Source: Halococcoides cellulosivorans
Lineage (GTDB): Archaea; Halobacteriota; Halobacteria; Halobacteriales; Haloarculaceae
Direction: 5' to 3'
NCBI RefSeq assembly: GCF_003058365.1
Contig: NZ_CP028858.1
Location: 1,116,001 to 1,180,000, forward strand
DNA: 64,000 bases
Part shown: piece after piece, positions 1-64,000 of the stretch
How positions within the stretch are numbered: position 1 is the first letter of the stretch
Layout of the letters: the number at the start of each line of letters is the position of its first letter
Made by a program: the position numbers and the translations under genes
The notes under the pieces: model-generated
Told to the model about the DNA's origin: nothing
Databases searched by the model: none
What the model saw: the letters and a program-made list of their open reading frames with translations, nothing else

Positions 1-668
1 GGATCGAGATCGAACCCGACCATCGCCGCGCCTTTGATCCCGAGTTCCTCCTGGACGGTCGAGACTGCCGCGACCGAGACGTCCAGATCGCGGTCAGCGG
101 CGGCCCGAAGCGTCTCCGCCGCGGTCCAGACGCCGACGCGGTTGTCCAGTCCGCGTGCGGCCAGACGCGTCCCCGCCAACTCGCGAACGCGCTGGTCGAT
201 CACGACCGGATCGCCACGATCGACGAGTTCGGACGCCTCGTCCCCGTCGCTCGCGCCGATGTCGACGTGTTGTTCGTCGATGTCGGGGACGCCGTCGTCG
301 TCGGCGTCTCGCAGGTGGATCGCGGTCTGGCCGATCACACCGGGGATCGGGCCCCCGGCGGTCTCGACGGTGACGTGCTGGCCTCGCGAGACCGTGCTGT
401 CGGCCCCGCCGATCCGATCGATCCGCAAGAATCCGTCGTCGGTCACGTCCCGAACGATGTAGCCGATCTCGTCGGCGTGGCCCACGATGGCGAGCAACGG
501 GCCGCCGTTGTCGATCGTGGCGACCGCGTTCCCGTAGGCGTCGGTCTCGACTCGATCTGCGATCGGTTCGACGGCGTCGGTCCAGACCGACTGGACGCGG
601 TCTTCGTAGCCCGACGGACCGGTAGTCGCGAGCAGGTCGTCGAGGAACGCACGTCGTCGCTGGTCCAT
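1..668 (-). CDS. M42 family metallopeptidase, 3' end cut by window edge
   Basis: Aminopeptidase of the M42 (tetrahedral/TET aminopeptidase, endoglucanase-like) family, a cytosolic di-metal enzyme that trims peptides. The ATG lies at 668-666 and about 222 codons are visible before the gene leaves the window. Metal-site motifs are visible: GHADEIGYI (His ligand, ~residue 63), the RGLDNR motif (bridging Asp, ~170) and the catalytic EE pair in VQEELGIKGA (~205). The open frame has no stop, so the C-terminal third is outside the window. It faces away from the next gene, with a 168-nt intergenic gap. Confidence 0.88.
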   Translation of the reverse strand, partial: MDQRRRAFLDDLLATTGPSGYEDRVQSVWTDAVEPIADRVETDAYGNAVATIDNGGPLLAIVGHADEIGYIVRDVTDDGFLRIDRIGGADSTVSRGQHVTVETAGGPIPGVIGQTAIHLRDADDDGVPDIDEQHVDIGASDGDEASELVDRGDPVVIDQRVRELAGTRLAARGLDNRVGVWTAAETLRAAADRDLDVSVAAVSTVQEELGIKGAAMVGFDLD

Positions 669-806
669 ATCGGGGCGAGGGTTGCACGACCAAAGAACGT
701 CGCGATCGATGGGGCTCGAAGATCGACGGGCATCGATGGGTTCGCGGATCGACGTGGCTCGATGAGACACACGCCGAGAGCCGTCTGGCACCGGTCGGGC
801 CATACG

Positions 807-812
807 TTTAAA
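807..812 (+). promoter_or_regulatory. TATA box for gene at 837
   Basis: TTTAAA centred 27 nt before the ATG. This is the spacing expected for a leaderless haloarchaeal transcript and it supports the 837 start. Confidence 0.55.
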
Positions 813-836
813 GCGACCCGATCGGAATGTAGACAC

Positions 837-1253
837 ATGCAGGTCGATCGCTTGTCGATGTCCGAACGGGGGCGCGTCGTCGGGGCCGTCCTCGGTTCGT
901 CGCTGGTGTTGACCGCGTGCTTTCTCGGCATCGTCGCGCTCCTGGAAGGACAGATCGGGACGCTTCCGGGCCGGTTGCCGTACTACGTGCTCGGTGCAGC
1001 CGTCGTGTTCACCGTCGCGATGTTCGCACTCGAAGACCCGACCGATCACGGCGTCCCGATCGTGACGACGACGGCGGCGCTGTCTGTGCTGGGATTCGTC
1101 TTGCTCACCTTCGCTGCCGAGGGCATCTACTACACGATCTACCATCCCGGAAAGGTGTTCACTGCGAACTTGATCGTCTACTTCCTCGCGGCGGGGCTGA
1201 TCTGTACGGCGCTCGGCTACTGGGCGCTGCACCACTGGCGAGAGTTCCTCTGA
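837..1253 (+). CDS. Small integral membrane protein, about four TM helices
   Basis: 138-residue hydrophobic protein of unknown function. Hydrophobic segments lie near residues 14-32, 42-60, 68-90 and 105-128, the last followed by a short basic tail (HHWREFL). No enzymatic motif is visible. The ATG is chosen because a TATA box sits 27 nt upstream. The gene stands alone between the M42 peptidase and a luciferase-like oxidoreductase that starts 60 nt downstream on the same strand. Confidence 0.75.
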   Translation: MQVDRLSMSERGRVVGAVLGSSLVLTACFLGIVALLEGQIGTLPGRLPYYVLGAAVVFTVAMFALEDPTDHGVPIVTTTAALSVLGFVLLTFAAEGIYYTIYHPGKVFTANLIVYFLAAGLICTALGYWALHHWREFL

Positions 1254-1312
1254 CCGGTCGTCGAGTCGGTCCACAGCCAAACCGTTACCCCGCTCGATCG
1301 CCGAGGACGAGT

Positions 1313-2335
1313 GTGGATCTCTCCGTCGTCGACCTCTCGCCCGTTCCGACCGACGGGACTGCGACCGATGCGTACGCGAACACCGTCGAAAGCGCCCAGC
1401 AGGCCGAGAGCCTCGGCTATTCCCGGTTCTGGGTGGCCGAACACCACGGCATGGCGACCACCATCGCCGGCACGACGCCAGAAGTGTTGCTCGGGCATCT
1501 CGCCGCCGAGACCGACTCGATCCGACTCGGGTCGGGCGCGGTCCTGCTCAATCACTACAGCCCGTTCAACGTCGCCGAACAGTTCGGCGTCCTCGACGCG
1601 CTCGCTCCGGGCCGGATCGACGCGGGCCTCGGCCGCGCGAACGGGTCCCCCGCTGCCGATCGCGCGCTGGGCACCGACCGGCGCGTCCAGAATCCCGATG
1701 CGGACCAGACCGAAAAGATCGAGGCCGTGATGGATCACCTCTCCGGTGGCTTCCCCGACGATCATCCGTACGCCGACCTCGAAGTCCCGGGTTCGGGCGC
1801 GGGCCTGCCGGAGCCGTGGGTTCTCGGATCCAGTCCGTCGAGCGCGTCGATCGCCGCCGAGTTGGGCCTTCCCTACTGTTTCGCGGCGTTCATCCGCCCG
1901 CAGTTCGCCGTCCGGGCGTTCGAGACCTACCGCGATCAGTTCCAGTCCACGTCGCTGGCCGGGAGCGTCGACCAGCCTCAGGGGATGCTCGCGGTCAACG
2001 CCGTCTCTGCCGAGACTGATAGGGAGGCAGTCCGACTGCGCGCGGTCGCCGAGGCGTCGTTCGCGCGGATGCAACGCGGCGTCGTCGGCACGCGACCCTC
2101 CATCGAGGAAGCGATCGACGAACTCGGGGGCGCCCCCGACCCGACACCACCACGACTCGACGGTGACGACTGGCCGCGTGCCGTCTCGGGCAGTCCGGAG
2201 ACCATCTCGTCGGTGCTCGACCAGCTCGCGGATCGCGTCGGCGTCGACGAACTGATGATTCAACACGTCCAGCCGACTCAGGCCGACGCACTGCGATCAC
2301 ACGAACTGATCGCCGAGGGCGTCGGGATTACGTGA
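1313..2335 (+). CDS. Luciferase-like (LLM) flavin-dependent oxidoreductase
   Basis: 340-residue TIM-barrel oxidoreductase of the bacterial luciferase-like family, using FMN or F420. Family signatures are SRFWVAEHHGM (~40), GSGAVLLNHYSP (~75), the motif LDALAPGRIDAGLGRA (~100) and VLGSSPSSA (~165), typical of the MsnO8-type LLM subgroup. The GTG at 1313 gives the expected N-terminus, VDLSVVDLSPV; an in-frame upstream extension is arginine-rich and antisense-like. The substrate cannot be told from sequence. Confidence 0.85.
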   Translation: MDLSVVDLSPVPTDGTATDAYANTVESAQQAESLGYSRFWVAEHHGMATTIAGTTPEVLLGHLAAETDSIRLGSGAVLLNHYSPFNVAEQFGVLDALAPGRIDAGLGRANGSPAADRALGTDRRVQNPDADQTEKIEAVMDHLSGGFPDDHPYADLEVPGSGAGLPEPWVLGSSPSSASIAAELGLPYCFAAFIRPQFAVRAFETYRDQFQSTSLAGSVDQPQGMLAVNAVSAETDREAVRLRAVAEASFARMQRGVVGTRPSIEEAIDELGGAPDPTPPRLDGDDWPRAVSGSPETISSVLDQLADRVGVDELMIQHVQPTQADALRSHELIAEGVGIT

Positions 2336-2359
2336 CCTGACAGCGCTCGGAACGGAGCG

Positions 2360-2569
2360 TTACCGATCGGCTTCTGTGCGCCCGATCGCGAGCAAGATGA
2401 CGCCCGCGAGCGCCCAGATCGGGACCGTCAGCGCCGTGACGAGGTCGTCGTTGGTGAGCGCCCACGCGGCGATCAATGCGCTGCCGACGATGGGGACGAG
2501 TCCGGCGATCTGAAAGCGCGGGTCCATCGTCCGCAGGTCGGTGGCGAGTGCAGTCGGAGAGAGCGCCAT
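2360..2569 (-). CDS. Two-TM small membrane protein
   Basis: 69-residue hypothetical protein with two hydrophobic segments (~residues 21-38 and 46-62) ending in an acidic tail (RTEADR). The ATG at 2569 is preferred to an in-frame ATG at 2632 because the extra 21 residues are not hydrophobic and look non-coding. It is convergent with the LLM oxidoreductase, with 24 nt between the stops. Confidence 0.6.
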   Translation of the reverse strand: MALSPTALATDLRTMDPRFQIAGLVPIVGSALIAAWALTNDDLVTALTVPIWALAGVILLAIGRTEADR

Positions 2570-2708
2570 ATCGAGGGCAACCGGTCGAGCCCCAAGAGCG
2601 TACCCATCCGGCCCGAACTCCTGAACTGGCACGGGTACGGCGTCGCGGAACCGATCGGGCCTGGCCGACTCGTCGGAACTGACGCCGACCCACCCGATCG
2701 GTGACGAA

Positions 2709-2716
2709 AAAATACA
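2709..2716 (+). promoter_or_regulatory. TATA-like element before the 2745 dockerin gene
   Basis: AT-rich AAAATACA about 32 nt before the ATG, inside an AT-rich pocket (2707-2740) that contrasts with the GC-rich surroundings. Confidence 0.4.
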
Positions 2717-2744
2717 AGTTCCATGCTATCGAAAAATTAAGGTG

Positions 2745-3782
2745 ATGTCTCCAGACGGCCAGTCCTCGGACGGGCGGACGGGTGGACCGGATGCGACGCG
2801 GCGACGGGTGCTCGCGACGGTCGCGGGCGCGGCGTTCGCGACCGGGAGCGCCCGTGGGGCCTGGGCGCCCCAGCCACCGGAACTCCCCCATTACTCGCAC
2901 AACAGGTATATCGGGAGCCAGGAGGTCATCGTGGTCTGGGACGACCCGATCGACCCCTGTGGGAGTGTGATCGACCATTACGAGGTCACCGACGGCACGG
3001 GCGAGACCCTGACGGTCCCGGCCGGGATCAACAGGGCCCGGGTCACCCGCGGTGAGATATCGCTTCGTACGGTGACGACCGACGGTCAGCGTTCGGAGGC
3101 GGTGACCACACCGACGGACTCGTCGGTGATCGTCGAATCGTCGGATACGCTGTCTCTGGATCCTGCCCACGGATCGATCCCGCCGGGGGCGTCGACGTGG
3201 ATCCCGCTTCGGGTTCACGCGGGGTATCACGTGTTTTCGGACCTTCCGCAGCCATCGGTGGACTCGCTGTCGGTCAGCCTCACCTCGCCGTGTGCGGCGG
3301 AGATCACCGACGTGAGGGCTCACGAGGCGGCCTCAGGCGTCGAAACGTCGATTTCCGAGGACGGATCGAGCGCGTCACTCTCCATCGAGAGCCTTCCGGT
3401 CTGTGACGGGGATGTCGTCGGGGCGATCGAAGTCACGGCTCGAACTGTCGGCCACACGAGCATCGTGGGCGATTCGTCGGTCGTGTATCGGGCTGATCCG
3501 GGCCGTCTGCACGTGAGCGAGGACGCCGAAGCCCCCGAAGGGTCGTGGACGAGTCCCGGCGGGACCTGTGGCCCGGACTGGCCGACCGACGCGACCGATC
3601 CCGACCGCGACGACCGATACGAGGACATCTCGGGCAACGAGCGGATCGATTTCCCGGACGTGAACGCACTCTTCCAGAACATCGATCTCGCGGGAAGATC
3701 GAGCAACGAGCAGTATTTCGACTTCTCGGGGGACGGAACGGTCGACATACAGGACGTGCTCGCGCTGTTCGAAATGGTCTGA
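2745..3782 (+). CDS. Tat-exported Ig-like protein with C-terminal dockerin
   Basis: 345-residue secreted protein. A twin-arginine signal is visible (RRRVLATVAG, ~19-28). It is followed by an FN3-like module (~45-115, EVIVVWDDPIDPCGSVIDHY), then a beta-sandwich segment (~130-255) with the look of a cohesin: a GxSTWIPLRVHAG-like opening, VDSLSVSLTSPCAAEITDV, and VGAIEVTARTVGHTSI. A C-terminal dockerin follows (~285-345) with two EF-hand-like loops, EDISGNERIDFPD and FDFSGDGTVDIQD. Dockerins normally bind cohesins in a Ca-dependent manner. The same architecture recurs at 59349-60827. ATG 2745 is used; GTG 2742 is an equal alternative. No catalytic domain is seen. Confidence 0.82.
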   Translation: MSPDGQSSDGRTGGPDATRRRVLATVAGAAFATGSARGAWAPQPPELPHYSHNRYIGSQEVIVVWDDPIDPCGSVIDHYEVTDGTGETLTVPAGINRARVTRGEISLRTVTTDGQRSEAVTTPTDSSVIVESSDTLSLDPAHGSIPPGASTWIPLRVHAGYHVFSDLPQPSVDSLSVSLTSPCAAEITDVRAHEAASGVETSISEDGSSASLSIESLPVCDGDVVGAIEVTARTVGHTSIVGDSSVVYRADPGRLHVSEDAEAPEGSWTSPGGTCGPDWPTDATDPDRDDRYEDISGNERIDFPDVNALFQNIDLAGRSSNEQYFDFSGDGTVDIQDVLALFEMV

Positions 3783-3880
3783 TCGTCGCGAGCGGCGACC
3801 GTCGCGTCGGCGGGTCGATCGCTGCGGTGGAGGGCCCGATCGGCCGGCCGCTGTCGTCGTGGTGGCCCCTGCCGCGGGGA

Positions 3881-3888
3881 GTATACAC
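3881..3888 (+). promoter_or_regulatory. TATA box for the FAD reductase
   Basis: GTATACAC centred about 31 nt before the ATG at 3916. Confidence 0.5.
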
Positions 3889-3915
3889 ATATGTCCCCCG
3901 GGCCAATGGCGGCGT

Positions 3916-5166
3916 ATGGCCAGGTCTTACGTGATCCTCGGGGACGGTATCGCCGGGAGTTCGGCGGCCGAGACGCTCCGTGAGGAGGACCCCGAGGGGT
4001 CGATTACGGTCGTGACCAACGAGGACGAACCCCTGTACAATCGCATTCTCATCAAGGAGTTCGCGAAGGGGACGATGCCCGAAGCCCCGATTCAGATTCA
4101 CGACCCAGACTGGTACGCCGACCGTGATATCGACCTTCGCCTGGGGACCGAGGCGACAACCGTCGACGTCGAGGGCCACACGGTCGAGACGGCCGGCGGC
4201 GATTCGATCTCGTACGATCGCCTCCTCGTCGCGACAGGTGGGACGCCGATGGAACTGCCCGTCGAGGGCGGGACCGCCGCGGGCGTGCATTACTTCTGGA
4301 CGTTCGACGACGCCCGGCGCATTCGCGCGGCCGCCGGTGAGGCCGAAACGGGCGTGGTCGTCGGAGCGGGCCTGCTCGGGATCGACCTCGCGGCGATCTG
4401 TGGCGCGCACGGTTGCGCCGCCCGGTATCTCATGCGCGGCGATCGCTGGTGGCGATACGCGCTCACCGACGCGGGGGCTTCGATCGTCCACGACGGCCTC
4501 AGAGAGAAAGGTGTCACACCCGTCTTCGAGAGCGGCGTCGACCACTTCGAGACCGACACGTCGGGCCACGTGACGGCGGCGGTCGATTCGTCGGGCCAGC
4601 GCCACCCCGCGGAGTTCGTCGGCGTCGCGATCGGCCTGGATTTCAATACGGACTTTCTCGCGGACACGCCCGTCGAATGTGACGGGGGCATCGTCGTCGA
4701 CGAACGGATGGCGACCGCCGCACCCGACGTGTACGCAGCGGGCGATATCACGCAGTATTACGACGTCATCCTCGACGAGCGCACGCAGAACGGCACCTGG
4801 GGGTCGGCCAAAGAACAGGGCGCGGTCGCCGCCCGGAACATGGTGGGCGAGGACACCGCGACCTTTCGATACGTCCCCTCCTATTCGATCACGCACTTCG
4901 ACTTTCCTTTCCTCTCCTTTGGCCACCCGACGATCGGCGAGGATCACGCCGAACGCACCTACGAGGAGGGTGTCTGGCGACGCCTGGCGTTCCGAGACGG
5001 CCGACTGGTCGGTGGCGTCCTGATCGGTGACGTCAGCCAACAGCGTGTGCTCAAGACGATCATTCGAGAGGAACGGCCCGTCGGAGACCACGCGGAGGCC
5101 CTCCTTGCCGAGGAAATCGATCTCGACGCGCTTCCCGAGAGCCCGGTGGACGCGACGGCCGAGTGA
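3916..5166 (+). CDS. NAD(P)/FAD-dependent oxidoreductase (NirB/rubredoxin-reductase type)
   Basis: 416-residue two-dinucleotide-binding flavoprotein of the class II pyridine nucleotide-disulfide fold. The N-terminal FAD motif is GDGIAGSSAAE (~9-19), the NAD-binding GxGxxG is VVVGAGLLG (~150), and the second FAD contact is VYAAGDI (~275). PLYNRILIKE (~46) is typical of nitrite-reductase/assimilatory reductase-like flavoproteins. The electron acceptor is unknown, and no nitrite or rubredoxin partner lies nearby. The ATG is supported by the TATA box at 3881; the track of in-frame codons further upstream is not conserved-looking. Confidence 0.85.
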   Translation: MARSYVILGDGIAGSSAAETLREEDPEGSITVVTNEDEPLYNRILIKEFAKGTMPEAPIQIHDPDWYADRDIDLRLGTEATTVDVEGHTVETAGGDSISYDRLLVATGGTPMELPVEGGTAAGVHYFWTFDDARRIRAAAGEAETGVVVGAGLLGIDLAAICGAHGCAARYLMRGDRWWRYALTDAGASIVHDGLREKGVTPVFESGVDHFETDTSGHVTAAVDSSGQRHPAEFVGVAIGLDFNTDFLADTPVECDGGIVVDERMATAAPDVYAAGDITQYYDVILDERTQNGTWGSAKEQGAVAARNMVGEDTATFRYVPSYSITHFDFPFLSFGHPTIGEDHAERTYEEGVWRRLAFRDGRLVGGVLIGDVSQQRVLKTIIREERPVGDHAEALLAEEIDLDALPESPVDATAE

Positions 5167-5187
5167 CTGATCGGAGACAGTCTGCGA

Positions 5188-7098
5188 TCAGCCCTGACAG
5201 AAGTCCATGCCGTCGCGAACGGAGTCCCGTTCGCCCAGGAGCGTCACCTTGTCGCCGCGCTCGAAGGTGTAGTCTGCGTTCGGGACGATCGTCTCGCCAT
5301 CACGGCTGACCAGTGCGATCAGACAGGCGTCGGGGAGTTGGGGGCCGATCTCCTGGATCGACTGGCCGACGAGCGAATCGTTGGTGAGTTCGACCTCCTG
5401 GACGTCACCGATTCGGCTGACGTCGGTCATCCAGTGGGCGATCGCCGGCCGCTCGATCTGGTTGTCGATCGCCCACGCCGTCGCCATCGACGCGGAGATG
5501 GTCCGGACGCCCAGGTCCTCGAACGGTTCGACGTTCTCGGGGCGGTTCACCCGCGCGATGATGTTCTCGACGTCGAACTCGGCGTCGGCCAGCTGGCTGA
5601 CCAGCAGGTTCACGTCGTCGTCACTGGTCGCGGCGACGATCGTCTTCGCGTTCTCGGCCCCGGCGTCACGCAGCACGTCCATGTCGGTGCCATCGCCCAT
5701 GATACCGGTGTACCCGCTGTTCCGGACGATCTCGATCTGGGATTCGTCTTCGTCGACGATGACGACGTTTTCGCCTCGATCCTCCAGCCGTTCTGCGAGG
5801 GCCCGGCCGACGCGGCCGCCCCCGACGATGATGACGCGCATTGGGATCACATCCAGGAACTTCGCGACGTGGCGTGCCAGACCGCCCTCGACGGCGGCCG
5901 TGGCGAGAATGACCAGAAAGACCGTGCCGATGAGGATGTCTGCCTCGGTCCCCATCCCCTCGGCCTGCAATCGGATGGCGAACAGCGTCGCGACCGACGC
6001 GGGGATGATCCCGCGTGGCCCGACGAAACTCATAAACGCCCGCTCGGGCAGCGTAAATCGGTCTCCGATCGTCGAGACGAAAACGAGCAGCGGGCGGATG
6101 AACAGGGCGACCGCGATCACGACTGCCAGGCCGGGGATCCCTACCGCGGTGAGCGCCCCGACTTCGAGGATGCCCGCGAGCGTGATGAACACAAAGGAGA
6201 GCACGAGCAGCGTCACGTCGCCTTTGAACGTCGCGATCTCGTCTTTGTAGGGCACCTCCATGTTCCCCAGCAAGATCCCCGCCGTCGCGGCGGCGGCGAC
6301 GCCGGCCTCGCTCTCCAGGAAGTTCGCGACCGCGAAGGACCCGATCGCCCCGGCGAGCACCAGGAGGCGGGCGTTCCGTGGCGCGTCGCCGGCCGAGAGG
6401 TCGACGTAGCGGAGCAGATAGAACAGCGCCGCGGCGACGAGCGCGCCGATGAGGACGCCCTCACCGAGTCGGGTGGCGAACTCGTTGACGATGCCGAACG
6501 CGGCCGCGCCCTCGATGACGACGACGTCGAAGACGACGACGGCGGTGATCGCCGCGGTCACGTCGTTGACGATCCCCTCGGTCTCCAGAACGGCCGCGAC
6601 CCGATCGCGGACCGGGACGACCGCGAGGATCGGCGCGATGACCGTCGGGCCCGTCGCGACGAGCAGCGCGCCGATCGTGAAAGCCAGGCCCCACGAGATC
6701 GGGAAGGCGAGTTTGGTGGCGATCGCGGTCCCGATCAGCGCAATGGCCGCACCGAGCGTGATGAGCCGAAGCGTCGCCCGCGGGGCCTCGCGGAGGCGCT
6801 GGATCTTGAGATGAAAGGCCCCCTCGAAGACGATGATCGCGACCGCCAACTCGACGATCGTCTCCATCGCGTTCGGGCCGAACGTCTCCAGACTGAACAG
6901 GCGCGCGGGCAGGTCCATCCCGAGCGCCGATCCCAGCATCGGGAGGACGACCCCCGATACCGGCCCGATGATCAACCCCGCGAGAATGTAGAAGATGATG
7001 CTCGGCACGCGCAGTCGGGCCGCGAGCAACTGAGCACTCACCCCGAGCGCGAAGATGGCCGCGACCATCAGGACGACCACGTCGACCCCGGCACTCAC
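5188..7098 (-). CDS. CPA1-type cation:proton antiporter with TrkA-N/TrkA-C domains
   Basis: 636-residue Na+ (or K+)/H+ antiporter. The first ~390 residues form about 12 TM helices with CPA1 signatures (TGPTVIAPIL ~150 and FVGPRGIIPAS ~350). A Rossmann TrkA-N domain follows (VIIVGGGRVGRALAERL, ~405), then TrkA-C to the end. This suggests nucleotide-gated transport for ion or pH homeostasis in a halophile. The GTG at 7098 starts directly before the first TM; an upstream in-frame extension (7099-7170) reads as non-conserved. It is divergent from the YeeE pair. Confidence 0.88.
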   Translation of the reverse strand: MSAGVDVVVLMVAAIFALGVSAQLLAARLRVPSIIFYILAGLIIGPVSGVVLPMLGSALGMDLPARLFSLETFGPNAMETIVELAVAIIVFEGAFHLKIQRLREAPRATLRLITLGAAIALIGTAIATKLAFPISWGLAFTIGALLVATGPTVIAPILAVVPVRDRVAAVLETEGIVNDVTAAITAVVVFDVVVIEGAAAFGIVNEFATRLGEGVLIGALVAAALFYLLRYVDLSAGDAPRNARLLVLAGAIGSFAVANFLESEAGVAAAATAGILLGNMEVPYKDEIATFKGDVTLLVLSFVFITLAGILEVGALTAVGIPGLAVVIAVALFIRPLLVFVSTIGDRFTLPERAFMSFVGPRGIIPASVATLFAIRLQAEGMGTEADILIGTVFLVILATAAVEGGLARHVAKFLDVIPMRVIIVGGGRVGRALAERLEDRGENVVIVDEDESQIEIVRNSGYTGIMGDGTDMDVLRDAGAENAKTIVAATSDDDVNLLVSQLADAEFDVENIIARVNRPENVEPFEDLGVRTISASMATAWAIDNQIERPAIAHWMTDVSRIGDVQEVELTNDSLVGQSIQEIGPQLPDACLIALVSRDGETIVPNADYTFERGDKVTLLGERDSVRDGMDFCQG

Positions 7099-7270
7099 GG
7101 CGATCGCTCCATGTCCACGGCTCTCGGGTGGCGGTCCAAATAAGCGCGTGGAATCGAGTCGGACGAACACAAGTCACATGGTGTCGATCGATCGGGTGCC
7201 GACCGGTCAGGTGTCGAGGACAGCACCCGTTCGTCACAGCCCTGATGTCGCCGCGCGTCCAACGGCCGCC

Positions 7271-7738
7271 ATGCTCGAACTGTTTCCCAACGGCGTCGTC
7301 CACTACGCGGCGGGTGGCGTCCTGATCGGCGTCGGCGTCAGTCTCATCTACCTGCTGACGGGCATCGCTGCCGGCGCGAGTAGCGTCCTCGAATCCACGC
7401 TTACATACGTCTCCTCGCTCGACCGTCTCAACCGCCCCTCGATGGTCGAGAGTCGCGGGTGGCGACTCGTCTTTTCGGCCGGACTCGTCCTCGGCGCGGC
7501 GGCGTACACCGTCCTCGCCGGCGAGGGGATCTGGACGACCGAGGTGCCGATCTGGCGCTTGCTCGGCGGGGGCGTCCTCGTCGGCGTGGGCACGCGGCTT
7601 GGCAAGGGCTGTACCTCTGGCCACGGCATCTGCGGGATCGGATCGGTCGCGGGCACGTCGCTCGCGAACGTCGCGACCTTCCTGGGCGTGGCGATCCTGG
7701 TCGCACACCTGATCGAGTTCCTGGGAGGTGCGGTCTGA
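7271..7738 (+). CDS. YeeE/YedE family membrane protein, first half
   Basis: 155-residue membrane protein of the YeeE/YedE (DUF395, sulfur transport) family. The conserved cysteine motif GKGCTSGHGICG is visible (~110-121), with about four TM helices. In this family such cysteines are proposed to relay thiosulfate or other reduced sulfur. The stop overlaps the start of the next gene (TGATG at 7736-7740), so the two half-size proteins are translationally coupled and probably form one transporter. Confidence 0.87.
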   Translation: MLELFPNGVVHYAAGGVLIGVGVSLIYLLTGIAAGASSVLESTLTYVSSLDRLNRPSMVESRGWRLVFSAGLVLGAAAYTVLAGEGIWTTEVPIWRLLGGGVLVGVGTRLGKGCTSGHGICGIGSVAGTSLANVATFLGVAILVAHLIEFLGGAV

Positions 7739-8166
7739 TGGCCGACCGTCGCCTCCCGGTCGTCTTCGTCGGAGGCCTGATCTTCGGGGCGGGCCTCGCG
7801 ATCAGTCGGATGGTCCGCCCCGAGGTCGTCTTGAGTTTCCTCCGCCTGGAGGATCTGGGCCTGCTTTTCGTGATGGGTGGGGCCGCAGTCGTCACGGGCG
7901 TGGTGATCGCCCTGGCGACCCGATCGGGCCGGACCGCGCCGTTGACCGGTCGCCCGTACACCCGCCGGCTCAAATCGATGGATCGGAACGTGTTGCTCGG
8001 CGGGGCGATCTTCGGTGTCGGCTGGGGGATTTCGGGAGTCTGTCCCGGCGCGGCGATCGCCAGCGTCGGCGTGGGCAACTGGCCGATCCTCGCCGCGATC
8101 GCAGGGATGCTCGCCGGGGCCTACCTGCAGGCGGCGCTGTGGCCGCTGCTCGTGACCGGCGAGTAG
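7738..8166 (+). CDS. YeeE/YedE family membrane protein, second half
   Basis: 142-residue partner of the preceding gene (1-nt overlap with its TGA). The second-half signature GWGISGVCPGAAIA (~98-111) carries the conserved Cys. Bacterial YeeE is a single fused protein, so the haloarchaeal split pair together equals one transporter. The usual haloarchaeal neighbours (rhodanese or MBL-fold proteins) are not seen in this window. Confidence 0.87.
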   Translation: MADRRLPVVFVGGLIFGAGLAISRMVRPEVVLSFLRLEDLGLLFVMGGAAVVTGVVIALATRSGRTAPLTGRPYTRRLKSMDRNVLLGGAIFGVGWGISGVCPGAAIASVGVGNWPILAAIAGMLAGAYLQAALWPLLVTGE

Positions 8167-8212
8167 CGGACCCGCCCCCGGGGCGTCGAACCGCCGACCG
8201 CACTGCCGCGTG

Positions 8213-8638
8213 TCAGTCCTCGTCGCGTTCGTCGAGGAACTCGTGGGCGTCTTCGAGGATCTCCCGGGGCCCGTCCTGGGTGATGGTGTTGATCGCCTGT
8301 TCGTAGTCTCGCCACTGGTGGTCGCGATGCTCTTCGGAGAGTTCCGCACTCGTCTCGAAGGACTTCGCGACGAACAGATGGACGGTCTTGTGGATGGTGT
8401 TGCCGTCGGCTTCGAACACGTAATCGTAGTCCTGGCGGAAGCCGTCGAGCAGGCGAAAGTCCGAGATGTTCGCCTCTTCTTCGACTTCACGAATGGCCGT
8501 CTGCTGGAGTTCCTCCTCGCCTTCGACGCCGCCCTTGGGAAATTCCCAGTCGCCGGGGCGACTCTTCAGGAGTAGATACTCGCGACGGCCACGCGTGTCC
8601 CGATAGAGGATCGCGCCGGCACTCGTGGCCTCGATCAT
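8213..8638 (-). CDS. NUDIX hydrolase, diadenosine tetraphosphatase-like
   Basis: 141-residue NUDIX protein. The Nudix box is complete: GGVEGEEELQQTAIREVEE followed by EAN (~40-62), preceded by WEFPKGG, which is characteristic of Ap4A/bis(5'-nucleosyl)-tetraphosphatases. It probably hydrolyses dinucleoside polyphosphates or related pyrophosphates in the cytosol. It is divergent from the S10-like gene 100 nt away. Confidence 0.85.
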   Translation of the reverse strand: MIEATSAGAILYRDTRGRREYLLLKSRPGDWEFPKGGVEGEEELQQTAIREVEEEANISDFRLLDGFRQDYDYVFEADGNTIHKTVHLFVAKSFETSAELSEEHRDHQWRDYEQAINTITQDGPREILEDAHEFLDERDED

Positions 8639-8740
8639 ACGTCGGATATCGCAGGCAGACGGAAATGAATATCGGAGCGCCCGGGGCGACGCGATGGGTG
8701 GGCTTTTAGGCGTGGGTCGACCACCTCCGGACGATCCGAT

Positions 8741-9064
8741 ATGCCCTTCGTGACGACGCTCACCTTCACCAGCGGCGATCGCCACACGCTCGAATCGGTG
8801 GTTGCCGACATCAAAGAGTCCGCGACCCGGAAGGGCGTCGAACTGAAGGGACCGCACCCGGAGCCACCCACCGAGCAAGCGGTCGATCTCTCCGCGCGAT
8901 TGCTCGCTGACGACGACGCTATCGACCGCTGGCGCTACTCGGTGTACACGCGCACTATCACCATCGTCGGTCACGACGAGTTCGCTCGGGCGATCACCGA
9001 ACGCGACCTTCCCGATGCGGTCCACCTCGAAGCCGAAATCGAGCGTCGTTCCTCGGTCGGGTAG
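8741..9064 (+). CDS. uS10/mL48-like small protein
   Basis: 107-residue protein with an S10-like alpha/beta layout: PFVTTLTFTSGDRHTLESVV at the N-terminus, RWRYSVYTRTITIVGHDEF in the middle and acidic DLPDAVHLEAEIE at the end. It resembles the uS10/mL48 family paralogue found beside true rpsJ in haloarchaea. It may act in ribosome or RNA contexts, but this is unproven. Ends with TAG. A TTTTAG element sits about 35 nt upstream. Confidence 0.65.
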   Translation: MPFVTTLTFTSGDRHTLESVVADIKESATRKGVELKGPHPEPPTEQAVDLSARLLADDDAIDRWRYSVYTRTITIVGHDEFARAITERDLPDAVHLEAEIERRSSVG

Positions 9065-9103
9065 TCAGTCGACGGCAGACCGACCCCATCGACGATCGTG
9101 GAT

Positions 9104-10171
9104 TCAGTCGATCCGCCGGGCGATCGAGAGTGTTTCTTCCGAGTCGTGATACTGGTCGCGCAAGGCGAAGATCAGCGCGCCACCCCCGACGAGCAGCGCG
9201 ATCAGACCCACGAGTGGGCCGACGATCGGGATCAGACCGAGCGCGGCGACCCCGACCATCCCGGCGAGCAGGCCGAGCCAGCGGTCGGTGACGTCGAACC
9301 GCGCGAGTACCCACCGGCCGAGCGTGTACTTGCCGTAGACGAACGCGATCCACCCGCCCACGATCGCGACTGCGGGCGCGATCACGAGTGCGATCGGAAT
9401 CCCGACGACAGAGAGGATCAGGATTCCCGAGAAGACGGGCACGGCGAACAGGGCCGCCACCCCCGCCCCGGCGGCGTAGTGGGGGCGATCGATGCCGTGG
9501 TCGGTGACCCGTTCGGAGAATCGCGGCAGGACGATCAACAGGATCGCGCCGAGGAACAGATCGACGAGCAGGAAATAGCCCGGCGCGAGCAGGCCGAGCA
9601 GGCTGAACGCTCCCGCGCCCGCACCGTCGGACCGGAGGTCGGTGCTCGTGGCCGATCCCTCGGTGGCGGCGCCAGGATCTCCGACGACCGTCGCATCCTC
9701 GTCGTAGGTCAGATCACCGCCGATCGAGGCGTCCGGGCCGATCTGGAGGCGATCGACAGCGGCGGTGACCGACCCGGTCACCGACCCGTCGATCTGCAGG
9801 TAGCCCGCCTCGGTGTCGATGCTCCCGACCGATCCAGTCTCACGGATTCGTACCGATCCGGCCGACCCGGTGACCGCCCCGTCGACGGTCCCACCGATCG
9901 AGACGTCACCCGCGTTCGCCACGATGTCGCCGGTGACCTGCCCCGACTCGGTGACGACGATCGACCCGGCGAACGCCGTCAGGTCGCCCTCGACGGTCCC
10001 TTCCACGACGACCGTCCCGCCGTAGGCGACCAGACCGTCCGTGACCGTTTCGTCGGGCCCGACGACGACGGCCCCACCGGTTCGTTCCTCCGCGGCGGCG
10101 ATCCCCGGCACGACCGCGGCCCCGAGGACCACGAGTGCGAGAATCGCCAGCAGGCGTCCCGTCCGTGTCAT
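9104..10171 (-). CDS. Bactofilin/polymer-forming-like membrane protein
   Basis: 355 residues. A Sec-type signal peptide (~1-26, ending AAAEER) is followed by repeated short beta-helix turns (~35-170) in which Gly-x-V units recur (EGTVEGDLTAFAGSIVV, GGTVDGAVTGSAGSVRI), as in bactofilin/polymer-forming proteins. A C-terminal membrane domain with about four TM helices (~195-335) follows. The beta-helix is predicted outside the cell. It is a scaffold or cell-surface component by inference. A TATA box is placed 27 nt upstream. Confidence 0.75.
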   Translation of the reverse strand: MTRTGRLLAILALVVLGAAVVPGIAAAEERTGGAVVVGPDETVTDGLVAYGGTVVVEGTVEGDLTAFAGSIVVTESGQVTGDIVANAGDVSIGGTVDGAVTGSAGSVRIRETGSVGSIDTEAGYLQIDGSVTGSVTAAVDRLQIGPDASIGGDLTYDEDATVVGDPGAATEGSATSTDLRSDGAGAGAFSLLGLLAPGYFLLVDLFLGAILLIVLPRFSERVTDHGIDRPHYAAGAGVAALFAVPVFSGILILSVVGIPIALVIAPAVAIVGGWIAFVYGKYTLGRWVLARFDVTDRWLGLLAGMVGVAALGLIPIVGPLVGLIALLVGGGALIFALRDQYHDSEETLSIARRID

Positions 10172-10194
10172 GGGTGTGATGACTCGTGGCGCTT

Positions 10195-10201
10195 GTATAA
10201 C
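10195..10201 (-). promoter_or_regulatory. TATA box for the bactofilin-like gene
   Basis: Minus-strand GTTATAC centred 27 nt before the ATG at 10171. Confidence 0.55.
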
Positions 10202-10273
10202 AGTTTGGGTCGGAAGGTCCGCCGCAGAGCCGTTCTCGGGAGTTCCGCGAGACGCTCGTCCGCGTGATCACGC

Positions 10274-10474
10274 TCACCCGCCCTTGATCAACCGGACCAC
10301 GCGCACGTGGTCGGCGTCGATGGGGGCGTCCGCGGGTTGGGGGCGCCCGTCGACGAGGAGCGCGACCTGGTGGACGCTGACCGAGAGGTCCGCGACGAGG
10401 TCGCCGAACGTGGCGTCGTCGGGGACCGACCGCTCGTGGGTCGGCCCGCCCGCGACGTCGACGGTGACCTCCAT
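10274..10474 (-). CDS. samp2: Ubiquitin-like small archaeal modifier protein 2
   Basis: 66-residue beta-grasp protein ending in the diglycine RLIKGG, the same length and ending as haloarchaeal SAMP2. The core [18 protein letters not shown] and [10 protein letters not shown] match that family. SAMP2 is adenylated by the E1-like UbaA and serves both protein conjugation and tRNA 2-thiolation. The ATG at 10474 gives the canonical length; an in-frame GTG at 10498 would add eight residues. It is divergently placed next to rfcS. Identification is by memory of the family; no search was run. Confidence 0.88.
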
Positions 10475-10581
10475 ACCGGTCGTTCGTCCCGATCGCAATC
10501 AGTCTGTCGCGCTCGTGGCTCGCTCTCGCACTGTCGGACAGTCTCGGGGCCTTTTTGCCCGCGGCCCGTTTCCCTCTGTCC

Positions 10582-11550
10582 ATGAGCGAGGCCGAACGCG
10601 CGGGACGGGACGCCGTCTGGATCGAGAAGTACCGTCCCCAGCGCCTGGAGGACATCGCGGGCCACGAAGCCATCGTGAATCGCGTCCGCGAGTACGTCGC
10701 CAACGACGATCTGAGTCACATGCTGTTCGCGGGCCCGGCGGGGACCGGCAAGACGACCACCGCCATCGCCATCGCGCGCGAACTGTACGGCGACGACTGG
10801 GAGGAGTACTTCCTCGAACTCAACGCGAGCGACGAACGCGGCATCGACGTCGTGCGCGACCGGGTGAAGTCGTTCGCCCGGACCTCGTTCGGCGGGCACA
10901 ACTATCGACTTATCTTCCTCGACGAGGCCGACGCGCTCACGAGCGACGCCCAGGCGGCGCTGCGCCGGACGATGGAGCAGTTCTCTGACAACGTCCGGTT
11001 TATCCTCTCGTGTAACTATTCGAGTCAGATCATCGATCCGATCCAGTCCCGGTGTGCAGTGTTCCGGTTCGCACAGTTGGCCGACGACGCCCTCCGCGAG
11101 CAGATCTCACATATCGCCGCCGAAGAGTCGATCGAGGTGACCGAGGACGGCCTCGACGCACTCGTGTACGTCGCCGGTGGGGACATGCGCAAGGCGATCA
11201 ACGGCCTGCAGGCCGCCGCGGCGGCGGGCGTGACCGTCGACGAGGACGCCGTCTTCGAGATCACCGCGACCGCGCGCCCGGAGATCATCGAGGCGATGGT
11301 CGAGAACGCGCTCGACGGCGATTTCACCGCCGCCCGCGCCACCCTCGATCGCCTGCTCGTCGACGAGGGGATCGCCGGCGGTGACGTCCTCGACCAACTC
11401 CATCGGTCGGTCTGGCAGTTCGATCTCGACGACGAGGCGGCCGTCCACCTCCTCGACCGCATCGGTGAAGCCGACTACCGGATCACCGAGGGCGCGAGCG
11501 AGCGGATCCAACTCGAAGCGCTGCTCGCGGCGGTCGCACTCGATTACTGA
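10582..11550 (+). CDS. rfcS: Replication factor C small subunit
   Basis: 322-residue clamp-loader AAA+ ATPase that loads PCNA. It shows Walker [12 protein letters not shown] (~49), Walker B FLDEADAL (~110), sensor 1 region [10 protein letters not shown] (~143) and the SRC motif QSRCAVFRF (~155). It has full length without an intein, although haloarchaeal rfcS genes often carry inteins. The ATG at 10582 is preceded by a T-rich box (10549-10559). Confidence 0.95.
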
Positions 11551-11578
11551 GGCTGGTTTTCGAAGGTGACGCGCCGAC

Positions 11579-12298
11579 TCAGGGCCGGCGCGCGATCGTG
11601 AGATAGCCGGTGTGGCCAACCCCCGCGGTCGAGGGCCGAGTCCCCCGATCGCCCACGTCGAGTTCCCGCCGGATGGTCTCCCGGCAGGAGACGCGGTTCA
11701 GCCCCGCGTCACGGGCTGCCTCGACGACGTCGCTGGCGTGCTCGACGAACGGCGTGTACACCGCGAGAAACCCGCCGGGGACGAGCAACTCGGGCGCGCG
11801 TTCGATCATCGTCGGCGCGTCGCCCATGTCCAGGGTCATCAGATCGAACCCCTCGTCGTCCAGCACCTCGCGCACGTCACCCGCGACGACCGAGACGCGA
11901 TCCCCGACGTCCGCGAGTTCCATGTTGTCGGCGGCGACGCGGGCGAAGTCGGCGTCGCGCTCGAACGTGAGTACGTCCGCACCCGCTCGCCCGAGCGTCG
12001 CCGCGAGGATGCCCGTCCCCGTGCCGGCGTCGAGAACGCGATCACTGACGCTGACGCCCGTCTCACCGACGATCAGGCCGACGTCACGGGGCAACATTGG
12101 CGCACCCGTGCGCTCGAAGTGCTCCAGAAAATCGGGGCCGCGCAACTCGCGAGCGCGAAAGGCCGTGCCGAGATGGGTCTCGACGGTGTCGCCGGGCGAG
12201 AGGTCCGGTGGCACCTCCAGCACGCCCTGGTCGCACTCGAAGCGCTCGCCCGGTTCGAGGACGTACGACCGGTCGTCGTGGACGAAAACGAGCGCCAC
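11579..12298 (-). CDS. trmI: tRNA (adenine-N1)-methyltransferase TrmI-type
   Basis: 239-residue class I SAM methyltransferase with the TrmI N-terminal barrel (FVHDDRSYVLEPGERF) and SAM motif VLDAGTGTGILAATLG (~90). The acceptor motif LDMGDAP (~158) and GVGHTGYLTIARRP end match archaeal tRNA m1A57/58 methyltransferases. The GTG start overlaps the NAC stop by one base (12298), which implies an operon with NAC, PUA and NYN genes. Confidence 0.88.
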   Translation of the reverse strand: MALVFVHDDRSYVLEPGERFECDQGVLEVPPDLSPGDTVETHLGTAFRARELRGPDFLEHFERTGAPMLPRDVGLIVGETGVSVSDRVLDAGTGTGILAATLGRAGADVLTFERDADFARVAADNMELADVGDRVSVVAGDVREVLDDEGFDLMTLDMGDAPTMIERAPELLVPGGFLAVYTPFVEHASDVVEAARDAGLNRVSCRETIRRELDVGDRGTRPSTAGVGHTGYLTIARRP

Positions 12299-12666
12299 TA
12301 GTCCAGCCGTGCGACCGCGCCCGCGAGGTCGCCGTCTTCGGCTTCGAGTGCGTCACGAGCGTCGTCTTCACTGACGCCCGCGCGCTGGGCGACCAGCGCG
12401 ACGTCGTCGGGGTCGGGGCCGTCGTCGGCCTCGCTCCCCCCACTCTCGCCGCTCGACTCCTCGACGCTGGGCGACCCGACGATCTGATAGGTCTCCTGGC
12501 CCTGGGCGACCATCTTCTGGACCTCCGGCCCGTCGAAGACCAGGTCCTCGTCGTCGGTCCGAATGACGACTTCGGTCGCGTCGATGTCCTCCATGTCGAC
12601 GCCCATCTGTTCCATCATCTGCTGCAGTTTGCGCGGATCGAGATTTCCGCCGCCGCCTCCAAACAT
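12298..12666 (-). CDS. nac: Nascent polypeptide-associated complex protein
   Basis: 122 residues. A glycine-rich N-terminus and [14 protein letters not shown] are followed by the NAC barrel ([20 protein letters not shown]) and a C-terminal UBA domain ([19 protein letters not shown]). Archaeal NAC is a ribosome-exit-site homodimer. The ATG at 12666 gives the conserved MFGGGG start, with a TATA box 27 nt upstream. Confidence 0.93.
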
Positions 12667-12688
12667 ACATCGCCCGACGGGCGGTGGA

Positions 12689-12697
12689 TTCAAAAGG
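12689..12697 (-). promoter_or_regulatory. TATA box for the NAC-trmI operon
   Basis: Minus-strand CCTTTTGAA centred 27 nt before the NAC ATG, suggesting that the NAC-trmI pair can be transcribed separately from the upstream PUA gene. Confidence 0.5.
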
Positions 12698-12758
12698 GCT
12701 GTCGTTCGCCGCGGCCGGTCGGCCGCCGAGGGGGAGTCGGCGCTGCGGGGTCGCCCGA

Positions 12759-13220
12759 TCACGCGACGCTCTCGCGAACGTCGACGGCGACGCCGGTCTC
12801 GAAGGCCGCACACTCCGACGCGGAGAGGGCGGCCTCCCCGACCGCGAGCAGGCCCTCGTCGGTGACGACGAGCACCTCGTCGCCGGGCCGGATCGCGGGG
12901 TCGACCTTGCGAACGAACTTCGCGAACGCGTTGCGGCCGTCCCGGACGTACGGATCGGACTCCGATCCGACGACGACCCGTGATCGGGGCGCATCCAGCG
13001 CCGCCTGGAGGCGGCGACCCCCCTCGATCCCGAGGGTGAACCGGCCGTCGGTCCCCAGCGAGACGATTCGGCCGTCGGGGCCGTGGACCTGGCGCGGCCG
13101 GCCCCCCGACGAGTAGTCGATCGACCGCTGTTCGTCGGCCGGAAACAGCGCGTCGCCCGCCCCCGTTCCGAACTGGTAGGTCGCGATCGCCCGAAGTTTC
13201 TCCGTCTCCGATTCCGTCAC
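12759..13220 (-). CDS. PUA domain protein
   Basis: 153 residues. The C-terminal half (~75-150) is a PUA fold: [37 protein letters not shown], and [16 protein letters not shown] domains bind structured RNA in tRNA/rRNA modification enzymes. The N-terminal half ([15 protein letters not shown]) is the archaeosine-TGT-associated type often seen in stand-alone archaeal PUA proteins. The GTG at 13220 is chosen; the only upstream in-frame start is TTG at 13247. It sits between NYN and NAC genes. Confidence 0.8.
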
Positions 13221-13259
13221 GTCCTCCTCGCAGGTGCCGATCGGCAAAGCCCCGTCGGT

Positions 13260-13763
13260 TCACAGCAAGAAGCGGTCGGCCTCGTCGTCCAGATCGTAGT
13301 GTGTGTGGGCCGCCTCGACGAGTTGATCCGCCGTCGAGGCACCGAAACTCGCGACCTCGACGCGAACGCCCTCGTGGGTCAGATGCGAACAGAGCCGCGC
13401 GAAGTCGCCGTCACCGGTACAGAGGACGAGCGTGTCGACTTTCGAGGCCAGCGAGACCGCGTCGAGGCTCATCCCGACGTCCCAGTCGGCCTTTTTCGAC
13501 CCGTCACCGAACGTCCGAATTTCTTTCCGTCGTGTTTCGAAACCGATCTCTTCGAGCGCCTCGAAGAAGCTCTCCTCGTCGGGTGAGTTCGCCTCGATGA
13601 CGTACGCGATCGCTCGAATCAGATCGCGGTCGTCGACCGCAGATTCGAGCAACGCCGCGTAGTCGATCTTCCGGCTGTAGACACTCTGTGCGGTATGGTA
13701 GAGATTCTGTGCGTCTGCAAGAACGGCCACTCGTTGGCCCGTGTGAACGGTCGACTGTCGCAT
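13260..13763 (-). CDS. NYN domain (LabA/DUF88-type) putative ribonuclease
   Basis: 167-residue NYN/PIN-like protein. Acidic active-site clusters are visible: [11 protein letters not shown] (~12), [14 protein letters not shown] (~92) and [13 protein letters not shown] (~112), as expected for a metal-dependent nuclease. The context with a PUA protein, NAC and a tRNA methyltransferase suggests RNA processing. The ATG at 13763 is preferred to an extension reaching 13790. Confidence 0.85.
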
Positions 13764-13813
13764 GAGTCGTCCTGCACAGCGGGCCGACAAAGCGTTTGTG
13801 GGACGGATTCGCC

Positions 13814-14854
13814 CTACTCCGCGCTGTCGTCGGTCGATTCGGATCCGTCATCCGACCGGTCGCCGTCCGACTGGCCACCGTCGAAGGCAGGCGGCTCCAC
13901 GGTCGACGCCCTGGCGTCCGCGCCAGTGAGGCGGTCGAGACGGGCCGCGAGGTCTTCGAACCGCCGCATGCGCTCGCGATGCAGGGTGACGATCACGTCC
14001 GAGAGCACCGCGAACATCAACAACTGGACGCCGAAGATGATGCCCATCGCCGCGAGCACGGCCATGATTTCGTGGGTGATCGACCGTGTGATCCACTCGA
14101 CGGCGACGTAGAGGCCGACGCCCGCGCCGGCAGTCGATGTCATCAGTCCGAGACTCCCGAAATAGAACAGGGGGTTGCTCGTCCGGGCCATCTGGTAGAG
14201 TGTCAGTCCGATAACTGCGCCGTCGCGGATCGGGCGGAGGTTGGTCTCGGCCTCGGTCGGTCGACACTCGTAGCGAATCGGGACGACGGCGGTCCGGAGG
14301 TCGTGTTTGATGCACTCGACGGCCATCTCGGTCTCGATGCCGAACCCGTCGGCCGACAGCGAGAGGCGTTCGATCGAGGCGCGCGTGAAGGCGCGATAGC
14401 CACTGAGGATGTCGCCCAGGTCTCGGCCGTGGATCGCACGGAAGGCGTGATTGATCAGCCAGTTCCCCGCGCGATTGAGCCGTGTCATCGCGCCGCGTTC
14501 CATGTCCGCGAACCGGTCACCGACGACGTGGTCCGCCCGCCCCTCGAACAGCGGTTCGACCATCGCGTCGGCGTCCTCCGGGCGGTAGGTCGCGTCGCCG
14601 TCGACCATCAGGATGTAGGGGGCCTCGATGTGGTCGATCGCCTCGCGGACGGCCTGGCCCTTGCCAGAACCCGACTGTTCGATCACGCGTGCGCCCGCGC
14701 TCTCGGCAATCGATTGCGTGCCGTCGGTCGATCCGCCGTCGATCACCAGGACGGTCTCGTAGCCCGCGTCCCGAAAGCCCGTGACGACCTGTTCGATCGC
14801 CCCGGACTCGTTGTACGTGGGGACCAACACGCACACGTCGCTCCGGTCCGGCAT
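13814..14854 (-). CDS. aglJ: Dolichyl-phosphate glycosyltransferase AglJ-like
   Basis: 346-residue GT2 family enzyme. The nucleotide-sugar pocket is VLVPTYNESGAIEQVV (~8), with VIDGGSTDGTQ (~37) and the DxD motif LMVDGDATYRPED (~83). Two C-terminal TM helices lie near 235-295, then an acidic Ser/Asp tail. In Haloferax AglJ adds the first hexose to dolichol phosphate for S-layer N-glycosylation, and this protein shares its SGSGKGQAVREA signature. The acidic tail of about 40 residues is longer than usual. Confidence 0.82.
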   Translation of the reverse strand: MPDRSDVCVLVPTYNESGAIEQVVTGFRDAGYETVLVIDGGSTDGTQSIAESAGARVIEQSGSGKGQAVREAIDHIEAPYILMVDGDATYRPEDADAMVEPLFEGRADHVVGDRFADMERGAMTRLNRAGNWLINHAFRAIHGRDLGDILSGYRAFTRASIERLSLSADGFGIETEMAVECIKHDLRTAVVPIRYECRPTEAETNLRPIRDGAVIGLTLYQMARTSNPLFYFGSLGLMTSTAGAGVGLYVAVEWITRSITHEIMAVLAAMGIIFGVQLLMFAVLSDVIVTLHRERMRRFEDLAARLDRLTGADARASTVEPPAFDGGQSDGDRSDDGSESTDDSAE

Positions 14855-14878
14855 TGCTCGACGTTCGACCGGCGATCC

Positions 14879-14886
14879 CTTAAAAG
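14879..14886 (-). promoter_or_regulatory. TATA box for aglJ
   Basis: CTTTTAAG inside a small palindrome (14877-14888, CCCTTAAAAGGG), centred about 28 nt before the ATG at 14854. Confidence 0.5.
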
Positions 14887-15025
14887 GGTGGTCTCGGTTC
14901 CAAACGATAGCCTTTCGGTCGACCGTCGCTCGATATTCTCCTATGCATCTTGGAATCATATATGGGCCCGATCGCGACGACCGGACACCGCCAGCGGAGC
15001 CGTTTCACGGGAGTCGGTGATCGCC

Positions 15026-15223
15026 GTGCCGAAGATCAGCGTCGAAGTCCCGGCGGAACTGTTGGCCGACCTCGATCGTCACGTCGGCTCCGAGGGGAAG
15101 TTCGTGAATCGCAGCGAGGCGATTCGGGCGTCGATCCGCAAGCACCTCGATCTGCTCGACGACATCGATGACCGACACGATCGCTTGTCCGACGCCGGGC
15201 ACCCGGAGGGCATCGATGAGTGA
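15026..15223 (+). CDS. Ribbon-helix-helix (CopG/NikR-type) regulator
   Basis: 65-residue DNA-binding protein with the RHH pattern: a beta strand (PKISVEVPAELLADLD), then two helices (GKFVNRSEAIRASIRKHL). It is probably a dimeric repressor. The GTG at 15026 places the strand at the N-terminus; GTG 15017 is possible. It overlaps the downstream transporter start by eight bases (ATGAGTGA at 15216-15223), so the two genes are coupled and the regulator may control that transporter. Confidence 0.85.
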   Translation: MPKISVEVPAELLADLDRHVGSEGKFVNRSEAIRASIRKHLDLLDDIDDRHDRLSDAGHPEGIDE

Positions 15224-15953
15224 GCGTGCCGGGGCGAGTACCGCGGCGTCCCCGACGATCGCCCAGGTCGTCCTCATCGCGGTGTTCGTCACCGCGCTCG
15301 TGACCGCCCAGCTCACCGCCGCGAAGGTGCTCGCGATCGAGTTGCCGGTCGCGATTCCGTTCGCTGGCGACGGCGCGGGCACGCTCTTTTTGCCCGGGGC
15401 GGCGCTGGCGTACGCGCTGACCTTCCTCGCCTCGGACTGCTATGCGGAACTGTACGGCCGGCGCGCCGCGCAGATCGTCGTCAACGTCGCGTTCGCGATG
15501 AACTTCGTCGTCGTCGCGCTCGTGCTCTCGACGATCGCACTGCCCGCGAGTGCGAACTCACCGGTCGATCCCGCGACCTTCGAGGCCGCGCTGGGCCCGT
15601 CGTTCGCGATCGTGATCGCGAGCATGGCGGCGTATCTCGTCAGCCAGAACTGGGACGTGTGGGTCTTTCACGCGATTCGTGATCGCACGGACGGCGCGCA
15701 GCTGTGGGTTCGCAATCTCGCCTCGACGGCGTCGAGTCAGGCCATCGATTCGGTGATCTTCGTCGTGCTCGGCTTCGTCGTCGTGCCCGCACTGCTCGGC
15801 GGACGGGTGATGGGACTGGAGGCCGCGGCGGCGCTCGTCGTCGGGCAGTACATTCTGAAACTCGCGATCGCCGTCCTCGACACGCCGGTCGTCTACGCGG
15901 TCGTGGCACTGGTCAGATCGCAGAGCCCCCGACCCACTCCTGCGCCCGAGTGA
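15216..15953 (+). CDS. Queuosine-precursor-type transporter (YhhQ/DUF165)
   Basis: 245-residue membrane protein with about six TM helices and YhhQ signatures: VLIAVFVTALVTAQLTAAK (~18), ALTFLASDCYAELYGRRAA (~67), SQNWDVWVFHAIRDRT (~145) and NLASTASSQAIDSVIF (~165). In archaea this family likely imports 7-deazaguanine precursors for archaeosine in tRNA. The start overlaps the RHH regulator stop. Confidence 0.85.
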   Translation: MSERAGASTAASPTIAQVVLIAVFVTALVTAQLTAAKVLAIELPVAIPFAGDGAGTLFLPGAALAYALTFLASDCYAELYGRRAAQIVVNVAFAMNFVVVALVLSTIALPASANSPVDPATFEAALGPSFAIVIASMAAYLVSQNWDVWVFHAIRDRTDGAQLWVRNLASTASSQAIDSVIFVVLGFVVVPALLGGRVMGLEAAAALVVGQYILKLAIAVLDTPVVYAVVALVRSQSPRPTPAPE

Positions 15954-16045
15954 CCTGACTGTCGAGCCCTCTCGATTGAATCGCCGGACGACAGTCGGAT
16001 CGACCAAACCTTGAAACCCCGCGTGGTCGAAAACCGCCGGACAGC

Positions 16046-16747
16046 ATGCCGACCGAGTCCGAGCCGTTTGCGTCCCGCCACGCAACGTCGCGTCCTGACG
16101 GCTATCCGCCGGACTGGTAGGCTCGACGACAACGCGTCATCGAGCGCGATCAGTTCACCTGCCAGTCGTGTGGCCTGAAGAGCACGCGCATCGAACGGGT
16201 CCCGTTCGATATCGACCACATCGTTCCCAAATCCGAGGGTGGCACGCACGCCCTGGAGAACCTCCAGACGCTGTGTCCGGTCTGTCACGCCGAGAAACAC
16301 CCCGACGTCGACCGACTCCAGCGTCGCGCCCGCCAGTTTCGCCAGCGCAACCGCCCATCGACGCTGTTTCGGGCGATCGCCGTCCTGACGGTGCTCCCAG
16401 CACTGCTTGGCCTCCACCGGCCCGCTGGCACGCTGGATCGGTACGGGCGACGGATCGCGGTCGACCGCGTCGAGCACGCGGTCGGGAGCGCCGAGGGATC
16501 GGATGTCACCGTCGAAGTGATGCCGACGGAGCTCTGGACGGCGGACGACGCGAGTGTCCAGCAACTGGGGCGGCTCCGCGATCTGAACGGAACCGGTTCG
16601 ACCGTCCGATTCGTTGCGTGGGCTGGCAACGATCTGCCCCGGATGGAGCGCGACCACCAGTATCGCCTCTTCGGAGCGCGGGTGGACACCTACGAGGGTC
16701 ACGACCAGCTCGTTCTGGACTCGCTGACCGATATCGAACAGCTCTGA
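16046..16747 (+). pseudogene. HNH nuclease with C-terminal OB-like domain, broken by one TAG
   Basis: A continuous frame of 233 codons from ATG 16046 is interrupted only by TAG at 16118-16120 (codon 25). After the TAG the frame encodes an HNH/zinc domain with FTCQSCG, the DIDHIVPKSEGG core, and LCPVCHAEKHP. A hydrophobic patch (~118-128) follows, then an OB-like tail (VRFVAWAGNDLPRM). No ATG or GTG occurs in frame between the TAG and codon ~116, so the HNH domain cannot be made by internal initiation. TAG ends several intact genes here, so readthrough is unlikely. Probably a recent nonsense mutation, or a sequencing error. Confidence 0.75.
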
Positions 16748-16781
16748 GCGGGCTGCGATCGAAGCGCTGTCACCGAACGAA

Positions 16782-16790
16782 GGCTTACCC
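16782..16790 (+). promoter_or_regulatory. Possible promoter element of the broken DUF2237 gene
   Basis: GGCTTACCC centred 27 nt before the GTG at 16813; it matches leaderless spacing and supports that GTG as the ancestral start. Confidence 0.35.
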
Positions 16791-16812
16791 CGATCGGAGC
16801 GCAATCCTGCCT

Positions 16813-17194
16813 GTGTCCCGGAGCGGTCCCGACGCGGTTCAACGTCGACGGTGACCCACTGCAGCCGTGTAGCACGACCCTTTCGACGGGCTATCAACGC
16901 GACGGCCACTGTACGGTCGTCCCCGGCGATCACGGTGCGCATCACCTCTGTGCCGAACTCAGCCAGGAGTTTCTTGAGTTCTCTTGCGAACAGGGCAACG
17001 ATCTGGTCACGCCACGCCCGGAGCTCGATTTCCCGGGACTGAACCCTGGCGATCGGTGGTGTCTCTGTGTCGCGAGCTGGATCGAGGCTCACGAGGCCGG
17101 TGTCGCGCCGCCGGTGGTGCTCGACGCGACCAACGAGACAGTCTCCGACGCGATCGATCGCGAGACGCTCGACGTCCACGCTGTCGGGGATTGA
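16813..17194 (+). pseudogene. DUF2237 family gene with N-terminal frameshift
   Basis: From about 16841 to the TGA at 17192-17194 the frame encodes a near-complete DUF2237 protein: GDPLQPCSTTLSTGYQRDG, HHLCAELSQEFLEFS, and the hallmark PGLNPGDRWCLCVASWIEA. This frame has no ATG or GTG start. The only sensible start, GTG 16813 behind a promoter-like element, is in another frame and stops at 16852-16854 (TGA). One missing base near 16835-16842 would restore a single reading frame. An intact paralogue lies at 24793-25182. The family function is unknown; its conserved cysteines suggest metal or redox binding. Confidence 0.72.
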
Positions 17195-17370
17195 TCGCGC
17201 TCTGCAAACCGTTCATCCAGAAACAGCGTGATCTTTCGGTCGATTGTGGGCCAAAACGGAGTTCACGTCGTCGCGTCCGCTGGTATCGTGCTGCCCGGAG
17301 TGCGATCTGAGTGGTGAATCCTCCGACATATTTGCACATCATTCATTTAGAATAGCAGTCTCGATCGGGA

Positions 17371-17379
17371 TATATATAT
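17371..17379 (+). promoter_or_regulatory. Strong TATA box for the 17403 gene
   Basis: TATATATAT centred 28 nt before the ATG at 17403; the best TATA match in the window. Confidence 0.65.
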
Positions 17380-17402
17380 GATCAGTTTGATGGCGAAAAT
17401 GT

Positions 17403-18203
17403 ATGTCCGACAAGGACTTTATCAGTCGGCGAAAAGCGCTGAAAGGAATCGCAGGCTCGCTTGCGCTGGGGTCAGTACCGGCGGTTGGGTCGGCCAAACG
17501 GATGTCGCCAAACGGAAAGCCCGAACCTGGGCACCCGGAAGCACCCGGAGGCCTCGACGACAAACTTTCGGTGGAAGACGGAAAGGTCGTCGTCGAGGGA
17601 GAGTCCGAGATAAATGACGAGATAGTTTCGACTCTCGACCAACCTGTTGTCGAAAGCGACACTGGCAGCGTGTCCGCTACGGAAACTACTGCAACCGTCG
17701 AGATTCCAGAAGTGACGGCAGGGACGGTTGCTGAGTTCATCAACAAAGGGGTCGAGAACGGCGATTTCGAGGTGTCGTCAGAAAACGGCCAGGTGGCAGT
17801 TACCCCGACCGTCGACACATCAGAGATCGAAAGCGACAGCACCAAATTGCAGGACGACGCTTCGATCCAGCACACCAACTGTGGGAAGAACGATCTCATA
17901 TACGACAATGGCATGTACATAAGGAGTCTGAAGGCCTGGACGGATCACGACCTCACCGATGAAGTCGTCTATTGGATTCAAACAGGCGCAAAGGCGACCG
18001 CAGTTGCGGGCCTTATCGTCGCCGCTGTTCCACACCCGTACGCAAAGGTTTCCGGGGTGTGCATCTCCATTCTCGGTATCATTATCAACTGGATCGGCAG
18101 TACGATCAAACACATCGATGATGGGTGTGGCGTCTACTGGGAGCGGACCGAGATGATAACCGGGCCAGCGGCGCCTCTCGAAATGACGGTCGAGGCCCAG
18201 TAG
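17403..18203 (+). CDS. Tat-exported protein with hydrophobic C-terminal domain (halocin-like layout)
   Basis: 266 residues. The Tat signal is ISRRKALKGIAGSLALGS (~7-24) with cleavage near GSA. A polar, acidic middle (~35-155) contains threonine-rich TVEIPEVTAGTVAEFI. The C-terminal domain (~158-266) holds three cysteines (HTNCGK, SGVCIS, DDGCGV) and a long hydrophobic stretch (~195-235: ATAVAGLIVAAVP and ISILGIIINWIG). Codon use is more AT-rich than its neighbours. A small membrane protein follows 37 nt later. The secreted precursor plus membrane partner resembles halocin C8-type precursors with an immunity partner, but the cysteine pattern does not match halocin C8. Function not recognised. 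Confidence 0.7.
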   Translation: MSDKDFISRRKALKGIAGSLALGSVPAVGSAKRMSPNGKPEPGHPEAPGGLDDKLSVEDGKVVVEGESEINDEIVSTLDQPVVESDTGSVSATETTATVEIPEVTAGTVAEFINKGVENGDFEVSSENGQVAVTPTVDTSEIESDSTKLQDDASIQHTNCGKNDLIYDNGMYIRSLKAWTDHDLTDEVVYWIQTGAKATAVAGLIVAAVPHPYAKVSGVCISILGIIINWIGSTIKHIDDGCGVYWERTEMITGPAAPLEMTVEAQ

Positions 18204-18240
18204 GCAAAATAGTTACCTCAGTACAAATACATTCTAAGTA

Positions 18241-18429
18241 ATGGTGGTAGAGATAGAAAAACCCTGGATGTTGGCGTTCGCCGTCTTCTTAGCTGTTGCC
18301 GGGGTGGCCGGGCTTCTATGGGACACAGGAGAGAGCGCGCTAGTGGTGGAATTGCTGTACTATCCAGCAGTTTTCATCAGTGCCGTTGGCTTCGGTTTGG
18401 CGTCTGTCGGAGTGGGGCCGTGGCAGTAA
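18241..18429 (+). CDS. Small two-TM membrane protein, possible immunity partner
   Basis: 62-residue protein with two hydrophobic helices (~9-28 and ~37-58) and no recognised motif. It lies 37 nt after the AT-rich Tat-exported protein on the same strand and shares its AT-rich composition, so the two probably arrived together. A role in protecting the producer from the upstream secreted product is inference only. Confidence 0.6.
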   Translation: MVVEIEKPWMLAFAVFLAVAGVAGLLWDTGESALVVELLYYPAVFISAVGFGLASVGVGPWQ

Positions 18430-18853
18430 CTACCTCCCGGTTTTGAACAGCCGGTTCCTCGCGCCATACCGCCGTTTTGTGTCTGATCGAAAACAAGCAA
18501 GGCTGCGTGAAGACGGTCGCTGATCCCGATGGCGCTGCGAGCCCGTCGACAAGCGGTGGACCAGCAACCGATAGTGACGATCGTTCAAGCCCGGTCAGAC
18601 GTCGAGTCGGTCAGCAGTGACCATGCACCACGTTGGCGTCGTGATGATTGGCGATTCCCTCGGGATCCGGCTCGTGACCCTCGGTCTGTGCCCCAGACCG
18701 AGAGTTCGGAATTCGATATGACGCCTTCGAATGCTCTGGCCGCGGCCGGACTTTTCTTGACGAGGATAGTTGCGTTGTGGCCCTCGATGGTCCACACCTC
18801 GCAATCACTCCCCTCAACACCGACCCTCGCCCCGCTCGGGTCGGCGATCGATC
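18430..18853. other. 424-nt gap without a convincing gene
   Basis: Several short minus-strand frames (for example 18585-18797, about 70 codons) begin plausibly but become arginine/serine-rich and antisense-like. No RNA gene or clear promoter was seen. It separates the AT-rich cassette from the duplicated ileS end and may hold decayed sequence. Confidence 0.5.
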
Positions 18854-19078
18854 TCAGGCGTCAGCGGTCGCGAGCGCCTCGATCGCGATCTCGGCCTCCG
18901 TGTCCTCTATCTCCCAGGTCTCGCGGAGTCCGTCCTCGACGGCCTCGAACGCGTCCGCCCGGACTTCCTCGGCGATCAGATCGCGATGCTCGTCGACGAA
19001 GGCAGCCACACGATCCTCGACCCCGATCTCCACTCGAATGCGCTCGTCCATGTCGAGATCCAACTCTTTGCGCATCTC
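18854..19078 (-). pseudogene. Remnant duplicate of the ileS 3' end
   Basis: 225 nt encoding the last 74 residues of isoleucyl-tRNA synthetase plus a TGA, matching 19185-19409 in length. Over 73 aligned residues, 67 are identical (differences E/D, G/S, E/D, D/E, A/S, T/A), while many third positions differ. No start or catalytic domain precedes it, because the frame runs into a dispersed hairpin repeat. It is therefore a tail fragment and not a gene. The synonymous divergence argues against a very recent tandem duplication. Confidence 0.8.
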
Positions 19079-19082
19079 GTTG

Positions 19083-19157
19083 CCACCTTTTTCGTCCTCG
19101 GGTTCGCTCCCTTCGCTCGCGAACCACTCGTCGAAAAACGTGGGCGAAAAAGACCGG
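19083..19157. repeat. Dispersed hairpin repeat, copy A
   Basis: About 75 nt nearly identical to 30870-30943. It begins CCACCTTTTTC, contains the inverted repeat GGTTCGC...GCGAACC, and ends with a GTGGGCGAAAAAGACC tail. It lies exactly between the duplicated ileS tail and ileS itself. Confidence 0.7.
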
Positions 19158-19184
19158 CCCTCGCTCCGCACCTCCGTCGCTGTC

Positions 19185-22100
19185 TCAGGCGTCGGCGGCC
19201 GCCAGCGACTCGATCGCGATCTCGGCCTCCGTGTCCTCGATCTCCCAGGTCTCGCGCAGGCCGTCCTCGACCGCTTCGAAAGCGTCGGCCCGGACTTCCT
19301 CGGCGATCAGATCGCGATGCTCCTCGACGAACGCCGCAACCCGATCGTCGACCGAAATCTCGACGCGGATGCGCTCGTCCATGTCGAGATCGAGATCCTT
19401 TCGCATCTCCTGGATCCGGCGGATCACCTCACGGGCGTACCCCTCGCTCTCGACGTCGTCGGTGATCGTACAGTCGACGTAGACGACGCCCTCGCCGTCG
19501 AGCGCCTCGAAGGCGCTCTCAGCGACGTGATCCGGCGAGTGGCGGACGATCTCGACCATCGATTCGTCGAGGTCGACGTCTTCGAGTTCGGTCGCGGACT
19601 CGACGGCGGCTTCGAGTGCGTCGATCGTCGGTTCGTCGACGCGCGCGTCGTTCAGCGCCTGCATGACGGCCTCCGCATCGGCCCCGAAGGCGGGCCCGAG
19701 CGCGCCCATGTCGGCGTCGGCCCCGTAGGTCAATTCGGCCCAGGGCTCGGCGGCGTCGAGCACGCGCACCTCCCGGGCGTTCAAACGCTCGCCGAGCAAG
19801 TCGGTGTGCGCGTCGAGTGCGGCCGCCAGGTCGGCGTCCTCGGGGTCGACGACGACCTCCGGGACGGGCCAGCGGAGTTTGCGTTCGGCGCGCTGGCGGG
19901 CGTTCGACCCCGCCTCTTCGGCCGCGCGCACGGCCGTGATCTCGGCGTCGAGGCTGGCGTCCTGGTACGCGGCGTCGACCGCGGGCCAGTCACACATGTG
20001 CACCGTCGGGTGGCCCGCGTCGCCGGTGAGATGCTGGTAGATCCGCTCGGCGGTGTGGGGGGCGTACGGTGCGAGCAACCGACAGACCGTTTCGAGGACG
20101 TGATACAGCGTCGCGTACGCGGCCCGCTTGCTCGGGCTATCGGCGGGCTCCCACATCCGCTCGCGCACTTCCTGGACGTAGAGCCGCGAGACGTCCTCGA
20201 CGATAAAGTCGAGCAGCGCGCCGACCGCGCGGTCCTGCCGGAAGTTTTCGAAACTCTCGGTCGAGGTCTCGATGACCGACTGAAGCCGACTGAGCACCCA
20301 CCGATCGACGGTGTCGAGGTCGCCCGCGACGGCGTCGAGATCGGTTGCCTCGGGATCGAACCCGTCGAGTCGCATGTACGGCAGCGGGAACCGAAAGACG
20401 TTCCAGAGGATGTTCAGCCGGCGCTCCATCGCCTCGCACTCGTCGTACGAAAAGCGCATGTCGTCGCCCTGGGGCGTGACCGAGAGCAAAAAGAGGCGCA
20501 TCGGGTCCGCGCCGTACTCCTCCATGACTTCGCCGGGTTCGACCGTAATGTTTCGCGATTTCGACATCGCGCGACCGTCGGGCATCAACGCGTGCCCGTG
20601 CATGAGGACCGACTCGTAGGGCACCTGATCGAGCGCGGCGGTCCCCATGCCGAGTTGCGACCAGAACCATCCGCGTGTCTGGTCGTGGGCCTCGATGATG
20701 ACGTCCGCGGGCCACAACTCCTCGAAGGCGTCCTCGTCGCTGGGGTAGCCCAGCGAGCCCCACGAGGCGACCGAGGAGTCCAGCCAGACGTCGAAGACGT
20801 CGGGCACGCGCGTGTAGATCACGCCGTCCTCGGTGATCGTCAACTCGTCGACGGTGTCTTTGTGGATGTCGACGCCGTCGGGATCGATCGACTGATCGAC
20901 GCGATCGGCGAGTTCTGCGCGGTCGCCGATCACGATCACCTCGCTCATGTCGCCGTCCCACGCGATGGGTTCGCCCCCGACGGTCTCCGTGGGCGTCCAG
21001 ATCGGGATCGGGATTCCCCAGTAGCGCTGCCGGGAGACGTTCCAGTCGGGCGAGTCCTCGACGAAGTCGGTAAAGCGCCCGTCGCGGGCCGATTGGGGGT
21101 ACCACTCGCTGTCCTGGATGTTGTCGAGCAGATCCTCCTTGACGTCGGTGACCGTGATGAACCACTGGTCGGTCACCAGGCGGACGATGTCCGTATCGCA
21201 GCGCCAGCACTGCCCCTCGTTGACGGTATGCCCCGATTCGCTCGCGAGCAGGCGACCGCGCTCGCGGAGGTCCGCGATCACGCGGTCGTTGGCGTCCCGG
21301 ACGAACGTGCCCGCGTACGCGCCAGCGGCGTCGGTATACACGCCGTCGGGGCCGACCGGACAGAAGATCGGCAGGTCGAGTTCCTGCCCACGCTCGAAGT
21401 CCTCCTCACCGTGGCCCGGCGCGGAGTGGACCATCCCGGTCCGGTCGCTTTCGACGTAGTCGGCGGCGTACACCTGGCCCGCGCCGTCGGCGTGGGTCGC
21501 GGCCGGGGCTTCGCCCACAAGATCGGCGAGCGGGTGGTCGTACTCCCACCCGACCAAATCCTCGCCGGACAGGGTTTCGCGGACCTCGCCGTCCTCGTAC
21601 CCAGCAGCCTCGACGACGTCGTCGCGACAGGCCTCCGCGACGTAGATGAGTCGCTCGTCGTCGCCCGTCCCCACCGAAACGGCCTGGTAGGTCGCCTCGG
21701 GGTCGATCGCGACGAACGTGTTCGCGGGGATCGTCCACGGCGTCGTCGTCCAGATGACGAGACTCCCCTCGCGATCGATCAGATCGAAGGCGACGTAGAT
21801 CGAGGGCTTCTCGACGGTGTGACGCTCGACTTCGTTGTTCGCGATCGCGGTCTCACAGCGCGGGCACTGGTTGATCGACCGCTGGCCCTGTTCGACCAGG
21901 TCGCGCTCGTGAGCGCGCTGGAACCCCCACCACGCGGCCTCCATGTACTCGGGATCGATCGTCTTGTACGGATCGTCCCAGTCCATCCAGACGCCAAACG
22001 ACTCGAAGTCGGCACGAAGCCCGTCGAGTCGCTGTTCGGCGTAGTCCTTGCACTCGTCGATGAAGGCGTCCTCACCGAACGCCTCGATGTCGCCTTTGTT

Positions 22101-22415
22101 CTCGAAATCGAGTTTTTGCTCGACTTTCGTCTCGATCGGCAGGCCGTGCATGTCGAAGCCCGGCCGATCGGTGACGTCGAAGCCCTGCATGCGGAAATAC
22201 CGGATGTAGGCGTCCTTGAGCGTCTTGTTCAGTGTCGTCCCCATGTGTGCCGACCCGGTCGTATACGGCGGGCCGTCGAGGAAGTACAGCGACTCGCCGT
22301 CCGATCGGTGGGCTTTCGTCCGTTCGTAGGCGTCGACCGCCGACCAGTGGGCCCGGGCCTCTGCCCGGGTCTCCTGGGGGTCGAACTGTTCGGAAACTTC
22401 GGCGAACCGGTCCAT
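19185..22415 (-). CDS. ileS: Isoleucyl-tRNA synthetase
   Basis: 1076-residue class I aminoacyl-tRNA synthetase charging tRNA-Ile. The HIGH-type motif is SAHMGTT (~55-61) and the KMSKS-type motif is AMSKSRN (~610). The CP1 editing domain contains VIWTTTPWTIPANT (~225). The C-terminal anticodon-binding and zinc-less archaeal extension ends in EIAIESLAAADA. The ATG at 22415 is supported by a TATA box about 26 nt upstream. Its last 225 nt are duplicated downstream. Confidence 0.96.
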   Translation of the reverse strand: MDRFAEVSEQFDPQETRAEARAHWSAVDAYERTKAHRSDGESLYFLDGPPYTTGSAHMGTTLNKTLKDAYIRYFRMQGFDVTDRPGFDMHGLPIETKVEQKLDFENKGDIEAFGEDAFIDECKDYAEQRLDGLRADFESFGVWMDWDDPYKTIDPEYMEAAWWGFQRAHERDLVEQGQRSINQCPRCETAIANNEVERHTVEKPSIYVAFDLIDREGSLVIWTTTPWTIPANTFVAIDPEATYQAVSVGTGDDERLIYVAEACRDDVVEAAGYEDGEVRETLSGEDLVGWEYDHPLADLVGEAPAATHADGAGQVYAADYVESDRTGMVHSAPGHGEEDFERGQELDLPIFCPVGPDGVYTDAAGAYAGTFVRDANDRVIADLRERGRLLASESGHTVNEGQCWRCDTDIVRLVTDQWFITVTDVKEDLLDNIQDSEWYPQSARDGRFTDFVEDSPDWNVSRQRYWGIPIPIWTPTETVGGEPIAWDGDMSEVIVIGDRAELADRVDQSIDPDGVDIHKDTVDELTITEDGVIYTRVPDVFDVWLDSSVASWGSLGYPSDEDAFEELWPADVIIEAHDQTRGWFWSQLGMGTAALDQVPYESVLMHGHALMPDGRAMSKSRNITVEPGEVMEEYGADPMRLFLLSVTPQGDDMRFSYDECEAMERRLNILWNVFRFPLPYMRLDGFDPEATDLDAVAGDLDTVDRWVLSRLQSVIETSTESFENFRQDRAVGALLDFIVEDVSRLYVQEVRERMWEPADSPSKRAAYATLYHVLETVCRLLAPYAPHTAERIYQHLTGDAGHPTVHMCDWPAVDAAYQDASLDAEITAVRAAEEAGSNARQRAERKLRWPVPEVVVDPEDADLAAALDAHTDLLGERLNAREVRVLDAAEPWAELTYGADADMGALGPAFGADAEAVMQALNDARVDEPTIDALEAAVESATELEDVDLDESMVEIVRHSPDHVAESAFEALDGEGVVYVDCTITDDVESEGYAREVIRRIQEMRKDLDLDMDERIRVEISVDDRVAAFVEEHRDLIAEEVRADAFEAVEDGLRETWEIEDTEAEIAIESLAAADA

Positions 22416-22436
22416 ACCGATGGCATTCGGGCCACC

Positions 22437-22444
22437 GCTAAAGG
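22437..22444 (-). promoter_or_regulatory. TATA box for ileS
   Basis: Minus-strand CCTTTAGC centred about 26 nt before the ileS ATG. Confidence 0.5.
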
Positions 22445-22510
22445 CGACTCGGTCGACAGCCCAGACCGGCGATCCGAAACGTTTCTGTTCGTCGGCGGGA
22501 CACTCCGGGT

Positions 22511-22738
22511 ATGGCAACACACTCGTCGATGGCGTACGGGCGCTGGACGCGCCTCGGGTTCGCGACCGGCGCACTGCTGTTCGTGGTCGGGGTCCTCGGG
22601 CATCTCGCGGTCCCCGCGTTCACCGGGCCGGCCCCCGACTGGGTCGGCACACTATTGTTCGACATGGAGGTACTGGGCGTGCTCATCGCGCTGTTCGTCC
22701 CGCTCCTTTTCGGGATCGTCCTCCCGCTGACGGAGTAA
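22511..22738 (+). CDS. Conserved small haloarchaeal membrane protein
   Basis: 75 residues with two TM helices (~15-36 and ~48-72), a polar loop containing GPAPDWVGTLLFDMEVLG, and an IVLPLTE end. The pattern is that of a conserved small haloarchaeal membrane family of unknown function. It is convergent with hemB, with only three bases between the stops. Confidence 0.72.
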   Translation: MATHSSMAYGRWTRLGFATGALLFVVGVLGHLAVPAFTGPAPDWVGTLLFDMEVLGVLIALFVPLLFGIVLPLTE

Positions 22739-22741
22739 GGT

Positions 22742-23722
22742 TCACAGCTGTGCCGCGATTCGTTCTGCGAAGTACGTGACGATCAGGTCGGCGCCGGCCC
22801 GCCGGATCGCATTCAGCGATTCCAGTGCGGTCGCGTCGAGATCCAGCCAGCCCCGATCGCTCGCGGCGTGGAGCATGGCGTACTCCCCGGAGACGTTGTA
22901 CGCCGCGACGGGCACGTCGACCGCGCGGTCGACCGCACTGACGACGTCGAGGTAGGCGAGCGCGGGCTTGACCATCACGGCGTCCGCGCCCTGTTCGATG
23001 TCGAGGGCGACCTCGCGGAGCGCTTCGTCGCCGTTTCGAGGATCCATCTGGTAGTGTCGGCGGTCACCGAACGCGGGTGCGCCGTCGGCGGCGTCCCGAA
23101 AGGGGCCGTAAAACGCCGACTCGTACTTCGCGGCGTAGCTCAGAATTGGCACGTCGGCGTACCCACTCGAATCCAGGCGCTCGCGGATCGCGCCGACCAT
23201 CCCGTCGGTCATCGCTGACGGCGCGACGATGTCCGCGCCCGCCGCGGCGTGACTTGCGGCGGTCGACGCGAGACGGTCGAGCGTCGCGTCGTTGTCGACG
23301 GTCAGCCGAGGGGCGTCGCGCGCCTCGGCTTCGAGGATGCCGCAGTGGCCGTGGTCGGTGTACTCACACAGACAGACGTCGCTGATGACGGTCACGTCGG
23401 TCGCGTCGTCGATCGCTCGGATCGCACGCTGGACGACGCCGTCTGTGGCGTCGGCGCGAGTCCCGCGGGCGTCTTTGGCCTCGGGAATGCCGAACAGGAT
23501 GACCGTCTCGACGCCGGTCGCGCGGACCTCCTGGACGCGGTCGACGACGGCGTCGAGCGGAACGCGTTCCTGCCCGGGCATCGACTCGATCGAAACGCGC
23601 TCGTCGGTGGTCGCGTCGACGAACACGGGCGCGACGAGGTCGCTCGGTGCGAGGCGAGTCTCCGCGACCAGTTCACGCAGACCGTCCCGACGCAGACGAC
23701 GGGGGCGACGGTGGAGGCTCAT
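22742..23722 (-). CDS. hemB: Delta-aminolevulinic acid dehydratase (porphobilinogen synthase)
   Basis: 326 residues. It condenses two 5-aminolevulinates to porphobilinogen in tetrapyrrole synthesis. The zinc/cysteine region DVCLCEYTDHGHCG is visible (~117), with Schiff-base lysine motifs SYAAKYESAFYGPFR (~195) and ADAVMVKPALAYLD (~248). The ATG at 23722 gives the usual MSLHRRPRRLR start. It follows the ThiN-type regulator gene by 38 nt on the same strand. Confidence 0.95.
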   Translation of the reverse strand: MSLHRRPRRLRRDGLRELVAETRLAPSDLVAPVFVDATTDERVSIESMPGQERVPLDAVVDRVQEVRATGVETVILFGIPEAKDARGTRADATDGVVQRAIRAIDDATDVTVISDVCLCEYTDHGHCGILEAEARDAPRLTVDNDATLDRLASTAASHAAAGADIVAPSAMTDGMVGAIRERLDSSGYADVPILSYAAKYESAFYGPFRDAADGAPAFGDRRHYQMDPRNGDEALREVALDIEQGADAVMVKPALAYLDVVSAVDRAVDVPVAAYNVSGEYAMLHAASDRGWLDLDATALESLNAIRRAGADLIVTYFAERIAAQL

Positions 23723-23760
23723 GGCTGCCGATGCGGCCCGGCCGGCGAAAGACGTTGTGT

Positions 23761-24672
23761 TCACTCCGTCGCGACGACGAGATCCGCGGCGAGTCGCGCT
23801 GCCGACACCGCGTCGCTGCCCAGCACGTACGTGATCGGTTCGAGCGCGAACCCACCGGGATGGTAGACCACGCGTGGGACCGACCCCCGATCGACGAGTG
23901 CGTCGCGCAGGTCCGCGAGGTGGTCCTCGTGGTCCGCGTCGAAAGCCAGCGGTTCGATCCCACGCTCACGAGCGGCCGCGAACAGGCCGTCACGCGTCGC
24001 GAGGTTGAGCGCACCACCGATCGCGGGATCGACGTCCCGAGCGGCCAAAATTGCGCGTGCGACGTGTCGTGAGGCCCCGAACTCCGGGTTCGCGGGCACT
24101 TCGACGCGCCCCTGGATCGCGTAGATCCGCCCCGGAATCGCCGCGACGTCGATCGGATCGGTCGCGCCGGGGAGTGCCGACCCGACGTTCGTACCGACCG
24201 CGGGCACGAATTCGGCCATCCCACCGGTCTGAGCGAGGATTCGAGCGGCTTTCCGGACGGTCGCGAGCGTCTCGCGCTCGGCGGCGACCCGTTCGTCGGG
24301 CCCGCGCACACAGAGATCACAACTCATCCCCTCCAGTTCGGGCGATTCGGCCTCGTGGAGCGTACACAGCGGCCCGCGATCTTCGAGTGTCTCGATGAGT
24401 TCCAACAGGTCGGCCAGTGCGGCGTACTCGTCACCGGCCGCGAGTTCGGCGGCGATCGATTCGACGGCCGCCGTCGTCTCTGGGTGGCCAGCGATCTCGC
24501 CGCCGGGCGGGTCGCCGCTGAGATACTGGCTCACCGCGGCCTGGGTCACGCCGAGGCGATCAGCGATCTGCTGTTGGGTCAGATCGCGATCAGCGAGCCG
24601 CCGCGCGATCAACGCTCGAACGGGCGGCAAGACGTGTTCGACGACGAGTTCCTGTGGCGCGACCAGTCCCAT
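23761..24672 (-). CDS. thiR: ThiR-type thiamine regulator: HTH plus ThiN-like domain
   Basis: 303 residues. The N-terminal Cro/XRE-type HTH is LTQQQIADRLGVTQAAVSQYL (split: LTQQQIADRLG, VTQAAVSQYL, ~30-50). A middle segment has the cysteine pair CDLCVRG. The C-terminal ThiN domain (~165-300) shows FVPAVGTNVGSALPGA, GRIYAIQGRVEV and PRVVYHPGGFALEP. In archaea such HTH-ThiN proteins repress thiamine biosynthesis genes on binding thiamine phosphates. It lies in the thiC neighbourhood, which also has a palindrome at the thiC promoter. A TATA box is 27 nt upstream. Confidence 0.85.
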   Translation of the reverse strand: MGLVAPQELVVEHVLPPVRALIARRLADRDLTQQQIADRLGVTQAAVSQYLSGDPPGGEIAGHPETTAAVESIAAELAAGDEYAALADLLELIETLEDRGPLCTLHEAESPELEGMSCDLCVRGPDERVAAERETLATVRKAARILAQTGGMAEFVPAVGTNVGSALPGATDPIDVAAIPGRIYAIQGRVEVPANPEFGASRHVARAILAARDVDPAIGGALNLATRDGLFAAARERGIEPLAFDADHEDHLADLRDALVDRGSVPRVVYHPGGFALEPITYVLGSDAVSAARLAADLVVATE

Positions 24673-24695
24673 GCGAGCGGGTTCGTGCCGTCCGG

Positions 24696-24702
24696 CAAAA
24701 GC
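24696..24702 (-). promoter_or_regulatory. TATA box for the ThiN-type regulator
   Basis: Minus-strand GCTTTTG centred 27 nt before the ATG at 24672. Confidence 0.45.
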
Positions 24703-24792
24703 GTGGGGATGCGCGTCGGCGGCCGAACCCGATTTGACAGCCGCCGGAGATCTCCGATCGGAGCGGACATTGCGCTGCAAACGTCGATCGCG

Positions 24793-25182
24793 TCAGCCCT
24801 CGACGGCGTGGTCGTCGAGGGTCTCGCGTTCGATCCGGTCGAGGGCGTGCTCGTGGGTCGCTGCGAGCACGACCGGCGGCGCGCAGTCGGCGGCCAGCGC
24901 CTCGATCCACCGGTCGACACAGAGACACCACCGATCGCCGGGGTCGAGGCCGGGAAAGTCGAGTGCGGGCTGGGGCGTCCGGAGGTCGTTGCCCCGCTCT
25001 GCAGAGTACTCCAGAAACTCCGCGGTGAGTTCGGCACACAGACAGTGTTCGCCACGGTCGCCGGTGACGTCGCGACAGTACCCATCGCGCAGGTAGCCAG
25101 TCACGGGGTCGACACTACAGGGTTCGAGTGGCTCTCCCAGCACACTCTGCTGATCGCTCGTCTCGGACTCGCTGTTGGTCAT
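24793..25182 (-). CDS. DUF2237 family protein, intact copy
   Basis: 129 residues: GEPLEPCSVDPVTGYLRDG, EHCLCAELTAEFLEYS, and PGLDPGDRWCLCVDRWIEA are the family hallmarks, followed by a VVLAATHEHAL tail. Function unknown. It lies between thiC and its likely regulator, all on the minus strand. The ATG at 25182 is used; an in-frame ATG at 25209 would add nine residues. It is the intact paralogue of the frameshifted copy at 16813-17194. Confidence 0.83.
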   Translation of the reverse strand: MTNSESETSDQQSVLGEPLEPCSVDPVTGYLRDGYCRDVTGDRGEHCLCAELTAEFLEYSAERGNDLRTPQPALDFPGLDPGDRWCLCVDRWIEALAADCAPPVVLAATHEHALDRIERETLDDHAVEG

Positions 25183-25275
25183 GGCCGATCGTCGGGAGTC
25201 CGTGTCCATATCGGTTGGGACAGTCACACTCGATCGCCGGAGTATCGGTCGTGCGCGCCGCTCTCGGGATCGTAC

Positions 25276-26715
25276 TCAGTCGTCGCTCTCGATCGCGTTC
25301 TCGGCGTGCTCACAGACGGCCGCCGACACCGTCGGGAGCCCGCTGGTGTCGTGGGTTCCCGTCGGTGGGAGGTTCACGCTCGCAGCGGCCGACTCCGCGA
25401 GGTCGACCGATCGGTTCAGGTCGGCCATCGAGTCGCCACGAGCGTCCTGATCGATCCGCATCGAACAAAAGTCCGCGCCGCACATCGAACAGTAGCGTGC
25501 CTCCTTGTGGGTGTCATCGGGGAGTGTCTGGTCGTGATACGATTTCGCGCGGTCTGGATCGAGGGCCAACTCGAACTGCCGGCGCCAGTCGAAATCGTAG
25601 CGGGCCGCCGAAATCGCGTCGTCCCAGTCGCTCGCGCCCGGTTTCCCGGCGGCCACGTCGCCCGCGTGCGCGGCGATGCGGTAGGCGGCGAGTCCGTCCC
25701 GAACGTCTTCGTCGTCGGGCAGGCCGAGATGCTCTTTCGGCGTCACGTAACACAGCATCGCGGCGCCGTGTCGGGCGGCCTCGGTCGCACCGATCGCGCT
25801 CGTGATATGGTCGTAGCCCGGCGCGACGTCGGTCACCAGCGGCCCGAGCAGGTAGTAGGGCGCGCCGTCACAGATCTCGCGCTGCTGGGCCATGTGATCG
25901 CCGATCTCGTCGAGTGGCATGTGGCCCGGGCCCTCGACCATGGTCTGGACGCCGTGCTCGCGAGCAACCCGCGTCAACTCACCCAGCGTCCGCAACTCGG
26001 CCAGTTGAGCAGCGTCGTTGGCGTCCGCGATCGCCCCCGGGCGGAGGCCGTCACCGAGCGAGACGGTGACGTCGTGGGCGGCGAAGATTGCGCAGATCTC
26101 CTCGAAATGGGTGTACAGCGGGTTCTGGGCGTCGTGGGCCTCCATCCACTCAGCCATGATCGACCCACCGCGGGAGACGATACCCGTCACCCGACCGTCG
26201 GTCTTCGGGAGGTGCTCGCGCAGCACGCCCGCGTGAATCGTCTGGTAGTCGACGCCCTGCTCGGCCTGCTTTTCGATGACCTCGAGCAGGAGATCGACGG
26301 TGATGTCTTCGGGACTGCCCGCGCGCTTGACGGCCTCGTAGATCGGGACCGTTCCGAGCGGGATCGGGGAGTGTTCGACGTGGGCGGTCCGGATCGAATC
26401 CAGATTCGACCCGGTCGAGAGGTCCATCACGGTGTCCGCGCCGTACTCGATCGCGGTGTGCAGTTTCTCCCGCTCGGTGTCGTAATCGCTGGTGGTCTCG
26501 CTCGTCCCGATGTTGGCGTTGATCTTCGTGCCGAACTCCGCACCGATGATCATCGGATCGAGCGCGTCGTGAGCATGGTTCGAGGGGATGACGGCCTCGC
26601 CCGAAGCGACGGACTCCCGGACGACTTCCGGGTCGCAGTTCTCGCGTTCGGCGACGCGGTCCATCGCCGGCGTGACCTCACCGTCGCGGGCGCGTTGGAG
26701 CTGGGTTCGTGCCAT
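25276..26715 (-). CDS. thiC: Phosphomethylpyrimidine synthase ThiC
   Basis: 479-residue radical-SAM enzyme converting AIR to HMP-phosphate, the pyrimidine half of thiamine. Conserved segments are [11 protein letters not shown] (~62), [12 protein letters not shown] (~91), SRGGSIM (~180), [11 protein letters not shown] (~265) and the C-terminal cluster motif CSMCGADFC (~424-432). Its promoter overlaps a 15-bp palindrome, and a ThiN-type regulator lies downstream. Confidence 0.95.
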
Positions 26716-26729
26716 CGATAACTCGTTAA

Positions 26730-26744
26730 TATTACTGCGTAATA
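26730..26744. promoter_or_regulatory. Palindrome at the thiC promoter, candidate operator
   Basis: TATTAC-TGC-GTAATA, a perfect 6-bp inverted repeat with a 3-bp centre, ending 15 nt before the ATG and overlapping the TATA box at its distal end. A repressor bound here would block transcription start, as expected for ThiR control. Binding by ThiR is inference. Confidence 0.5.
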
Positions 26745-26747
26745 ATC
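26740..26747 (-). promoter_or_regulatory. TATA box for thiC
   Basis: Minus-strand GATTATTA centred 28 nt before the thiC ATG. Confidence 0.55.
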
Positions 26748-26857
26748 GTGGCGGTGTGATCGACAGTCCAGCAGTGACCGATCGGGTCGGCGGCTGTCGA
26801 TTCCGATAATCGGCGGGGTCGATTTAAGTGATCAAGCGCCGACGGTCAGAATGACAA

Positions 26858-28468
26858 ATGGTGGCAGATCCCAATAGCGGTCTGGGGCCGCTGGGCCAGG
26901 TTCGATCGGTCCTGGGCGACGTGCGGTCAGTGATCGGTCGGGGACCTGGCGACCCCGGACCGTATCGGCCGGCCGAACAGGACACCCTCGTGAGTGCCGA
27001 GGGGATCGAGGGCACCGAGGTGGATCGCTACTGGTTGCGCCCGCCGTACGCGTTCGCGGTCATCACCTACGATCGACGGCGTGACGAACACGCGTATCAC
27101 GTCGTCGAACCGACCCTCGACCCCCGGGAGCGAACCCTGCTCGACCGGACGATGGAGGACGTTCGCGCGCCGTTGCTCTATCGCGAATCGGTCGATATCG
27201 ACCCCGAGGCGGCAATCCGTGCCGAACTGTTCGACCGTCTCGACGAGTACGGCGCGGATCTCACTCCGGCCAGCGCCCACCGGATCTTCTACTATCTCCA
27301 CCGGGAGTTTCTGGGCTACGGCAAGATCGATCCGTTGCTCGCGGACCCGAACGTCGAGGACATCTCTGCCGACGGGATCGGCGTGCCGGTCTACGTCTAT
27401 CACGACGCCTACGACGACGTGCGGACGACCGTGGTCTACGACGCCGACGAACTCGAAACCGTCGTCGTTCGTCTCGCCCAACGCTCGGGGCGACACGTCA
27501 GCATCTCCGATCCGGTCGTCTCGACGACGCTGCCGGACGGATCACGGATCGAACTGGCCTACGGGACGGAGGTCACGCCCCGTGGGTCGGCGTTCACGAT
27601 CCGGAAGTACGCCGACGATCCGTTCACGCCGATCGATCTCCTCGAGTCGGGCACGGTCGATCTGGAGATGCTCGCCTTCCTCTGGCTGGCCGTCGAGCAC
27701 AACAAATCGCTGTTGATCGCGGGCGGGACCGCCGCCGGGAAGACGACGACGATGAACGCGCTGTCGATGTTCATCCCGCCGGGATCGAAGGTCCTGACGA
27801 TCGAAGACACGCGCGAACTCTCCCTGTATCACGAGAACTGGCTGTCGGCGGTCACCCGCGAACGGATCGCTGAGGACGAAGACATCTCGATGTACGACCT
27901 CCTTCGGTCGGCACTCCGTCACCGCCCGGAGTACATCCTCGTCGGTGAGGTCCGCGGGAGCGAGGCGATCACGCTGTTCCAGGCGATGAACACCGGGCAC
28001 ACGACGTTCTCGACGATCCACGCCGATTCGGTCCAGCGGACGATCAACCGCCTCGAAAACGAACCGATCAACGTCCCACGTCCGATGGTCGCGAGTCTGG
28101 ATCTACTCTGTGTGCAGGTGTTGACGCGTCGCGGTAACGAACGTGTCCGGCGCGTGCGGACGCTCGCTGAGATCGAGGACATCGATCGCCGGAGCGGTGA
28201 TCTCGACTACACCGAATCGTTCGAGTACGACACCCGGACGGACGAGTTCCAGCGCGGGAACACCGGGTTGATCGGTGAAATCGTCGACGAACGCGACTGG
28301 TCACGTGCACGCGTCCTCGAAGAACTCCGCGATCGATCACGGTATCTCGACGCACTCCAGCGACATGGCGTCGACGACTACCGGCGGTTTACCGCACTGA
28401 TCAACGAGTATTACGCCGATCGAGCGGCCGCGCTCAGATCGATCGGCATCGAGGGGCCTGACCGCTAA
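26858..28468 (+). CDS. Type II/IV secretion (pilus) ATPase, PilB-like
   Basis: 536-residue hexameric ATPase driving assembly of type IV pilus-like filaments. Walker A is AGGTAAGKTTT (~289), the Asp-box is TIEDTREL, Walker B is ILVGEVRGSEA (~360) and the His-box is HTTFSTIHADS (~378). The N-terminal domain includes EFLGYGKIDPLLADPNVED. The stop overlaps the ATG of the membrane core gene by one base (TAATG at 28466-28470). No pilin gene is visible in the window. TTTAAGT at 26823-26829 is a possible TATA box. Confidence 0.92.
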   Translation: MVADPNSGLGPLGQVRSVLGDVRSVIGRGPGDPGPYRPAEQDTLVSAEGIEGTEVDRYWLRPPYAFAVITYDRRRDEHAYHVVEPTLDPRERTLLDRTMEDVRAPLLYRESVDIDPEAAIRAELFDRLDEYGADLTPASAHRIFYYLHREFLGYGKIDPLLADPNVEDISADGIGVPVYVYHDAYDDVRTTVVYDADELETVVVRLAQRSGRHVSISDPVVSTTLPDGSRIELAYGTEVTPRGSAFTIRKYADDPFTPIDLLESGTVDLEMLAFLWLAVEHNKSLLIAGGTAAGKTTTMNALSMFIPPGSKVLTIEDTRELSLYHENWLSAVTRERIAEDEDISMYDLLRSALRHRPEYILVGEVRGSEAITLFQAMNTGHTTFSTIHADSVQRTINRLENEPINVPRPMVASLDLLCVQVLTRRGNERVRRVRTLAEIEDIDRRSGDLDYTESFEYDTRTDEFQRGNTGLIGEIVDERDWSRARVLEELRDRSRYLDALQRHGVDDYRRFTALINEYYADRAAALRSIGIEGPDR

Positions 28469-30750
28469 TGGCGGTCGTCGGCCTCGCCCCCCTTGCTGTC
28501 GCACTCGTGGGGGCCGTGTTGCTCCTGGCCCGGTCGAAGGTTGGGCCGGTGGATCGCGCACTCACCCGGATCGCCCTCCTCGTGGCGCCGGCGGTTCCCG
28601 AGCGTCCCGACCGTCGCCGCCTGCTCGGAGCGGCGGCGGTCCCGACGACGTATCGAACGTACGCCGCGGAATCCTGGGTGCTCGCCGCACTCGGTGGGTT
28701 GATCGGTGGCGTCGTCGGCGTCTATCTCTCCGGATGGATGCTCGTCGGCCTCCCGATCGTCGCCGGGGTTGTCTCGCTCGCCGTCTCACGGCCGGGACTC
28801 GCCGTCCTCGTCGCCGTCGGTGGCTTCATCGCCGCCGGGTTGACCGCCTCCGGGATCTCGCTGTGGCGCTGGCAGCGTCTCAACAACCGCGCGATCGAGC
28901 GACGCCGCGCGATCGACGCTGCGATCCCCCGGACCGTCGCGTTCATGTACGCGCTGACCCGCGGGGGGACCTCCGTCACCGATGCGATGTGGACCATCGG
29001 GTCGCATCGCGAAATCTACGGCGCGGCGGCCGACGAGATCGACGTCGCCGTCCGCGAGATGGAATTGTTCGGCGCTGACGTGGTGACGGCGACCCAGCGA
29101 ATGGCCTCGCGGTCTCCCAGTGACCGCTTTCGGACCTTCGGTGAGAACCTCGCGAGCGTGCTCCGAAGCGGACGCAGTGTCTCGGAGTTCTTTCGCGAGC
29201 AGTACCAGCAGTTCAACGATGCCGCGGCCGACCGACAGGCCGAACTCCTCGATCGTCTCGCGACCGTGGCCGAGGCGTACGTGACGATCCTCGTCGCGGG
29301 AGTCCTCTTTTTGTTGACGATCCTCTTCATCATCGGATTGACCGTCTCGGAGACGCTCGCGATCGTTCGCGCACTGGTGTATCTCATGATCCCGCTCGGA
29401 ACGCTCGCGACGATCGTCTACCTGGATCAGTCGCTCCAGGGCATCGACGTCGTCGAACGCACTCCGACCGATCTGGCACCCGATCGGGACGAGCGGGCCA
29501 CGACCGCGGTCGATCCGTCGACGCGGCGTCGACTCGCGATCGCGGACCGCGTTCGTGCCCTCAGAGGGGTGGTCGCTGACCCGTGGACGACGTTTCTCGA
29601 CCGGCCGATCCGGAGCCTCGTCGTGACGGTTCCGATCGCTGCCATCGTTTTCGGCGCCGTCGTCGTCAGTCTCGACCTCTCGACGATGCCAGTCCACCGC
29701 CTCGACGACGCCGTGGTCTGGGCCCTGTTGCTCGTGGCCGGTCCGTACAGCGTCCTCCGAGCCCTCCACCGTCGGCGCATCCGACGCGTCGAGGCTGCCG
29801 TCCCGGACCTGCTCGATCGCCTCGCGAGTCTGAACGAGGCGGGCATGTCCATCGTCGAGTCGATCGAGCGAGTCCGAGAGAGTGATCTCGGCCCGCTCGA
29901 TCCGGAGGTCGACGCCCTCTGGCGGGACTTGCAGGTCGGCGCGACCGTCACGCAGGCCCTCGATCGGTTTCAGGCGCGCGTCGGGACGGCGACCGTCGCG
30001 CGTGTGACGACACTCGTCGCGAACGCCCACCGCGCGAGTGGGACGCTCGGGCCGGTGCTACGGATCGCTGCCGACGACGTCCAGTCGACGCTCAGACTCC
30101 GCCACCAGCGTCGCCAGGAGATGTTCACCTATCTGATCGTCGTCTACATCGCCTTCGGCGTGTTCGTGCTCATCGCCCTCGTCGTTCGCCTGGTCTTGAT
30201 CCCGAGTCTTCCCGAGGTCACGACTGTCAGTTCGTCGTCGATCCCGAGCGGTGGCTCGCCACTCTCCCAGGTCGGGACGGCCAACCGCGCGGCGTACGCC
30301 GTCGTTCTCTCGCACGCGGTGCTCGTCCAGGCCGCGTGTTCGGGCCTCGTCGCCGGCCAGATCGGTGAGGGACGCGTCGCGGACGGGGTGAAACATGCCG
30401 CGATCATGGTCGCACTGGCGTATCTGATCGTCGTCGTTACGACCGGGCCCGTCGCGGCGATTACGGTCGGTGGGGCCTCTGGCACGACGATCGAAGTCGA
30501 CTCTGCGACCCTGTCGAACGGCGGGTATCTCGTCGTCCACGAGGAGAGCGCCGACGGACCGATCGTCGGTCGGACCGACCATCTCGCGCCCGGCACGCAC
30601 GGCGATCTCACGATCGCACTCGATCGACCGGCGACGGACGTCGAGGTCGTGGCGTATCGCGACGCCGACCGTGATCGCGTGTTCGACCCCGATCGCGACG
30701 TCTCGTATCCAGAGGGCCCGGGTCGGCACGCGGTCGGGCTCTCGATCTGA
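28468..30750 (+). CDS. Type II secretion F (PilC-like) protein with C-terminal DUF7282-like domain
   Basis: 760 residues. Two T2SSF cytoplasmic domains lie at ~150-275 and ~450-590, between about nine TM helices; it is the membrane platform for the ATPase encoded just upstream. The last ~93 residues (668-760) are unusual: a beta-rich domain, DSATLSNGGYLVVHEESA, HLAPGTHGDLTIAL and YRDADRDRVFDPD, resembling the haloarchaeal secreted DUF7282 domain and following the last TM, so probably outside the cell. Such an extracellular cap is not typical of PilC. Confidence 0.88.
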   Translation: MAVVGLAPLAVALVGAVLLLARSKVGPVDRALTRIALLVAPAVPERPDRRRLLGAAAVPTTYRTYAAESWVLAALGGLIGGVVGVYLSGWMLVGLPIVAGVVSLAVSRPGLAVLVAVGGFIAAGLTASGISLWRWQRLNNRAIERRRAIDAAIPRTVAFMYALTRGGTSVTDAMWTIGSHREIYGAAADEIDVAVREMELFGADVVTATQRMASRSPSDRFRTFGENLASVLRSGRSVSEFFREQYQQFNDAAADRQAELLDRLATVAEAYVTILVAGVLFLLTILFIIGLTVSETLAIVRALVYLMIPLGTLATIVYLDQSLQGIDVVERTPTDLAPDRDERATTAVDPSTRRRLAIADRVRALRGVVADPWTTFLDRPIRSLVVTVPIAAIVFGAVVVSLDLSTMPVHRLDDAVVWALLLVAGPYSVLRALHRRRIRRVEAAVPDLLDRLASLNEAGMSIVESIERVRESDLGPLDPEVDALWRDLQVGATVTQALDRFQARVGTATVARVTTLVANAHRASGTLGPVLRIAADDVQSTLRLRHQRRQEMFTYLIVVYIAFGVFVLIALVVRLVLIPSLPEVTTVSSSSIPSGGSPLSQVGTANRAAYAVVLSHAVLVQAACSGLVAGQIGEGRVADGVKHAAIMVALAYLIVVVTTGPVAAITVGGASGTTIEVDSATLSNGGYLVVHEESADGPIVGRTDHLAPGTHGDLTIALDRPATDVEVVAYRDADRDRVFDPDRDVSYPEGPGRHAVGLSI

Positions 30751-30795
30751 CGCGAATCGAACGGGTTTTTGTGCTGGCTCGTGGAGACTCCGCGA

Positions 30796-30868
30796 GGACG
30801 CGTGGCCTAGTGGACAGGGCGAGAGGTTCCTAACCTCTCGATCGCGGGTTCGAATCCCGCCGTGTCCG
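30796..30868 (+). tRNA. tRNA-Arg (anticodon CCT)
   Basis: 73 nt including discriminator G. The 7-bp acceptor stem GGACGCG/CGTGTCC has one G-T pair; the D stem is GCCT/GGGC, the anticodon stem AGAGG/CCTCT, the loop TTCCTAA gives CCT (codon AGG), and the T arm is GCGGG-TTCGAAT-CCCGC. CCA is not encoded. A T-run that may end transcription follows at 30875-30879. Confidence 0.95.
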
Positions 30869-30869
30869 A

Positions 30870-30943
30870 CCACCTTTTTCTTCGTCGGGTTCGCTCGCTT
30901 CGCTCGCGAACCACTCCTCGAAAAACGTGGGCGAAAAAGACCC
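30870..30943. repeat. Dispersed hairpin repeat, copy B
   Basis: About 74 nt near-identical to 19083-19157: CCACCTTTTTC, then the inverted repeat GGTTCGC...GCGAACC, then GTGGGCGAAAAAGACC. It starts two bases after the tRNA-Arg. Further TTCGCTTCGCTC hairpins (30944-30985) follow. No protein is supported here. Confidence 0.7.
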
Positions 30944-31125
30944 GAGCGTTCGCTTCGCTCACGCTCGGTGAAACGGCTCGCTTCGCTCGCCGTATGCGTC
31001 GACCACGACGTGGATTGTGACGAACCACTATCCGACCGTATCCGTCGAAGGAACTCTTTCGAACCCGGACCGAAACGGAGAGCGCTCTCGCTACCCGGTC
31101 GGGAAAACTCGGAAAATCGATCGAC

Positions 31126-31242
31126 TCAGGCGATCGTGAGGCCGTGCTCTACGCGGGCGTGTTCCAGGAGCTCGTCCGTGGAGTCGAACTGCTCACCGCA
31201 CTCACACGAATGGTAGGCCGTCGTCGCCTGGCGTGTCGCCAT
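31126..31242 (-). CDS. 38-aa C2H2-like zinc finger microprotein
   Basis: Short ORF with a single zinc finger, CECGEQFDSTDELLEHARVEH (split: CECGEQFDSTDE, LLEHARVEH), using a CxC pair and HxxxxH. Small zinc-finger proteins like this are common regulators in haloarchaea. The ATG at 31242 has a TATA-like ATTATGAT centred 26 nt upstream, and the TGA is at 31128-31126. Only the finger itself is recognisable. Confidence 0.78.
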   Translation of the reverse strand: MATRQATTAYHSCECGEQFDSTDELLEHARVEHGLTIA

Positions 31243-31263
31243 ACCCAATACTCGGGGTGGGAC

Positions 31264-31271
31264 TATCATAA
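31264..31271 (-). promoter_or_regulatory. TATA box for the zinc finger microprotein
   Basis: Minus-strand ATTATGAT centred about 26 nt before the ATG at 31242. Confidence 0.5.
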
Positions 31272-31326
31272 TTCTTCGTGCTTTATTTCGCAGTCTCTCC
31301 TGCGAATCGACTGCCGGCGGCGAATA

Positions 31327-31998
31327 TTACTGTAATTCGTTCGAGGGCTGCAATAGCTCGGTGAGTCCGTCAGCGAGGGTCGAGCGGTCGAGCACGGCGT
31401 CGGCGTCGGGGTGGGCCGTCGCGCCGTTCGTCACGACCTGTGCGGTCCGGAGGCCGGCGCTGGCCGCGCCACGGACGTCATTGTCGGGGCCGTCCCCGAC
31501 GAACAGCGTCCGTTCGGGTGAGACACCGAGACGGTCACAGAACGCCTCGTAGACCGCGGGGTCGGGCTTTCGCGCGTCGATCGCGCCGGTGATCACCTCC
31601 ACGTCAGCGACACCCGAAAGGCCCACGGCGTCGAGTTTCGCGCGTTGAGCCCTGACGGGGCCGTCCGTGCAGATTCCGACGCGGCAGCCTCGATCGCGGG
31701 CGACCCGGATCGCTGCGCGGGCCTGGGGGAGGAGCGTGACGGCGTCGGCCATCGCCGCACAGTAGGCGTCAGCGAGCGCCGCGGCGTCGTCGGGGCACAA
31801 TCGCTCGAAGATCGGTTCGCGCGTGCGATCGATCCGATCGGCGGGGACTGCGTCGTGCGCGTCGAGATACGCCTCGCGATCGATCGGGGCGACGCCTGCC
31901 GTCGCGCAGGCGCTCGCGAGGAGGTCCGAGCGATCCCGCTCGGGGACGATCAGCGTCTCGTCCAGGTCGAACCCGACGGCGTCGATCGGCCCGTCCAT
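31327..31998 (-). CDS. HAD superfamily hydrolase
   Basis: 223-residue haloacid dehalogenase-type phosphatase. Motif I is GFDLDETLI (~9), motif II VGICTDGPV (~107), the motif III lysine is in DARKPDPAVYE (~143) and motif IV is FVGDGPDNDV (~167). The cap (~20-90) is alpha-helical. Substrate unknown. It is divergent from pyrF, 54 nt apart. Confidence 0.87.
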   Translation of the reverse strand: MDGPIDAVGFDLDETLIVPERDRSDLLASACATAGVAPIDREAYLDAHDAVPADRIDRTREPIFERLCPDDAAALADAYCAAMADAVTLLPQARAAIRVARDRGCRVGICTDGPVRAQRAKLDAVGLSGVADVEVITGAIDARKPDPAVYEAFCDRLGVSPERTLFVGDGPDNDVRGAASAGLRTAQVVTNGATAHPDADAVLDRSTLADGLTELLQPSNELQ

Positions 31999-32052
31999 CG
32001 GGTCGAACGCAGCGATCGAAACGCTTGTGGCTGTCGGTCACGCGCCCCCGTC

Positions 32053-32856
32053 ATGGCCTTTTTCGACCGCCTGGCCGAGCGGATCGCCGCCACGGACAGC
32101 GTCGTCTCCGTCGGCCTCGATCCCGACCCCGACCGTCTGCCGGAGCACGTGACCGATCGCGACCTGCCGCGATGGGCGTTCAACCGGCGCATCATCGACG
32201 CGACCCACGAGTACGCGGCGGCGTACAAGCCCAACGCCGCGTTCTACGAGGACCCCGACGGCTGGCGCGCCCTCGAAGAGACGATCGCCTATGCGCACGG
32301 CAAGGACGTGCCGGTCGTCCTCGACGCCAAGCGTGCGGACATCGGGAACACGGCCCGGCAGTACGCCCGCTCGCTCGATCCCGATGGGCTGAACGCCGAC
32401 GCGATCACCGTGACGCCGTACATGGGTCGGGACGCGCTCGCGCCGTTTCTGAACACCGACGCGGGCGTGTTCGTTCTCGCGCGCACGTCGAATTCGGGCG
32501 GTGCGGACCTCCAGGACCTCGAACTCGCTTCCGGCGAGACGGTCTACGAGCGCGTCGCGGGGATGGCTGCCGACCTCCAGGGCGAGGTCGGTCTCGTCGT
32601 CGGGGCGACCGCGCCCGAGGAACTCGAAACCGTCCGATCGATCGCGCCCAACTGTCCGTTCCTCGTGCCGGGCATCGGCGCGCAGGGCGGTGACGCCGAG
32701 GCGGCCGTCGAGTACGGGCTGAGCGACGGCGTCGGACTCGTCAACTCCTCGCGAGGGATCATCTTCGCGGGCGAGACCGCGTCGGGTGACGACTACTTCC
32801 GCGCGGCGGGCGCTGCGGCCCGTCAGTTGCGCGATCGGTTGAACGACTCGCGGTAG
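32053..32856 (+). CDS. pyrF: Orotidine 5'-phosphate decarboxylase
   Basis: 267-residue TIM barrel catalysing the last step to UMP. The catalytic motif is VVLDAKRADIGNTA (~88-101), of the longer type-2 OMPDC class. SVGLDPDPDRLP (~18) and VPGIGAQGGD (~207) bind the phosphate and nucleotide. The ATG at 32053 gives the expected length. Confidence 0.93.
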   Translation: MAFFDRLAERIAATDSVVSVGLDPDPDRLPEHVTDRDLPRWAFNRRIIDATHEYAAAYKPNAAFYEDPDGWRALEETIAYAHGKDVPVVLDAKRADIGNTARQYARSLDPDGLNADAITVTPYMGRDALAPFLNTDAGVFVLARTSNSGGADLQDLELASGETVYERVAGMAADLQGEVGLVVGATAPEELETVRSIAPNCPFLVPGIGAQGGDAEAAVEYGLSDGVGLVNSSRGIIFAGETASGDDYFRAAGAAARQLRDRLNDSR

Positions 32857-32902
32857 CGAATCCGACGTAACATTCACATGCCGTCCGGTCGCTGTGTGAT
32901 CC

Positions 32903-33262
32903 ATGGGTCTGATGAGCAAAATCCTCGGCACGACCGGCGCCACCCGCGGTACTGACGACTACGTCGAACTCGACGCCGGGGAGTACTCTGCAGCCACGAC
33001 CGACGCCGACGAGCAGGTTCACATCGCCCGGATCAGCGACAAGACCGACATCGTCGAGATCAAAGACGCCATCTACGACGGCGACATCGTCGTCGCGGAC
33101 ATCACTCGTCACACGACGGGCGACCGCACGATGGAGCACATCACCGACGAACTCAAGCAGGTCGCCCGCGAGGTCGGCGGTGACATCGTCCTCAAAGACG
33201 ACGACCAGTTGATCCTCACGCCGGCGGGGACGGCGATCAGCCGCGAGCGCCTCGATCGATAA
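32903..33262 (+). CDS. sepF: SepF cell-division protein
   Basis: 119 residues. A membrane-targeting N-terminus, MGLMSKILG, precedes the SepF fold (HIARISDKTDIVEIKDAIYDGDIVVADI). Archaeal SepF anchors FtsZ to the membrane. Its stop abuts that of the DUF5611 gene with no base between (TAA at 33260-33262, then TCA). Confidence 0.9.
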   Translation: MGLMSKILGTTGATRGTDDYVELDAGEYSAATTDADEQVHIARISDKTDIVEIKDAIYDGDIVVADITRHTTGDRTMEHITDELKQVAREVGGDIVLKDDDQLILTPAGTAISRERLDR

Positions 33263-33655
33263 TCAGACGGAGTCGGCTTCGTCCGGGCTGTCTTCGACGT
33301 CTCGTTTCAGCGATTCGCGTCGCGCCTTCGCGTCGCGACCGGTCGCCTCTTCGAGGAAGTCGTTTTTCGCGTCGACGGCGTCTTCGGCGGCGTCGACGTG
33401 CCCCTCAGCGATGACCTCTTCGGCCGGCCGCTCGTCGATCTGGAGCGCGAGGCGGTCCTTTTTCGAGCCGTAGTCGACGGTGCCGGCGACGACGCGGTCG
33501 AACACTGGGTTGTCGGGGTCGTCGACGACGAACAGTTGAGTGTCGTCGTACGGTTCCGTGCCTGTGATCTCACCGAAGTACTCTGTGATCGTGGACTCCA
33601 TGTCTTCGATCCGGTCGGAGAGATACTCACCACGCCGCATCTTGTATTCGCGCAT
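33263..33655 (-). CDS. DUF5611-type haloarchaeal protein
   Basis: 130 residues: MREYKMRRGEYLSDRIEDM, the STITEYFGEITGTE core, PVFDRVVAGTVDYGSKKD and an acidic end AVDAKNDFLEEATGRD. I recall this as the conserved DUF5611 family, of unknown function. It is tail-to-tail with sepF, with adjacent stop codons. Confidence 0.75.
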   Translation of the reverse strand: MREYKMRRGEYLSDRIEDMESTITEYFGEITGTEPYDDTQLFVVDDPDNPVFDRVVAGTVDYGSKKDRLALQIDERPAEEVIAEGHVDAAEDAVDAKNDFLEEATGRDAKARRESLKRDVEDSPDEADSV

Positions 33656-33727
33656 GGCCCCCGATTCGCCAGCGGATGGTTTACCGGTTACGCTCCCCAC
33701 GACCCCCCGACACGCCCTGACACCCGC

Positions 33728-34426
33728 TCAGCTGTCGGCCTGTTCGAGCGATCCGGTGTGACACTCCGGACAGTAATCGCCCGCCCGGAGTGACGCGCCC
33801 TCGGTGTCGGTGGTGAATCCACACTCCGGACAGCGGTAGGTCCCCTCCGGGACGGTCGTTCCCGGCCCGCCAGCGTCGTCCGGCCCCAGGTCGAGGCCGT
33901 CGTCGACGCTCTCGGCGGCCTCTTCGCTGGTGTCGTCGCCTACGATTTCGTCGTCGCCGCTCACGATCTCCGCGTCCTCGTTCGTCCCGATGTCTGGCTC
34001 ACTGTCGTCGGGCCACTCGCCGGGTGCGCGCCCCTCGTCGTCATCGTCGTCATCGTCGTCGTCGAGAATGATCCCGTCGTCTTCGGCCGCCGACCTCGGC
34101 GGTTCGAACTCGCTTCCGGACGAATCGATCGTCGAGCCAGTCTCGACAGTGCGGGGCGACCGATCGCCAGTATCGGTGTCGGACTTGGACGCTCTCCCGG
34201 AGTCCGATGGGCCGCTCGTCGCCGGTCCGCTCCTGCGTTCGTCGCTCTCGGGCGTCTCGATCGCCGTCACCTCCTTGTTCTCGGAGACCACGCGCGTTTC
34301 ACCACAGCGGCGACAGGTCTCGACGGTCCGTTCGACGATGACGACTTCGTTGCCGGACTCCTCGCGGTCGCGGTCGGTCGTCCGGTCGTCGAAGGCGTGC
34401 CCGAGGATCGAACACTTGAGTCCCAT
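33728..34426 (-). CDS. DUF7093-like zinc-ribbon protein with acidic linker
   Basis: 232 residues. The N-terminal half has MGLKCSILGHAFDD and a Cys pair (TCRRCGE, ~38-42); the C-terminal zinc ribbon is YRCPECGFTTDTEG with DYCPECHTGS. The linker between (~60-190) is acidic and disordered, with nine consecutive Asp encoded by a trinucleotide repeat at 34037-34063. It may be an RNA- or DNA-associated factor, but function is not recognised. Confidence 0.72.
   Translation of the reverse strand: MGLKCSILGHAFDDRTTDRDREESGNEVVIVERTVETCRRCGETRVVSENKEVTAIETPESDERRSGPATSGPSDSGRASKSDTDTGDRSPRTVETGSTIDSSGSEFEPPRSAAEDDGIILDDDDDDDDDEGRAPGEWPDDSEPDIGTNEDAEIVSGDDEIVGDDTSEEAAESVDDGLDLGPDDAGGPGTTVPEGTYRCPECGFTTDTEGASLRAGDYCPECHTGSLEQADS
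34037..34063. repeat. Trinucleotide repeat encoding nine Asp
   Basis: Nine tandem GTC/ATC units (GAC/GAT on the coding strand) in the linker of the zinc-ribbon protein; a site prone to slippage-driven length change. Confidence 0.8.
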
Positions 34427-34471
34427 TACCGTAGTATGGCGACGGTCGGCAGATAAGCGTACTGCCGGCGA

Positions 34472-35497
34472 TCAGTCGTCGGCGACGCGCTGGCGATGCA
34501 TCAACCCCTGCATGTCCGCGGTGGTCGCTGCGAACTCTCGGAACGCGTCGCCGGTCGCGCCCTCCGCGCGGACGATCGGTGCGCCCGAATCGCCGTGTTC
34601 GCGAACCTCCGGATCGAGTGGGATCGACCCCAGGAAGGGGAGATCCGCTTCCTTCGCGAGGGTCTCGCCGCCGCCCGTCCCGAAGATGTCGTGAGTCGAA
34701 TCACAGTCGGGACACCGGAACGTACCCATGTTCTCGACGATGCCGAGCACGGGCGTCTCGTGCTCACCGAACATGTCGAGGCCCTTTCGGGCGTCCGCGA
34801 CGGCAACGTCTTGGGGTGTGGTGACGACGACCGCGCCCGTGACGGGGACGGTCTGGAGCAAGGTGAGTTGGGCGTCGCCGGTGCCCGGTGGGAGATCGAC
34901 GATCATGTAGTCCAGATCGCCCCACGCGACGTCCTCGAACAGCTCGGTCAGGAGGTTGTGGACCATCGGGCCCCGCCAGATCACGGGTGCGTCGTCACCG
35001 AGCAGGAAGTCGATGCTCATCAGCTTCAGGCCGTGTTTCTCGGGCGGTTCGATGCGGTCGTCGTCGGTCGCGCCCGCGCGCTCGTCTGCCCCGAGCATGT
35101 GGGGGACCGACGGGCCGTAGATGTCGGCGTCGAACAGGCCGACGTCCGCGCCCATATCGGCCAGTCCCGCCGCGAGGTTGACCGACACCGTCGACTTGCC
35201 GACGCCACCCTTCCCCGAGGCGACGGCGATGACGTTCGTGACGCCGTCGAGGACCTCACTGCTCGTCATGTCGGCGGGCAACGATGCAGTGAGTTCGATC
35301 GGTTCGTCGAACGCATCGCGAACGGCCTCTGCGATCGCGGTTTCGGTCGGTGCGAACGGTGCGCCGAGTGCGAGATCGACGTGGACCGTCCCCTCGTCGA
35401 TCCACACCTCGTTTACCAGGCCCAGCGAGACGATGTCGTCGCCCAGGTCGGGGTCCTCGACACTTCGCAACCGGTCGCGCGCGGTGGCTTCGTCCAT
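34472..35497 (-). CDS. apbC: Mrp/NBP35-family Fe-S cluster carrier ATPase
   Basis: 341 residues. The N-terminal DUF59/MIP18 domain (~1-75, SVEDPDLGDDIVSLGLV) is fused to a P-loop NTPase: VASGKGGVGKST (~95), FDADIYGPSVPHML and DLPPGTGDAQLTL (~183). CPDCDSTHDIF (~241) is the CxxC dimer-interface cluster site. It probably carries 4Fe-4S clusters to apoproteins. Symbol by family (ApbC/Mrp). Confidence 0.92.
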   Translation of the reverse strand: MDEATARDRLRSVEDPDLGDDIVSLGLVNEVWIDEGTVHVDLALGAPFAPTETAIAEAVRDAFDEPIELTASLPADMTSSEVLDGVTNVIAVASGKGGVGKSTVSVNLAAGLADMGADVGLFDADIYGPSVPHMLGADERAGATDDDRIEPPEKHGLKLMSIDFLLGDDAPVIWRGPMVHNLLTELFEDVAWGDLDYMIVDLPPGTGDAQLTLLQTVPVTGAVVVTTPQDVAVADARKGLDMFGEHETPVLGIVENMGTFRCPDCDSTHDIFGTGGGETLAKEADLPFLGSIPLDPEVREHGDSGAPIVRAEGATGDAFREFAATTADMQGLMHRQRVADD

Positions 35498-35596
35498 GCG
35501 TCCGCTTTCCGGCCCCGTGCCGAAAGGCTTCCGTCACTGGCGGCGATCGCCGGTGTGGACCGACACGCTCACTTCCGCCGGGGAGCTATCGATACC

Positions 35597-36250
35597 GTGG
35601 CCTACGACGCCCTCCTGTTCGATCTCGACGGCGTGTTGCTGACGGGGTATCACACCGACCGGGCGATCTATCGCGCGGCGGCCGCCGACGCGGTCACCGA
35701 CGCGGGCCGCCCCGGCGATCCGCCCGACGGACTGGTCGACCCCGACGAGAGCCGCGACGTCCGCCGAGCATGCGCGCCCCTGGATCTCGATGCCTCCTCG
35801 GTCTGGGGGTATCGCGAGCACAGTGCGACGGTCCGCGAGAACGAGCAGATCCGATCGGGCGAGCGCGTCCCCTTCGACGACGCGAGCGTGCTCGCGGATA
35901 TGGCCGATCGCCAGATCGCGATCGTCTCGAACAACCGCCAGGGCACCGCGCTGTTCGCCCGTGAGCACACCGGACTCGACGCGATCGACGTGGTGCGCGG
36001 CCGGTACCCCTCGCTCGCAGATTTCGATCGGATGAAACCCGACCCTGCCTTCCTCCACGACGCACTCGACGCCCTCGATGTCGCGCCGTGTGACGCGCTG
36101 TTCGTCGGTGATCGGCGCTCGGACGTCGCTGCCGGGCGGAACGCAGGGACCGACACCGCGCTGCTCGTCCGGGATGGTGACCCACCCGTGGGCGACCCCG
36201 ATCCGACACACGTCATCGACTCGCTCGACGCCATTCCCGATCTGGGCTGA
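35597..36250 (+). CDS. HAD family hydrolase
   Basis: 217 residues with motif I LLFDLDGVLLTG (~6), motif II IAIVSNNRQG (~110), the Lys in DRMKPDPAFL (~144) and motif IV FVGDRRSDVAAG (~167). The GTG at 35597 gives VAYDALLFDLDG; upstream in-frame codons belong to the antisense of the Mrp gene. Substrate unknown. Confidence 0.85.
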   Translation: MAYDALLFDLDGVLLTGYHTDRAIYRAAAADAVTDAGRPGDPPDGLVDPDESRDVRRACAPLDLDASSVWGYREHSATVRENEQIRSGERVPFDDASVLADMADRQIAIVSNNRQGTALFAREHTGLDAIDVVRGRYPSLADFDRMKPDPAFLHDALDALDVAPCDALFVGDRRSDVAAGRNAGTDTALLVRDGDPPVGDPDPTHVIDSLDAIPDLG

Positions 36251-36300
36251 TCGATCGCGGCTTTCGGTACGTCTTTGTCGCGTGGGACCGGCCATCGCGT

Positions 36301-36792
36301 ATGTTCGAGAGTGGCGCGTTCGTCGCCGAGCAGTTCGGGGACCTGACCGACGAGCAAGTTCAACCCAACGGCGTCGACCTCCGCATCGAGGGCGTCTTCG
36401 AACCCGACGAACCCGGACGGATCGGGGTCGACGGTAAACACGTCGCCGAGCGCCGGGAAATCGAACCCCGCGAGACGGACGGCCGGGCGGTCTACCATCT
36501 CGATCCCGGTGGGTACGTCGTCACCTACGAGGACCGCATCGCGATTCCCGACGAGCACGTGGGCCTCCTCCTGCCACGCTCCTCGCTACTTCGCAACGGC
36601 GCGACCCTCGAAACGGCGGTCTGGGACGCGGGCTACGAGGGTCGCGGCGAGGGCCTGCTCATCGCACATCACCCCATCGAGATCGAACGGGGCGCGCGCA
36701 TCGGCCAGTTGATCGTCGCCGAGGCCGAGCACTCGGGAACCTACGACGGATCGTATCAGGGTGAGCGGATCGAGGCCGACGGCGGGTCCTGA
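36301..36792 (+). CDS. dut: dUTP diphosphatase (archaeal dCTP-deaminase-like fold)
   Basis: 163 residues. The Dut/Dcd fold shows QVQPNGVDLRIEGVFE (~20), LLPRSSLLRNGATL (~90), TAVWDAGYEGRGEG (~103) and RGARIGQLIVAEA (~130). It clears dUTP. It may alternatively act as a dCTP deaminase, but the lengths and motifs match the archaeal Dut group better. The ATG at 36301 gives the family N-terminus MFESGAFV. Confidence 0.82.
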   Translation: MFESGAFVAEQFGDLTDEQVQPNGVDLRIEGVFEPDEPGRIGVDGKHVAERREIEPRETDGRAVYHLDPGGYVVTYEDRIAIPDEHVGLLLPRSSLLRNGATLETAVWDAGYEGRGEGLLIAHHPIEIERGARIGQLIVAEAEHSGTYDGSYQGERIEADGGS

Positions 36793-36884
36793 CCACGAGC
36801 ACCGATCGGTCGTCGGTGCTCTCGCTGCCGACAACCCCTGACCCCATCGTCAGACCCATGCCACTCGGTCGGCAACGCGAATCA

Positions 36885-37847
36885 ATGCCGACGGTTCGGA
36901 TGGGATCGCGGTTGCACTTCGGCTTTCAGAACCTCTCGCTCGCGCGCGAACGCCTCTACGGTGGTATTGGCGTGGGGATCGCAGAGCCACGGATGGCCCT
37001 CCACGTCGAGCGCGCCGACACGATCACCAGCGACGACCCCGTCGCGGCGCCGTATCTCGAAGCGGCCTGCGAGCATCTCGACGTGCCAGGAGCGGAACTC
37101 TCTGTTCGCGAGCGCCCGACCCACCACGCGGGCTTCGGGACGGGGACGCGACTCGCGCTCGGGGCCCTCCTCGGGGTCGCCCGCGCGTACGATCGATCGG
37201 TCGATCTGCGCGCGGCGGCCCCCGCGCTCGACCGGGCGGGCCGGAGTGGCGTCGGCGTCGCGACGCTGGAGGCGGGCGGCGTCGTCCTCGACGGCGGGCA
37301 CCCCACCGAGCGGTTCACCACCGAGCCACCCGCGCGCGGCGCGTGGACGACGCCGCCGGTGATCGCCCGGCACGCCGTCCCCGAGGATTGGCGATTCCTG
37401 CTCGTGACGCCGATCGACGCCGCCGGACCGTCGGGCGACGCCGAGGACGGCCAGATCCGCGCCGCCGTCGAGCGTGCGGACCCGGGGATCGCAGACGAAA
37501 TCGCGACGCTCGTCACCCAGCGATTGTTGCCCGCGATCGCCGCCGGCGACCGGATCCCGTTCGGGCGCGCGATCACGCGACTCGGACGGCTCAACGGTGC
37601 GTGGTACGCCGACGAACAAGGCGGGGTCTATCGCCCGCCCGCTGGCGACATCGTCGATACGTTGCGTGATGCGGGCCCGATCGACGGGGTGGGTCAGTCC
37701 TCGTGGGGCCCGACGATCTACGGGCTGATCGATCGTGCGGTGAGCGATCGCGCCCGTGAGATCGGCCAGGCGGCGCTCAGGGATGCGGGCGTCGAGGGAC
37801 AGGTTCGGGTCGTCGCCCCGGATCGTCAGGGCGTGACCGTCGGCTGA
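36885..37847 (+). CDS. Beta-ribofuranosylaminobenzene 5'-phosphate synthase-like
   Basis: 320-residue GHMP-type fold. GSRLHFGFQNLS (~7), RPTHHAGFGTGTRLALG (~88) and RSGVGVATLEAGGVVLDGG (~122) match beta-RFAP synthase, the first committed step of methanopterin synthesis from p-aminobenzoate and PRPP. Haloarchaea lack methanogenesis but retain related pterin/C1 chemistry. A Mer-like reductase and cofE follow within 4 kb. ATG 36885 is used. Confidence 0.82.
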   Translation: MPTVRMGSRLHFGFQNLSLARERLYGGIGVGIAEPRMALHVERADTITSDDPVAAPYLEAACEHLDVPGAELSVRERPTHHAGFGTGTRLALGALLGVARAYDRSVDLRAAAPALDRAGRSGVGVATLEAGGVVLDGGHPTERFTTEPPARGAWTTPPVIARHAVPEDWRFLLVTPIDAAGPSGDAEDGQIRAAVERADPGIADEIATLVTQRLLPAIAAGDRIPFGRAITRLGRLNGAWYADEQGGVYRPPAGDIVDTLRDAGPIDGVGQSSWGPTIYGLIDRAVSDRAREIGQAALRDAGVEGQVRVVAPDRQGVTVG

Positions 37848-37937
37848 CGCGCTCCCGGGCGTTCGTCGGTCGGCACCATGCCAGTGAGACCGGCCGTGAC
37901 CGCGCGTGTTTTCGGTGGCCGGGTCGGAAGCCGGATC

Positions 37938-38435
37938 ATGAACGTCGCCATCGTCAGTGACGCGCACATCCCCTCGCGCGCCACAGAGATTCCCGATTCA
38001 GCGAAAGAGCGTCTCCGTGACGCCGATCACGTCATCTGTGCGGGCGATTTCGACAGTACGGACGGATACGCGCGATTCGTCGACCTCGCACCGCGGATGA
38101 CGGCGGTCGCGGGCAACACCGATCCCCGGAGTCTCGACCTGCCGGACGTCGCGACGGTCGAGTTGGAAGGCGTCACCTTCGTCGTCACCCACGGCGACGG
38201 CCTGGCCCGGTACGCGATGGGGCTGGCCGATCTCGCTGAACGAGAGGCGCCCGACGCCGACCGTCTCGTCGCCGTCGCGGGCCACACCCACGACGTCCTC
38301 GACGAGCGCGTCCAGTCGGTCCGGATCGTCAATCCGGGAAGCGTGACCGGTGCGGCCCCTGCGCGCCGGGCGACGCTGTGTCACGCGACGGTCGCGAACG
38401 GCGAGATCGACCTCGACCTGGTCGAACTGGACTGA
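37938..38435 (+). CDS. YfcE/MJ0936-type metallophosphoesterase
   Basis: 165 residues with the calcineurin-like metal motifs MNVAIVSDAHIP (~1-12), VICAGDFDS (~34), VAGNTD (~55), FVVTHGDG (~80) and VAGHTHD (~108). It is a phosphodiesterase of unknown substrate. ATG 37938 is supported by a TATA-like TTTTC element about 28 nt upstream, inside the longer frame starting 37878. Confidence 0.85.
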   Translation: MNVAIVSDAHIPSRATEIPDSAKERLRDADHVICAGDFDSTDGYARFVDLAPRMTAVAGNTDPRSLDLPDVATVELEGVTFVVTHGDGLARYAMGLADLAEREAPDADRLVAVAGHTHDVLDERVQSVRIVNPGSVTGAAPARRATLCHATVANGEIDLDLVELD

Positions 38436-38437
38436 CG

Positions 38438-39220
38438 CTATCCGTCGATCGCGTCGGTCACGACTCGCTCCAGGCGGTCGGCCAGCGCGTCGTGGGTCGC
38501 CGTGACGGTCACCGGCCCGATTTCGCGTTCGGGGCACCCGGCCGCCTGGGTCACCAACTCGCCGGCGACGCGTTCGCGCTCGTCGGGCCGAATGGCGACG
38601 ATGGCGTCGAGTCGCCCCTGAGCACACTGCGAGTAGTGGACGACGGGCGCCCAGCTTTCGATCACGCGCTTGGCCGTCCCGCGCGTCTCACTGACGACCG
38701 CACGGAAGGTCTCGTCCAACTCGCCCGGGCCATCGATCGCTTCGATCACGGGCGATCCGATCACGACGCCGACGGTGCTCTGTTCGACCGGGAGGTGATC
38801 GCTCTCCGCGACGGCGACGCGGTGCCCGTCGAGTCGGCACCCGTCGGGCGTCGCGACGTAGCGATCACCGACGATCGGCAGGTCGACCGCCGTCGCGCGT
38901 GGCTGTCCGTCCTCGACGGCAGTGACCGCCGATCCGAACGTCGGCAGGCCGACCGTGAAGTTGTTCGTCCCGTCGAGTGGGTCGACGACCCACCGGATCG
39001 ACCCCGATCCGGGGTGCTCGCCCGATTCCTCGGCGCTGATCGGGTCGTCGGGCCGGCGCTCGCGGACGATGTCGAGAATGAGGCGTTCGGCCTCGCGGTC
39101 GGCGTCGGTCGTCACGTCACCCGCCGAATAGTCGGCGTCGAGATCGTCTCCGAATCGATCGGCAAGATAGGGGCTGGCCGCGCCCACCGCGGCGTCGGCC
39201 ACCCTGGCGAGATCGTTCAT
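38438..39220 (-). CDS. Inositol-monophosphatase-family phosphatase
   Basis: 260 residues of the IMPase/FBPase fold. The metal site DPLDGTNNF (~80-88) is intact, with a SAEESGEHPG loop (~62) and a SWAPVVHYSQCAQGRLDAIV end (split near ~200). It may dephosphorylate inositol-1-phosphate or fructose-1,6-bisphosphate. It is convergent with the phosphoesterase, 2 nt apart. Confidence 0.85.
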   Translation of the reverse strand: MNDLARVADAAVGAASPYLADRFGDDLDADYSAGDVTTDADREAERLILDIVRERRPDDPISAEESGEHPGSGSIRWVVDPLDGTNNFTVGLPTFGSAVTAVEDGQPRATAVDLPIVGDRYVATPDGCRLDGHRVAVAESDHLPVEQSTVGVVIGSPVIEAIDGPGELDETFRAVVSETRGTAKRVIESWAPVVHYSQCAQGRLDAIVAIRPDERERVAGELVTQAAGCPEREIGPVTVTATHDALADRLERVVTDAIDG

Positions 39221-39270
39221 ATCGACGGTCGGGCGTCAGGCCCGATGAGCCGTTCGATCGTGGCATCGCG

Positions 39271-39280
39271 GGGCTTTTTA
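39271..39280 (+). promoter_or_regulatory. TATA box for cofE
   Basis: GGGCTTTTTA centred about 28 nt before the cofE ATG at 39304. Confidence 0.45.
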
Positions 39281-39303
39281 CCGCGCCAGACCCCCGATCG
39301 AGT

Positions 39304-40059
39304 ATGCAGATCCGCGCGGTCGACGGGATCCCCGAGATCCGCCCCGGCGACGATCTGGCGGCGGCGATCGGTCGCGAGGCCGATCTGGACGCCGACGTGC
39401 TCTGCGTGGCGTCGACGGTCGTCGCGAAGGCCACCGGTCGGTACGCCGATCTGGCGGATTACGAGCCCAGCGACCGGGCGCGATCGATCGCCGACCGGAT
39501 CGACCGGGCCGATCCACGTTTCATCGAGGCCGTGATCCAGGAGAGCGAGGAAATCGTCCTCGAAGATCCGTTCGTCCTCGCGGTCACGCCCTTTGGCCAC
39601 GTCGGCGTCAACGCCGGGATCGACCGCTCGAACGCCCCCGGTGGCGACATCCTCCTGTTGCCCGAGGCGCCGGGCGAGCACGCCGCCGCCCTCCGCGATT
39701 CGCTGGCCGCGGAGGGTTTCGAGGGAGGGGTGATCGTCACCGACACGTCGGGGCGGCCGTTCCGTGCGGGCCAGCGCGGCGTCGCCCTCGGCTGGGCGGG
39801 CCTCCCGGCCTGTCGAGACTATCGGGGCGAACACGACCGCGAAGGTCACGAACTCGAAGCCACGGTCGAGGCCGTCGTCGACGAGTTGAGCGCGGCGGCG
39901 AATCTCGTCATGGGCGAAGCCGACGCGGGCCGGCCCGCCGCGACGATCCACGGCTTCGAGTTCGGTGACCACGACGAGAGCGACCGACTGTTTCGCGACC
40001 GCGAGACCGATTTCGTCCGCCAGGCGCTCGCGACGTTCGACGTCGACTCACAGCGGTAA
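39304..40059 (+). CDS. cofE: Coenzyme F420-0:L-glutamate ligase
   Basis: 251 residues. It adds glutamates to F420-0. Family signatures are VLCVASTVVAKATGRYADL (~33), GHVGVNAGIDRSNAPGGD (~97), VIVTDTSGRPFRAGQRGVA (~142) and ELSAAANLVMGEA (~192). A Mer-like F420-dependent enzyme follows nine bases later. Confidence 0.93.
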   Translation: MQIRAVDGIPEIRPGDDLAAAIGREADLDADVLCVASTVVAKATGRYADLADYEPSDRARSIADRIDRADPRFIEAVIQESEEIVLEDPFVLAVTPFGHVGVNAGIDRSNAPGGDILLLPEAPGEHAAALRDSLAAEGFEGGVIVTDTSGRPFRAGQRGVALGWAGLPACRDYRGEHDREGHELEATVEAVVDELSAAANLVMGEADAGRPAATIHGFEFGDHDESDRLFRDRETDFVRQALATFDVDSQR

Positions 40060-40068
40060 TGCACACCA

Positions 40069-41049
40069 ATGATCGCCATCGAGATCACACCGGACCGACC
40101 GATCGAGGACTGTATCGCACTCGCGACGGCCGCCGAAGACGCAGGTCTCGACGCTGCGCTCGTGAGCCACCACTACAACAATCGCGATCAGTGGATCGCC
40201 CTCTCCGCGATGGCGACCGCGACCGAGGCCATCGATCTTGGGCCGGGCGTCGCGAACCCCTACGAGACCCATCCCGTCACGCTCGCCGGGCGAATGGCGA
40301 CTCTGGACGAACACGCGGGCGGGCGGGGCGTCTTCGGTGTCGGCGCGGGTGATCGCAGCACGCTCGCGAACCTCGGGATCGATCGCGATCGACCGCTCAG
40401 GCGCGTCCTGGAGACCATGCAGGTCGCACGCGACCTCTGGGCGGGCGAACGCGTCACGCACGACGGCACCTTCGTGGCCGACGACGCCGGCCTGAACTTC
40501 GAATCGGGATCGATCCCGGTGTACGTCGGCGCTCAGGGCCCGCACATGACGCGTATGGCCGGGAAATACGCCGACGGGATCCTCTACAACGGGGCACACC
40601 CGCGCAATCTGGCGTGGGCGGCCGAACGGGTTGCAGAGGGTCGATCCGAGCGCGACGAGGACCGCGATCCGCCGCTCCTCGCGGCGTACGCGAGCGTGTC
40701 GATCGACGACGACGCCGACCGCGCCCGAGACGCCGCTCGCGAACCCGTCGCGTTCATCACAGCGGGTGCGCCCGACCCCGTCCTCGATCGCCACGGCATC
40801 GACACCGACCGGGCGGGTGAGATCGGCGCGGCGATCCAGCAGGGGGCGTTCGGGACCGCTTTCGAGGCGGTCACGCCAGCGATGGTCGACGCGTTCGCCA
40901 TCGCGGGGACGCCTGCGACCGTCGAGGACCGACTCGCGGCGTTTCCCGACGCGGTCGACGGCCTCGTCGCCGCCTCGCCGCTGGGGCCCGACCCCGAGCG
41001 CGCGATCAGTCTCCTCGCGGATGCCGTCGCCCGATCCGGGGCGATCTGA
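40069..41049 (+). CDS. mer: F420-dependent methylenetetrahydromethanopterin reductase-like (Mer)
   Basis: 326-residue LLM-family TIM barrel. GLDAALVSHHYNNRDQW (~27), LGPGVANPYETHPV (~56), GRGVFGVGAGDRSTLANLGI (~83, over 20 counted in two parts) and IPVYVGAQGPHMTRMAGKYADG (two parts, ~140) match Mer. It probably reduces a methylene-pterin with F420H2, or a related substrate. Nine bases separate it from cofE, implying one transcript. A small membrane protein gene on the other strand overlaps its 3' end by 44 nt. Confidence 0.8.
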   Translation: MIAIEITPDRPIEDCIALATAAEDAGLDAALVSHHYNNRDQWIALSAMATATEAIDLGPGVANPYETHPVTLAGRMATLDEHAGGRGVFGVGAGDRSTLANLGIDRDRPLRRVLETMQVARDLWAGERVTHDGTFVADDAGLNFESGSIPVYVGAQGPHMTRMAGKYADGILYNGAHPRNLAWAAERVAEGRSERDEDRDPPLLAAYASVSIDDDADRARDAAREPVAFITAGAPDPVLDRHGIDTDRAGEIGAAIQQGAFGTAFEAVTPAMVDAFAIAGTPATVEDRLAAFPDAVDGLVAASPLGPDPERAISLLADAVARSGAI

Positions 41050-41227
41050 ACAGATCGATCCCCGCGCCCAGCGCGAGGCCGCCGAACAAGCCGAGTGCGA
41101 CCGTCACGAGCAGGCCACCCATCGCGACGAGCAAGGCGGAGACGACGTCGGCCGTGGCGATGTCGATGAATTTGCCGGGCATCGCGAGTGCGTCCCCGAG
41201 GAGTCGGGTGAGGAGTGCTTCGATCAT
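41006..41227 (-). CDS. Small two-helix membrane protein
   Basis: 73 residues, one long hydrophobic segment at ~28-57 (VSALLVAMGGLLVTVALGLF) preceded by an amphipathic N-terminus, and a basic tail. No family recognised. The stop lies inside the 3' end of the mer-like gene, on the opposite strand (44-nt convergent overlap). ATG at 41227; GTG 41233 possible. Confidence 0.6.
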   Translation of the reverse strand: MIEALLTRLLGDALAMPGKFIDIATADVVSALLVAMGGLLVTVALGLFGGLALGAGIDLFRSPRIGRRHPRGD

Positions 41228-41267
41228 ACCCACCGTTCGGGGCCGTCCCCCTTGGGCGTTGCCACCG

Positions 41268-41813
41268 TCACACTCGCCGCTCCCCGATCACCAGATCGGT
41301 CTCGCGGCGCTGTTCGGTCCGGACGATCCGACAGCCGGCGTCGATCATCGCGCGGGCGATGCCGGCGACGTCGTAGCGTTCGTGTTCGGGTGGCCCGGCC
41401 TCGAAGTCGGGCGCGGACGTCGACCAGTCGAGCACGACGAGTCGGCCGCCGGGCCGGAGCGCGGCGACGATCCCAGGGAGCGCGTCGCGAACGCCGTGAT
41501 GGAAGGTGCGCAGGGACACTGCGGCGTCGAGCGATCCGTCCGCGACGGGGAGGGTGCCGTGATCGGCCCGCACGGAGTGGACGGTCGCCGGTGGGTCGCG
41601 CTCTCGATGGGCAGCGTGCATCGCTGCGGAGCGATCGATCGCCAGCACGCGACCCACGCTCTGGGCGATCGTATCGGTGTACAGCCCCGGTCCGCTGCCC
41701 AGGTCCGCGACCGTCCAGTCCGGCCGGGGATCGAGCCACGAATGCAGTTCTTCGGCCGAACAGTACCGAAACTGCCCGGGCGCTGCGAGTCGCTCGGCGG
41801 CGTCGTCGTGCAT
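41268..41813 (-). CDS. Class I SAM-dependent methyltransferase
   Basis: 181 residues. The SAM motif VADLGSGPGLYTDTIA (~35), the acidic loop VLAIDRSAAM (~56) and post-motif LPVADGSLDAAVSL (~88) are clear; RPGGRLVVLDW (~120) is motif III. Substrate unknown, possibly a small molecule. It faces the dockerin esterases, whose stop is 37 nt away. Confidence 0.82.
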   Translation of the reverse strand: MHDDAAERLAAPGQFRYCSAEELHSWLDPRPDWTVADLGSGPGLYTDTIAQSVGRVLAIDRSAAMHAAHRERDPPATVHSVRADHGTLPVADGSLDAAVSLRTFHHGVRDALPGIVAALRPGGRLVVLDWSTSAPDFEAGPPEHERYDVAGIARAMIDAGCRIVRTEQRRETDLVIGERRV

Positions 41814-41850
41814 ACCGACCGGTGGGGCCGCCGACGGAAGGCCCCGGCGG

Positions 41851-42948
41851 TCAGACCATCTCGAACAGCGCGAGGACGTCTTGCATATCGACGTCGCCGT
41901 CGCCGTCGAAGTCGAACTTCGCGTCGTTCGTGTCGTCGGTGTTCTGGAACAGGAGGTTCACGTCCGGGAAGTCGAGCTGGCGGTTCCCGTTGATGTCCTC
42001 GTAGAGGCCGTCGCCGTCGGGATCGGTCGCGTCGAGGGGCCTCGACGTCTCGGGCGTCGGACTCACGTCGAGAGCATCGAGCATGACGTCGGCGTATCGC
42101 TTGCCCAGTTCGCGATACCCCGCGGCGTCGAAGTGATACTGGTCCTGACCGCCCAGGCCCTCCGCAGAGACCACGTGCCCGTTGTCGATCACGTCGGGAA
42201 TCTTGGCGACCTCCTCGTTGTGTGCGGCACACGCTCCGCCCTGGTCGGCGTACAGCATCTCGCCCGCGAGGAAGGGGACCTTTCCGATGTCGAGATCCGC
42301 ACGGAGGTCCTCGTAGATGCCCTCGACGGCGTATTTCCACTCGGGGTCGCCGGTGTTGGTTTCGCCCTGGTGGAGCAAGATCCCCTTGATCGTGCCGACT
42401 TTCTGGGCTTGCTGGGCCAGGTCGAGCAGCCATTGGTACCCGCCCGGGAAATCGCGAGGCACCGAGTACTCTCCCGTTCCGATCGGCGCGCCCTTCTCGA
42501 ACAGCGCGATGTCACACCCGCTGACGGCGGCGGGGACCAGGCCGATCACCACGTCGTCGGGCGTCTCTTTGGCCATCTTCTTTCCGAAGTAGTCGCCCGG
42601 CCCGATCCCCGCCCAGCAGCGGTTCAAGGGTGGTTCGGCCAGGTACCAGGTGCCGTACGCTCGATTCAGGTCGGGACAGGTCTTGTCCTGGAGGACGCGC
42701 ACGTCCTCGCGGGTCTGTTCGTCTTCTGGCTCGACCGTCCCCTGGCCCTCCATGTTGGATTGGCCGAAGAGGAGATAGATGTGGACGTTCTCCGGATCGA
42801 CCGCGGGCGGCGCTTCCGTCGCCCCGGACGCGGTCCCGGCCCCCGCGAGTCCGAGTGTCGCGGCCGCCCCAGCGCTCAACACCCCCCGACGCGACCACTG
42901 CGTGTTCGGTGTATCCGATCTGTCTGGATCAGCCGCTGGGTCGCCCAT
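41851..42948 (-). CDS. Tat-exported CE6/SASA-type acetylesterase with dockerin
   Basis: 365 residues. The Tat signal is SRRGVLSAGAAATLG (~19-33). The SGNH-type esterase domain (~53-295) has the nucleophile LFGQSNMEG (Ser64), the oxyanion block LLHQGETN (~190) and the DxxH catalytic pair (Asp269, His272). CE6/DUF303 esterases deacetylate xylans or sialic acids. The C-terminal dockerin (~309-365) has loops EDINGNRQLDFPD and FDFDGDGDVDMQD. It would be secreted and could dock on a cohesin. Paralogue of the next gene upstream. ATG 42948. Confidence 0.88.
   Translation of the reverse strand: MGDPAADPDRSDTPNTQWSRRGVLSAGAAATLGLAGAGTASGATEAPPAVDPENVHIYLLFGQSNMEGQGTVEPEDEQTREDVRVLQDKTCPDLNRAYGTWYLAEPPLNRCWAGIGPGDYFGKKMAKETPDDVVIGLVPAAVSGCDIALFEKGAPIGTGEYSVPRDFPGGYQWLLDLAQQAQKVGTIKGILLHQGETNTGDPEWKYAVEGIYEDLRADLDIGKVPFLAGEMLYADQGGACAAHNEEVAKIPDVIDNGHVVSAEGLGGQDQYHFDAAGYRELGKRYADVMLDALDVSPTPETSRPLDATDPDGDGLYEDINGNRQLDFPDVNLLFQNTDDTNDAKFDFDGDGDVDMQDVLALFEMV
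42250..42516. repeat. Near-identical tract shared with the neighbouring esterase
   Basis: From 42333 to 42516 (184 nt) only three bases differ from 43741-43924, and similarity stays high back to ~42250, while flanking parts of the two genes are clearly more divergent. The pattern is that of gene conversion. Confidence 0.75.
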
Positions 42949-43014
42949 ATGAAATTCCCCTGCCTTTGATACGGTTTCGCGGTCGAAAAAATTATCGATG
43001 ATTGCCTGATTGAA

Positions 43015-43032
43015 CGACGATAAATATCGTCG
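43015..43032. promoter_or_regulatory. 18-bp palindrome upstream of the esterase gene
   Basis: CGACGATAAATATCGTCG, perfect 8-bp arms with an AA centre, about 67 bp before the ATG at 42948 in an AT-rich pocket. It could be an operator; no regulator is assigned. Confidence 0.45.
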
Positions 43033-43230
43033 ATTGCTGCTCTGATTGGCCTCGAAATAGTTCCAATCTCCAACCGAAATACCTCGTTTGAAACCGCTTC
43101 TCGATTCCAGTAGGGCCGGACGTCGAGAGCGGCGAGACAACAGATGTCGAGTTCGTCGTTCGACTGTCTGCTCACCGTTGGACTGCGGGTCGTCGGACAG
43201 TGGCGGACCGGGCGTCGCTCGACGCTACGG

Positions 43231-44355
43231 TCAGACCATCTCGAACAGCGCGAGCACGTCCTGCATGTCGACAGTTCCCTCACCGGTGAAATCGTAGAAG
43301 TTCGCGTTGTCCTGGACCGCCTGACCGTCCGTATTCTGGAACAACGTATTGACGTCGGGGAAGTCGACGCGGTCGTTCCCCGAGAGGTCCTCGTACAGGC
43401 CGTCGCCGTCGGGATCGGTCGCTCCCGACGGGTACGTCGGCGTCTCGGGGGTCGGCTCGGGTGGCGGACTCACGTCGAGCTGGTCGAGCATGACGTCGGC
43501 GTACCGCCGTCCGAATTCGCGGTACGCTTCGCTCGTAAAGTGCGCGACGTCCTGGCCTTCGAGGCCCTCGGCGGAGACGACGTGCGCGTTGTCGATGAGA
43601 TTGGGCAGTGTGTTGATCTCATCGTTGTGGAGGCCACAGCACCCGCCCTGTGACTCGTACAGCAGTTCGCCGGCGAGCAAGGGGACCGTCCCGATGTCGA
43701 GATCCGCACGGAGGTCCTCGTAGATGCCCTGGACCTGATCTTTCCACTCGGGGTCGCCGGTGTTGGTTTCGCCCTGGTGGAGCAAGATTCCCTTGATCGT
43801 GCCGACTTCCTGGGCTTGCTGGGCCAGGTCGAGCAGCCATTGGTACCCGCCCGGGAAATCGCGAGGCACCGAGTACTCTCCCGTTCCGATCGGCGCGCCT
43901 TTCTCGAACAGCGCGATGTCACAGCCGCCGACTGCGGCAGGGACGAGTCCGATCACGACGTCGTCGGGCGTCTCCTGGGCCATCCGTTTCCCGAAGTAGT
44001 CGCCCGGTCCGAGTTTCCCCCAGCACCGATTCAGGGGTGGTTCGGCGACGTACCAGGTGCCGTACTCCCGATCGAGGTTCGAACAGGTCTTGTCCTGGAG
44101 CACGCGCACGTCGTCGCGAGTCTCGCGGTCCTGTGGCTCTATCGGACCGACCCCTTCCATGTTGGACTGGCCGAAGAGGAGATAGATGTGGAAATTCTCC
44201 TCGCTCACCGACGTCGGCGGCGCTTCCGTCGCGGCCGAGGCCGCTCCGATCGCCCCTAATCCGAACGCAGTGGCGGCACCCGCGCTGAGGACGCCTCGGC
44301 GCGACACGGTGGTCCGATCTGTACGACGACTGCCGTCTCCCTCTGGAGTAGTCAC
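43231..44355 (-). CDS. Tat-exported CE6/SASA-type acetylesterase with dockerin, second copy
   Basis: 374 residues. The Tat signal SRRGVLSAGAATAFG (~18-32) is followed by the esterase domain with Ser64 in LFGQSNMEG, LLHQGETN and a DVAH catalytic pair (~270). A proline-rich linker (PPPEPTPETPTYP) leads to the dockerin (last 61 residues: EDLSGNDRVDFPD and YDFTGEGTVDMQD). GTG 44355 is chosen because only a TTG lies further upstream (44382); the TATA-like GTATGCAAAC is at 44371-44380. About 78% similar to the downstream esterase, with one tract almost identical. Confidence 0.86.
   Translation of the reverse strand: MTTPEGDGSRRTDRTTVSRRGVLSAGAATAFGLGAIGAASAATEAPPTSVSEENFHIYLLFGQSNMEGVGPIEPQDRETRDDVRVLQDKTCSNLDREYGTWYVAEPPLNRCWGKLGPGDYFGKRMAQETPDDVVIGLVPAAVGGCDIALFEKGAPIGTGEYSVPRDFPGGYQWLLDLAQQAQEVGTIKGILLHQGETNTGDPEWKDQVQGIYEDLRADLDIGTVPLLAGELLYESQGGCCGLHNDEINTLPNLIDNAHVVSAEGLEGQDVAHFTSEAYREFGRRYADVMLDQLDVSPPPEPTPETPTYPSGATDPDGDGLYEDLSGNDRVDFPDVNTLFQNTDGQAVQDNANFYDFTGEGTVDMQDVLALFEMV
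43741..43924. repeat. Conversion-tract partner in the second esterase
   Basis: 184 nt matching 42333-42516 with three mismatches; see the partner entry. Confidence 0.75.
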
Positions 44356-44467
44356 GGCGGATTCCCCGTTGTTTGCATACAATGCTCAGGGCGAAAAATT
44401 CACCGATCCGTTGCAGTCCGTCGGTCGGGGCGTGCGTTCAAGAGGCTCCGCTACGAGGAATAGCCCG

Positions 44468-45970
44468 ATGACCGAACATCCGATGTCGGGGGTCGATCTG
44501 ACCGACACCAGCGTGACGATCGTGGGGGCGGGGATCGGGGGCCTCTCCACGGCGGCGTACTGCGCCGACGCGGGCGCGGACGTGACGGTTCTCGAACGGC
44601 ACGACCAGGTCGGTGGTGTCGCCCGGACGATCGAGGCCGATGGCTTCCAGTTCGACGCCGGGCCCTCCTGGTATCTCATGCCCGAGGTGTTCGAGCGGTT
44701 TTTCGGCCAGTTCGATCGCTCGCCCGACGACTACTACGAGTTGGAGGAACTCGATCCGCAGTACAGGGTGTTCTGGACCGACGGCGATCGCGTAACCGTT
44801 CCGCCCGATCGGGATGCCGTCCGGGAGATCTTCGAGTCCTACGAGGACGGGGCTGGCGCGGCGTTCGATCGGTACATCGAGCGGGCGGGCGAGGCCTACC
44901 ACCTCGGGATGGATCGGTTCGTCTACGTCGATCGGTCCCGACTGCGCGATTTCCTCGATCTGGACGTGCTCCGATCGGCGCGAGCGCTCGGCCTCGTTCG
45001 ATCGATGGACGGTCACGTCGCCCGATACTTCGACGTGCCAAAGCTCCAGCAGCTCCTCCAGTACACGCTCGTCTTTCTGGGGGGCGCGCCCCACAACACG
45101 CCGGCGCTGTACTCGATGCTCGCCTACGCCGATTTCGAGGGGCACGTCCACTACCCCGACGGCGGGATGATCGCGGTCGTCGACGGCATCGCCACGCTCG
45201 CCCGCGAGCGCGGCGCGACCATCGAGACCGGGACGCCGGTCACCTCGATCGAACCGACCGACGACGGACTGCGCGTCGAGACGGCCGAGCGAACCCACGA
45301 AACCGATCGCGTCGTCGCGAACGCACCCCGGCCTCACGTCGAACGCGACCTGCTGGCACCCCGGTACCGCGACAAGGACCCAGAATTCTGGGACTCGCGC
45401 ACCTACGGGCCCTCGGCCTATATGCTGTATCTCGGTGTCGAAGGCTCGGTCGATCCGCTGGCTCACCACACGCTCGTCCTCCCGACCGACTGGGATCCAC
45501 ATTTCGAGGCCATCTTCGACGATCCGGGCTGGCCCGACGACCCGGCCTTCTATCTGAGCGTGCCCTCACAGACCGATCCGAACGTCGCGCCGGATGGCCA
45601 CCACGCGCTGGTCGCACTCGTCCCGATCGCACCCGATCTGGCGGACGGGCGAGACGTTCGCGATCGGATGCGTGAGACCATCCTCGATCGCATCGAGAGC
45701 GAGGCTGGTGTCGACCTTCGCGATCGGATCGTCCTCGAACGCGAGGTGTGCGTCTCGGAGTTCGCTGATCAGTACTCGTTGCCCCAGGGCACGGCGCTGG
45801 GACTGGCCCACACGCTCCGCCAGAGCGGTCCGCTCCGGCCCGGGCATCGCTCGGCGGCCTGTCCGGGGCTGTACTACGCAGGATCGTTCGTCCGCCCGGG
45901 GATCGGCGTCCCGATGACGGTGATCAGCGGCGAACACGCCGCTCGGGCGGTTGCGATGGACGTCACCTGA
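44468..45970 (+). CDS. crtI: Phytoene desaturase-family carotenoid enzyme
   Basis: 500 residues. FAD motif VTIVGAGIGGLSTAAY (~16) with ERHDQVGG, the substrate-pocket GFQFDAGPSWYLMPEVF (~58), and the C-terminal PGLYYAGSFVRPGIGVPM (~465) are typical of CrtI. It introduces double bonds in C40 (or C50 bacterioruberin) carotenoids. A paralogue acting on a later intermediate (CrtD-like) is also possible. ATG 44468. Confidence 0.86.
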   Translation: MTEHPMSGVDLTDTSVTIVGAGIGGLSTAAYCADAGADVTVLERHDQVGGVARTIEADGFQFDAGPSWYLMPEVFERFFGQFDRSPDDYYELEELDPQYRVFWTDGDRVTVPPDRDAVREIFESYEDGAGAAFDRYIERAGEAYHLGMDRFVYVDRSRLRDFLDLDVLRSARALGLVRSMDGHVARYFDVPKLQQLLQYTLVFLGGAPHNTPALYSMLAYADFEGHVHYPDGGMIAVVDGIATLARERGATIETGTPVTSIEPTDDGLRVETAERTHETDRVVANAPRPHVERDLLAPRYRDKDPEFWDSRTYGPSAYMLYLGVEGSVDPLAHHTLVLPTDWDPHFEAIFDDPGWPDDPAFYLSVPSQTDPNVAPDGHHALVALVPIAPDLADGRDVRDRMRETILDRIESEAGVDLRDRIVLEREVCVSEFADQYSLPQGTALGLAHTLRQSGPLRPGHRSAACPGLYYAGSFVRPGIGVPMTVISGEHAARAVAMDVT

Positions 45971-46013
45971 CGCCGACCACCACGCTGAAGCCCGGTGACG
46001 GCCAAGGTCGTCC

Positions 46014-46634
46014 ATGGCTGTGATTCCCGATTACGAGGTGCTCGGGTCGACGGAGGGCATCGCACTCGTCCAGCACGCTCGGGCGTCGATCGCCGCGGCG
46101 TTGAACGACGACCCCACCCCCGACCCACCCGACAACGACGGGCTTCGCGTCGATCGTGGCGCGTTCGTCACGATCAGAAAAGACGGCGAGATGCGCGGCT
46201 GTATCGGCCGGCCGACGCCGCGTCGCCCGCTCGCAGTGACCGTCGGTGAGGTCGCCGTCGCGGCGGCGACCGACGACCCCAGATACCCCGCGATGGAGGC
46301 CGACGAACTCGACGACGCGCTCATCACGGTCAGTGTCCTGACGCATCCGGAAGCGATCGACGCCGACGAACTGAGCGGGTATCTCGATGCCATCGAGGTG
46401 GGCCGGGACGGCCTGATCGTCGAGCAGGGCTCACACCGGGGATTGTTGCTCCCGCAGGTCGCCGTCGACAACGACTGGACCGCCCAGAAGTTCCTCGTCG
46501 AGACCTGTCGAAAGGCTCAGCTGACGGGGACTGCGTACGTCGAACCGGAGACGACCGTGAAGCGCTTTTCCGCCCAGAAGTTCACCGAAAAGTGGCCAAG
46601 CGGCGAGATCACTCAGCGGAACTACATCGAGTGA
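46014..46634 (+). CDS. AMMECR1 family protein
   Basis: 206 residues with the AMMECR1 core: FVTIRKDGEMRGCIGRP (~57), RYPAMEADELDDALITVSVL (two parts, ~92) and GLLLPQVAV (~145), ending in QKFTEKWPSGE. The Cys in RGCIG is conserved. The archaeal proteins are of unknown role, and some lie with tRNA or radical-SAM genes. The stop TGA overlaps the next ATG by one base. Confidence 0.9.
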   Translation: MAVIPDYEVLGSTEGIALVQHARASIAAALNDDPTPDPPDNDGLRVDRGAFVTIRKDGEMRGCIGRPTPRRPLAVTVGEVAVAAATDDPRYPAMEADELDDALITVSVLTHPEAIDADELSGYLDAIEVGRDGLIVEQGSHRGLLLPQVAVDNDWTAQKFLVETCRKAQLTGTAYVEPETTVKRFSAQKFTEKWPSGEITQRNYIE

Positions 46635-46915
46635 TGGCGGACCTGGAACCCAAGACCGATCAGTACGAGCGGATGCTTGCCGAGGCGATCGATCTGGCGA
46701 ACGTCGCTTCGGTCGACGGTCTCGATGGCGATCCGGGCGCGGAGTGTCTGGAGATGGCCCAGGCCTATCTCGACGACGGACGACACTTTCGGGCCACCGA
46801 CGACCCGGTGAACGCGCTCGCGGCGTACTCGTACGCGTACGGCTGGCTCGACGCCGGCGCACGCATCGGCGTGCTGGACGTGCCACGCGACGACGAGCGG
46901 TTCACCGTCGCATAG
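46634..46915 (+). CDS. DUF357 family protein
   Basis: 93 residues, helical: DQYERMLAEAIDLANVAS (~8), ECLEMAQAYLDDGRHF (~38) and ALAAYSYAYGWLDAGARIG (~61), the DUF357 pattern. Function unknown. It is translationally coupled to AMMECR1 (TGATG at 46632-46636) and ends in TAG. Confidence 0.83.
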   Translation: MADLEPKTDQYERMLAEAIDLANVASVDGLDGDPGAECLEMAQAYLDDGRHFRATDDPVNALAAYSYAYGWLDAGARIGVLDVPRDDERFTVA

Positions 46916-46933
46916 CTTGCGACGCGCGTGGAG

Positions 46934-47191
46934 TTACATCCCCATGTCGGCGGCGGCGTCGGGGATCGGGAGCTCGCGTGGCTCGACGCCGAGCAGTTCG
47001 GCAGCGTGATCGAGTGCCATGTCGAACCCGTAGTACCGCTCGCGTTCCTCACCACCGGCCCGAACGGCGAGCATGGCGTACCCCTCGGTGTTCTGTGCGA
47101 CCGTGACGCGCTGTCCACCCCGCGAATAGCGGAGTTGGCGCTCGGTGTCCGTCTCCACGTAGTCGGCCTCGATGTCGTCTGAATGCCCCAT
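46934..47191 (-). CDS. Conserved haloarchaeal 85-residue protein
   Basis: 85 residues, beta-rich: ADYVETDTERQLRYSRGG, VAQNTEGYAMLAVRA, then YYGFDMALDHAAELLGVEP and a PDAAADMGM end. It looks like a conserved haloarchaeal family of unknown function. It is convergent with DUF357, 18 nt apart. Confidence 0.72.
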   Translation of the reverse strand: MGHSDDIEADYVETDTERQLRYSRGGQRVTVAQNTEGYAMLAVRAGGEERERYYGFDMALDHAAELLGVEPRELPIPDAAADMGM

Positions 47192-47269
47192 CTGGCGGTC
47201 CCTGGCACCCCGGACCGAAAGCTGTGTCGCCGTCGTCAGCGATTAGTGAGCGCCGACCGAACGCCGATC

Positions 47270-47437
47270 ATGGCCGACACCGCCGACAGCACGCCGACGG
47301 ACCCACTCCCCGACCGCGCACCGCCGGACCGCTCCACTGCGCCACAGTCGCCCGCCACATCGCGACAGATCGCGACCGGGGCGGCGATTGCGACGCTGAT
47401 CGTACTCGCGATCGTCACCCTCGTCGTCGTACTCTGA
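47270..47437 (+). CDS. Small single-TM protein
   Basis: 55 residues: a Pro/Thr/Asp-rich N-terminus and one C-terminal TM helix (~33-55, ATGAAIATLIVLAIVTLVVVL). It resembles a tail-anchored microprotein. ATG 47270 with an AT-rich GATTAGTGA element about 25 nt upstream supports it. It ends 38 nt before the convergent HTH gene. Confidence 0.55.
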   Translation: MADTADSTPTDPLPDRAPPDRSTAPQSPATSRQIATGAAIATLIVLAIVTLVVVL

Positions 47438-47475
47438 AGCCCACTCGCCCGCTGAATCGAAGATTCGGCCGCCGA

Positions 47476-47853
47476 TCAGGGCTCGCCGTACTTCTCGCGG
47501 AACTCGACGATCAACTGGCCCATCTTCGCGTACCAGTCGTTCAGCGTGCGCTGCATCTCGTCGGCCACCTGATCGGGGTCGGTCGGTCTGTAGACGTGAT
47601 AATAGCCGCCCTGGTCGTAGTTGACCTGCTCTTTACGGATGAACCCGGCCTTCAGCAGGCGCTGAATCGATCGATACGCCGTCGATCGCTCGCGATCGAC
47701 CTGGTCAGCGACCTCGTCGACGGTCAACGGGTCGTCGCTCGCAGTCAGTTCACCGAACACCTCTTGATCGAGATCCTTGAGACCGTAGACACACTCCAGG
47801 AGCCCTTCACAGGCGATCTCTTGAGAGAGCTGTTCGGACATCGACGCTGGCAT
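47476..47853 (-). CDS. Winged-helix transcription regulator (TrmB-like)
   Basis: 125 residues. A wHTH (~40-90) is visible as PLTVDEVADQVDRERSTAYRS (two parts) then IQRLLKAGFIRKEQV with a Tyr-rich wing YDQGGYYHVYRP. The N-terminus CEGLLECVYGLKDLDQEVF is typical of a haloarchaeal regulator group. ATG 47853 lies 27 nt from a TATA box, preferred to ATG 47841. It is divergent from the thioredoxin gene, so it may regulate it. Confidence 0.8.
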   Translation of the reverse strand: MPASMSEQLSQEIACEGLLECVYGLKDLDQEVFGELTASDDPLTVDEVADQVDRERSTAYRSIQRLLKAGFIRKEQVNYDQGGYYHVYRPTDPDQVADEMQRTLNDWYAKMGQLIVEFREKYGEP

Positions 47854-47874
47854 GTCCGCACGTACGCCGAGAGC

Positions 47875-47884
47875 GCTCAAAAGC
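47875..47884 (-). promoter_or_regulatory. TATA box for the HTH regulator
   Basis: Minus-strand GCTTTTGAGC centred 27 nt before the ATG at 47853. Confidence 0.5.
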
Positions 47885-48081
47885 CTTGTGAGAACTGCAC
47901 ACGATTCAGCGCCCCGCCGGACGGGCCAGGCCCGCCGGCGCTCTGTCGGTCGACTGTCGAACGGACGTTCTCTCACGGGAACCAATTGGTGGTCCCGGGC
48001 GTGTCCTCCGGCGAGACAGCTTCGACGGGTCGGCATCGGACCGTCTGGGAGATTCAGCGGTATTGTATAGAGCATTCAAAA

Positions 48082-48090
48082 CTGTTAAGG
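48082..48090 (+). promoter_or_regulatory. Promoter-like element for trx
   Basis: CTGTTAAGG about 31 nt before the thioredoxin ATG, in an AT-rich stretch beginning 48062 (TATTGTATAG). Confidence 0.4.
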
Positions 48091-48116
48091 TGGACCCGAT
48101 ACAACCAGTGGGTGTA

Positions 48117-48539
48117 ATGAGTGACAGCGACGACATCGAGAGCATCCGAGAGCAAAAGAAAGCACAGATGATGGGGGACGGCGGTGCGTCCGCAAACGCG
48201 GCCGAATCGGCAGGAGCGCCCGCCGACCCCATCCACGTCGAGGGGGCCGACCACCTCGGGGAGATCGTTCAGGAGTACGACGTGGTCTTCGCGGACTTCT
48301 ACGCTGACTGGTGTGGACCGTGCAAGATGCTCGAACCGATCGCTGAGGACATCGCGGCGGAGACCGACGCCGCGGTCGCCAAGGTCGACGTCGACGCCCA
48401 CCAGCAACTCGCTGCGCAGTACCGCGTCCAGGGCGTCCCGACGGTCGTGATCTTCGGGCAGGGCGAGGTTGCCGAACAGCTCACTGGCGTCCGTGACAAG
48501 ACCCAGTATCTCGATCTGATCGAGCGGGTTGGGGCCTGA
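48117..48539 (+). CDS. trxA: Thioredoxin with long N-terminal extension
   Basis: 140 residues. The thioredoxin fold (~35-140) has the active site FYADWCGPCKMLEP (WCGPC) and the cis-Pro in VQGVPTVVIF. About 35 extra residues precede it: acidic, with EQKKAQMMGDGG, a feature also known in haloarchaeal thioredoxins. It serves disulfide reduction in the cytosol. The ATG overlaps TAATGAG just after a promoter-like element. Confidence 0.92.
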   Translation: MSDSDDIESIREQKKAQMMGDGGASANAAESAGAPADPIHVEGADHLGEIVQEYDVVFADFYADWCGPCKMLEPIAEDIAAETDAAVAKVDVDAHQQLAAQYRVQGVPTVVIFGQGEVAEQLTGVRDKTQYLDLIERVGA

Positions 48540-48630
48540 GCGCAGTACAGGTTCACCGACGGCGTTCGATTCTGTAGCGAACGAACACGACTGCGTTCGG
48601 AGACGATGGTTTTCTGCGGCACCCTCCGTC

Positions 48631-49389
48631 TCAGATCGCGAGGTACTCCGCAGTCGCCTCGGCGTCGGCGAGCGTCTCGCCGTCGAGTTCGGCCCCGATG
48701 ACGCCTCGTTCCATGGCGTAACACCGGTCGGCCATCGCGCGGATCACTTCGAGGTTCTGCTCGACGAACAGGATCGTCGTGTCCAGGTCGGCGTTGATCG
48801 CCCGCATGTCCTGGTGGATCTGTTCGACGATCGACGGCTGGATCCCCTCCGAGGGTTCGTCGAGCACGAGCAGGTCGGGATCGCCCACCAACGCTCGCCC
48901 GATCGCGAGCATCTGCTGTTGCCCGCCGGAGAGCGAACCGGCCCGCTGGTCGGCCCGCTCTTCGAGAATCGGGAAGTACTCGTAGATCCGATCGAGTGGG
49001 GGGTCGTCGTCACCGAGCACCGACCTGGGATCGGCGAGGACGCCTCGAACCCGCTCGATCGGGCCGGCGGTCCCCGTGTTGACCGTCCCGCCCATGCGGA
49101 GGTTCTGCTCGACGGTCAGATCCGGGAAGACGTCCCGCCCCTGTGGGATGTACCCCATCCCCATGCGCGCCCGGACGTCGGCGGGCGCGTGGGTCACGTC
49201 GTCGCCGTCGAAGGTGATCGTCCCCGTCGTCGGGTCGAGAAGACCCATCACGGTCTTGACGAGCGTGGTCTTGCCGACGCCGTTTTTGCCCATGACGCCG
49301 ACGATTTCGCCCCGCTCGACGGTCACGGAGACGTCTCGCAACACGGGCGTGTGGTGATAGCCCGCCGTCAGGCCCTCGATCTCAAGCAT
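48631..49389 (-). CDS. urtE: Urea ABC transporter ATP-binding protein UrtE
   Basis: 252 residues of the LivF-like ABC ATPase type. Walker A is GKNGVGKTTLVK (~35), the signature is SLSGGQQQML (~146), Walker B is LLVLDEPSEG (~166) and VEQNLEVIRAMADR (~205) is the characteristic LivF/UrtE tail. The ATG overlaps the urtD stop by eight bases. In the urtABCDE order facing ure genes, urea is the substrate. Confidence 0.9.
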   Translation of the reverse strand: MLEIEGLTAGYHHTPVLRDVSVTVERGEIVGVMGKNGVGKTTLVKTVMGLLDPTTGTITFDGDDVTHAPADVRARMGMGYIPQGRDVFPDLTVEQNLRMGGTVNTGTAGPIERVRGVLADPRSVLGDDDPPLDRIYEYFPILEERADQRAGSLSGGQQQMLAIGRALVGDPDLLVLDEPSEGIQPSIVEQIHQDMRAINADLDTTILFVEQNLEVIRAMADRCYAMERGVIGAELDGETLADAEATAEYLAI

Positions 49390-50200
49390 CGCTCTCACCA
49401 CCCAGATAGATCCGGCGGACCTCCGGATCGTCACGGATCTCCTCGATCGGGCCCTCCCGGAAGATCTGGCCCTGGTGGAGGACGGTCACCTCGTCAGCGA
49501 TCTTTGCGACGAAGTCGGTGTCGTGTTCGATGACGACGAACGCGATCCCGCGCTCGGTGTTGAGCGTCTGAATCCGGTCTGCGATCTCGTCGCGTTCCTC
49601 CATCGACAGTCCCGCGACGGGTTCGTCGAGCAAGAGCAGATCGGGATCGAGGGAGGCGGCCATGCCGATTTCGAGTTGCTGTTGTTGCCCGTGAGCCAGA
49701 TCGCCCACGAGGTCGTCGGCCCGATCCGCGAGTCCGACGATGTCGAGCGTCTCCTCGATTCTCGCCTCGCGGTCGGCACCGCTGAGGAACCGCTGGATCG
49801 GGAGCCGGACGTTCTCGCGGACCGACAACTCCTCGTAGACGCTGGGGACCTGGAACTTGATCGAGATGCCCCGTCGGATGCGCTCGTGGGGTTCGAGGTC
49901 GGTGATCTCCTGGCCGTCGTAGAAGATCCGCCCCGAGGTCGCGTCGTGGGTGCCCGTGATGAGTTTCATCAGCGTGGACTTGCCCGCGCCGTTCGGCCCG
50001 ATCAGACAGTGCATCTCGCCGGCCTCGACCGCGAAGTCTACGGTCTCGACCGCGTGGAACCCGCCGAAGCTCTTGAGGAGGGCGTCGGTCTGGAGCAGCG
50101 TGTCGGTCCCACTGCCGGTGAGGATCTGAGCCTCGCTCTGTCTGGCGTCGGGGTACTTGCTGCCGGCCTTGACACTCTCTTGAGCGTCGTCAGTACTCAT
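49382..50200 (-). CDS. urtD: Urea ABC transporter ATP-binding protein UrtD
   Basis: 272 residues, LivG-like. Walker A is GPNGAGKSTLMK (~67), the UrtD-type SIKFQVPSVYEELSV loop (~112) distinguishes it from LivG, the signature is LAHGQQQQLEIG (~170) and Walker B is LLLLDEPVAG (~187). It overlaps urtC by four bases. Confidence 0.9.
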   Translation of the reverse strand: MSTDDAQESVKAGSKYPDARQSEAQILTGSGTDTLLQTDALLKSFGGFHAVETVDFAVEAGEMHCLIGPNGAGKSTLMKLITGTHDATSGRIFYDGQEITDLEPHERIRRGISIKFQVPSVYEELSVRENVRLPIQRFLSGADREARIEETLDIVGLADRADDLVGDLAHGQQQQLEIGMAASLDPDLLLLDEPVAGLSMEERDEIADRIQTLNTERGIAFVVIEHDTDFVAKIADEVTVLHQGQIFREGPIEEIRDDPEVRRIYLGGESDA

Positions 50201-51420
50201 CGGTCGGTCACCTCCCCGTCACCGTCGGCGCGCAGCGGCGTCGACCCCAGCTTGTCGCGCACTAGCTGTGGCATCCGGCGAACCGTCGAGGGCAGTCGTC
50301 GAATGCGGCCGGGGAGCGAGCGGACGCCGGCGACGATCCGCGGCCACCCGTCGGCCACCCGTGGCACGACCCCGTCGGGGAAAAACAGGATCGTGACGAC
50401 GAGCAGCGTACCGATCGCGATCAGCGCGAAATCCGGGAGATTGATGCTCAGCCACCGATTGCCCCACGCGACCGCGAGCGTCCCGACCGTCGCGCCGATC
50501 AGACTCTTCCGGCCGCCGACGCTGACCCAGACCACGGGAAGGGCCGCAAAGGACAGCGAGAACACGTCGGGGCTAACGTAACTGCCCCATGCGGTGTTGA
50601 GGACGCCGCCCAGCCCCGCGAGCGCGCCGCCCAGCGTGAACACGAGCAGTTTGACCCGGCGAACGTCGTAGCCGAACATCCGGGTGCGATCCTCGTCTTC
50701 GCGGACGGCGACCGCGACACGGCCGAAATCCGAATTGACCAGCCAGCGCAACCCGAGGAAGGTCACCACGAACAGCGCGAGTACGAACCAGTAATATCGT
50801 GCGTTCGTGATCGCGACCGCGACCGGGCCCGCGCCGAGTTCGAACGCCGGGATGTCGGGCATGCCGTTGAACCCACCGAGGGCGGCCGATCCGATCGTCC
50901 ACTCGTCGCCCGCCGTCTGGGCCATGAACGTATGCAGCACGAGCGAGGTCACCAGCGTGATGATCGTGACGTAGACCTCGGTCACGCCGCCGTAGAACAT
51001 GAAATAGCCCAATAGTGCCGCCAGCAGCGCGCCGATGGCGACGCTGGCGACGACGCCGACCGTGATGCCCAGCGGCGACGCGAAATTGATCGTGATGACG
51101 CCGAACGCGTAGCCCGCCGCCCCGAAGAAGGCGACCTGGCCGAAACTCAGGATGCCACCGTACCCCCAGACGAGCGCGAGACTCACGCCGAGGAACGCGT
51201 AGGCGATGAACTGGGCGTCCTGGTAGGCGGGATACTGGCCCGCGAACAGGGGGTAGGCGACCGCGAGGACGACCAGCGCGACGAACCCGGCCCAGAACGA
51301 CCACGACGCTCCGACGGTGTTCGGGCCGATAAAGGGCCGTCGGAGCGGATCGAGCGCCGAGCGGACCGGATCCAGCCGTCGATCGAGACGGGCGTAGCCG
51401 TTCGTGATCGTGTCGATCAC
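50197..51420 (-). CDS. urtC: Urea ABC transporter permease UrtC
   Basis: 407 residues, about ten TM helices, LivM-like. GGILSFGQVAFFGAAGY (~107), a large loop, VREDEDRTRMFGYDVRRVK (~248) and VSVGGRKSLIGATVGTLAVAW (two parts) are visible. GTG start at 51420 overlaps urtB by four bases (GTGA). Confidence 0.9.
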   Translation of the reverse strand: MIDTITNGYARLDRRLDPVRSALDPLRRPFIGPNTVGASWSFWAGFVALVVLAVAYPLFAGQYPAYQDAQFIAYAFLGVSLALVWGYGGILSFGQVAFFGAAGYAFGVITINFASPLGITVGVVASVAIGALLAALLGYFMFYGGVTEVYVTIITLVTSLVLHTFMAQTAGDEWTIGSAALGGFNGMPDIPAFELGAGPVAVAITNARYYWFVLALFVVTFLGLRWLVNSDFGRVAVAVREDEDRTRMFGYDVRRVKLLVFTLGGALAGLGGVLNTAWGSYVSPDVFSLSFAALPVVWVSVGGRKSLIGATVGTLAVAWGNRWLSINLPDFALIAIGTLLVVTILFFPDGVVPRVADGWPRIVAGVRSLPGRIRRLPSTVRRMPQLVRDKLGSTPLRADGDGEVTDR

Positions 51421-52577
51421 GACTCGTTCACCCCCCGGCGCTCACGGACCGACTCGACCAGCCCCGAGACCCCCGTCGGAAGGAAACGGAGCACGAGAAT
51501 CGCGACGACGAGCAGCGCGATCCGGCCGAAAAACGAGTTACCCGTGAGGTTGTCGACGGTCGCGCTGATCGCCGCGAGGACGCCCCCGCCGAGCAGCGTT
51601 CCGAGGATGACGCTCGTCCCGCCGACGACGACGGCGACAAAGGCCTCGACGAGGAACTGACTGCCCAGACCGGGCCCGATGCTCAAGGTTGGGGCGTAGA
51701 GTGCGCCCGTGAGGCCGGCGAGTCCCGATCCGACCGCGAACGTCGTCATGTAGGTCCGATCGGTGTCGACGCCCAGCGATCGGGCCATCGGTTCGTCCTG
51801 GATCGTCGCCCGCGCGCGTCGCCCCCAGGCCGTCCGGGTGAACAGGACGTACATCCCGGCGACGACGGCGACGCTCGCACCCGCGAGGACGACGCCGTAC
51901 ATCGACGTCGAGAACGCGCCGTAGTGGATACTGCCCAGGGGCGTCCCGATCGAGGGCAACGAATCACCGAAGACGATCCGGCCGCCCTCGATCATCACGA
52001 GGCTGACGCCCCAGGTCGCGACCATCGAGTCGAACAGCCGATCGTACAGCGGTTCGATCACCGGCCGGCCGATCGTCTTCTGGGCGATCCAGTTTGGGAC
52101 CGCCCCGGAGACGATGACGCGCTCGACGACGAACCCGATGCCCGCCGCCGCGAGCACGCCGGCGATCATCGCGACCGGCAGGGGTGCGCCGGCGTTGGCG
52201 GTGAGCGTCGTGCCGTACGCACCGACCATGATGAACTCGCCGTGAGCGAGGTTGATCACGCCCATGATGCCGAAGATCACCGCCAGGCCCACCGCCGCGA
52301 GGACGATAAAGGCGAAGTCGTTCAGGAACTGGAGCGCCAAATTGAACGCCTGATACAGCGGCCCGAGCAGGCCGGCGGCGTCGAGAAACTGGACGAACGC
52401 GTCGAGAAGCCCCACGACGGCGTCCAGTGCCCGGCCGGGCAGGCCCAGCGCTCGCTGGAGGATCGACGCCGGCCCTCCACTCGACCCGCGCTGAACGAGG
52501 GCCCCGGAGACGGTCGGGACCCCCGCCAGCACGATTCCGAGGAGGCCAACGGCCGCCGTCCGGGACCCTCGCCCCAT
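51417..52577 (-). CDS. urtB: Urea ABC transporter permease UrtB
   Basis: 386 residues, LivH-like, about nine TM. VIFGIMGVINLAHGEFIMVGAYGT (two parts, ~105) and VTWGV-type segment MVATWGVSLVMIEGGRI (~190) and VVGGTSVILGTLLGGGVLAAI (two parts, ~320) define it. It has an N-terminal hydrophobic extension (~1-70) that may be a signal/TM segment. Confidence 0.9.
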   Translation of the reverse strand: MGRGSRTAAVGLLGIVLAGVPTVSGALVQRGSSGGPASILQRALGLPGRALDAVVGLLDAFVQFLDAAGLLGPLYQAFNLALQFLNDFAFIVLAAVGLAVIFGIMGVINLAHGEFIMVGAYGTTLTANAGAPLPVAMIAGVLAAAGIGFVVERVIVSGAVPNWIAQKTIGRPVIEPLYDRLFDSMVATWGVSLVMIEGGRIVFGDSLPSIGTPLGSIHYGAFSTSMYGVVLAGASVAVVAGMYVLFTRTAWGRRARATIQDEPMARSLGVDTDRTYMTTFAVGSGLAGLTGALYAPTLSIGPGLGSQFLVEAFVAVVVGGTSVILGTLLGGGVLAAISATVDNLTGNSFFGRIALLVVAILVLRFLPTGVSGLVESVRERRGVNES

Positions 52578-53869
52578 TACTCGGCCTCCTCGTAGTAGTC
52601 TTTGGGAGTGTACTGGGTCTCCTCGTCTTCGGCGGTCAGATCACACCCGACCGTGTCGAGCAGGAAGGTCTCGTCGATCACGCGGTCGTCGACGGCCTCC
52701 AACTCGTGGTTCTCGTCGGCGCGCATCGCCCACATGTGGTGGTTGACGTGGTGGGTCTCGGGCACCAGGTCGATCTCTTCCTCGCCCGGCGCTTCGGGGG
52801 CCCCGTAGGAGATGCCCGACTCCAGGGCCTCCTTGACGGCCTCCTGCTCGAAGGTGCCGGCCTGTTCGACCGCCTGCTTGTACATGTAGATGCTGAAGTA
52901 GTTGTTCTCGGCCTCCTCGTTGAGGTACGGCGCGTCGGGGAACTTCTCGTAGTACCGGTCGACGAACCCGCCGTCGCGGGTGTTGCGCTCGGTCGGAATC
53001 TCTTCCATGTAGTTGACCCCGGCGTAGACGTTCGCGAGCGCGGGTGGGTCGAGGGTGAGGTGTTCGTAGCCCTGAGCCATCGCCGTCGAGGTCCCGATGG
53101 GAACCTCCATCCCGGCGGACGCCTTCTGCTCGTAGAAGGCGGTGTGGTTGTTCCCGACGAGCATGCTCATCACGAAGTCGGGGTCGGCCTCCTGGATCCG
53201 GTTGATCGAGGAACTGAACGAGGAACTCGACAGCGGGATGAACTCCTCGTCGATCACTTCGGCGTCGTTCTCGTTCGCGAGGACCTTCACCCAGTCCGCC
53301 GAGAGCTGCCCGAAGTTGTAGTCCGCGGCGATCGTGTAGATGCGCGGGCCGTACTCCTCGACGAGGTAGGGCAGGACCATCCCGAGTTGCTGGCGGGCGG
53401 TCGGCCCGACCGCGAAGACGTTCTTGTCACAAACGCCGCCCTCGTACTGGGTCGTATAGAAGTACAGCTGGTCGTTCTCGTCGACGATCGGTCGAATCGC
53501 CTCGCGGGTCGCAGAGGAGTAGCCCGCCCACATCGCGTCGACCGATTCTTGCTGGATGGCCTGACGGGTCAGCTGTTGATACCGCTGATTGTCCGACTGT
53601 GGATCGGGGTCGAACACCTCGATCTCGGTGTCCATGATCCCGCCGTCGGCGTTGATCTCCTCGATGGCGAGCATGCTCGCGTTGTACTTCGGCGTGCCCA
53701 CCTTCGAGAAGTTCCCAGAGCGGTCTTCGAGGACGGCGAGTTTCACCGTCGAATCGCCGCCACCCACGGCGCCGCCCTGGTCATCGCCGCCACAGCCTGC
53801 GAGCGCGGCGACCGCCGTGGCCCCGCCAGCGGCCAGGAAATTCCGTCGGGAGACGTATTCTGATTTCAC
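52577..53869 (-). CDS. urtA: Urea ABC transporter substrate-binding protein UrtA (lipoprotein)
   Basis: 430 residues. A Tat lipobox signal is seen: SRRNFLAAGG then VAALAGCGG (Cys ~26). The periplasmic-binding fold type I follows: AVLEDRSGNFSKVGTPKYN (~45), YTTQYEGGVCDKNVF (~138) and YNFGQLSADWV (~184). It captures urea outside the cell. GTG 53869 starts at a GGTG element 11 nt away. The stop overlaps urtB by one base. First gene of urtABCDE, divergent from ureB. Confidence 0.92.
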   Translation of the reverse strand: MKSEYVSRRNFLAAGGATAVAALAGCGGDDQGGAVGGGDSTVKLAVLEDRSGNFSKVGTPKYNASMLAIEEINADGGIMDTEIEVFDPDPQSDNQRYQQLTRQAIQQESVDAMWAGYSSATREAIRPIVDENDQLYFYTTQYEGGVCDKNVFAVGPTARQQLGMVLPYLVEEYGPRIYTIAADYNFGQLSADWVKVLANENDAEVIDEEFIPLSSSSFSSSINRIQEADPDFVMSMLVGNNHTAFYEQKASAGMEVPIGTSTAMAQGYEHLTLDPPALANVYAGVNYMEEIPTERNTRDGGFVDRYYEKFPDAPYLNEEAENNYFSIYMYKQAVEQAGTFEQEAVKEALESGISYGAPEAPGEEEIDLVPETHHVNHHMWAMRADENHELEAVDDRVIDETFLLDTVGCDLTAEDEETQYTPKDYYEEAE

Positions 53870-54219
53870 GCCTTTTCACCCCAAAAGTTTCCGGATCGTG
53901 CGGAATCGGGGGAGACAGTTAGTGGACGTTTCGTCATTTTCTTTCTAAGTGGTCGATCTCTCATGTTGCAACCAGGCGATCCGATGACGCTGATAGATAA
54001 AAGGCTTGTGTAGGGCGTATTAATACCATAGATATGTCCTAATATTCCTTGATCGAGTGGCGCGTGGGACTCGAAATCACGCGCAATTATTGCACGGTTC
54101 GCGAGGGCTTTTGAGACGACAGTGAAATCGTCTCCCACCGTGCCAATCGACTTACCACACCGTGATTTAGTCCTTGTTCGTCCAGTTTTCCTCCGTAAAC
54201 ATCGAACGGGGGGTGAACG
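53870..54219. promoter_or_regulatory. Divergent urt/ure control region
   Basis: 350 nt between urtA and ureB with no coding frame I trust. It holds several AT-rich blocks: TTTTCTTTCTAAG (53937-53949), GATAGATAAAAGG (53992-54004) and ATTAATACC (54018-54026) then CTAATATTCC. CGTAAACA at ~54194 may be the ureB TATA box. It probably co-regulates import and hydrolysis of urea; no operator is proven. Confidence 0.45.
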
Positions 54220-54585
54220 GTGACCGCTCCGGGTGCGGTCACGACGGGCGAGGACCCCGTCTCCATCAACGAGGGGCGCGACCGCCGGTCCGTGACCGTC
54301 GCGAACACCGGGGACCGGCCGGTCCAGGTCGGCTCTCACGCCCATTTCTTCGAGGCGAACGACGCGCTCGAATTCGACCGCGAGGCCGCCTTTGGCTTCC
54401 GCCTGGACGTGCCCGCGGGCACCGCGATCAGGTTCGAACCCGGTGACGAGCAACCGGTCGATCTGGTCGCGATCGGTGGCGAACGGCGTCTCCTCGGGAT
54501 GAACGGGCTGACCGGCGGCAATCTGGACGATCCCGACGTTCGCGAGGCCGCCCTCGACCGCGCTCGTGCGGAGGGGTATCTGTGA
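54220..54585 (+). CDS. ureB: Urease beta subunit
   Basis: 121 residues: [25 protein letters not shown] (two parts, ~25) and the tail [16 protein letters not shown]. It is the small beta chain of the (UreABC)3 apoenzyme. GTG at 54220; the gene overlaps ureC by four bases (GTGA). Confidence 0.93.
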
Positions 54586-56276
54586 CCGACATCGATCGCG
54601 ACCGGTACGCCGGCCTGTACGGCCCGACGACGGGCGATCGGGTCCGTCTGGGTGACACCACACTCGAAGCCGAAATCGAGCGTGACCTCCGAACGGCGGG
54701 CGAGGAGGCCGTCTTCGGCGGCGGGAAGACCCTGCGCGACGGGATGGGGATGGCCCCCGAAGCGACCAGTGAGGACGCGCTGGATTACGTGATCCCGAAC
54801 GCGACGGTGATCGATCCGCTCCTCGGCATCTTCGCCGCCGACGTGGGGATTTCGGATGGGCTGATTGCGGGCGTCGGGTCGGCGGGCAACCCCGACACCA
54901 TGGACGGTGTCGACATGGTGGTCGGCCCGGGCACCGACGCCTATCCCGCCGAGGGGATGATCGTCACCCCCGGGGGGCTGGACGTTCACGTCCACTTCAA
55001 CTCCGCCCAACTCGTCGATCACGCGCTCGCGAGCGGGATCACGACGATGCTCGGTGGCGGGTTCGGCGGCGGCGCGACGACCTGTACGCCCGGCCCGCAC
55101 AACATCGAGCAGTTCCTCCGGGCGGCCGAGGACTGGCCGGTCAACGTCGGCTTCTACGGGAAGGGTTCGGCGAGCGCGCCCGACGCCCTGCGCGAGCAGG
55201 TCGAAGCGGGCGCCTGCGGCCTCAAACTCCACGAGGACTGGGGGTCGACACCCGCCGCGATCGATACGTGTCTCTCCGTTGCCGAGGAGACCGGCGTCCA
55301 GGTCGCGATGCACACCGACACGCTCAACGAAGCGGGATTCGTCGAGAACACCGCCGACGCGATCGGAGAGCGGCCGATCCACCTGTTCCACATCGAAGGC
55401 GCGGGCGGCGGTCACGCCCCCGACATCGTGGAACTCGCCGGGGAGTCCCACGTCCTGCCCTCCTCGACGAACCCCTCGATGCCGTACACCGCGAACACCG
55501 TCGACGAACACCTCGATATGGTGATGGTCTGTCATCACCTCGACGACGACGTCCCCGAGGACGTCGCGTTCGCGGAATCGCGCGTGCGTGCCGAGACCAT
55601 CGCCGCCGAGGACGTCCTCCACGACGAGGGCGCGATCGCGATGACGACCTCCGACTCCCAGGCGATGGGCCGGATGGCCGAGGTGATCTGCCGGACCTGG
55701 CAGACGGCAGATAAGATGAAACGGCAGCGCGGGCCCCTGCCCGCCGACGAGGGGACGGGTGCCGACAACGCGCGCATCGAGCGCTACATCGCGAAGTACA
55801 CCATCAACCCGGCGATCACGGCGGGCATCGATGCCCACGTCGGGTCGCTCGAACCCGGGAAACTCGCGGATCTCGTGCTCTGGGATCCGGCCTTCTTCGG
55901 GATCAAACCCCAGGTCACGTTCAAAGGCGGGTTCCCCGCGTACTCCGCGATGGGCGAGGCCAACGGATCGCTGATGACCTGTGAGCCGATCGTCCAGCGC
56001 GAGCGCGCCGGCGCGCAGGGCACCGCGAAAAACGCCGCCTCCCTGCGCTTCGTCAGCGAGGCCGCCGCCGAGGGCGGGATCGACGAGGCCTACGACCTGG
56101 AGACGCCGGTCGTCCCGATCGACGCCCGCGACGTCTCGAAAGCCGACATGGTGGGTAACGACGCCACGCCCGACATCGACGTCGACCCCGAGACGTTCAC
56201 CGTCCGGGTCGACGGCGAGGTCGTGACGTGTGAACCGAGCGATGAAATCGCCCTCGCCCAGCGGTACGTCCTATGA
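54582..56276 (+). CDS. ureC: Urease alpha subunit (catalytic)
   Basis: 564 residues. Nickel-site residues are visible: [12 protein letters not shown] (two His, ~134), carbamylated Lys in [11 protein letters not shown] (~215), [10 protein letters not shown] (~245), [13 protein letters not shown] (~270), the flap [12 protein letters not shown] (~317) and [10 protein letters not shown] (Asp, ~357). It hydrolyses urea to ammonia and carbamate. GTG start overlaps ureB; ureA overlaps its stop by four bases. Confidence 0.96.
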
Positions 56277-56647
56277 ACCTCTCACCCAAGGACCGCGAAC
56301 GACTGCTCGTGTTCATGGCGGCGGAACTCGCTCGCCGTCGCCACGAGCGAGGCATTGCGCTGAACCACCCCGAGACGGTCGCGTACATCTCCGACTGGAT
56401 CTTCGAGCGCGCCCGCGAGGGCGAATCGGTCGCGGAGATTCGCGCCGAGGCGACCCAACTGCTCGATCCCGCGGACGTCATGGACGGCGTCCCCGCAATG
56501 ATCGACATGATCCAGGTCGAACCGACCTTCCCCGACGGGACGAAACTCGTGACCGTTCACGACCCGATCCGGGCCGCTCCGGAGGCCGCGACCGACGGCG
56601 GAGTTGCTCTGGACACACAGACCGATCCCCCGGAGGACGAGTCGTGA
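56273..56647 (+). CDS. ureA: Urease gamma subunit
   Basis: 124 residues: [58 protein letters not shown]. The acidic C-terminal extension (~105-124) is longer than bacterial UreA. It overlaps ureC and ureG by four bases each. Confidence 0.93.
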
Positions 56648-57255
56648 GCGCCCGCGACGTGGCGACCGTCGGCATCGGCGGGCCCGTTGGCTCCGGGAAG
56701 ACCGCGCTGATCGAGGCGCTGGTCCCGCACCTGACCGACCACGATCTCGGCCTGATCGCCAACGACATCCTCACGCGCGAGGACGCCGACCGCCTGCAAT
56801 CGCGCTTCGCGGGCGAGATCCCCGAAGACCTCATTGCCGGCGTCGAGACCGGGGCCTGCCCGCACACCGGGATTCGCGAGGACCCCTCGATGAACCTCGA
56901 TCAGATCGCCCAGTTCCTCGACGCCCATCCCGACCTCGATCTGGTGCTCGTCGAGTCGGGTGGGGACAACCTCGCCGCGACCTTCAACCCCGAACTCGCG
57001 GATTACTCGCTGTATGTCATCTCGGTCGCCGAGGGCGGGGACATCCCACGCAAGCGCGGACCGGGGGTCGTGGACTGTGACCTGCTCGTTATCAACAAGA
57101 CCGACCTCGCCGAACACGTCGACGTCGACCTCGATGCGATGGTTGCGGACGCGCGTGCGGTCCGCGATGGGCCAGTCCTCACGACGAACGCCCGGACTGG
57201 CGAGGGGGTCGCCAGGGTGGCCGAGCAGTTCACACGCGGGGTGTTGCTGGCCTGA
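56644..57255 (+). CDS. ureG: Urease accessory GTPase UreG
   Basis: 203 residues. P-loop [17 protein letters not shown] (~11), nickel/zinc-binding [15 protein letters not shown] (~75) and GTPase motif [11 protein letters not shown] (~142). It delivers Ni with UreE/D/F. GTG at 56644 overlaps the ureA stop. Confidence 0.94.
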
Positions 57256-58124
57256 TGGCCGCCGATCGACCCGGATTCGAGGCGTACGCCGACGAGTCTC
57301 CGCCCGGCCCGTCGGTCGGCGCGGCGGGCACGGACGGCCGACTCGAACTCGAATTCGGCGCGACCGAGGGCGGGACCGCGCTCGTTCGGGATTACGCCCG
57401 CTCGCCGTTCCACGTCACCGGAACGCTGCCCGATCCGATCGATCGCGCGACGGCGGTCTGTGTCCAGTCGCCCGCGGGCGGGATCGCCCAGGGCGACCGC
57501 CGTGCAGTCGACGTCTCGGTCGGCCCCGAGGCCGTCGCGCGCGTCACCACCGGCAGTGCGACGAAGGTGTTCGGGATGGACGCCAACTACGCCACCGAGC
57601 AGGTCCGGCTGACCGTCGAGCGCGGCGGCCACCTCGACTGGCGACCGAAAGCGTCGATCCTCAAAGCCGGCGCGCGCCTGGATCGACGCCTTGACCTCTC
57701 GGTCGGGGCCGCGGCCAGCGCGATCGTCGGGTCGATCGTCGTCCCCGGACGCCTCGCACGCGGCGAGCGGTACGCGTTCGACCGGTATCGCGCGGCGGTC
57801 CGGATCGAGGGTCCCGGGGGCCGCCTCGCGACCGATCGGACGGACCTCGCGCCCGACGAGCAGGGGGCGCTCACCGCGATCGGCGGCGCGGAGGGCATCG
57901 TCCTGGGCGATCTGTACGTCGTCGCGCCGGACGGCGACGCCGACGCGCTGAGCGATCGACTCCACGCGGCCGTCGACGGCCCCGCCCGGGCCGGCGCGAG
58001 CACCCTCCCCCGCGGCGCGGGCGTGCTCGTCCGGGTCGTCGCGCCCGCCGCCGACCCGGTCCGGACCGCGATCGCGGCCGCCCACGACGCCGCACGCCGT
58101 TCGCTCCTCGGGGGGCCAGCGTGA
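57255..58124 (+). CDS. ureD: Urease accessory protein UreD/UreH
   Basis: 289 residues, beta-rich: QSPAGGIAQGDRRAVDVSVG (~72), ARVTTGSATKVFGMDANYAT (~95, split) and RGGHLDWRPKASILKAGARL (two parts, ~125). It is the scaffold protein for apourease activation. Shares its first base with the ureG stop and overlaps ureE by four. Confidence 0.88.
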   Translation: MAADRPGFEAYADESPPGPSVGAAGTDGRLELEFGATEGGTALVRDYARSPFHVTGTLPDPIDRATAVCVQSPAGGIAQGDRRAVDVSVGPEAVARVTTGSATKVFGMDANYATEQVRLTVERGGHLDWRPKASILKAGARLDRRLDLSVGAAASAIVGSIVVPGRLARGERYAFDRYRAAVRIEGPGGRLATDRTDLAPDEQGALTAIGGAEGIVLGDLYVVAPDGDADALSDRLHAAVDGPARAGASTLPRGAGVLVRVVAPAADPVRTAIAAAHDAARRSLLGGPA

Positions 58125-58678
58125 TCGTCGCTGATACGTATCTCGGCCGTGTGTCAGCCCTGGAGTGCGATCCAGCGGTGACCGTCCGCCTCGACGCCGA
58201 CGAGCGCCGGCGTTCGCGCGTGCGAACGACGACCGAGCGCGGGACCGAGATCGGCGTGATCGTCGGGCGACGCCTCCGGACGGGTGACGTGATCGCGAGC
58301 GACGACCGGCGCTTCGTCGTCGAAATCGAACCGGTCGACGCGCTCGCGATCGATCTGGGCGACCCCGATCCACTGTCGACGCTCGAACTCGGCCACGCGA
58401 TCGGGAACCGTCACTGGGAGGTGGCGATCGAGGACGGTGTCGCCGTCGTCCCGGTCGCGGACTCCGTCGAGCGCACTCGCGAGCGAATCGCTGACGCCCT
58501 GCCCACGAGCGCGACGATCGAGGAGCGCGACGTCTCGCCGGCGGTCTTCGAAGACGGACCAGATCACGGCCACAGTCACGAACCGCCCCGCGACGGTCAC
58601 ACCCACGACCACGGTGACGACGCCCACGACCACACCCGCGTCGACGGCCGACAGGCCCACCAGGAGGATTCGTCGTGA
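58121..58678 (+). CDS. ureE: Urease accessory nickel chaperone UreE
   Basis: 185 residues. The peptide-binding N-domain and metallochaperone domain (LELGHAIGNRHWEVAIEDG, ~88) are followed by a strongly His-rich tail (~147-175: DHGHSHEPPRDGHTHDHG) for Ni binding. GTG at 58121 overlaps the ureD stop; ureF overlaps by four bases. Confidence 0.9.
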   Translation: MIVADTYLGRVSALECDPAVTVRLDADERRRSRVRTTTERGTEIGVIVGRRLRTGDVIASDDRRFVVEIEPVDALAIDLGDPDPLSTLELGHAIGNRHWEVAIEDGVAVVPVADSVERTRERIADALPTSATIEERDVSPAVFEDGPDHGHSHEPPRDGHTHDHGDDAHDHTRVDGRQAHQEDSS

Positions 58679-59343
58679 CCGACCTCGCGGCGTTCCAGCT
58701 CGCGGATTCGTTTCTCCCCACGGGGAGTTACGCTCACTCCTACGGCCTCGAACAGTGCGTCGTCGACGATCGCGTCGGGTCGGTCGACGAGCTTCGGGGC
58801 TTTCTCGATCGCGCGCTCACCCGCCAGATCGGGCCAAGCGACATGGTGGCGCTCCGGGCAGCCCACCGGGCAGCGCGTGACGGCGACGTCGCGGGTGTCG
58901 TCCAGGCCGATCGTCGTCTCGAAGCCGCGACGCTGCCTGCGGAGTTCCGCGAGAGCGCGCGTCGGGCGGGCGAGCGCCTCGCGGAGATCTGGGTCGAAAC
59001 CCGCGACGCTCCGCTGATCGCCAGCTATCGCGACCGCGATCCGCCACACCAGGGGCCGGCGGTGCTCGGCGCGGTCGCGGCGGTCGCGGACATCGATGCC
59101 GATCGGGCGTGTCGGCTCCACGGCTATCGCTACTGTTCGGACCTGCTCGGGGCGGGCCAGCGACTCCTCAGCCTTGGCCACACCGACGCCCAGCGGATCC
59201 TGACCGACCTCGGGCCGGCGATCGAGACGGCCGTCGCAGACAGCGCGGACCGCCCGCTCGATCGGATCGGCGGGACCACACCACTGATCGACATCGCATC
59301 GGCCAGACACGAACGCGCCGACCGGCGACTGTTCCGGAGCTAG
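58675..59343 (+). CDS. ureF: Urease accessory protein UreF
   Basis: 222 residues, all-helical: FQLADSFLPTGSYAHSYGLE (~6) is the UreF signature, with GAGQRLLSLGHTDAQ (~155) later. It completes a ureBCAGDEF operon in which every junction overlaps by one to four bases. GTG 58675. Confidence 0.9.
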   Translation: MTDLAAFQLADSFLPTGSYAHSYGLEQCVVDDRVGSVDELRGFLDRALTRQIGPSDMVALRAAHRAARDGDVAGVVQADRRLEAATLPAEFRESARRAGERLAEIWVETRDAPLIASYRDRDPPHQGPAVLGAVAAVADIDADRACRLHGYRYCSDLLGAGQRLLSLGHTDAQRILTDLGPAIETAVADSADRPLDRIGGTTPLIDIASARHERADRRLFRS

Positions 59344-59348
59344 CGCAC

Positions 59349-60827
59349 TTAGACCGACTCGAACAGTGCGAGCACGTCGATGTCGTTGACATTTCCGTCG
59401 TCGTTGTAATCGAACAGCTCGACGTTGTTCTGGACGACTGATTCGTCGGTGTGTTGGAACAGCGTGTTCACGTCGGGGAAGTTCACGCGTCCGTCGCCGG
59501 TGAGGTCTTCGTACAGGCCGTCGTCGTCTGGATCCGTGGGTCTCGCACCGTCGATCGTGGGGGCGGCATCGACGTACTCGGAGAGGTCGTGATAGACACT
59601 CATCATGTCACCATTGGTCAGGACTGTGCTTTCGGTGGCCATCGAGACGTCGACGACTTCGATGCCAGTGAAGCCGGCCCGCTGGCCGGCCACGGTGACC
59701 CATCCCAACGTGCCCGTGGAGTCCGCGTCTGGGACCGACTCGTCGACGGTGATCGTTGCGGTCCGATCGTCGACAGTGACCGATCCCTCGATGTCTTGGC
59801 GAACGTCACCGTCGGTGATCGTTGCGACACAGGGGTTCGACACCGCGACGGTGACCGACTCCAGGTCGGGGAGCGATCCGAAATCTTCCCAGAGTACGGA
59901 GATCGGGATCGTGTCGTCGACGGGCACTGGGTGATGGATTTCGGCGATTTCGACGACGCAGTCCGGATCGTCGTGGCTCCAGTTCGCCGCCGTCGTGACG
60001 GTGTCGGACGCTCCTGTCGACGTATCGACTGCGCGGACACCGATCTCCCCGGCTGTGACGTCGGCTTTTGAGAAGACGTTGGCTTCGGTCACTCCGACCG
60101 GAACGGTATTCTCGTCCGTTCCGTCGATCGAGACGACGTATTCGTCGACGACCGAATCACAGCCGTCGGCGGGATGATCCCACGAGACGAGGACCGAATC
60201 ACCCCGGTTCGGTCTGTAGTCGAGGGTCGTGGGTGGGTCCGGCCGCTCGTCCGCGACGCGAATCGTCCGCCGATCGTCTTCGACGATGCAGTCGTCACCG
60301 AGATACGATATTTCGAGAGTGACGTCCGTCGATCGACCGGCTGTCTTCCCTTGGAGCGTGAGTGTCGCGAGCGGCGGTTCGACACCGATATACCCGAACC
60401 AGGGTTCCTGAAATACCGACAGTGTGGCACGACGCCCGTCCTCGATAGTCGGTTGCGCGGTCAGATCACCGGGCGGTTCGAGGCCGGAGATCTCGACGAC
60501 ATCGGGGTCCTCGACTTCCACCGTTACGTCGTATCCCGCCGGCTGACAGCCCCCGACAGTCCATTTTTGAAGAACGACATCGGCAGTCACCGACTTCCCC
60601 GGTGCGACGACGTTCTGGTCCGGCCAGAGATGCGCCCGAGATGGTGGGTCGACAGTTCTTTGATCGGTCGCGACCAGTCCAGCGGCGATGTTCTGGTCTT
60701 CGCGTCCGATGCCTGCACCGACGACTCCAGCGATACTACCCCCTGCAACGACGGTTTTGAGGAACTGACGGCGTGACGAGTGCTCGCTGGCATCCGACAC
60801 CTCAGATCGAGGTCTTCGATCTCTCAT
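59349..60827 (-). CDS. Tat-exported multi-Ig protein with cohesin-like modules and dockerin
   Basis: 492 residues. The Tat signal is SSRRQFLKTVVAGG (~17-30). A cohesin-like beta sandwich (~70-190: VVAPGKSVTADVVLQ, CQPAGYDVTVEVEDPDVVEI, LATLTLQGKTAG) is followed by an FN3-like module (~195-285, VLVSWDHPADGCDSVVDEY) and a second Ig/cohesin-like segment (~295-410, SVTVAVSNPCVATITDG). The dockerin (~432-492) has EDLTGDGRVNFPD and FDYNDDGNVNDID. No catalytic site is visible. A TATA box is placed 28 nt upstream. Cohesin assignment rests on pattern only. Confidence 0.82.
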   Translation of the reverse strand: MRDRRPRSEVSDASEHSSRRQFLKTVVAGGSIAGVVGAGIGREDQNIAAGLVATDQRTVDPPSRAHLWPDQNVVAPGKSVTADVVLQKWTVGGCQPAGYDVTVEVEDPDVVEISGLEPPGDLTAQPTIEDGRRATLSVFQEPWFGYIGVEPPLATLTLQGKTAGRSTDVTLEISYLGDDCIVEDDRRTIRVADERPDPPTTLDYRPNRGDSVLVSWDHPADGCDSVVDEYVVSIDGTDENTVPVGVTEANVFSKADVTAGEIGVRAVDTSTGASDTVTTAANWSHDDPDCVVEIAEIHHPVPVDDTIPISVLWEDFGSLPDLESVTVAVSNPCVATITDGDVRQDIEGSVTVDDRTATITVDESVPDADSTGTLGWVTVAGQRAGFTGIEVVDVSMATESTVLTNGDMMSVYHDLSEYVDAAPTIDGARPTDPDDDGLYEDLTGDGRVNFPDVNTLFQHTDESVVQNNVELFDYNDDGNVNDIDVLALFESV

Positions 60828-60851
60828 ACCATAGATTTATCCATCATTCAA

Positions 60852-60859
60852 TGTAAAAC
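60852..60859 (-). promoter_or_regulatory. TATA box for the cohesin-like/dockerin gene
   Basis: Minus-strand GTTTTACA centred about 28 nt before the ATG at 60827. Confidence 0.45.
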
Positions 60860-60930
60860 TAACTTCCTGACCGGGCCATACCGGGGATCCGAAATGGAAC
60901 CGACACCCGGTCTTTGGCGATTGGGGTCTG

Positions 60931-61477
60931 TTAGACCGACTCGAACAGCGCGAGCACGTCCTGCAGGGTCACGCCATTCCCCGATTCGAAGTCGAACAAT
61001 CGGGCGTTGTTCGAGACGGCGTCCGTCCCGAGGTTCTGGAACAGGGTGTTCACGTCTGGGAAGTTGACCTCGCCGTCGCCGTTGAGGTCCTCGTACATCC
61101 CGTCGTCGATGTCGGCGGGAACGCTGCCGTCGATCGGGGGTGACGATCCCGTTTTGCCGCCGGGAATCGTCGCGACGGACTCGTTGACCCCCAGCGTCGC
61201 CCACTGCGTCCTGACGTGCCCGTCCGAGGCGGTGACGACGTCGTCGATACCACTCGCGTGTGACTGGCCGCCCGCCCCGTCACCTCGACGGTGGCGACCG
61301 TTCCATGGCGATCGGCCCCGTTGGGGAACCCCGACCAGTCGATGGTCACGGACGTGCCGTCGTCGGCGACGGTCGCCGTGCCCTCGAAGCGATCGGCCAC
61401 GGCCCCATCGTGATGTCGGCCGCACACGGCGTCGAGAGGCCGACCGTGATCGAATCGAGATCGGGAACCGCATCCAT
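60931..61477 (-). pseudogene. Decayed Ig-like/dockerin gene, truncated and frameshifted
   Basis: The 3' end encodes a clear dockerin (EDLNGDGEVNFPD, TLFQNLGTDAV, DVLALFESV), but its second Ca loop is degenerate (FDFESGNGVTLQD). Upstream, the Ig-like segment is spread over three frames: DLDSITVGLSTPCAADIT (frame 1), VADRFEGTATVADDG and WSGFPNGADRHGTVATVEV (frame 2), then SGIDDVVTASDGHV (frame 3). There are shifts near 61400 and 61260. No signal peptide remains; the sequence begins mid-domain at 61477, directly behind an AT-rich promoter-like stretch. It is a relative of the gene at 59349-60827. Confidence 0.8.
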
Positions 61478-61605
61478 GAAATATTTGCCCCGTATTGTGT
61501 TAAAATCAATCCGATCCTGTCATCGGTCTCGTGGCCGACCACGGGCGGGGACCACGCGGTTGCCGGGGCACCGTCACCCTTGTGTCTGGACCGTCTATCG
61601 ACACT

Positions 61606-62226
61606 ATGACCGAGAGCCACCCACTTTTCGCGGCGATTTACGATCCGGTGATGGCGATCGCCGAGCGGACTCTGCTTCGCTCCCACCGGCAGGCGCTCGC
61701 CGAGGGGATCGACGGGCCGGTGCTCGACGTCGGGACTGGTACAGGCGCAATGTTGCCCGTGCTGGCGGCGGCCAACCCCAGTGCGATCCACGCGATCGAA
61801 CCCGGTCCCGCCATGCGCCGGCGGGCCCACGCCCGGATCGAGAGCGACGACCTCGACGTGTCGGTTCGATCGGCCAGCGCCGAGTCGCTCCCGTACGACG
61901 ACGACAGTTTCGAGACGGTCGTGGCTGCGATGGTGCTCTGTACCGTCGACGATCCCGACGCGGCGCTCGCGGAGGTCGAACGCGTCCTCGTTCCGGGTGG
62001 CGAACTCCGCCTGTTCGAACACGTGGCCGACGAGGGGTGGCGCAATCGCGTCCAGGCGGCGATCGACCCTATCTGGCGACACGCGGCCGCAGGCTGTCAC
62101 CTGCGCCGGGCGACCGCCGAGCGCGTGCTCGACCGATCGGCGCTCGACGTGATCGCGATGGAGCGATTTCACCTCGGCGTCACGCCGGTCCGACCGTTCG
62201 TCCGTGGTCGGGCCCGCTTCGGTTGA
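61606..62226 (+). CDS. Class I SAM methyltransferase (UbiE/PEMT-like)
   Basis: 206 residues. SAM motif VLDVGTGTGAMLPVL (~40), ESLPYDDDSFETVVAAMVLCTV (two parts, ~92) and VLVPGGELRLFEHVA (~128). The substrate may be a quinone or lipid headgroup. ATG 61606. Confidence 0.85.
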   Translation: MTESHPLFAAIYDPVMAIAERTLLRSHRQALAEGIDGPVLDVGTGTGAMLPVLAAANPSAIHAIEPGPAMRRRAHARIESDDLDVSVRSASAESLPYDDDSFETVVAAMVLCTVDDPDAALAEVERVLVPGGELRLFEHVADEGWRNRVQAAIDPIWRHAAAGCHLRRATAERVLDRSALDVIAMERFHLGVTPVRPFVRGRARFG

Positions 62227-62277
62227 GTCGAGAGCGTTTCCAAACTGTTTTGGCCACCCATCCGCCACGCTCGGGGT

Positions 62278-63315
62278 ATGACAACTCCCGTCGGAATCGT
62301 CGGCGCGACCGGGGCCGTCGGTCAGCGCCTCGTCCAGACGCTCGCACCGCACCCGGACTTCGAAATCGCAGCACTCACCGCGAGTTCGTCGAGTGCCGGC
62401 CAGTCCTATCGCGAGGCGGCGAAGTGGCGCATCGACAGTCCGATTCCCGACCACGTCGCCGCAATGACCGTCAGCGAGACCGATCCGGCGGTCGTGCCCG
62501 ACGACGTGCCCCTGCTCTTTTCGTCGCTGCCCTCCGGAGTGGGCGAACGGGTCGAACCCGCATTCGCCGAGGCGGGCTATCTCGTCTCCTCGAACTCCTC
62601 GAATTTCCGGACCGATCCCGACGTGCCGCTGACGATCCCCGAGATCAACCCCGAGCACATCGATCTCATCGAGGTGCAACGCGAGGAGCGCGGGTGGGAC
62701 GGGGCGATCGTCAAGAATCCCAACTGCTCGACGATCACGATGGTCCCGCCGCTCGCAGCGATCGAGGAGGCCGTCGGGATCGATCGGGTCGACGTATCGA
62801 CGCTCCAGGCCGTCTCGGGCGCGGGCTACGACGGCGTCACCTCGATGGAGATCATCGACAACGCGATTCCGCACATCGGCGGTGAGGAAGAGAAAATGGA
62901 GACCGAGGCGCGGAAACTGCTGGGCACGTTCGACGGGAACAGCGTCGAGTGGCTCGACGCTACGGTCGCGGCCTCGTGTAACCGCATCCCCACCCTCGAC
63001 GGCCACCTCGAAAACGTGTTCGTGGACACGCGCGCGGACACCACGCCCGAAGCGATCGTCGAGGCGTTCGAGGCGTATCCGACTGTGGACCTCCCGAGTG
63101 CGCCCGAGCAGTTGATCCACGTCTTCGACGACCCGGGGCGCCCCCAGCCACGCCTCGATCGGAACACCGAGGACGGCATGGCGATCAGCGTCGGTGGCGT
63201 GCAAGCGACCGCCGAGGGCGTCCAGTTCAACTGTCTGGCGCACAATACCCGTCGCGGGGCCGCCGGGGCGAGCGTCCTGAACGGCGAACTGCTGGCCCGC
63301 GAAGGCTACCTGTAG
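62278..63315 (+). CDS. asd: Aspartate-semialdehyde dehydrogenase
   Basis: 345 residues. NADP motif VGIVGATGAVGQRLVQ (~5), the catalytic Cys in IVKNPNCSTITMV (~150, archaeal/fungal type), the ASGAGYDG-like SGAGYDGVTSME (~182) and the His in QFNCLAHNTRRG (~318). It supplies Met, Thr, Ile and Lys precursors. The upstream CCAAACTGTTTTGG (62240-62253) may include the TATA box. Confidence 0.93.
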   Translation: MTTPVGIVGATGAVGQRLVQTLAPHPDFEIAALTASSSSAGQSYREAAKWRIDSPIPDHVAAMTVSETDPAVVPDDVPLLFSSLPSGVGERVEPAFAEAGYLVSSNSSNFRTDPDVPLTIPEINPEHIDLIEVQREERGWDGAIVKNPNCSTITMVPPLAAIEEAVGIDRVDVSTLQAVSGAGYDGVTSMEIIDNAIPHIGGEEEKMETEARKLLGTFDGNSVEWLDATVAASCNRIPTLDGHLENVFVDTRADTTPEAIVEAFEAYPTVDLPSAPEQLIHVFDDPGRPQPRLDRNTEDGMAISVGGVQATAEGVQFNCLAHNTRRGAAGASVLNGELLAREGYL

Positions 63316-63624
63316 TCTCTGCGTCGACGCTGGTCGGGAAGCTCGCTATTGATCGCAGTTTTTCCGTATCGAGACCTTTACCGCCTCGTATCGGCAGTTT
63401 CGACGATTTCTGACTGGCCAGCCGACGCCCGTTCTCTCGTCGCGTCGGGCAGGCGGGCCTCTGCCGCGCTCGTACAGATTTCATATAGCCACATGTGATT
63501 TATTTTGGGGCTGGGACTCCCGATTCGACGATGATTGTCGGTGTGAAAGCGACAGGACGGGCCTCGGACGACGACTGCCCCCGGGACCCAGCCATTTCAT
63601 GAGGTCGGGGTCCCCACCTCCGGT
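63316..63624. other. 309-nt intergenic region before the stress protein gene
   Basis: No large gene. It has AT-rich blocks, TTTCATATAG (63479-63488) and GATTTATTTT (63498-63507), and one small candidate ORF described separately. Confidence 0.5.
63531..63602 (+). CDS. Candidate 23-aa microprotein, upstream of usp
   Basis: ATG at 63531 lies 29 nt after a good TATA-like GATTTATTTT; the encoded MIVGVKATGRASDDDC... runs to TGA at 63600-63602, 22 nt before the next ATG. Spacing is right for a leaderless transcript and the product could be a leader peptide. No family recognised. Confidence 0.3.
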   Translation: MIVGVKATGRASDDDCPRDPAIS

Positions 63625-64000
63625 ATGATCGAATCGGTCCTGGTGCCGATGGACGACTCGGAGATGGCGGAGCGCGCGCTCGCTTTCGCCTTCGAGGCCC
63701 ACCCTGACGCCGAGGTTACCGTGCTCAACGTGGTCGGGGAACCGTCGACGATGATGGGCCAGGCGATGAGCCTCGCGATCGAAGACGACATCAAGGCGGC
63801 GGCCGAGGAGCACGCCGAAGGCGTCCTCGATCGGGCCAGAGCGATCGCTGACGATCACGCTCGCGACATATCGACCGAGGTCGCGTGGGGGCGCCCCTCC
63901 AAAGCCATCCTCAACCGGGCCGACGAGTACGACACCGTCGTCGTCGGGAGCCACGGTGGATCGATCGCTGACCGGCTACTCGTCGGCAACGTCGCAGAAA
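63625..64000 (+). CDS. Universal stress protein (UspA), 3' end cut by window edge
   Basis: About 125 codons are visible: MIESVLVPMDDSEMAERAL (~1), the AEVTVLNVVGEP loop (~28), then VAWGRPSKAILNRADEYD and the ATP-binding VVVGSHGGSIADRLLVGNVAE (two parts, ~103). The C-terminal end lies beyond the window. Confidence 0.88.
   Translation, partial: MIESVLVPMDDSEMAERALAFAFEAHPDAEVTVLNVVGEPSTMMGQAMSLAIEDDIKAAAEEHAEGVLDRARAIADDHARDISTEVAWGRPSKAILNRADEYDTVVVGSHGGSIADRLLVGNVAE

Follow-up and report, generated by a model that had tools for sequence, protein, structure and literature searches.

An additional ileS tail beside a dispersed covarying hairpin probably marks insertion of a small non-coding module in haloarchaea

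The window, by which we mean the whole stretch of 64,000 nt that was analysed, carries on its minus strand an intact reading frame for isoleucyl-tRNA synthetase, ileS (19185–22574, 1129 codons). The frame contains the Pfam domains tRNA-synt_1, Anticodon_1 and DUF5915, and the start codon of the gene is likely an internal ATG. The 3' end of ileS is present twice: two 225-nt copies of the tail match one another without gaps at 88% (18852–19078 versus 19183–19409), which rules out a chance match, and each encodes the final 73 IleRS codons, starting at the Met of MRK.... We refer to the copy that is continuous with the ileS body as X1 (19185–19409, minus strand) and to the detached copy as X2 (18854–19078, minus strand). 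X2 is a 73-codon open frame that opens with ATG, has AGGTGG 7 nt upstream and by itself matches the end of DUF5915. No third copy of the ileS tail was found in the 2.72-Mb genome, where the 12 further matches correspond to the spacer or to short pieces.

The two tails are separated by a 106-nt spacer (19079–19184) that contains a dispersed repeat, here called B, which the first-pass annotation did not mention. Followed along the minus strand, the left part of the spacer (19146–19184) consists of a G+C-rich terminator-like stretch (hp1) and then TTTTTC; it is followed by B itself, a conserved covarying hairpin of 63 nt, GCCCACGTTTTT...AAAAAGGTGG (19083–19145), and by a 4-nt filler, CAAC, that leads from B to the second tail (19079–19082). 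Tail, hp1, B and filler form a unit of 331 nt (19079–19409, minus strand), which equals the offset between the two tails and which we propose as the inserted module.

The tail copies differ at 28 nucleotides, with 4, 1 and 23 differences at codon positions 1, 2 and 3, and at 6 of 73 residues. The first-pass annotation had described a tail present twice, 225 nt each time, with differences at many synonymous sites and at six of 73 residues, and had suggested a Ks comparison between the copies; a dS of 0.57 and a dN of 0.049 (dN/dS ~0.09) bear this description out. The predominance of synonymous differences points to each tail having evolved as coding sequence.

In the direction of ileS, B is laid out as GCCCACGTTTTT-N3-5-GAG-YGGT-stem-ACCCGA-N3-5-AAAAAGGTGG, normally with TTTTTC directly before it. 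Two more sites in the same genome match 73 nt of the spacer at 92–95%, and weaker matches are found elsewhere in this genome and in many relatives. We aligned 58 copies of B. Arms could be assigned in 45 of them, giving 27 distinct inner-arm pairs, and 41 distinct apical stems were used. Pairing is kept in the short inner arms and in the apical stem although both differ from copy to copy. The inner-arm pairing score is 2.24 versus 1.26 ± 0.14 after shuffling, the apical stem holds 4.49 contiguous pairs versus 1.98 ± 0.22, and 0 of 2000 shuffles reach the observed value in either case, where distinct types are counted as independent although they are not fully so. This arm-by-arm shuffle test replaced RNAalifold, which on a MAFFT alignment of B returned 11 pairs only, 2 of them changed on both sides, in our opinion because arm length varies among the copies. 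A single copy, that between the two tails of the window, folds together with its spacer at an unremarkable energy (z −0.61), and an Rfam search of 18400–19700 gave 5 weak matches, all below the gathering score and all away from B.

Of 392 genomes of the order, 73 contain the exact pattern GCCCACGTTTTTN{2,5}GAGNGG; they are distributed over 20 of 95 genera and belong overwhelmingly to the window's family. The reversed control pattern occurs in 0 of 392. These data show B to be a conserved family of covarying hairpins of haloarchaea, found mainly in one family. That 'TTTTTCGCCCAC' might be a common terminator occurring without B is ruled out by its single occurrence in 744 kb of ileS contigs; since this one occurrence comes with the GTTTTT of B, we assign it to B. 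No match to B was found in phage records, whereas viral contigs contain 3 exact matches to the pattern and 9 plasmid records match B, with no annotated gene under the match in 4 of the 4 inspected. A search of open-licence PMC full text yielded no description of this repeat. The window holds a second B (30870–30932, minus strand), which adjoins the 3' end of tRNA-Arg(CCT) (30796–30868, plus strand), 1 nt after it. At locus L130 of genome G009, also at tRNA-Arg(CCT), B is accompanied by partial copies of the tRNA end.

Across the order, two or three ileS tails (E ≤ 1e-8) are found in 8 of 392 genomes, with one tail in 364 and none in 20. The window's genome, G015, G031, G033, G233, G253 and G334 belong to the same family and G098 to another. 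In all eight of these long-tail genomes, B is joined to the tail at the identical point, GAG|ATG, and the orphan tail is open throughout its length. Shorter ileS-tail copies with other breakpoints follow B in G001, G013 and G143 and, by eye, in G196. The scar of a gene replacement that the first-pass annotation put forward is, as a one-off event, at odds with this recurrent junction, which is always preceded by a hairpin found at many genes; because the junction is constant and B stands at many other genes, we favour a recurrent insertion module instead. Past the ileS stop of G233 (L253), the left arm of B is enlarged by a hairpin-rich insert of tens of bases, which the otherwise near-identical B of G253 lacks.

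The origin of the two tails can be read in genomes whose copies differ and for which a congener exists, namely G233, G253 and G098. Between G233 and G253 (genus g6), identity is 93.8% in the ileS body, 99.1% in X1 and 85.3% in X2. The comparison with congeners gives 93.3% for the body, 73.6% for X1 and 87.3% for X2 in G233 (versus G220), 93.2%, 75.8% and 88.2% in G253 (versus G286), and 92.2%, 79.6% and 88.7% in G098 (versus G091). In G233 and G253, the body stays at ~93% identity to the congener up to the junction and the switch is confined to the last ~75 codons: identity is high until GAGATG and drops in the first 20–40 nt of the tail. In G098, X1 resembles native sequence over its initial ~70 nt and foreign sequence thereafter. 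In the tail tree of genus g6, X2 of G233 groups with G220, and X1 of G233 with X1 of G253. As judged from these sequence comparisons, each of the 3 informative genomes is shown to carry a foreign tail on the gene and a native orphan. The earlier proposal that ileS was replaced from a relative thus holds for the tail in G233, G253 and G098, where a foreign joined tail stands with a native orphan, but fails for the gene as a whole, whose body is native-like with the tail alone replaced.

The tail tree pairs X1 of the window with X2 as sisters (support 100/98), as it pairs those of G015, G031, G033, G334 and G098; the two window tails also lie at about the same distance from other genera. Sister tails are, formally, the outcome that the first-pass annotation had named as speaking against replacement; in a sample without a congener of the window's genome, a local duplication and a within-genus swap are inseparable on this basis. 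Because the copies are sisters and no congener is at hand, the native copy in the window can only be inferred: by analogy with G233, G253 and G098, X1 would be the foreign, module-borne tail and X2 the displaced native one. A swap of the tail only would extend to the window by this analogy, with the low dN/dS in support. At locus L137 of G024, both tails share 86.8% identity with the nearest congener. G110 has a single tail of the foreign type of G233 (86.6%), and this tail type therefore also occurs without B.

We also compared the 600 nt to the left with the 400 nt to the right of B at 62 B loci out of 78 fetched stretches. Sixty stretches sample roughly 85 listed places with B only, with contig-end places and the end of the list omitted, and 18 further stretches were picked partly for visible tandem copies. 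A direct repeat scoring at least 22 flanks B at 27 of the 62 loci, a score reached by 7 of 583 left–right pairs assembled from separate loci and at 5 of 186 pseudo-sites; these two controls rule out that B is a dispersed repeat unconnected to gene tails. In a less selected set, composed of the 60 surveyed stretches, six from the window's own genome and the window, restricted to sites with at most one mismatch to the B ends, an abutting repeat is present at 17 of 47 strict B sites. The right-hand copy begins 0–9 nt past B at 26 of 27 loci, a filler of 0–9 nt being common at B|gene junctions, and the flanking repeats abutting B vary in length from 21 to about 245 nt. The junction points share no sequence consensus (≤0.5 bit per position; 25 sites, 3 of them inside arrays).

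Wherever a locus was inspected closely, an intact gene running in the same direction as B supplies the left copy with its 3' end; the exception is L130, where a tRNA end faces B. Genes with tail copies at B include argF, pheT, sufS, gatA, gatB, nuoI and ilvD among others, with the NCBIfam names ornithine carbamoyltransferase, PheT, SufS, GatB, GatA, NuoI, dihydroxy-acid dehydratase and malic enzyme-type protein. Of these, argF, pheT, sufS and gatB are affected in several genera, with differing breakpoints. The other 35 of 62 loci show no flanking repeat at a score of at least 22. At 14 of 30 repeat-less strict sites, the stop of a convergent open frame lies 0–6 nt to the right of B, and the right-hand base of B thus abuts such stops, and the 3' end of tRNA-Arg in the window, as well as gene-tail copies.

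Several loci carry more than two tails. Ten near-identical 171-nt units of tail and B stand in tandem at L115 (G013), behind a 343-aa gene without an NCBIfam match, and three tails are found at L038/L122. The argF genes of G013 and of G399 both show the order tail-B-tail-B'-tail, in which B and B' are different, and the middle tail in G399 resembles the argF tail of G019. The copies are near-identical at many B loci, and these together with the arrays show that ordinary tandem amplification happens too. Pooled over 22 B loci, the copies differ at 28 synonymous versus 16 nonsynonymous sites, where 24% synonymous would be neutral (p 2.6e-8). Most of the divergence therefore seems to date from a time when both copies were coding, and exchange of alleles seems to account for the synonymous excess better than a free duplicate in decay would.

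Taken together, we consider the extra ileS tail to be probably the trace of a small inserted non-coding module composed of a substitute tail, a terminator-like hairpin and B. The module would enter ileS ahead of the resident tail, such that the gene reads on into the tail supplied by the module and stays intact, while the resident tail would be pushed downstream of B and become the orphan. The foreign X1 and native X2 of G233, G253 and G098 imply this order, with foreign tail and hairpin having entered ahead of the resident tail. Entry may occur by a crossover inside the tail, as suggested by X1 of G098, which is native at first and foreign afterwards, and the source would probably be a small circle of tail and B, or transferred DNA. 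The B|gene junctions themselves may first have arisen by recombination or template switch with the breakpoint at the right-hand base of B. At that base, a break, the action of a recombinase and template switching are equally suitable causes. The fixed orientation and the preference for housekeeping genes would be accounted for by the working tail of the module, since it lets the gene survive, and the patchy spread by reverse recombination, which would remove the module without trace. Some observations stand against an insertion module. The convergent stops at 14 of 30 repeat-less sites are left unexplained by it, X1 and X2 are sisters in the window and five relatives, the copies of G024 are equidistant from the congener, and the tail in G110 occurs without B. 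Moreover, 35 of 62 B loci have no flanking repeat scoring at least 22, the junctions lack a consensus, and arrays and identical copies attest to ordinary tandem amplification.

Part of this evidence suits readings in which the duplication is local. Tandem duplication within one genome, with the tail copied by a template switch at the B hairpin or by recombination and then subject to gene conversion, would involve no movement between genomes; it matches the arrays of tail and B with 10 copies at L115 and 3 tails at L038/L122, the near-identity of copies at many loci, and the sister copies in 6 of 8 ileS cases. The foreign X1 of G233, G253 and G098 contradicts it for those three genomes, however, and neither a synonymous share far above neutral nor a hairpin common to unrelated loci and genomes is in its favour; as a general account we regard it as unlikely. 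A similarly unlikely account makes B a MITE-like transposable hairpin that creates long, variable target-site duplications, the copies being diversified later by recombination between strains. The variable length of the repeats that abut B speaks for such an element, as does the gene that carries the insert in G024 (L137), which is a single place in six congeners. Insertions of IS1549/IS1634 are described as generating long, variable direct repeats, for which 8–514 bp is reported (PMC2266710), and in this respect resemble the B loci. Those elements are, however, insertion sequences with a transposase, and both of their repeats are copies of one target, whereas X1 is foreign in the 3 of 3 informative genomes, for which a MITE-like hairpin needs a second event. 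Random insertion would moreover not yield repeats that nearly always hold gene 3' ends in the sense direction.

Two further readings concern ileS itself. Replacement of the whole gene by the copy of a relative, with the old 3' end left behind, would agree with the divergence rich in synonymous sites and with the native orphan tail in three relatives, but the bodies are native-like until the junction in G233, G253 and G098, eight genomes share the junction and carry the hairpin there, and B is present at other genes too. We judge whole-gene replacement to be highly improbable, and we also find little reason to expect that the second tail is a retained small gene, encoding a free-standing 73-residue C-terminal piece of IleRS with its own ribosome-binding site. 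A small gene would be consistent with the AGGTGG that lies 7 nt before the ATG in the window, with the open frames of all eight long orphan tails and with the window dN/dS of about 0.09; set against these are its presence in 8 of 392 genomes only, the shortness of orphan tails at other genes, and the fact that a foreign and a native allele explain the low ratio equally well.

An insertion module has a partial counterpart in the e14 prophage of E. coli icd, which is of the phage 21 type. The e14 element supplies icd with a substitute gene end and leaves 163 bp of the native end as a pseudo-copy (as described for icd in PMC6379469). The same arrangement, with the end borne by the element joined to the gene and the native end displaced, is seen in G233, G253 and G098. 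In contrast to a prophage, the module described here is 331 nt long, its hairpin serves many genes and arrays are possible; the 106-nt spacer is too small to encode an integrase of the e14 type. Short palindromic repeats without a transposase are likewise known from haloarchaea as the PATEs and SMRs of Haloquadratum, of which PATEs and SMR-A are reported to produce no target duplication (PMC3119063); B differs in having flanking tail copies at 27 of 62 loci.

The module also resembles an integron cassette in combining a coding end with an imperfect hairpin with covarying arms, in its fixed orientation, and in forming arrays with differing hairpins. The core boxes of attC sites are RYYYAAC and GTTRRRY. 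By inspection, these boxes are absent from B, whose ends are CCCACGTTTTT and AAAAAGGTGG. Integrons of archaea have been reported in MAGs of nine phyla, in a paper whose main text contains no word beginning with Halo (PMC9668308). A more far-reaching reading, which we put forward tentatively and consider doubtful, is a haloarchaeal recombination system whose site is the hairpin B in folded DNA and by which gene-tail cassettes are exchanged between cells. Tail and B would be cut out or copied at the hairpin base and move between cells, and the travelling cassette would recombine into the same housekeeping gene elsewhere, swapping the C-terminus and leaving the gene unbroken. If true, this would amount to an integron-like system for gene ends.

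Should the insertion module be confirmed, essential genes of haloarchaea, among them those of tRNA synthetases, amidotransferase and biosynthetic enzymes, would have swapped their C-terminal ends between species, with a tiny non-coding module as the vehicle and visible orphan tails as the trace of a partial gene exchange. Odd annotated 3' duplications would be explained and the insertions would be testable. The B family also offers an obvious starting point in the search for the enzyme, or the accident of replication, behind the junctions.

We note two further features of the window. At 16046–16747 lies an HNH-type frame (CxxC ... DHIVPKSEGG ... CPVCH) with one in-frame TAG at codon 25, just ahead of the stretch ARRQRVIERD. 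An A+T-richer island of about 54% GC (17403–18429) contains a 266-aa frame starting MSDKDFISRRKALKGIAGS, followed by a 62-aa hydrophobic frame, neither with a Pfam match. The start of the 266-aa frame looks like what we take to be a twin-arginine signal, and the two frames presumably resemble a halocin-type precursor and its partner.

Follow-up and report, generated by a model that had tools for sequence, protein, structure and literature searches.

Adaptor scaffoldins are known from bacterial cellulosomes, for example ScaB of Acetivibrio cellulolyticus and ScaC of Ruminococcus flavefaciens, and cellulosomes have so far been described only in bacteria (anaerobic ones) and in fungi. The protein described here resembles these adaptors in being non-catalytic, apparently secreted and made up of cohesins with one C-terminal dockerin, but differs in that it is archaeal, predicted to be exported by the Tat route, carries an FN3 module between its cohesins, has divergent cohesin sequences, belongs to a high-salt organism and has no proven binding activity. 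To our knowledge, no multi-cohesin scaffold is known from Archaeoglobus fulgidus. The ORF2375/2376 cohesin-dockerin pair of this archaeon, which binds strongly (PMC9705933), is like the system of Halococcoides cellulosivorans HArcel1, the salt-lake haloarchaeon studied here, in that an archaeal cohesin and dockerin lie on adjoining genes, and an A. fulgidus structure (2xdh) is among the fold matches reported below; it differs in being a single, non-cellulosomal pair. A multi-cohesin plus dockerin layout has been described in archaea, in the scaffoldin-like proteins of ANME, where a single dockerin is accompanied by as many as five cohesins (PMC9012536); ANME, however, are not cellulose degraders, and the common dockerin partners are ABC-transporter binding proteins rather than cellulases (PMC9012536). 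HArcel1 was isolated for growth on cellulose. A paper that covers it mentions neither dockerins nor cohesins, and refers to the cellulosome solely as a model from bacteria (PMC10267330). The degradation of insoluble cellulose by HArcel strains is solely cell-associated, and their cells adhere tightly to this substrate (PMC4569967). In a 2025 review, archaea come up only in connection with the borrowed Archaeoglobus pair (PMC12484212), and we found no report of an archaeal cellulosome in the open-access collection searched (subscription papers were not covered).

Our analysis concerns one ORF in the window, i.e. the whole 64,000-nucleotide stretch of HArcel1 DNA that was analysed (Table 1). The initial annotation had read it as a 492-residue Tat protein without a catalytic motif, in which cohesin-like patterns occur twice, separated by an FN3-like module and followed by a dockerin, and the searches bear this reading out. 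The ORF opens with a twin-arginine motif (SSRRQFLKTVVAGG), matched by the Tat profile only below cut-off, and no catalytic domain was found with Pfam or NCBIfam. Dockerin_1 is matched at residues 439-488 (Pfam, E=5.8e-6, 26.9 bits against a gathering cut-off of 22.9), and both calcium-loop repeats can be seen in the dockerin sequence. The strings quoted in support of the cohesin patterns are those of module 1 (GYDVTVEVEDPDVVEI and LATLTLQGKTAG), and module 2 has looser counterparts (SVTVAVSNPCVATI and LGWVTVAGQRAG). The Pfam match of the separator is weak (residues 197-248), and it is phmmer that ties this module to the FN3 modules of paralogues. The protein itself lacks a membrane anchor. Its gene is convergent to an apparent urease gene cluster, with which it has no obvious common role. 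We propose an adaptor scaffoldin role for the protein, as part of a haloarchaeal cellulosome not described before, a reading to which we assign a probability of roughly 0.7, all binding steps, the choice of partners and the assembly being inferred.

Table 1. Positions in the window of the ORF under study, its modules and two related copies.
Feature	Position	Strand	Basis or remarks
Target ORF, 492 aa	59349..60827	-	ATG start; Tat - cohesin 1 - FN3 - cohesin 2 - dockerin
N-terminal Tat-type signal region, residues 1-45	60693..60827	-	Sequence motif SSRRQFLK; TAT_signal profiles below cut-off
Cohesin module 1 (predicted), residues 66-194	60246..60632	-	A1 profile, hhalign, AF2, Foldseek
FN3-like module, residues 195-283	59979..60245	-	Pfam fn3 0.0022 (below cut-off); phmmer
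Cohesin module 2 (predicted), residues 285-418, divergent	59574..59975	-	A6 profile, own profile, AF2, Foldseek
C-terminal dockerin, enzyme type, residues 428-492, two EF-hand-like loops	59352..59546	-	Dockerin_1
Paralogue, 346 aa	2742..3782	+	Tat - FN3 - cohesin 2-like - dockerin
Decayed tandem copy beside target	60934..61700	-	Cohesin 2-like remnant 61236-61379 and dockerin 60934-61128, in different frames

The cohesin assignment had been made by eye, and would have been refuted had a fold search placed both segments in unrelated Ig families, which it did not. The AlphaFold models of module 1 (pLDDT 86.9, pTM 0.82) and module 2 (pLDDT 83.3, pTM 0.78) both fit the nine-stranded beta-sandwich expected of a cohesin, to judge by their leading fold matches. 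In Foldseek searches of the PDB, the top 26 matches of module 1 (E down to 8e-7) and the top 31 of module 2 (E down to 2e-7, 2xdh included) are all cohesins, with TM values of about 0.6-0.7 for both modules. The closest folds to module 1 are the cohesins of Clostridium perfringens GH84C and GH33 (2jh2, 2w1n, 2vo8), one of which, 2w1n, is a cohesin-FN3 construct; these cohesins differ, however, in being part of catalytic enzymes of a bacterium, and share only 11-16% identity with module 1. The models confirm that both modules are predicted to adopt the cohesin fold, while the binding of dockerins remains an inference. Since the alignments used for modelling included cohesins of the family, the fold search cannot count as wholly independent evidence for the assignment.

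Searches of Pfam and NCBIfam and a single-sequence search of the PDB with the target found no cohesin, and the resemblance appears only with profiles and folds. A profile built from seven other cohesin-like modules of the HArcel1 genome (A1) matches 15 copies in that genome, among them module 1 of the target (E=1.1e-4, and 81 bits after its inclusion in the profile), with reversed decoys doing no better than 0.16. Module 2 is matched at 2.5e-5 by a second profile (A6) built without any module-2 sequence, and a three-sequence profile of module 2 matches the cohesins of proteins of about 900 aa ending in cohesin-dockerin from other haloarchaeal genomes (best 2.2e-7). In hhalign comparisons, module 1 as a single sequence scored 94% both with haloarchaeal Pfam cohesins and with the new cohesin-like family, compared to 5% against CARDB-like repeats and 0.5% against FN3 as controls; the module-2 family scored 70% against the new family and 44% against cohesins, with controls at about 0-2%. 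Cohesins and CARDB-like repeats themselves cross-match at 76-89%, indicating that beta-sandwich profiles are not perfectly specific. Six members of the archaeal family alignment match Pfam Cohesin (best 1.8e-6), and in the PDB the family profile matches best to a cohesin from Ruminococcus scaffoldin C (ScaC, 0.0042); an Archaeoglobaceae cohesin used as lone query found no PDB relative. The idea that the two modules come from an unrelated Ig-like family and resemble cohesins only superficially could draw on the few non-cohesin beta-sandwiches further down both Foldseek lists and on the absence of a Pfam cohesin match for the target, but is scarcely tenable in view of the cohesins that lead both lists, the near-zero scores of the FN3 and CARDB-like controls and the Pfam Cohesin matches reached by family members.

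A cellulosome would be expected to bring together many dockerin-bearing plant-polysaccharide enzymes in one genome, and HArcel1 meets this expectation. Its genome (G000, a single contig of 2,723,120 bases) has 67 Dockerin_1 matches, all but one of which (66) fit a single profile (A3). The dockerin is very C-terminal in 63 of the 66, and none of these 63 has a C-terminal anchor; the C-terminal dockerins have a consensus of approximately DPDGDGLYEDLSGDGxLNFPDVNxLFQ..YDFxGDGxVDxQDVLALFExV. The dockerin proteins include 21 GH5, 5 GH10, 3 GH9 and 2 GH43 enzymes, and lectin-like modules and CBMs are also found among them. SASA is matched by two of the 66, and two neighbouring paralogues with C-terminal dockerins in the window, at 41854-42948 and 43234-44160 (-), are probably SASA-type carbohydrate esterases. 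The dockerin of the target deviates from those of the enzymes at only 2 of the positions conserved in at least 85%, and should therefore dock where the enzymes dock.

The most likely docking site lies on a 732-aa ORF (within a 770-aa frame, at about 381.7-383.9 kb of G000), a putative primary scaffoldin that starts with a Tat signal and an unidentified module, continues with three cohesin-like modules, of which two are almost the same, and ends in a dockerin of deviant sequence. The N-terminal module had no match to a known CBM, and its identity as a CBM was not confirmed by the searches. The dockerin of the multi-cohesin scaffoldin is the most deviant among the sequences compared both in HArcel1 (66 sequences) and in G264, a member of the same family (12 sequences), and the two scaffoldin dockerins are reciprocal best matches, at 53% compared to own-genome averages of 43% and 48%. 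This is the pattern expected if they bind other cohesins, for example anchored ones, than the enzyme dockerins do. The target, whose dockerin, unlike that of the scaffoldin, is of the enzyme type, combines it with two cohesins and no catalytic domain, as an adaptor should, and it is this combination that leads us to consider it one. At least three cohesin proteins of HArcel1 (frames of 332, 913 and 1672 aa) have a C-terminal membrane anchor, and the longest has a PGF-CTERM match just below cut-off; the PGF-CTERM-like ends or C-terminal membrane helices of these and other cohesin proteins, read here from sequence, are what would be expected of cell-surface anchoring cohesins. Anchorless dockerin enzymes together with anchored cohesins would account for the cell-associated degradation of cellulose. 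Within this cellulosome-like system, which spans the genome, the target plays only a small part, and other proteins are better candidates for the main scaffoldin.

Pfam recognises only two cohesins in HArcel1, both in a separate beta-helix/anchor gene pair. A pairing of the 67 dockerins with these two cohesins was considered and dropped, because they belong to this separate gene pair and because there is hardly any co-occurrence between Pfam cohesins and dockerins of this type. At one locus (L033:6220-8363), a beta-helix protein with a Pfam cohesin and a different dockerin adjoins a protein composed of a signal peptide, a cohesin and a membrane helix, and represents a separate canonical pair. 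Elsewhere in the HArcel1 genome (G000:C1:2063939-2066095, -), a three-cohesin Tat protein is encoded in tandem with an anchored one-cohesin protein, and the C-terminus of the former (GDYLIGDISLEDAVTVMRAYFF) looks like one half of a dockerin.

The association between the new cohesin family and this dockerin type extends well beyond HArcel1. Among 292 haloarchaeal genomes, the cohesin family occurs in 125, the dockerin type in 130 and both in 115, giving an odds ratio of 117, compared to 1.9 for Pfam cohesins and the same dockerin. Cohesin and dockerin counts are correlated (Spearman 0.87 over all genomes, 0.72 among genomes with both, where dockerin counts of 21 mean at least 21 and HArcel1 was entered with its C-terminal dockerin count). 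Related species do not count as independent observations, and the co-occurrence figure is inflated by proteins in which both domains are present. In the named genomes scanned, 13 of the 15 loci found by cohesin alone also have this dockerin type, encoded either together with the cohesin in one gene or close by; these loci come from Haloplanus, Halorubrum, Haladaptatus, Halopiger, Natronobiforma, Archaeoglobaceae, Geoglobus and methanogen-related archaea. At two of them (L175 and L178) cohesin and dockerin lie on separate neighbouring proteins, and the cohesin protein has a lipoprotein-like start. These data bear on the proposal that haloarchaeal dockerins bind substrate rather than cohesins, which would make the cohesin-like modules unrelated surface domains. 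It has been put forward for the dockerins of haloarchaeal GH26 enzymes and GAG lyases, without a test reported in the passages concerned (PMC10963439; PMC13260240). We consider it very improbable, as the dockerin type and the cohesin family co-occur and are adjacent across the Euryarchaeota, including on separate proteins, as the target modules have a predicted cohesin fold, and as the A. fulgidus cohesin and dockerin bind each other strongly (PMC9705933).

Exactly two cohesins are present in 48 of the 67 genomes that have a single dockerin, and the pattern in the loci read is that of a protein of about 900 aa ending in cohesin-dockerin beside a small cohesin protein whose C-terminus is a membrane helix. 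The one large protein tested (L162) has a PhoX domain. This gene pair is conserved in haloarchaea (L162:3228-6696, L164, L166, L168, L169) and is possibly an ancestral surface tether. Larger systems occur in two other genomes. In G264, one cluster encodes an apparent GH5 dockerin protein, a cohesin-dockerin protein, an anchored cohesin and a scaffoldin whose 1040-aa frame holds a dockerin in addition to five cohesins. Natronobiforma cellulositropha has at least 21 dockerins plus an anchored cohesin, and a single ORF of this archaeon, interrupted by the contig end (L177:3121-6681), combines GH5 with five cohesins and is, to judge by its sequence, a putative catalytic scaffoldin. A broader reading would be that haloarchaea have true cellulosomes in which cohesins and dockerins pair with at least two specificities, that these arose more than once out of an ancestral archaeal pair, formed by a PhoX-type phosphatase that also carries cohesin and dockerin and by an anchored cohesin next to it, and that the target is one adaptor among their parts; we hold the odds on this reading as a whole to be even.

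The architecture of the target recurs elsewhere, as the initial annotation had suggested should be looked for. Natronobiforma cellulositropha has two proteins with the order Tat-FN3-cohesin-FN3-cohesin-dockerin (frames of 612 and 646 aa), a Halopiger locus has cohesin-FN3-cohesin-FN3 beside dockerin genes, and there are two further relatives in HArcel1, where a 594-aa frame has the order FN3-cohesin-FN3-cohesin-dockerin. The adaptor-type layout is supported by these architectures and by the fold searches. The cohesins of the target nevertheless lie on long tree branches (1.85 and 1.67 changes per site), and their partners may consequently have been lost or changed; support in the cohesin tree is too weak to assign specificity groups. 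It is possible, though unlikely, that the two modules have kept the cohesin fold without dockerin binding, and serve as spacers or as carbohydrate- or surface-binding parts of a dockerin-tethered accessory protein. Their long branches, their low identity to the scaffoldin cohesins and the FN3 spacers that both divergent modules adjoin are compatible with such a role. Yet the core strands persist, as does much of the family motif, a closely similar FN3/cohesin/dockerin layout has been kept in another genus, and other members of the family are the only module of anchored proteins, for which binding a dockerin is the evident role.

We therefore retain the adaptor scaffoldin reading. The protein would be exported by the Tat route, its dockerin would occupy the cohesins that also receive the cellulase dockerins, most likely those of the 732-aa primary scaffoldin, and its own two cohesins, with FN3 between them, would add two receptor sites for other dockerin proteins, resulting in a branched complex. 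The 66 dockerins, the multi-cohesin scaffolds and the membrane-anchored cohesins would together form a cellulosome that holds the cellulases between the cell surface and the cellulose. If this is true, the cellulosome principle would reach a third domain of life, represented by an aerobic archaeon of nearly salt-saturated habitats, where docking that depends on calcium would have to function at 4 M salt; the current substrate-binding reading of haloarchaeal dockerins would also be corrected. The HArcel1 system also supplies candidate salt-stable cohesin-dockerin pairs. Ordinary Pfam cohesins can be numerous in haloarchaea as well: two genomes of genus g33 (G042 and G207, contig 1) have 13-14 of them in clustered large ORFs.
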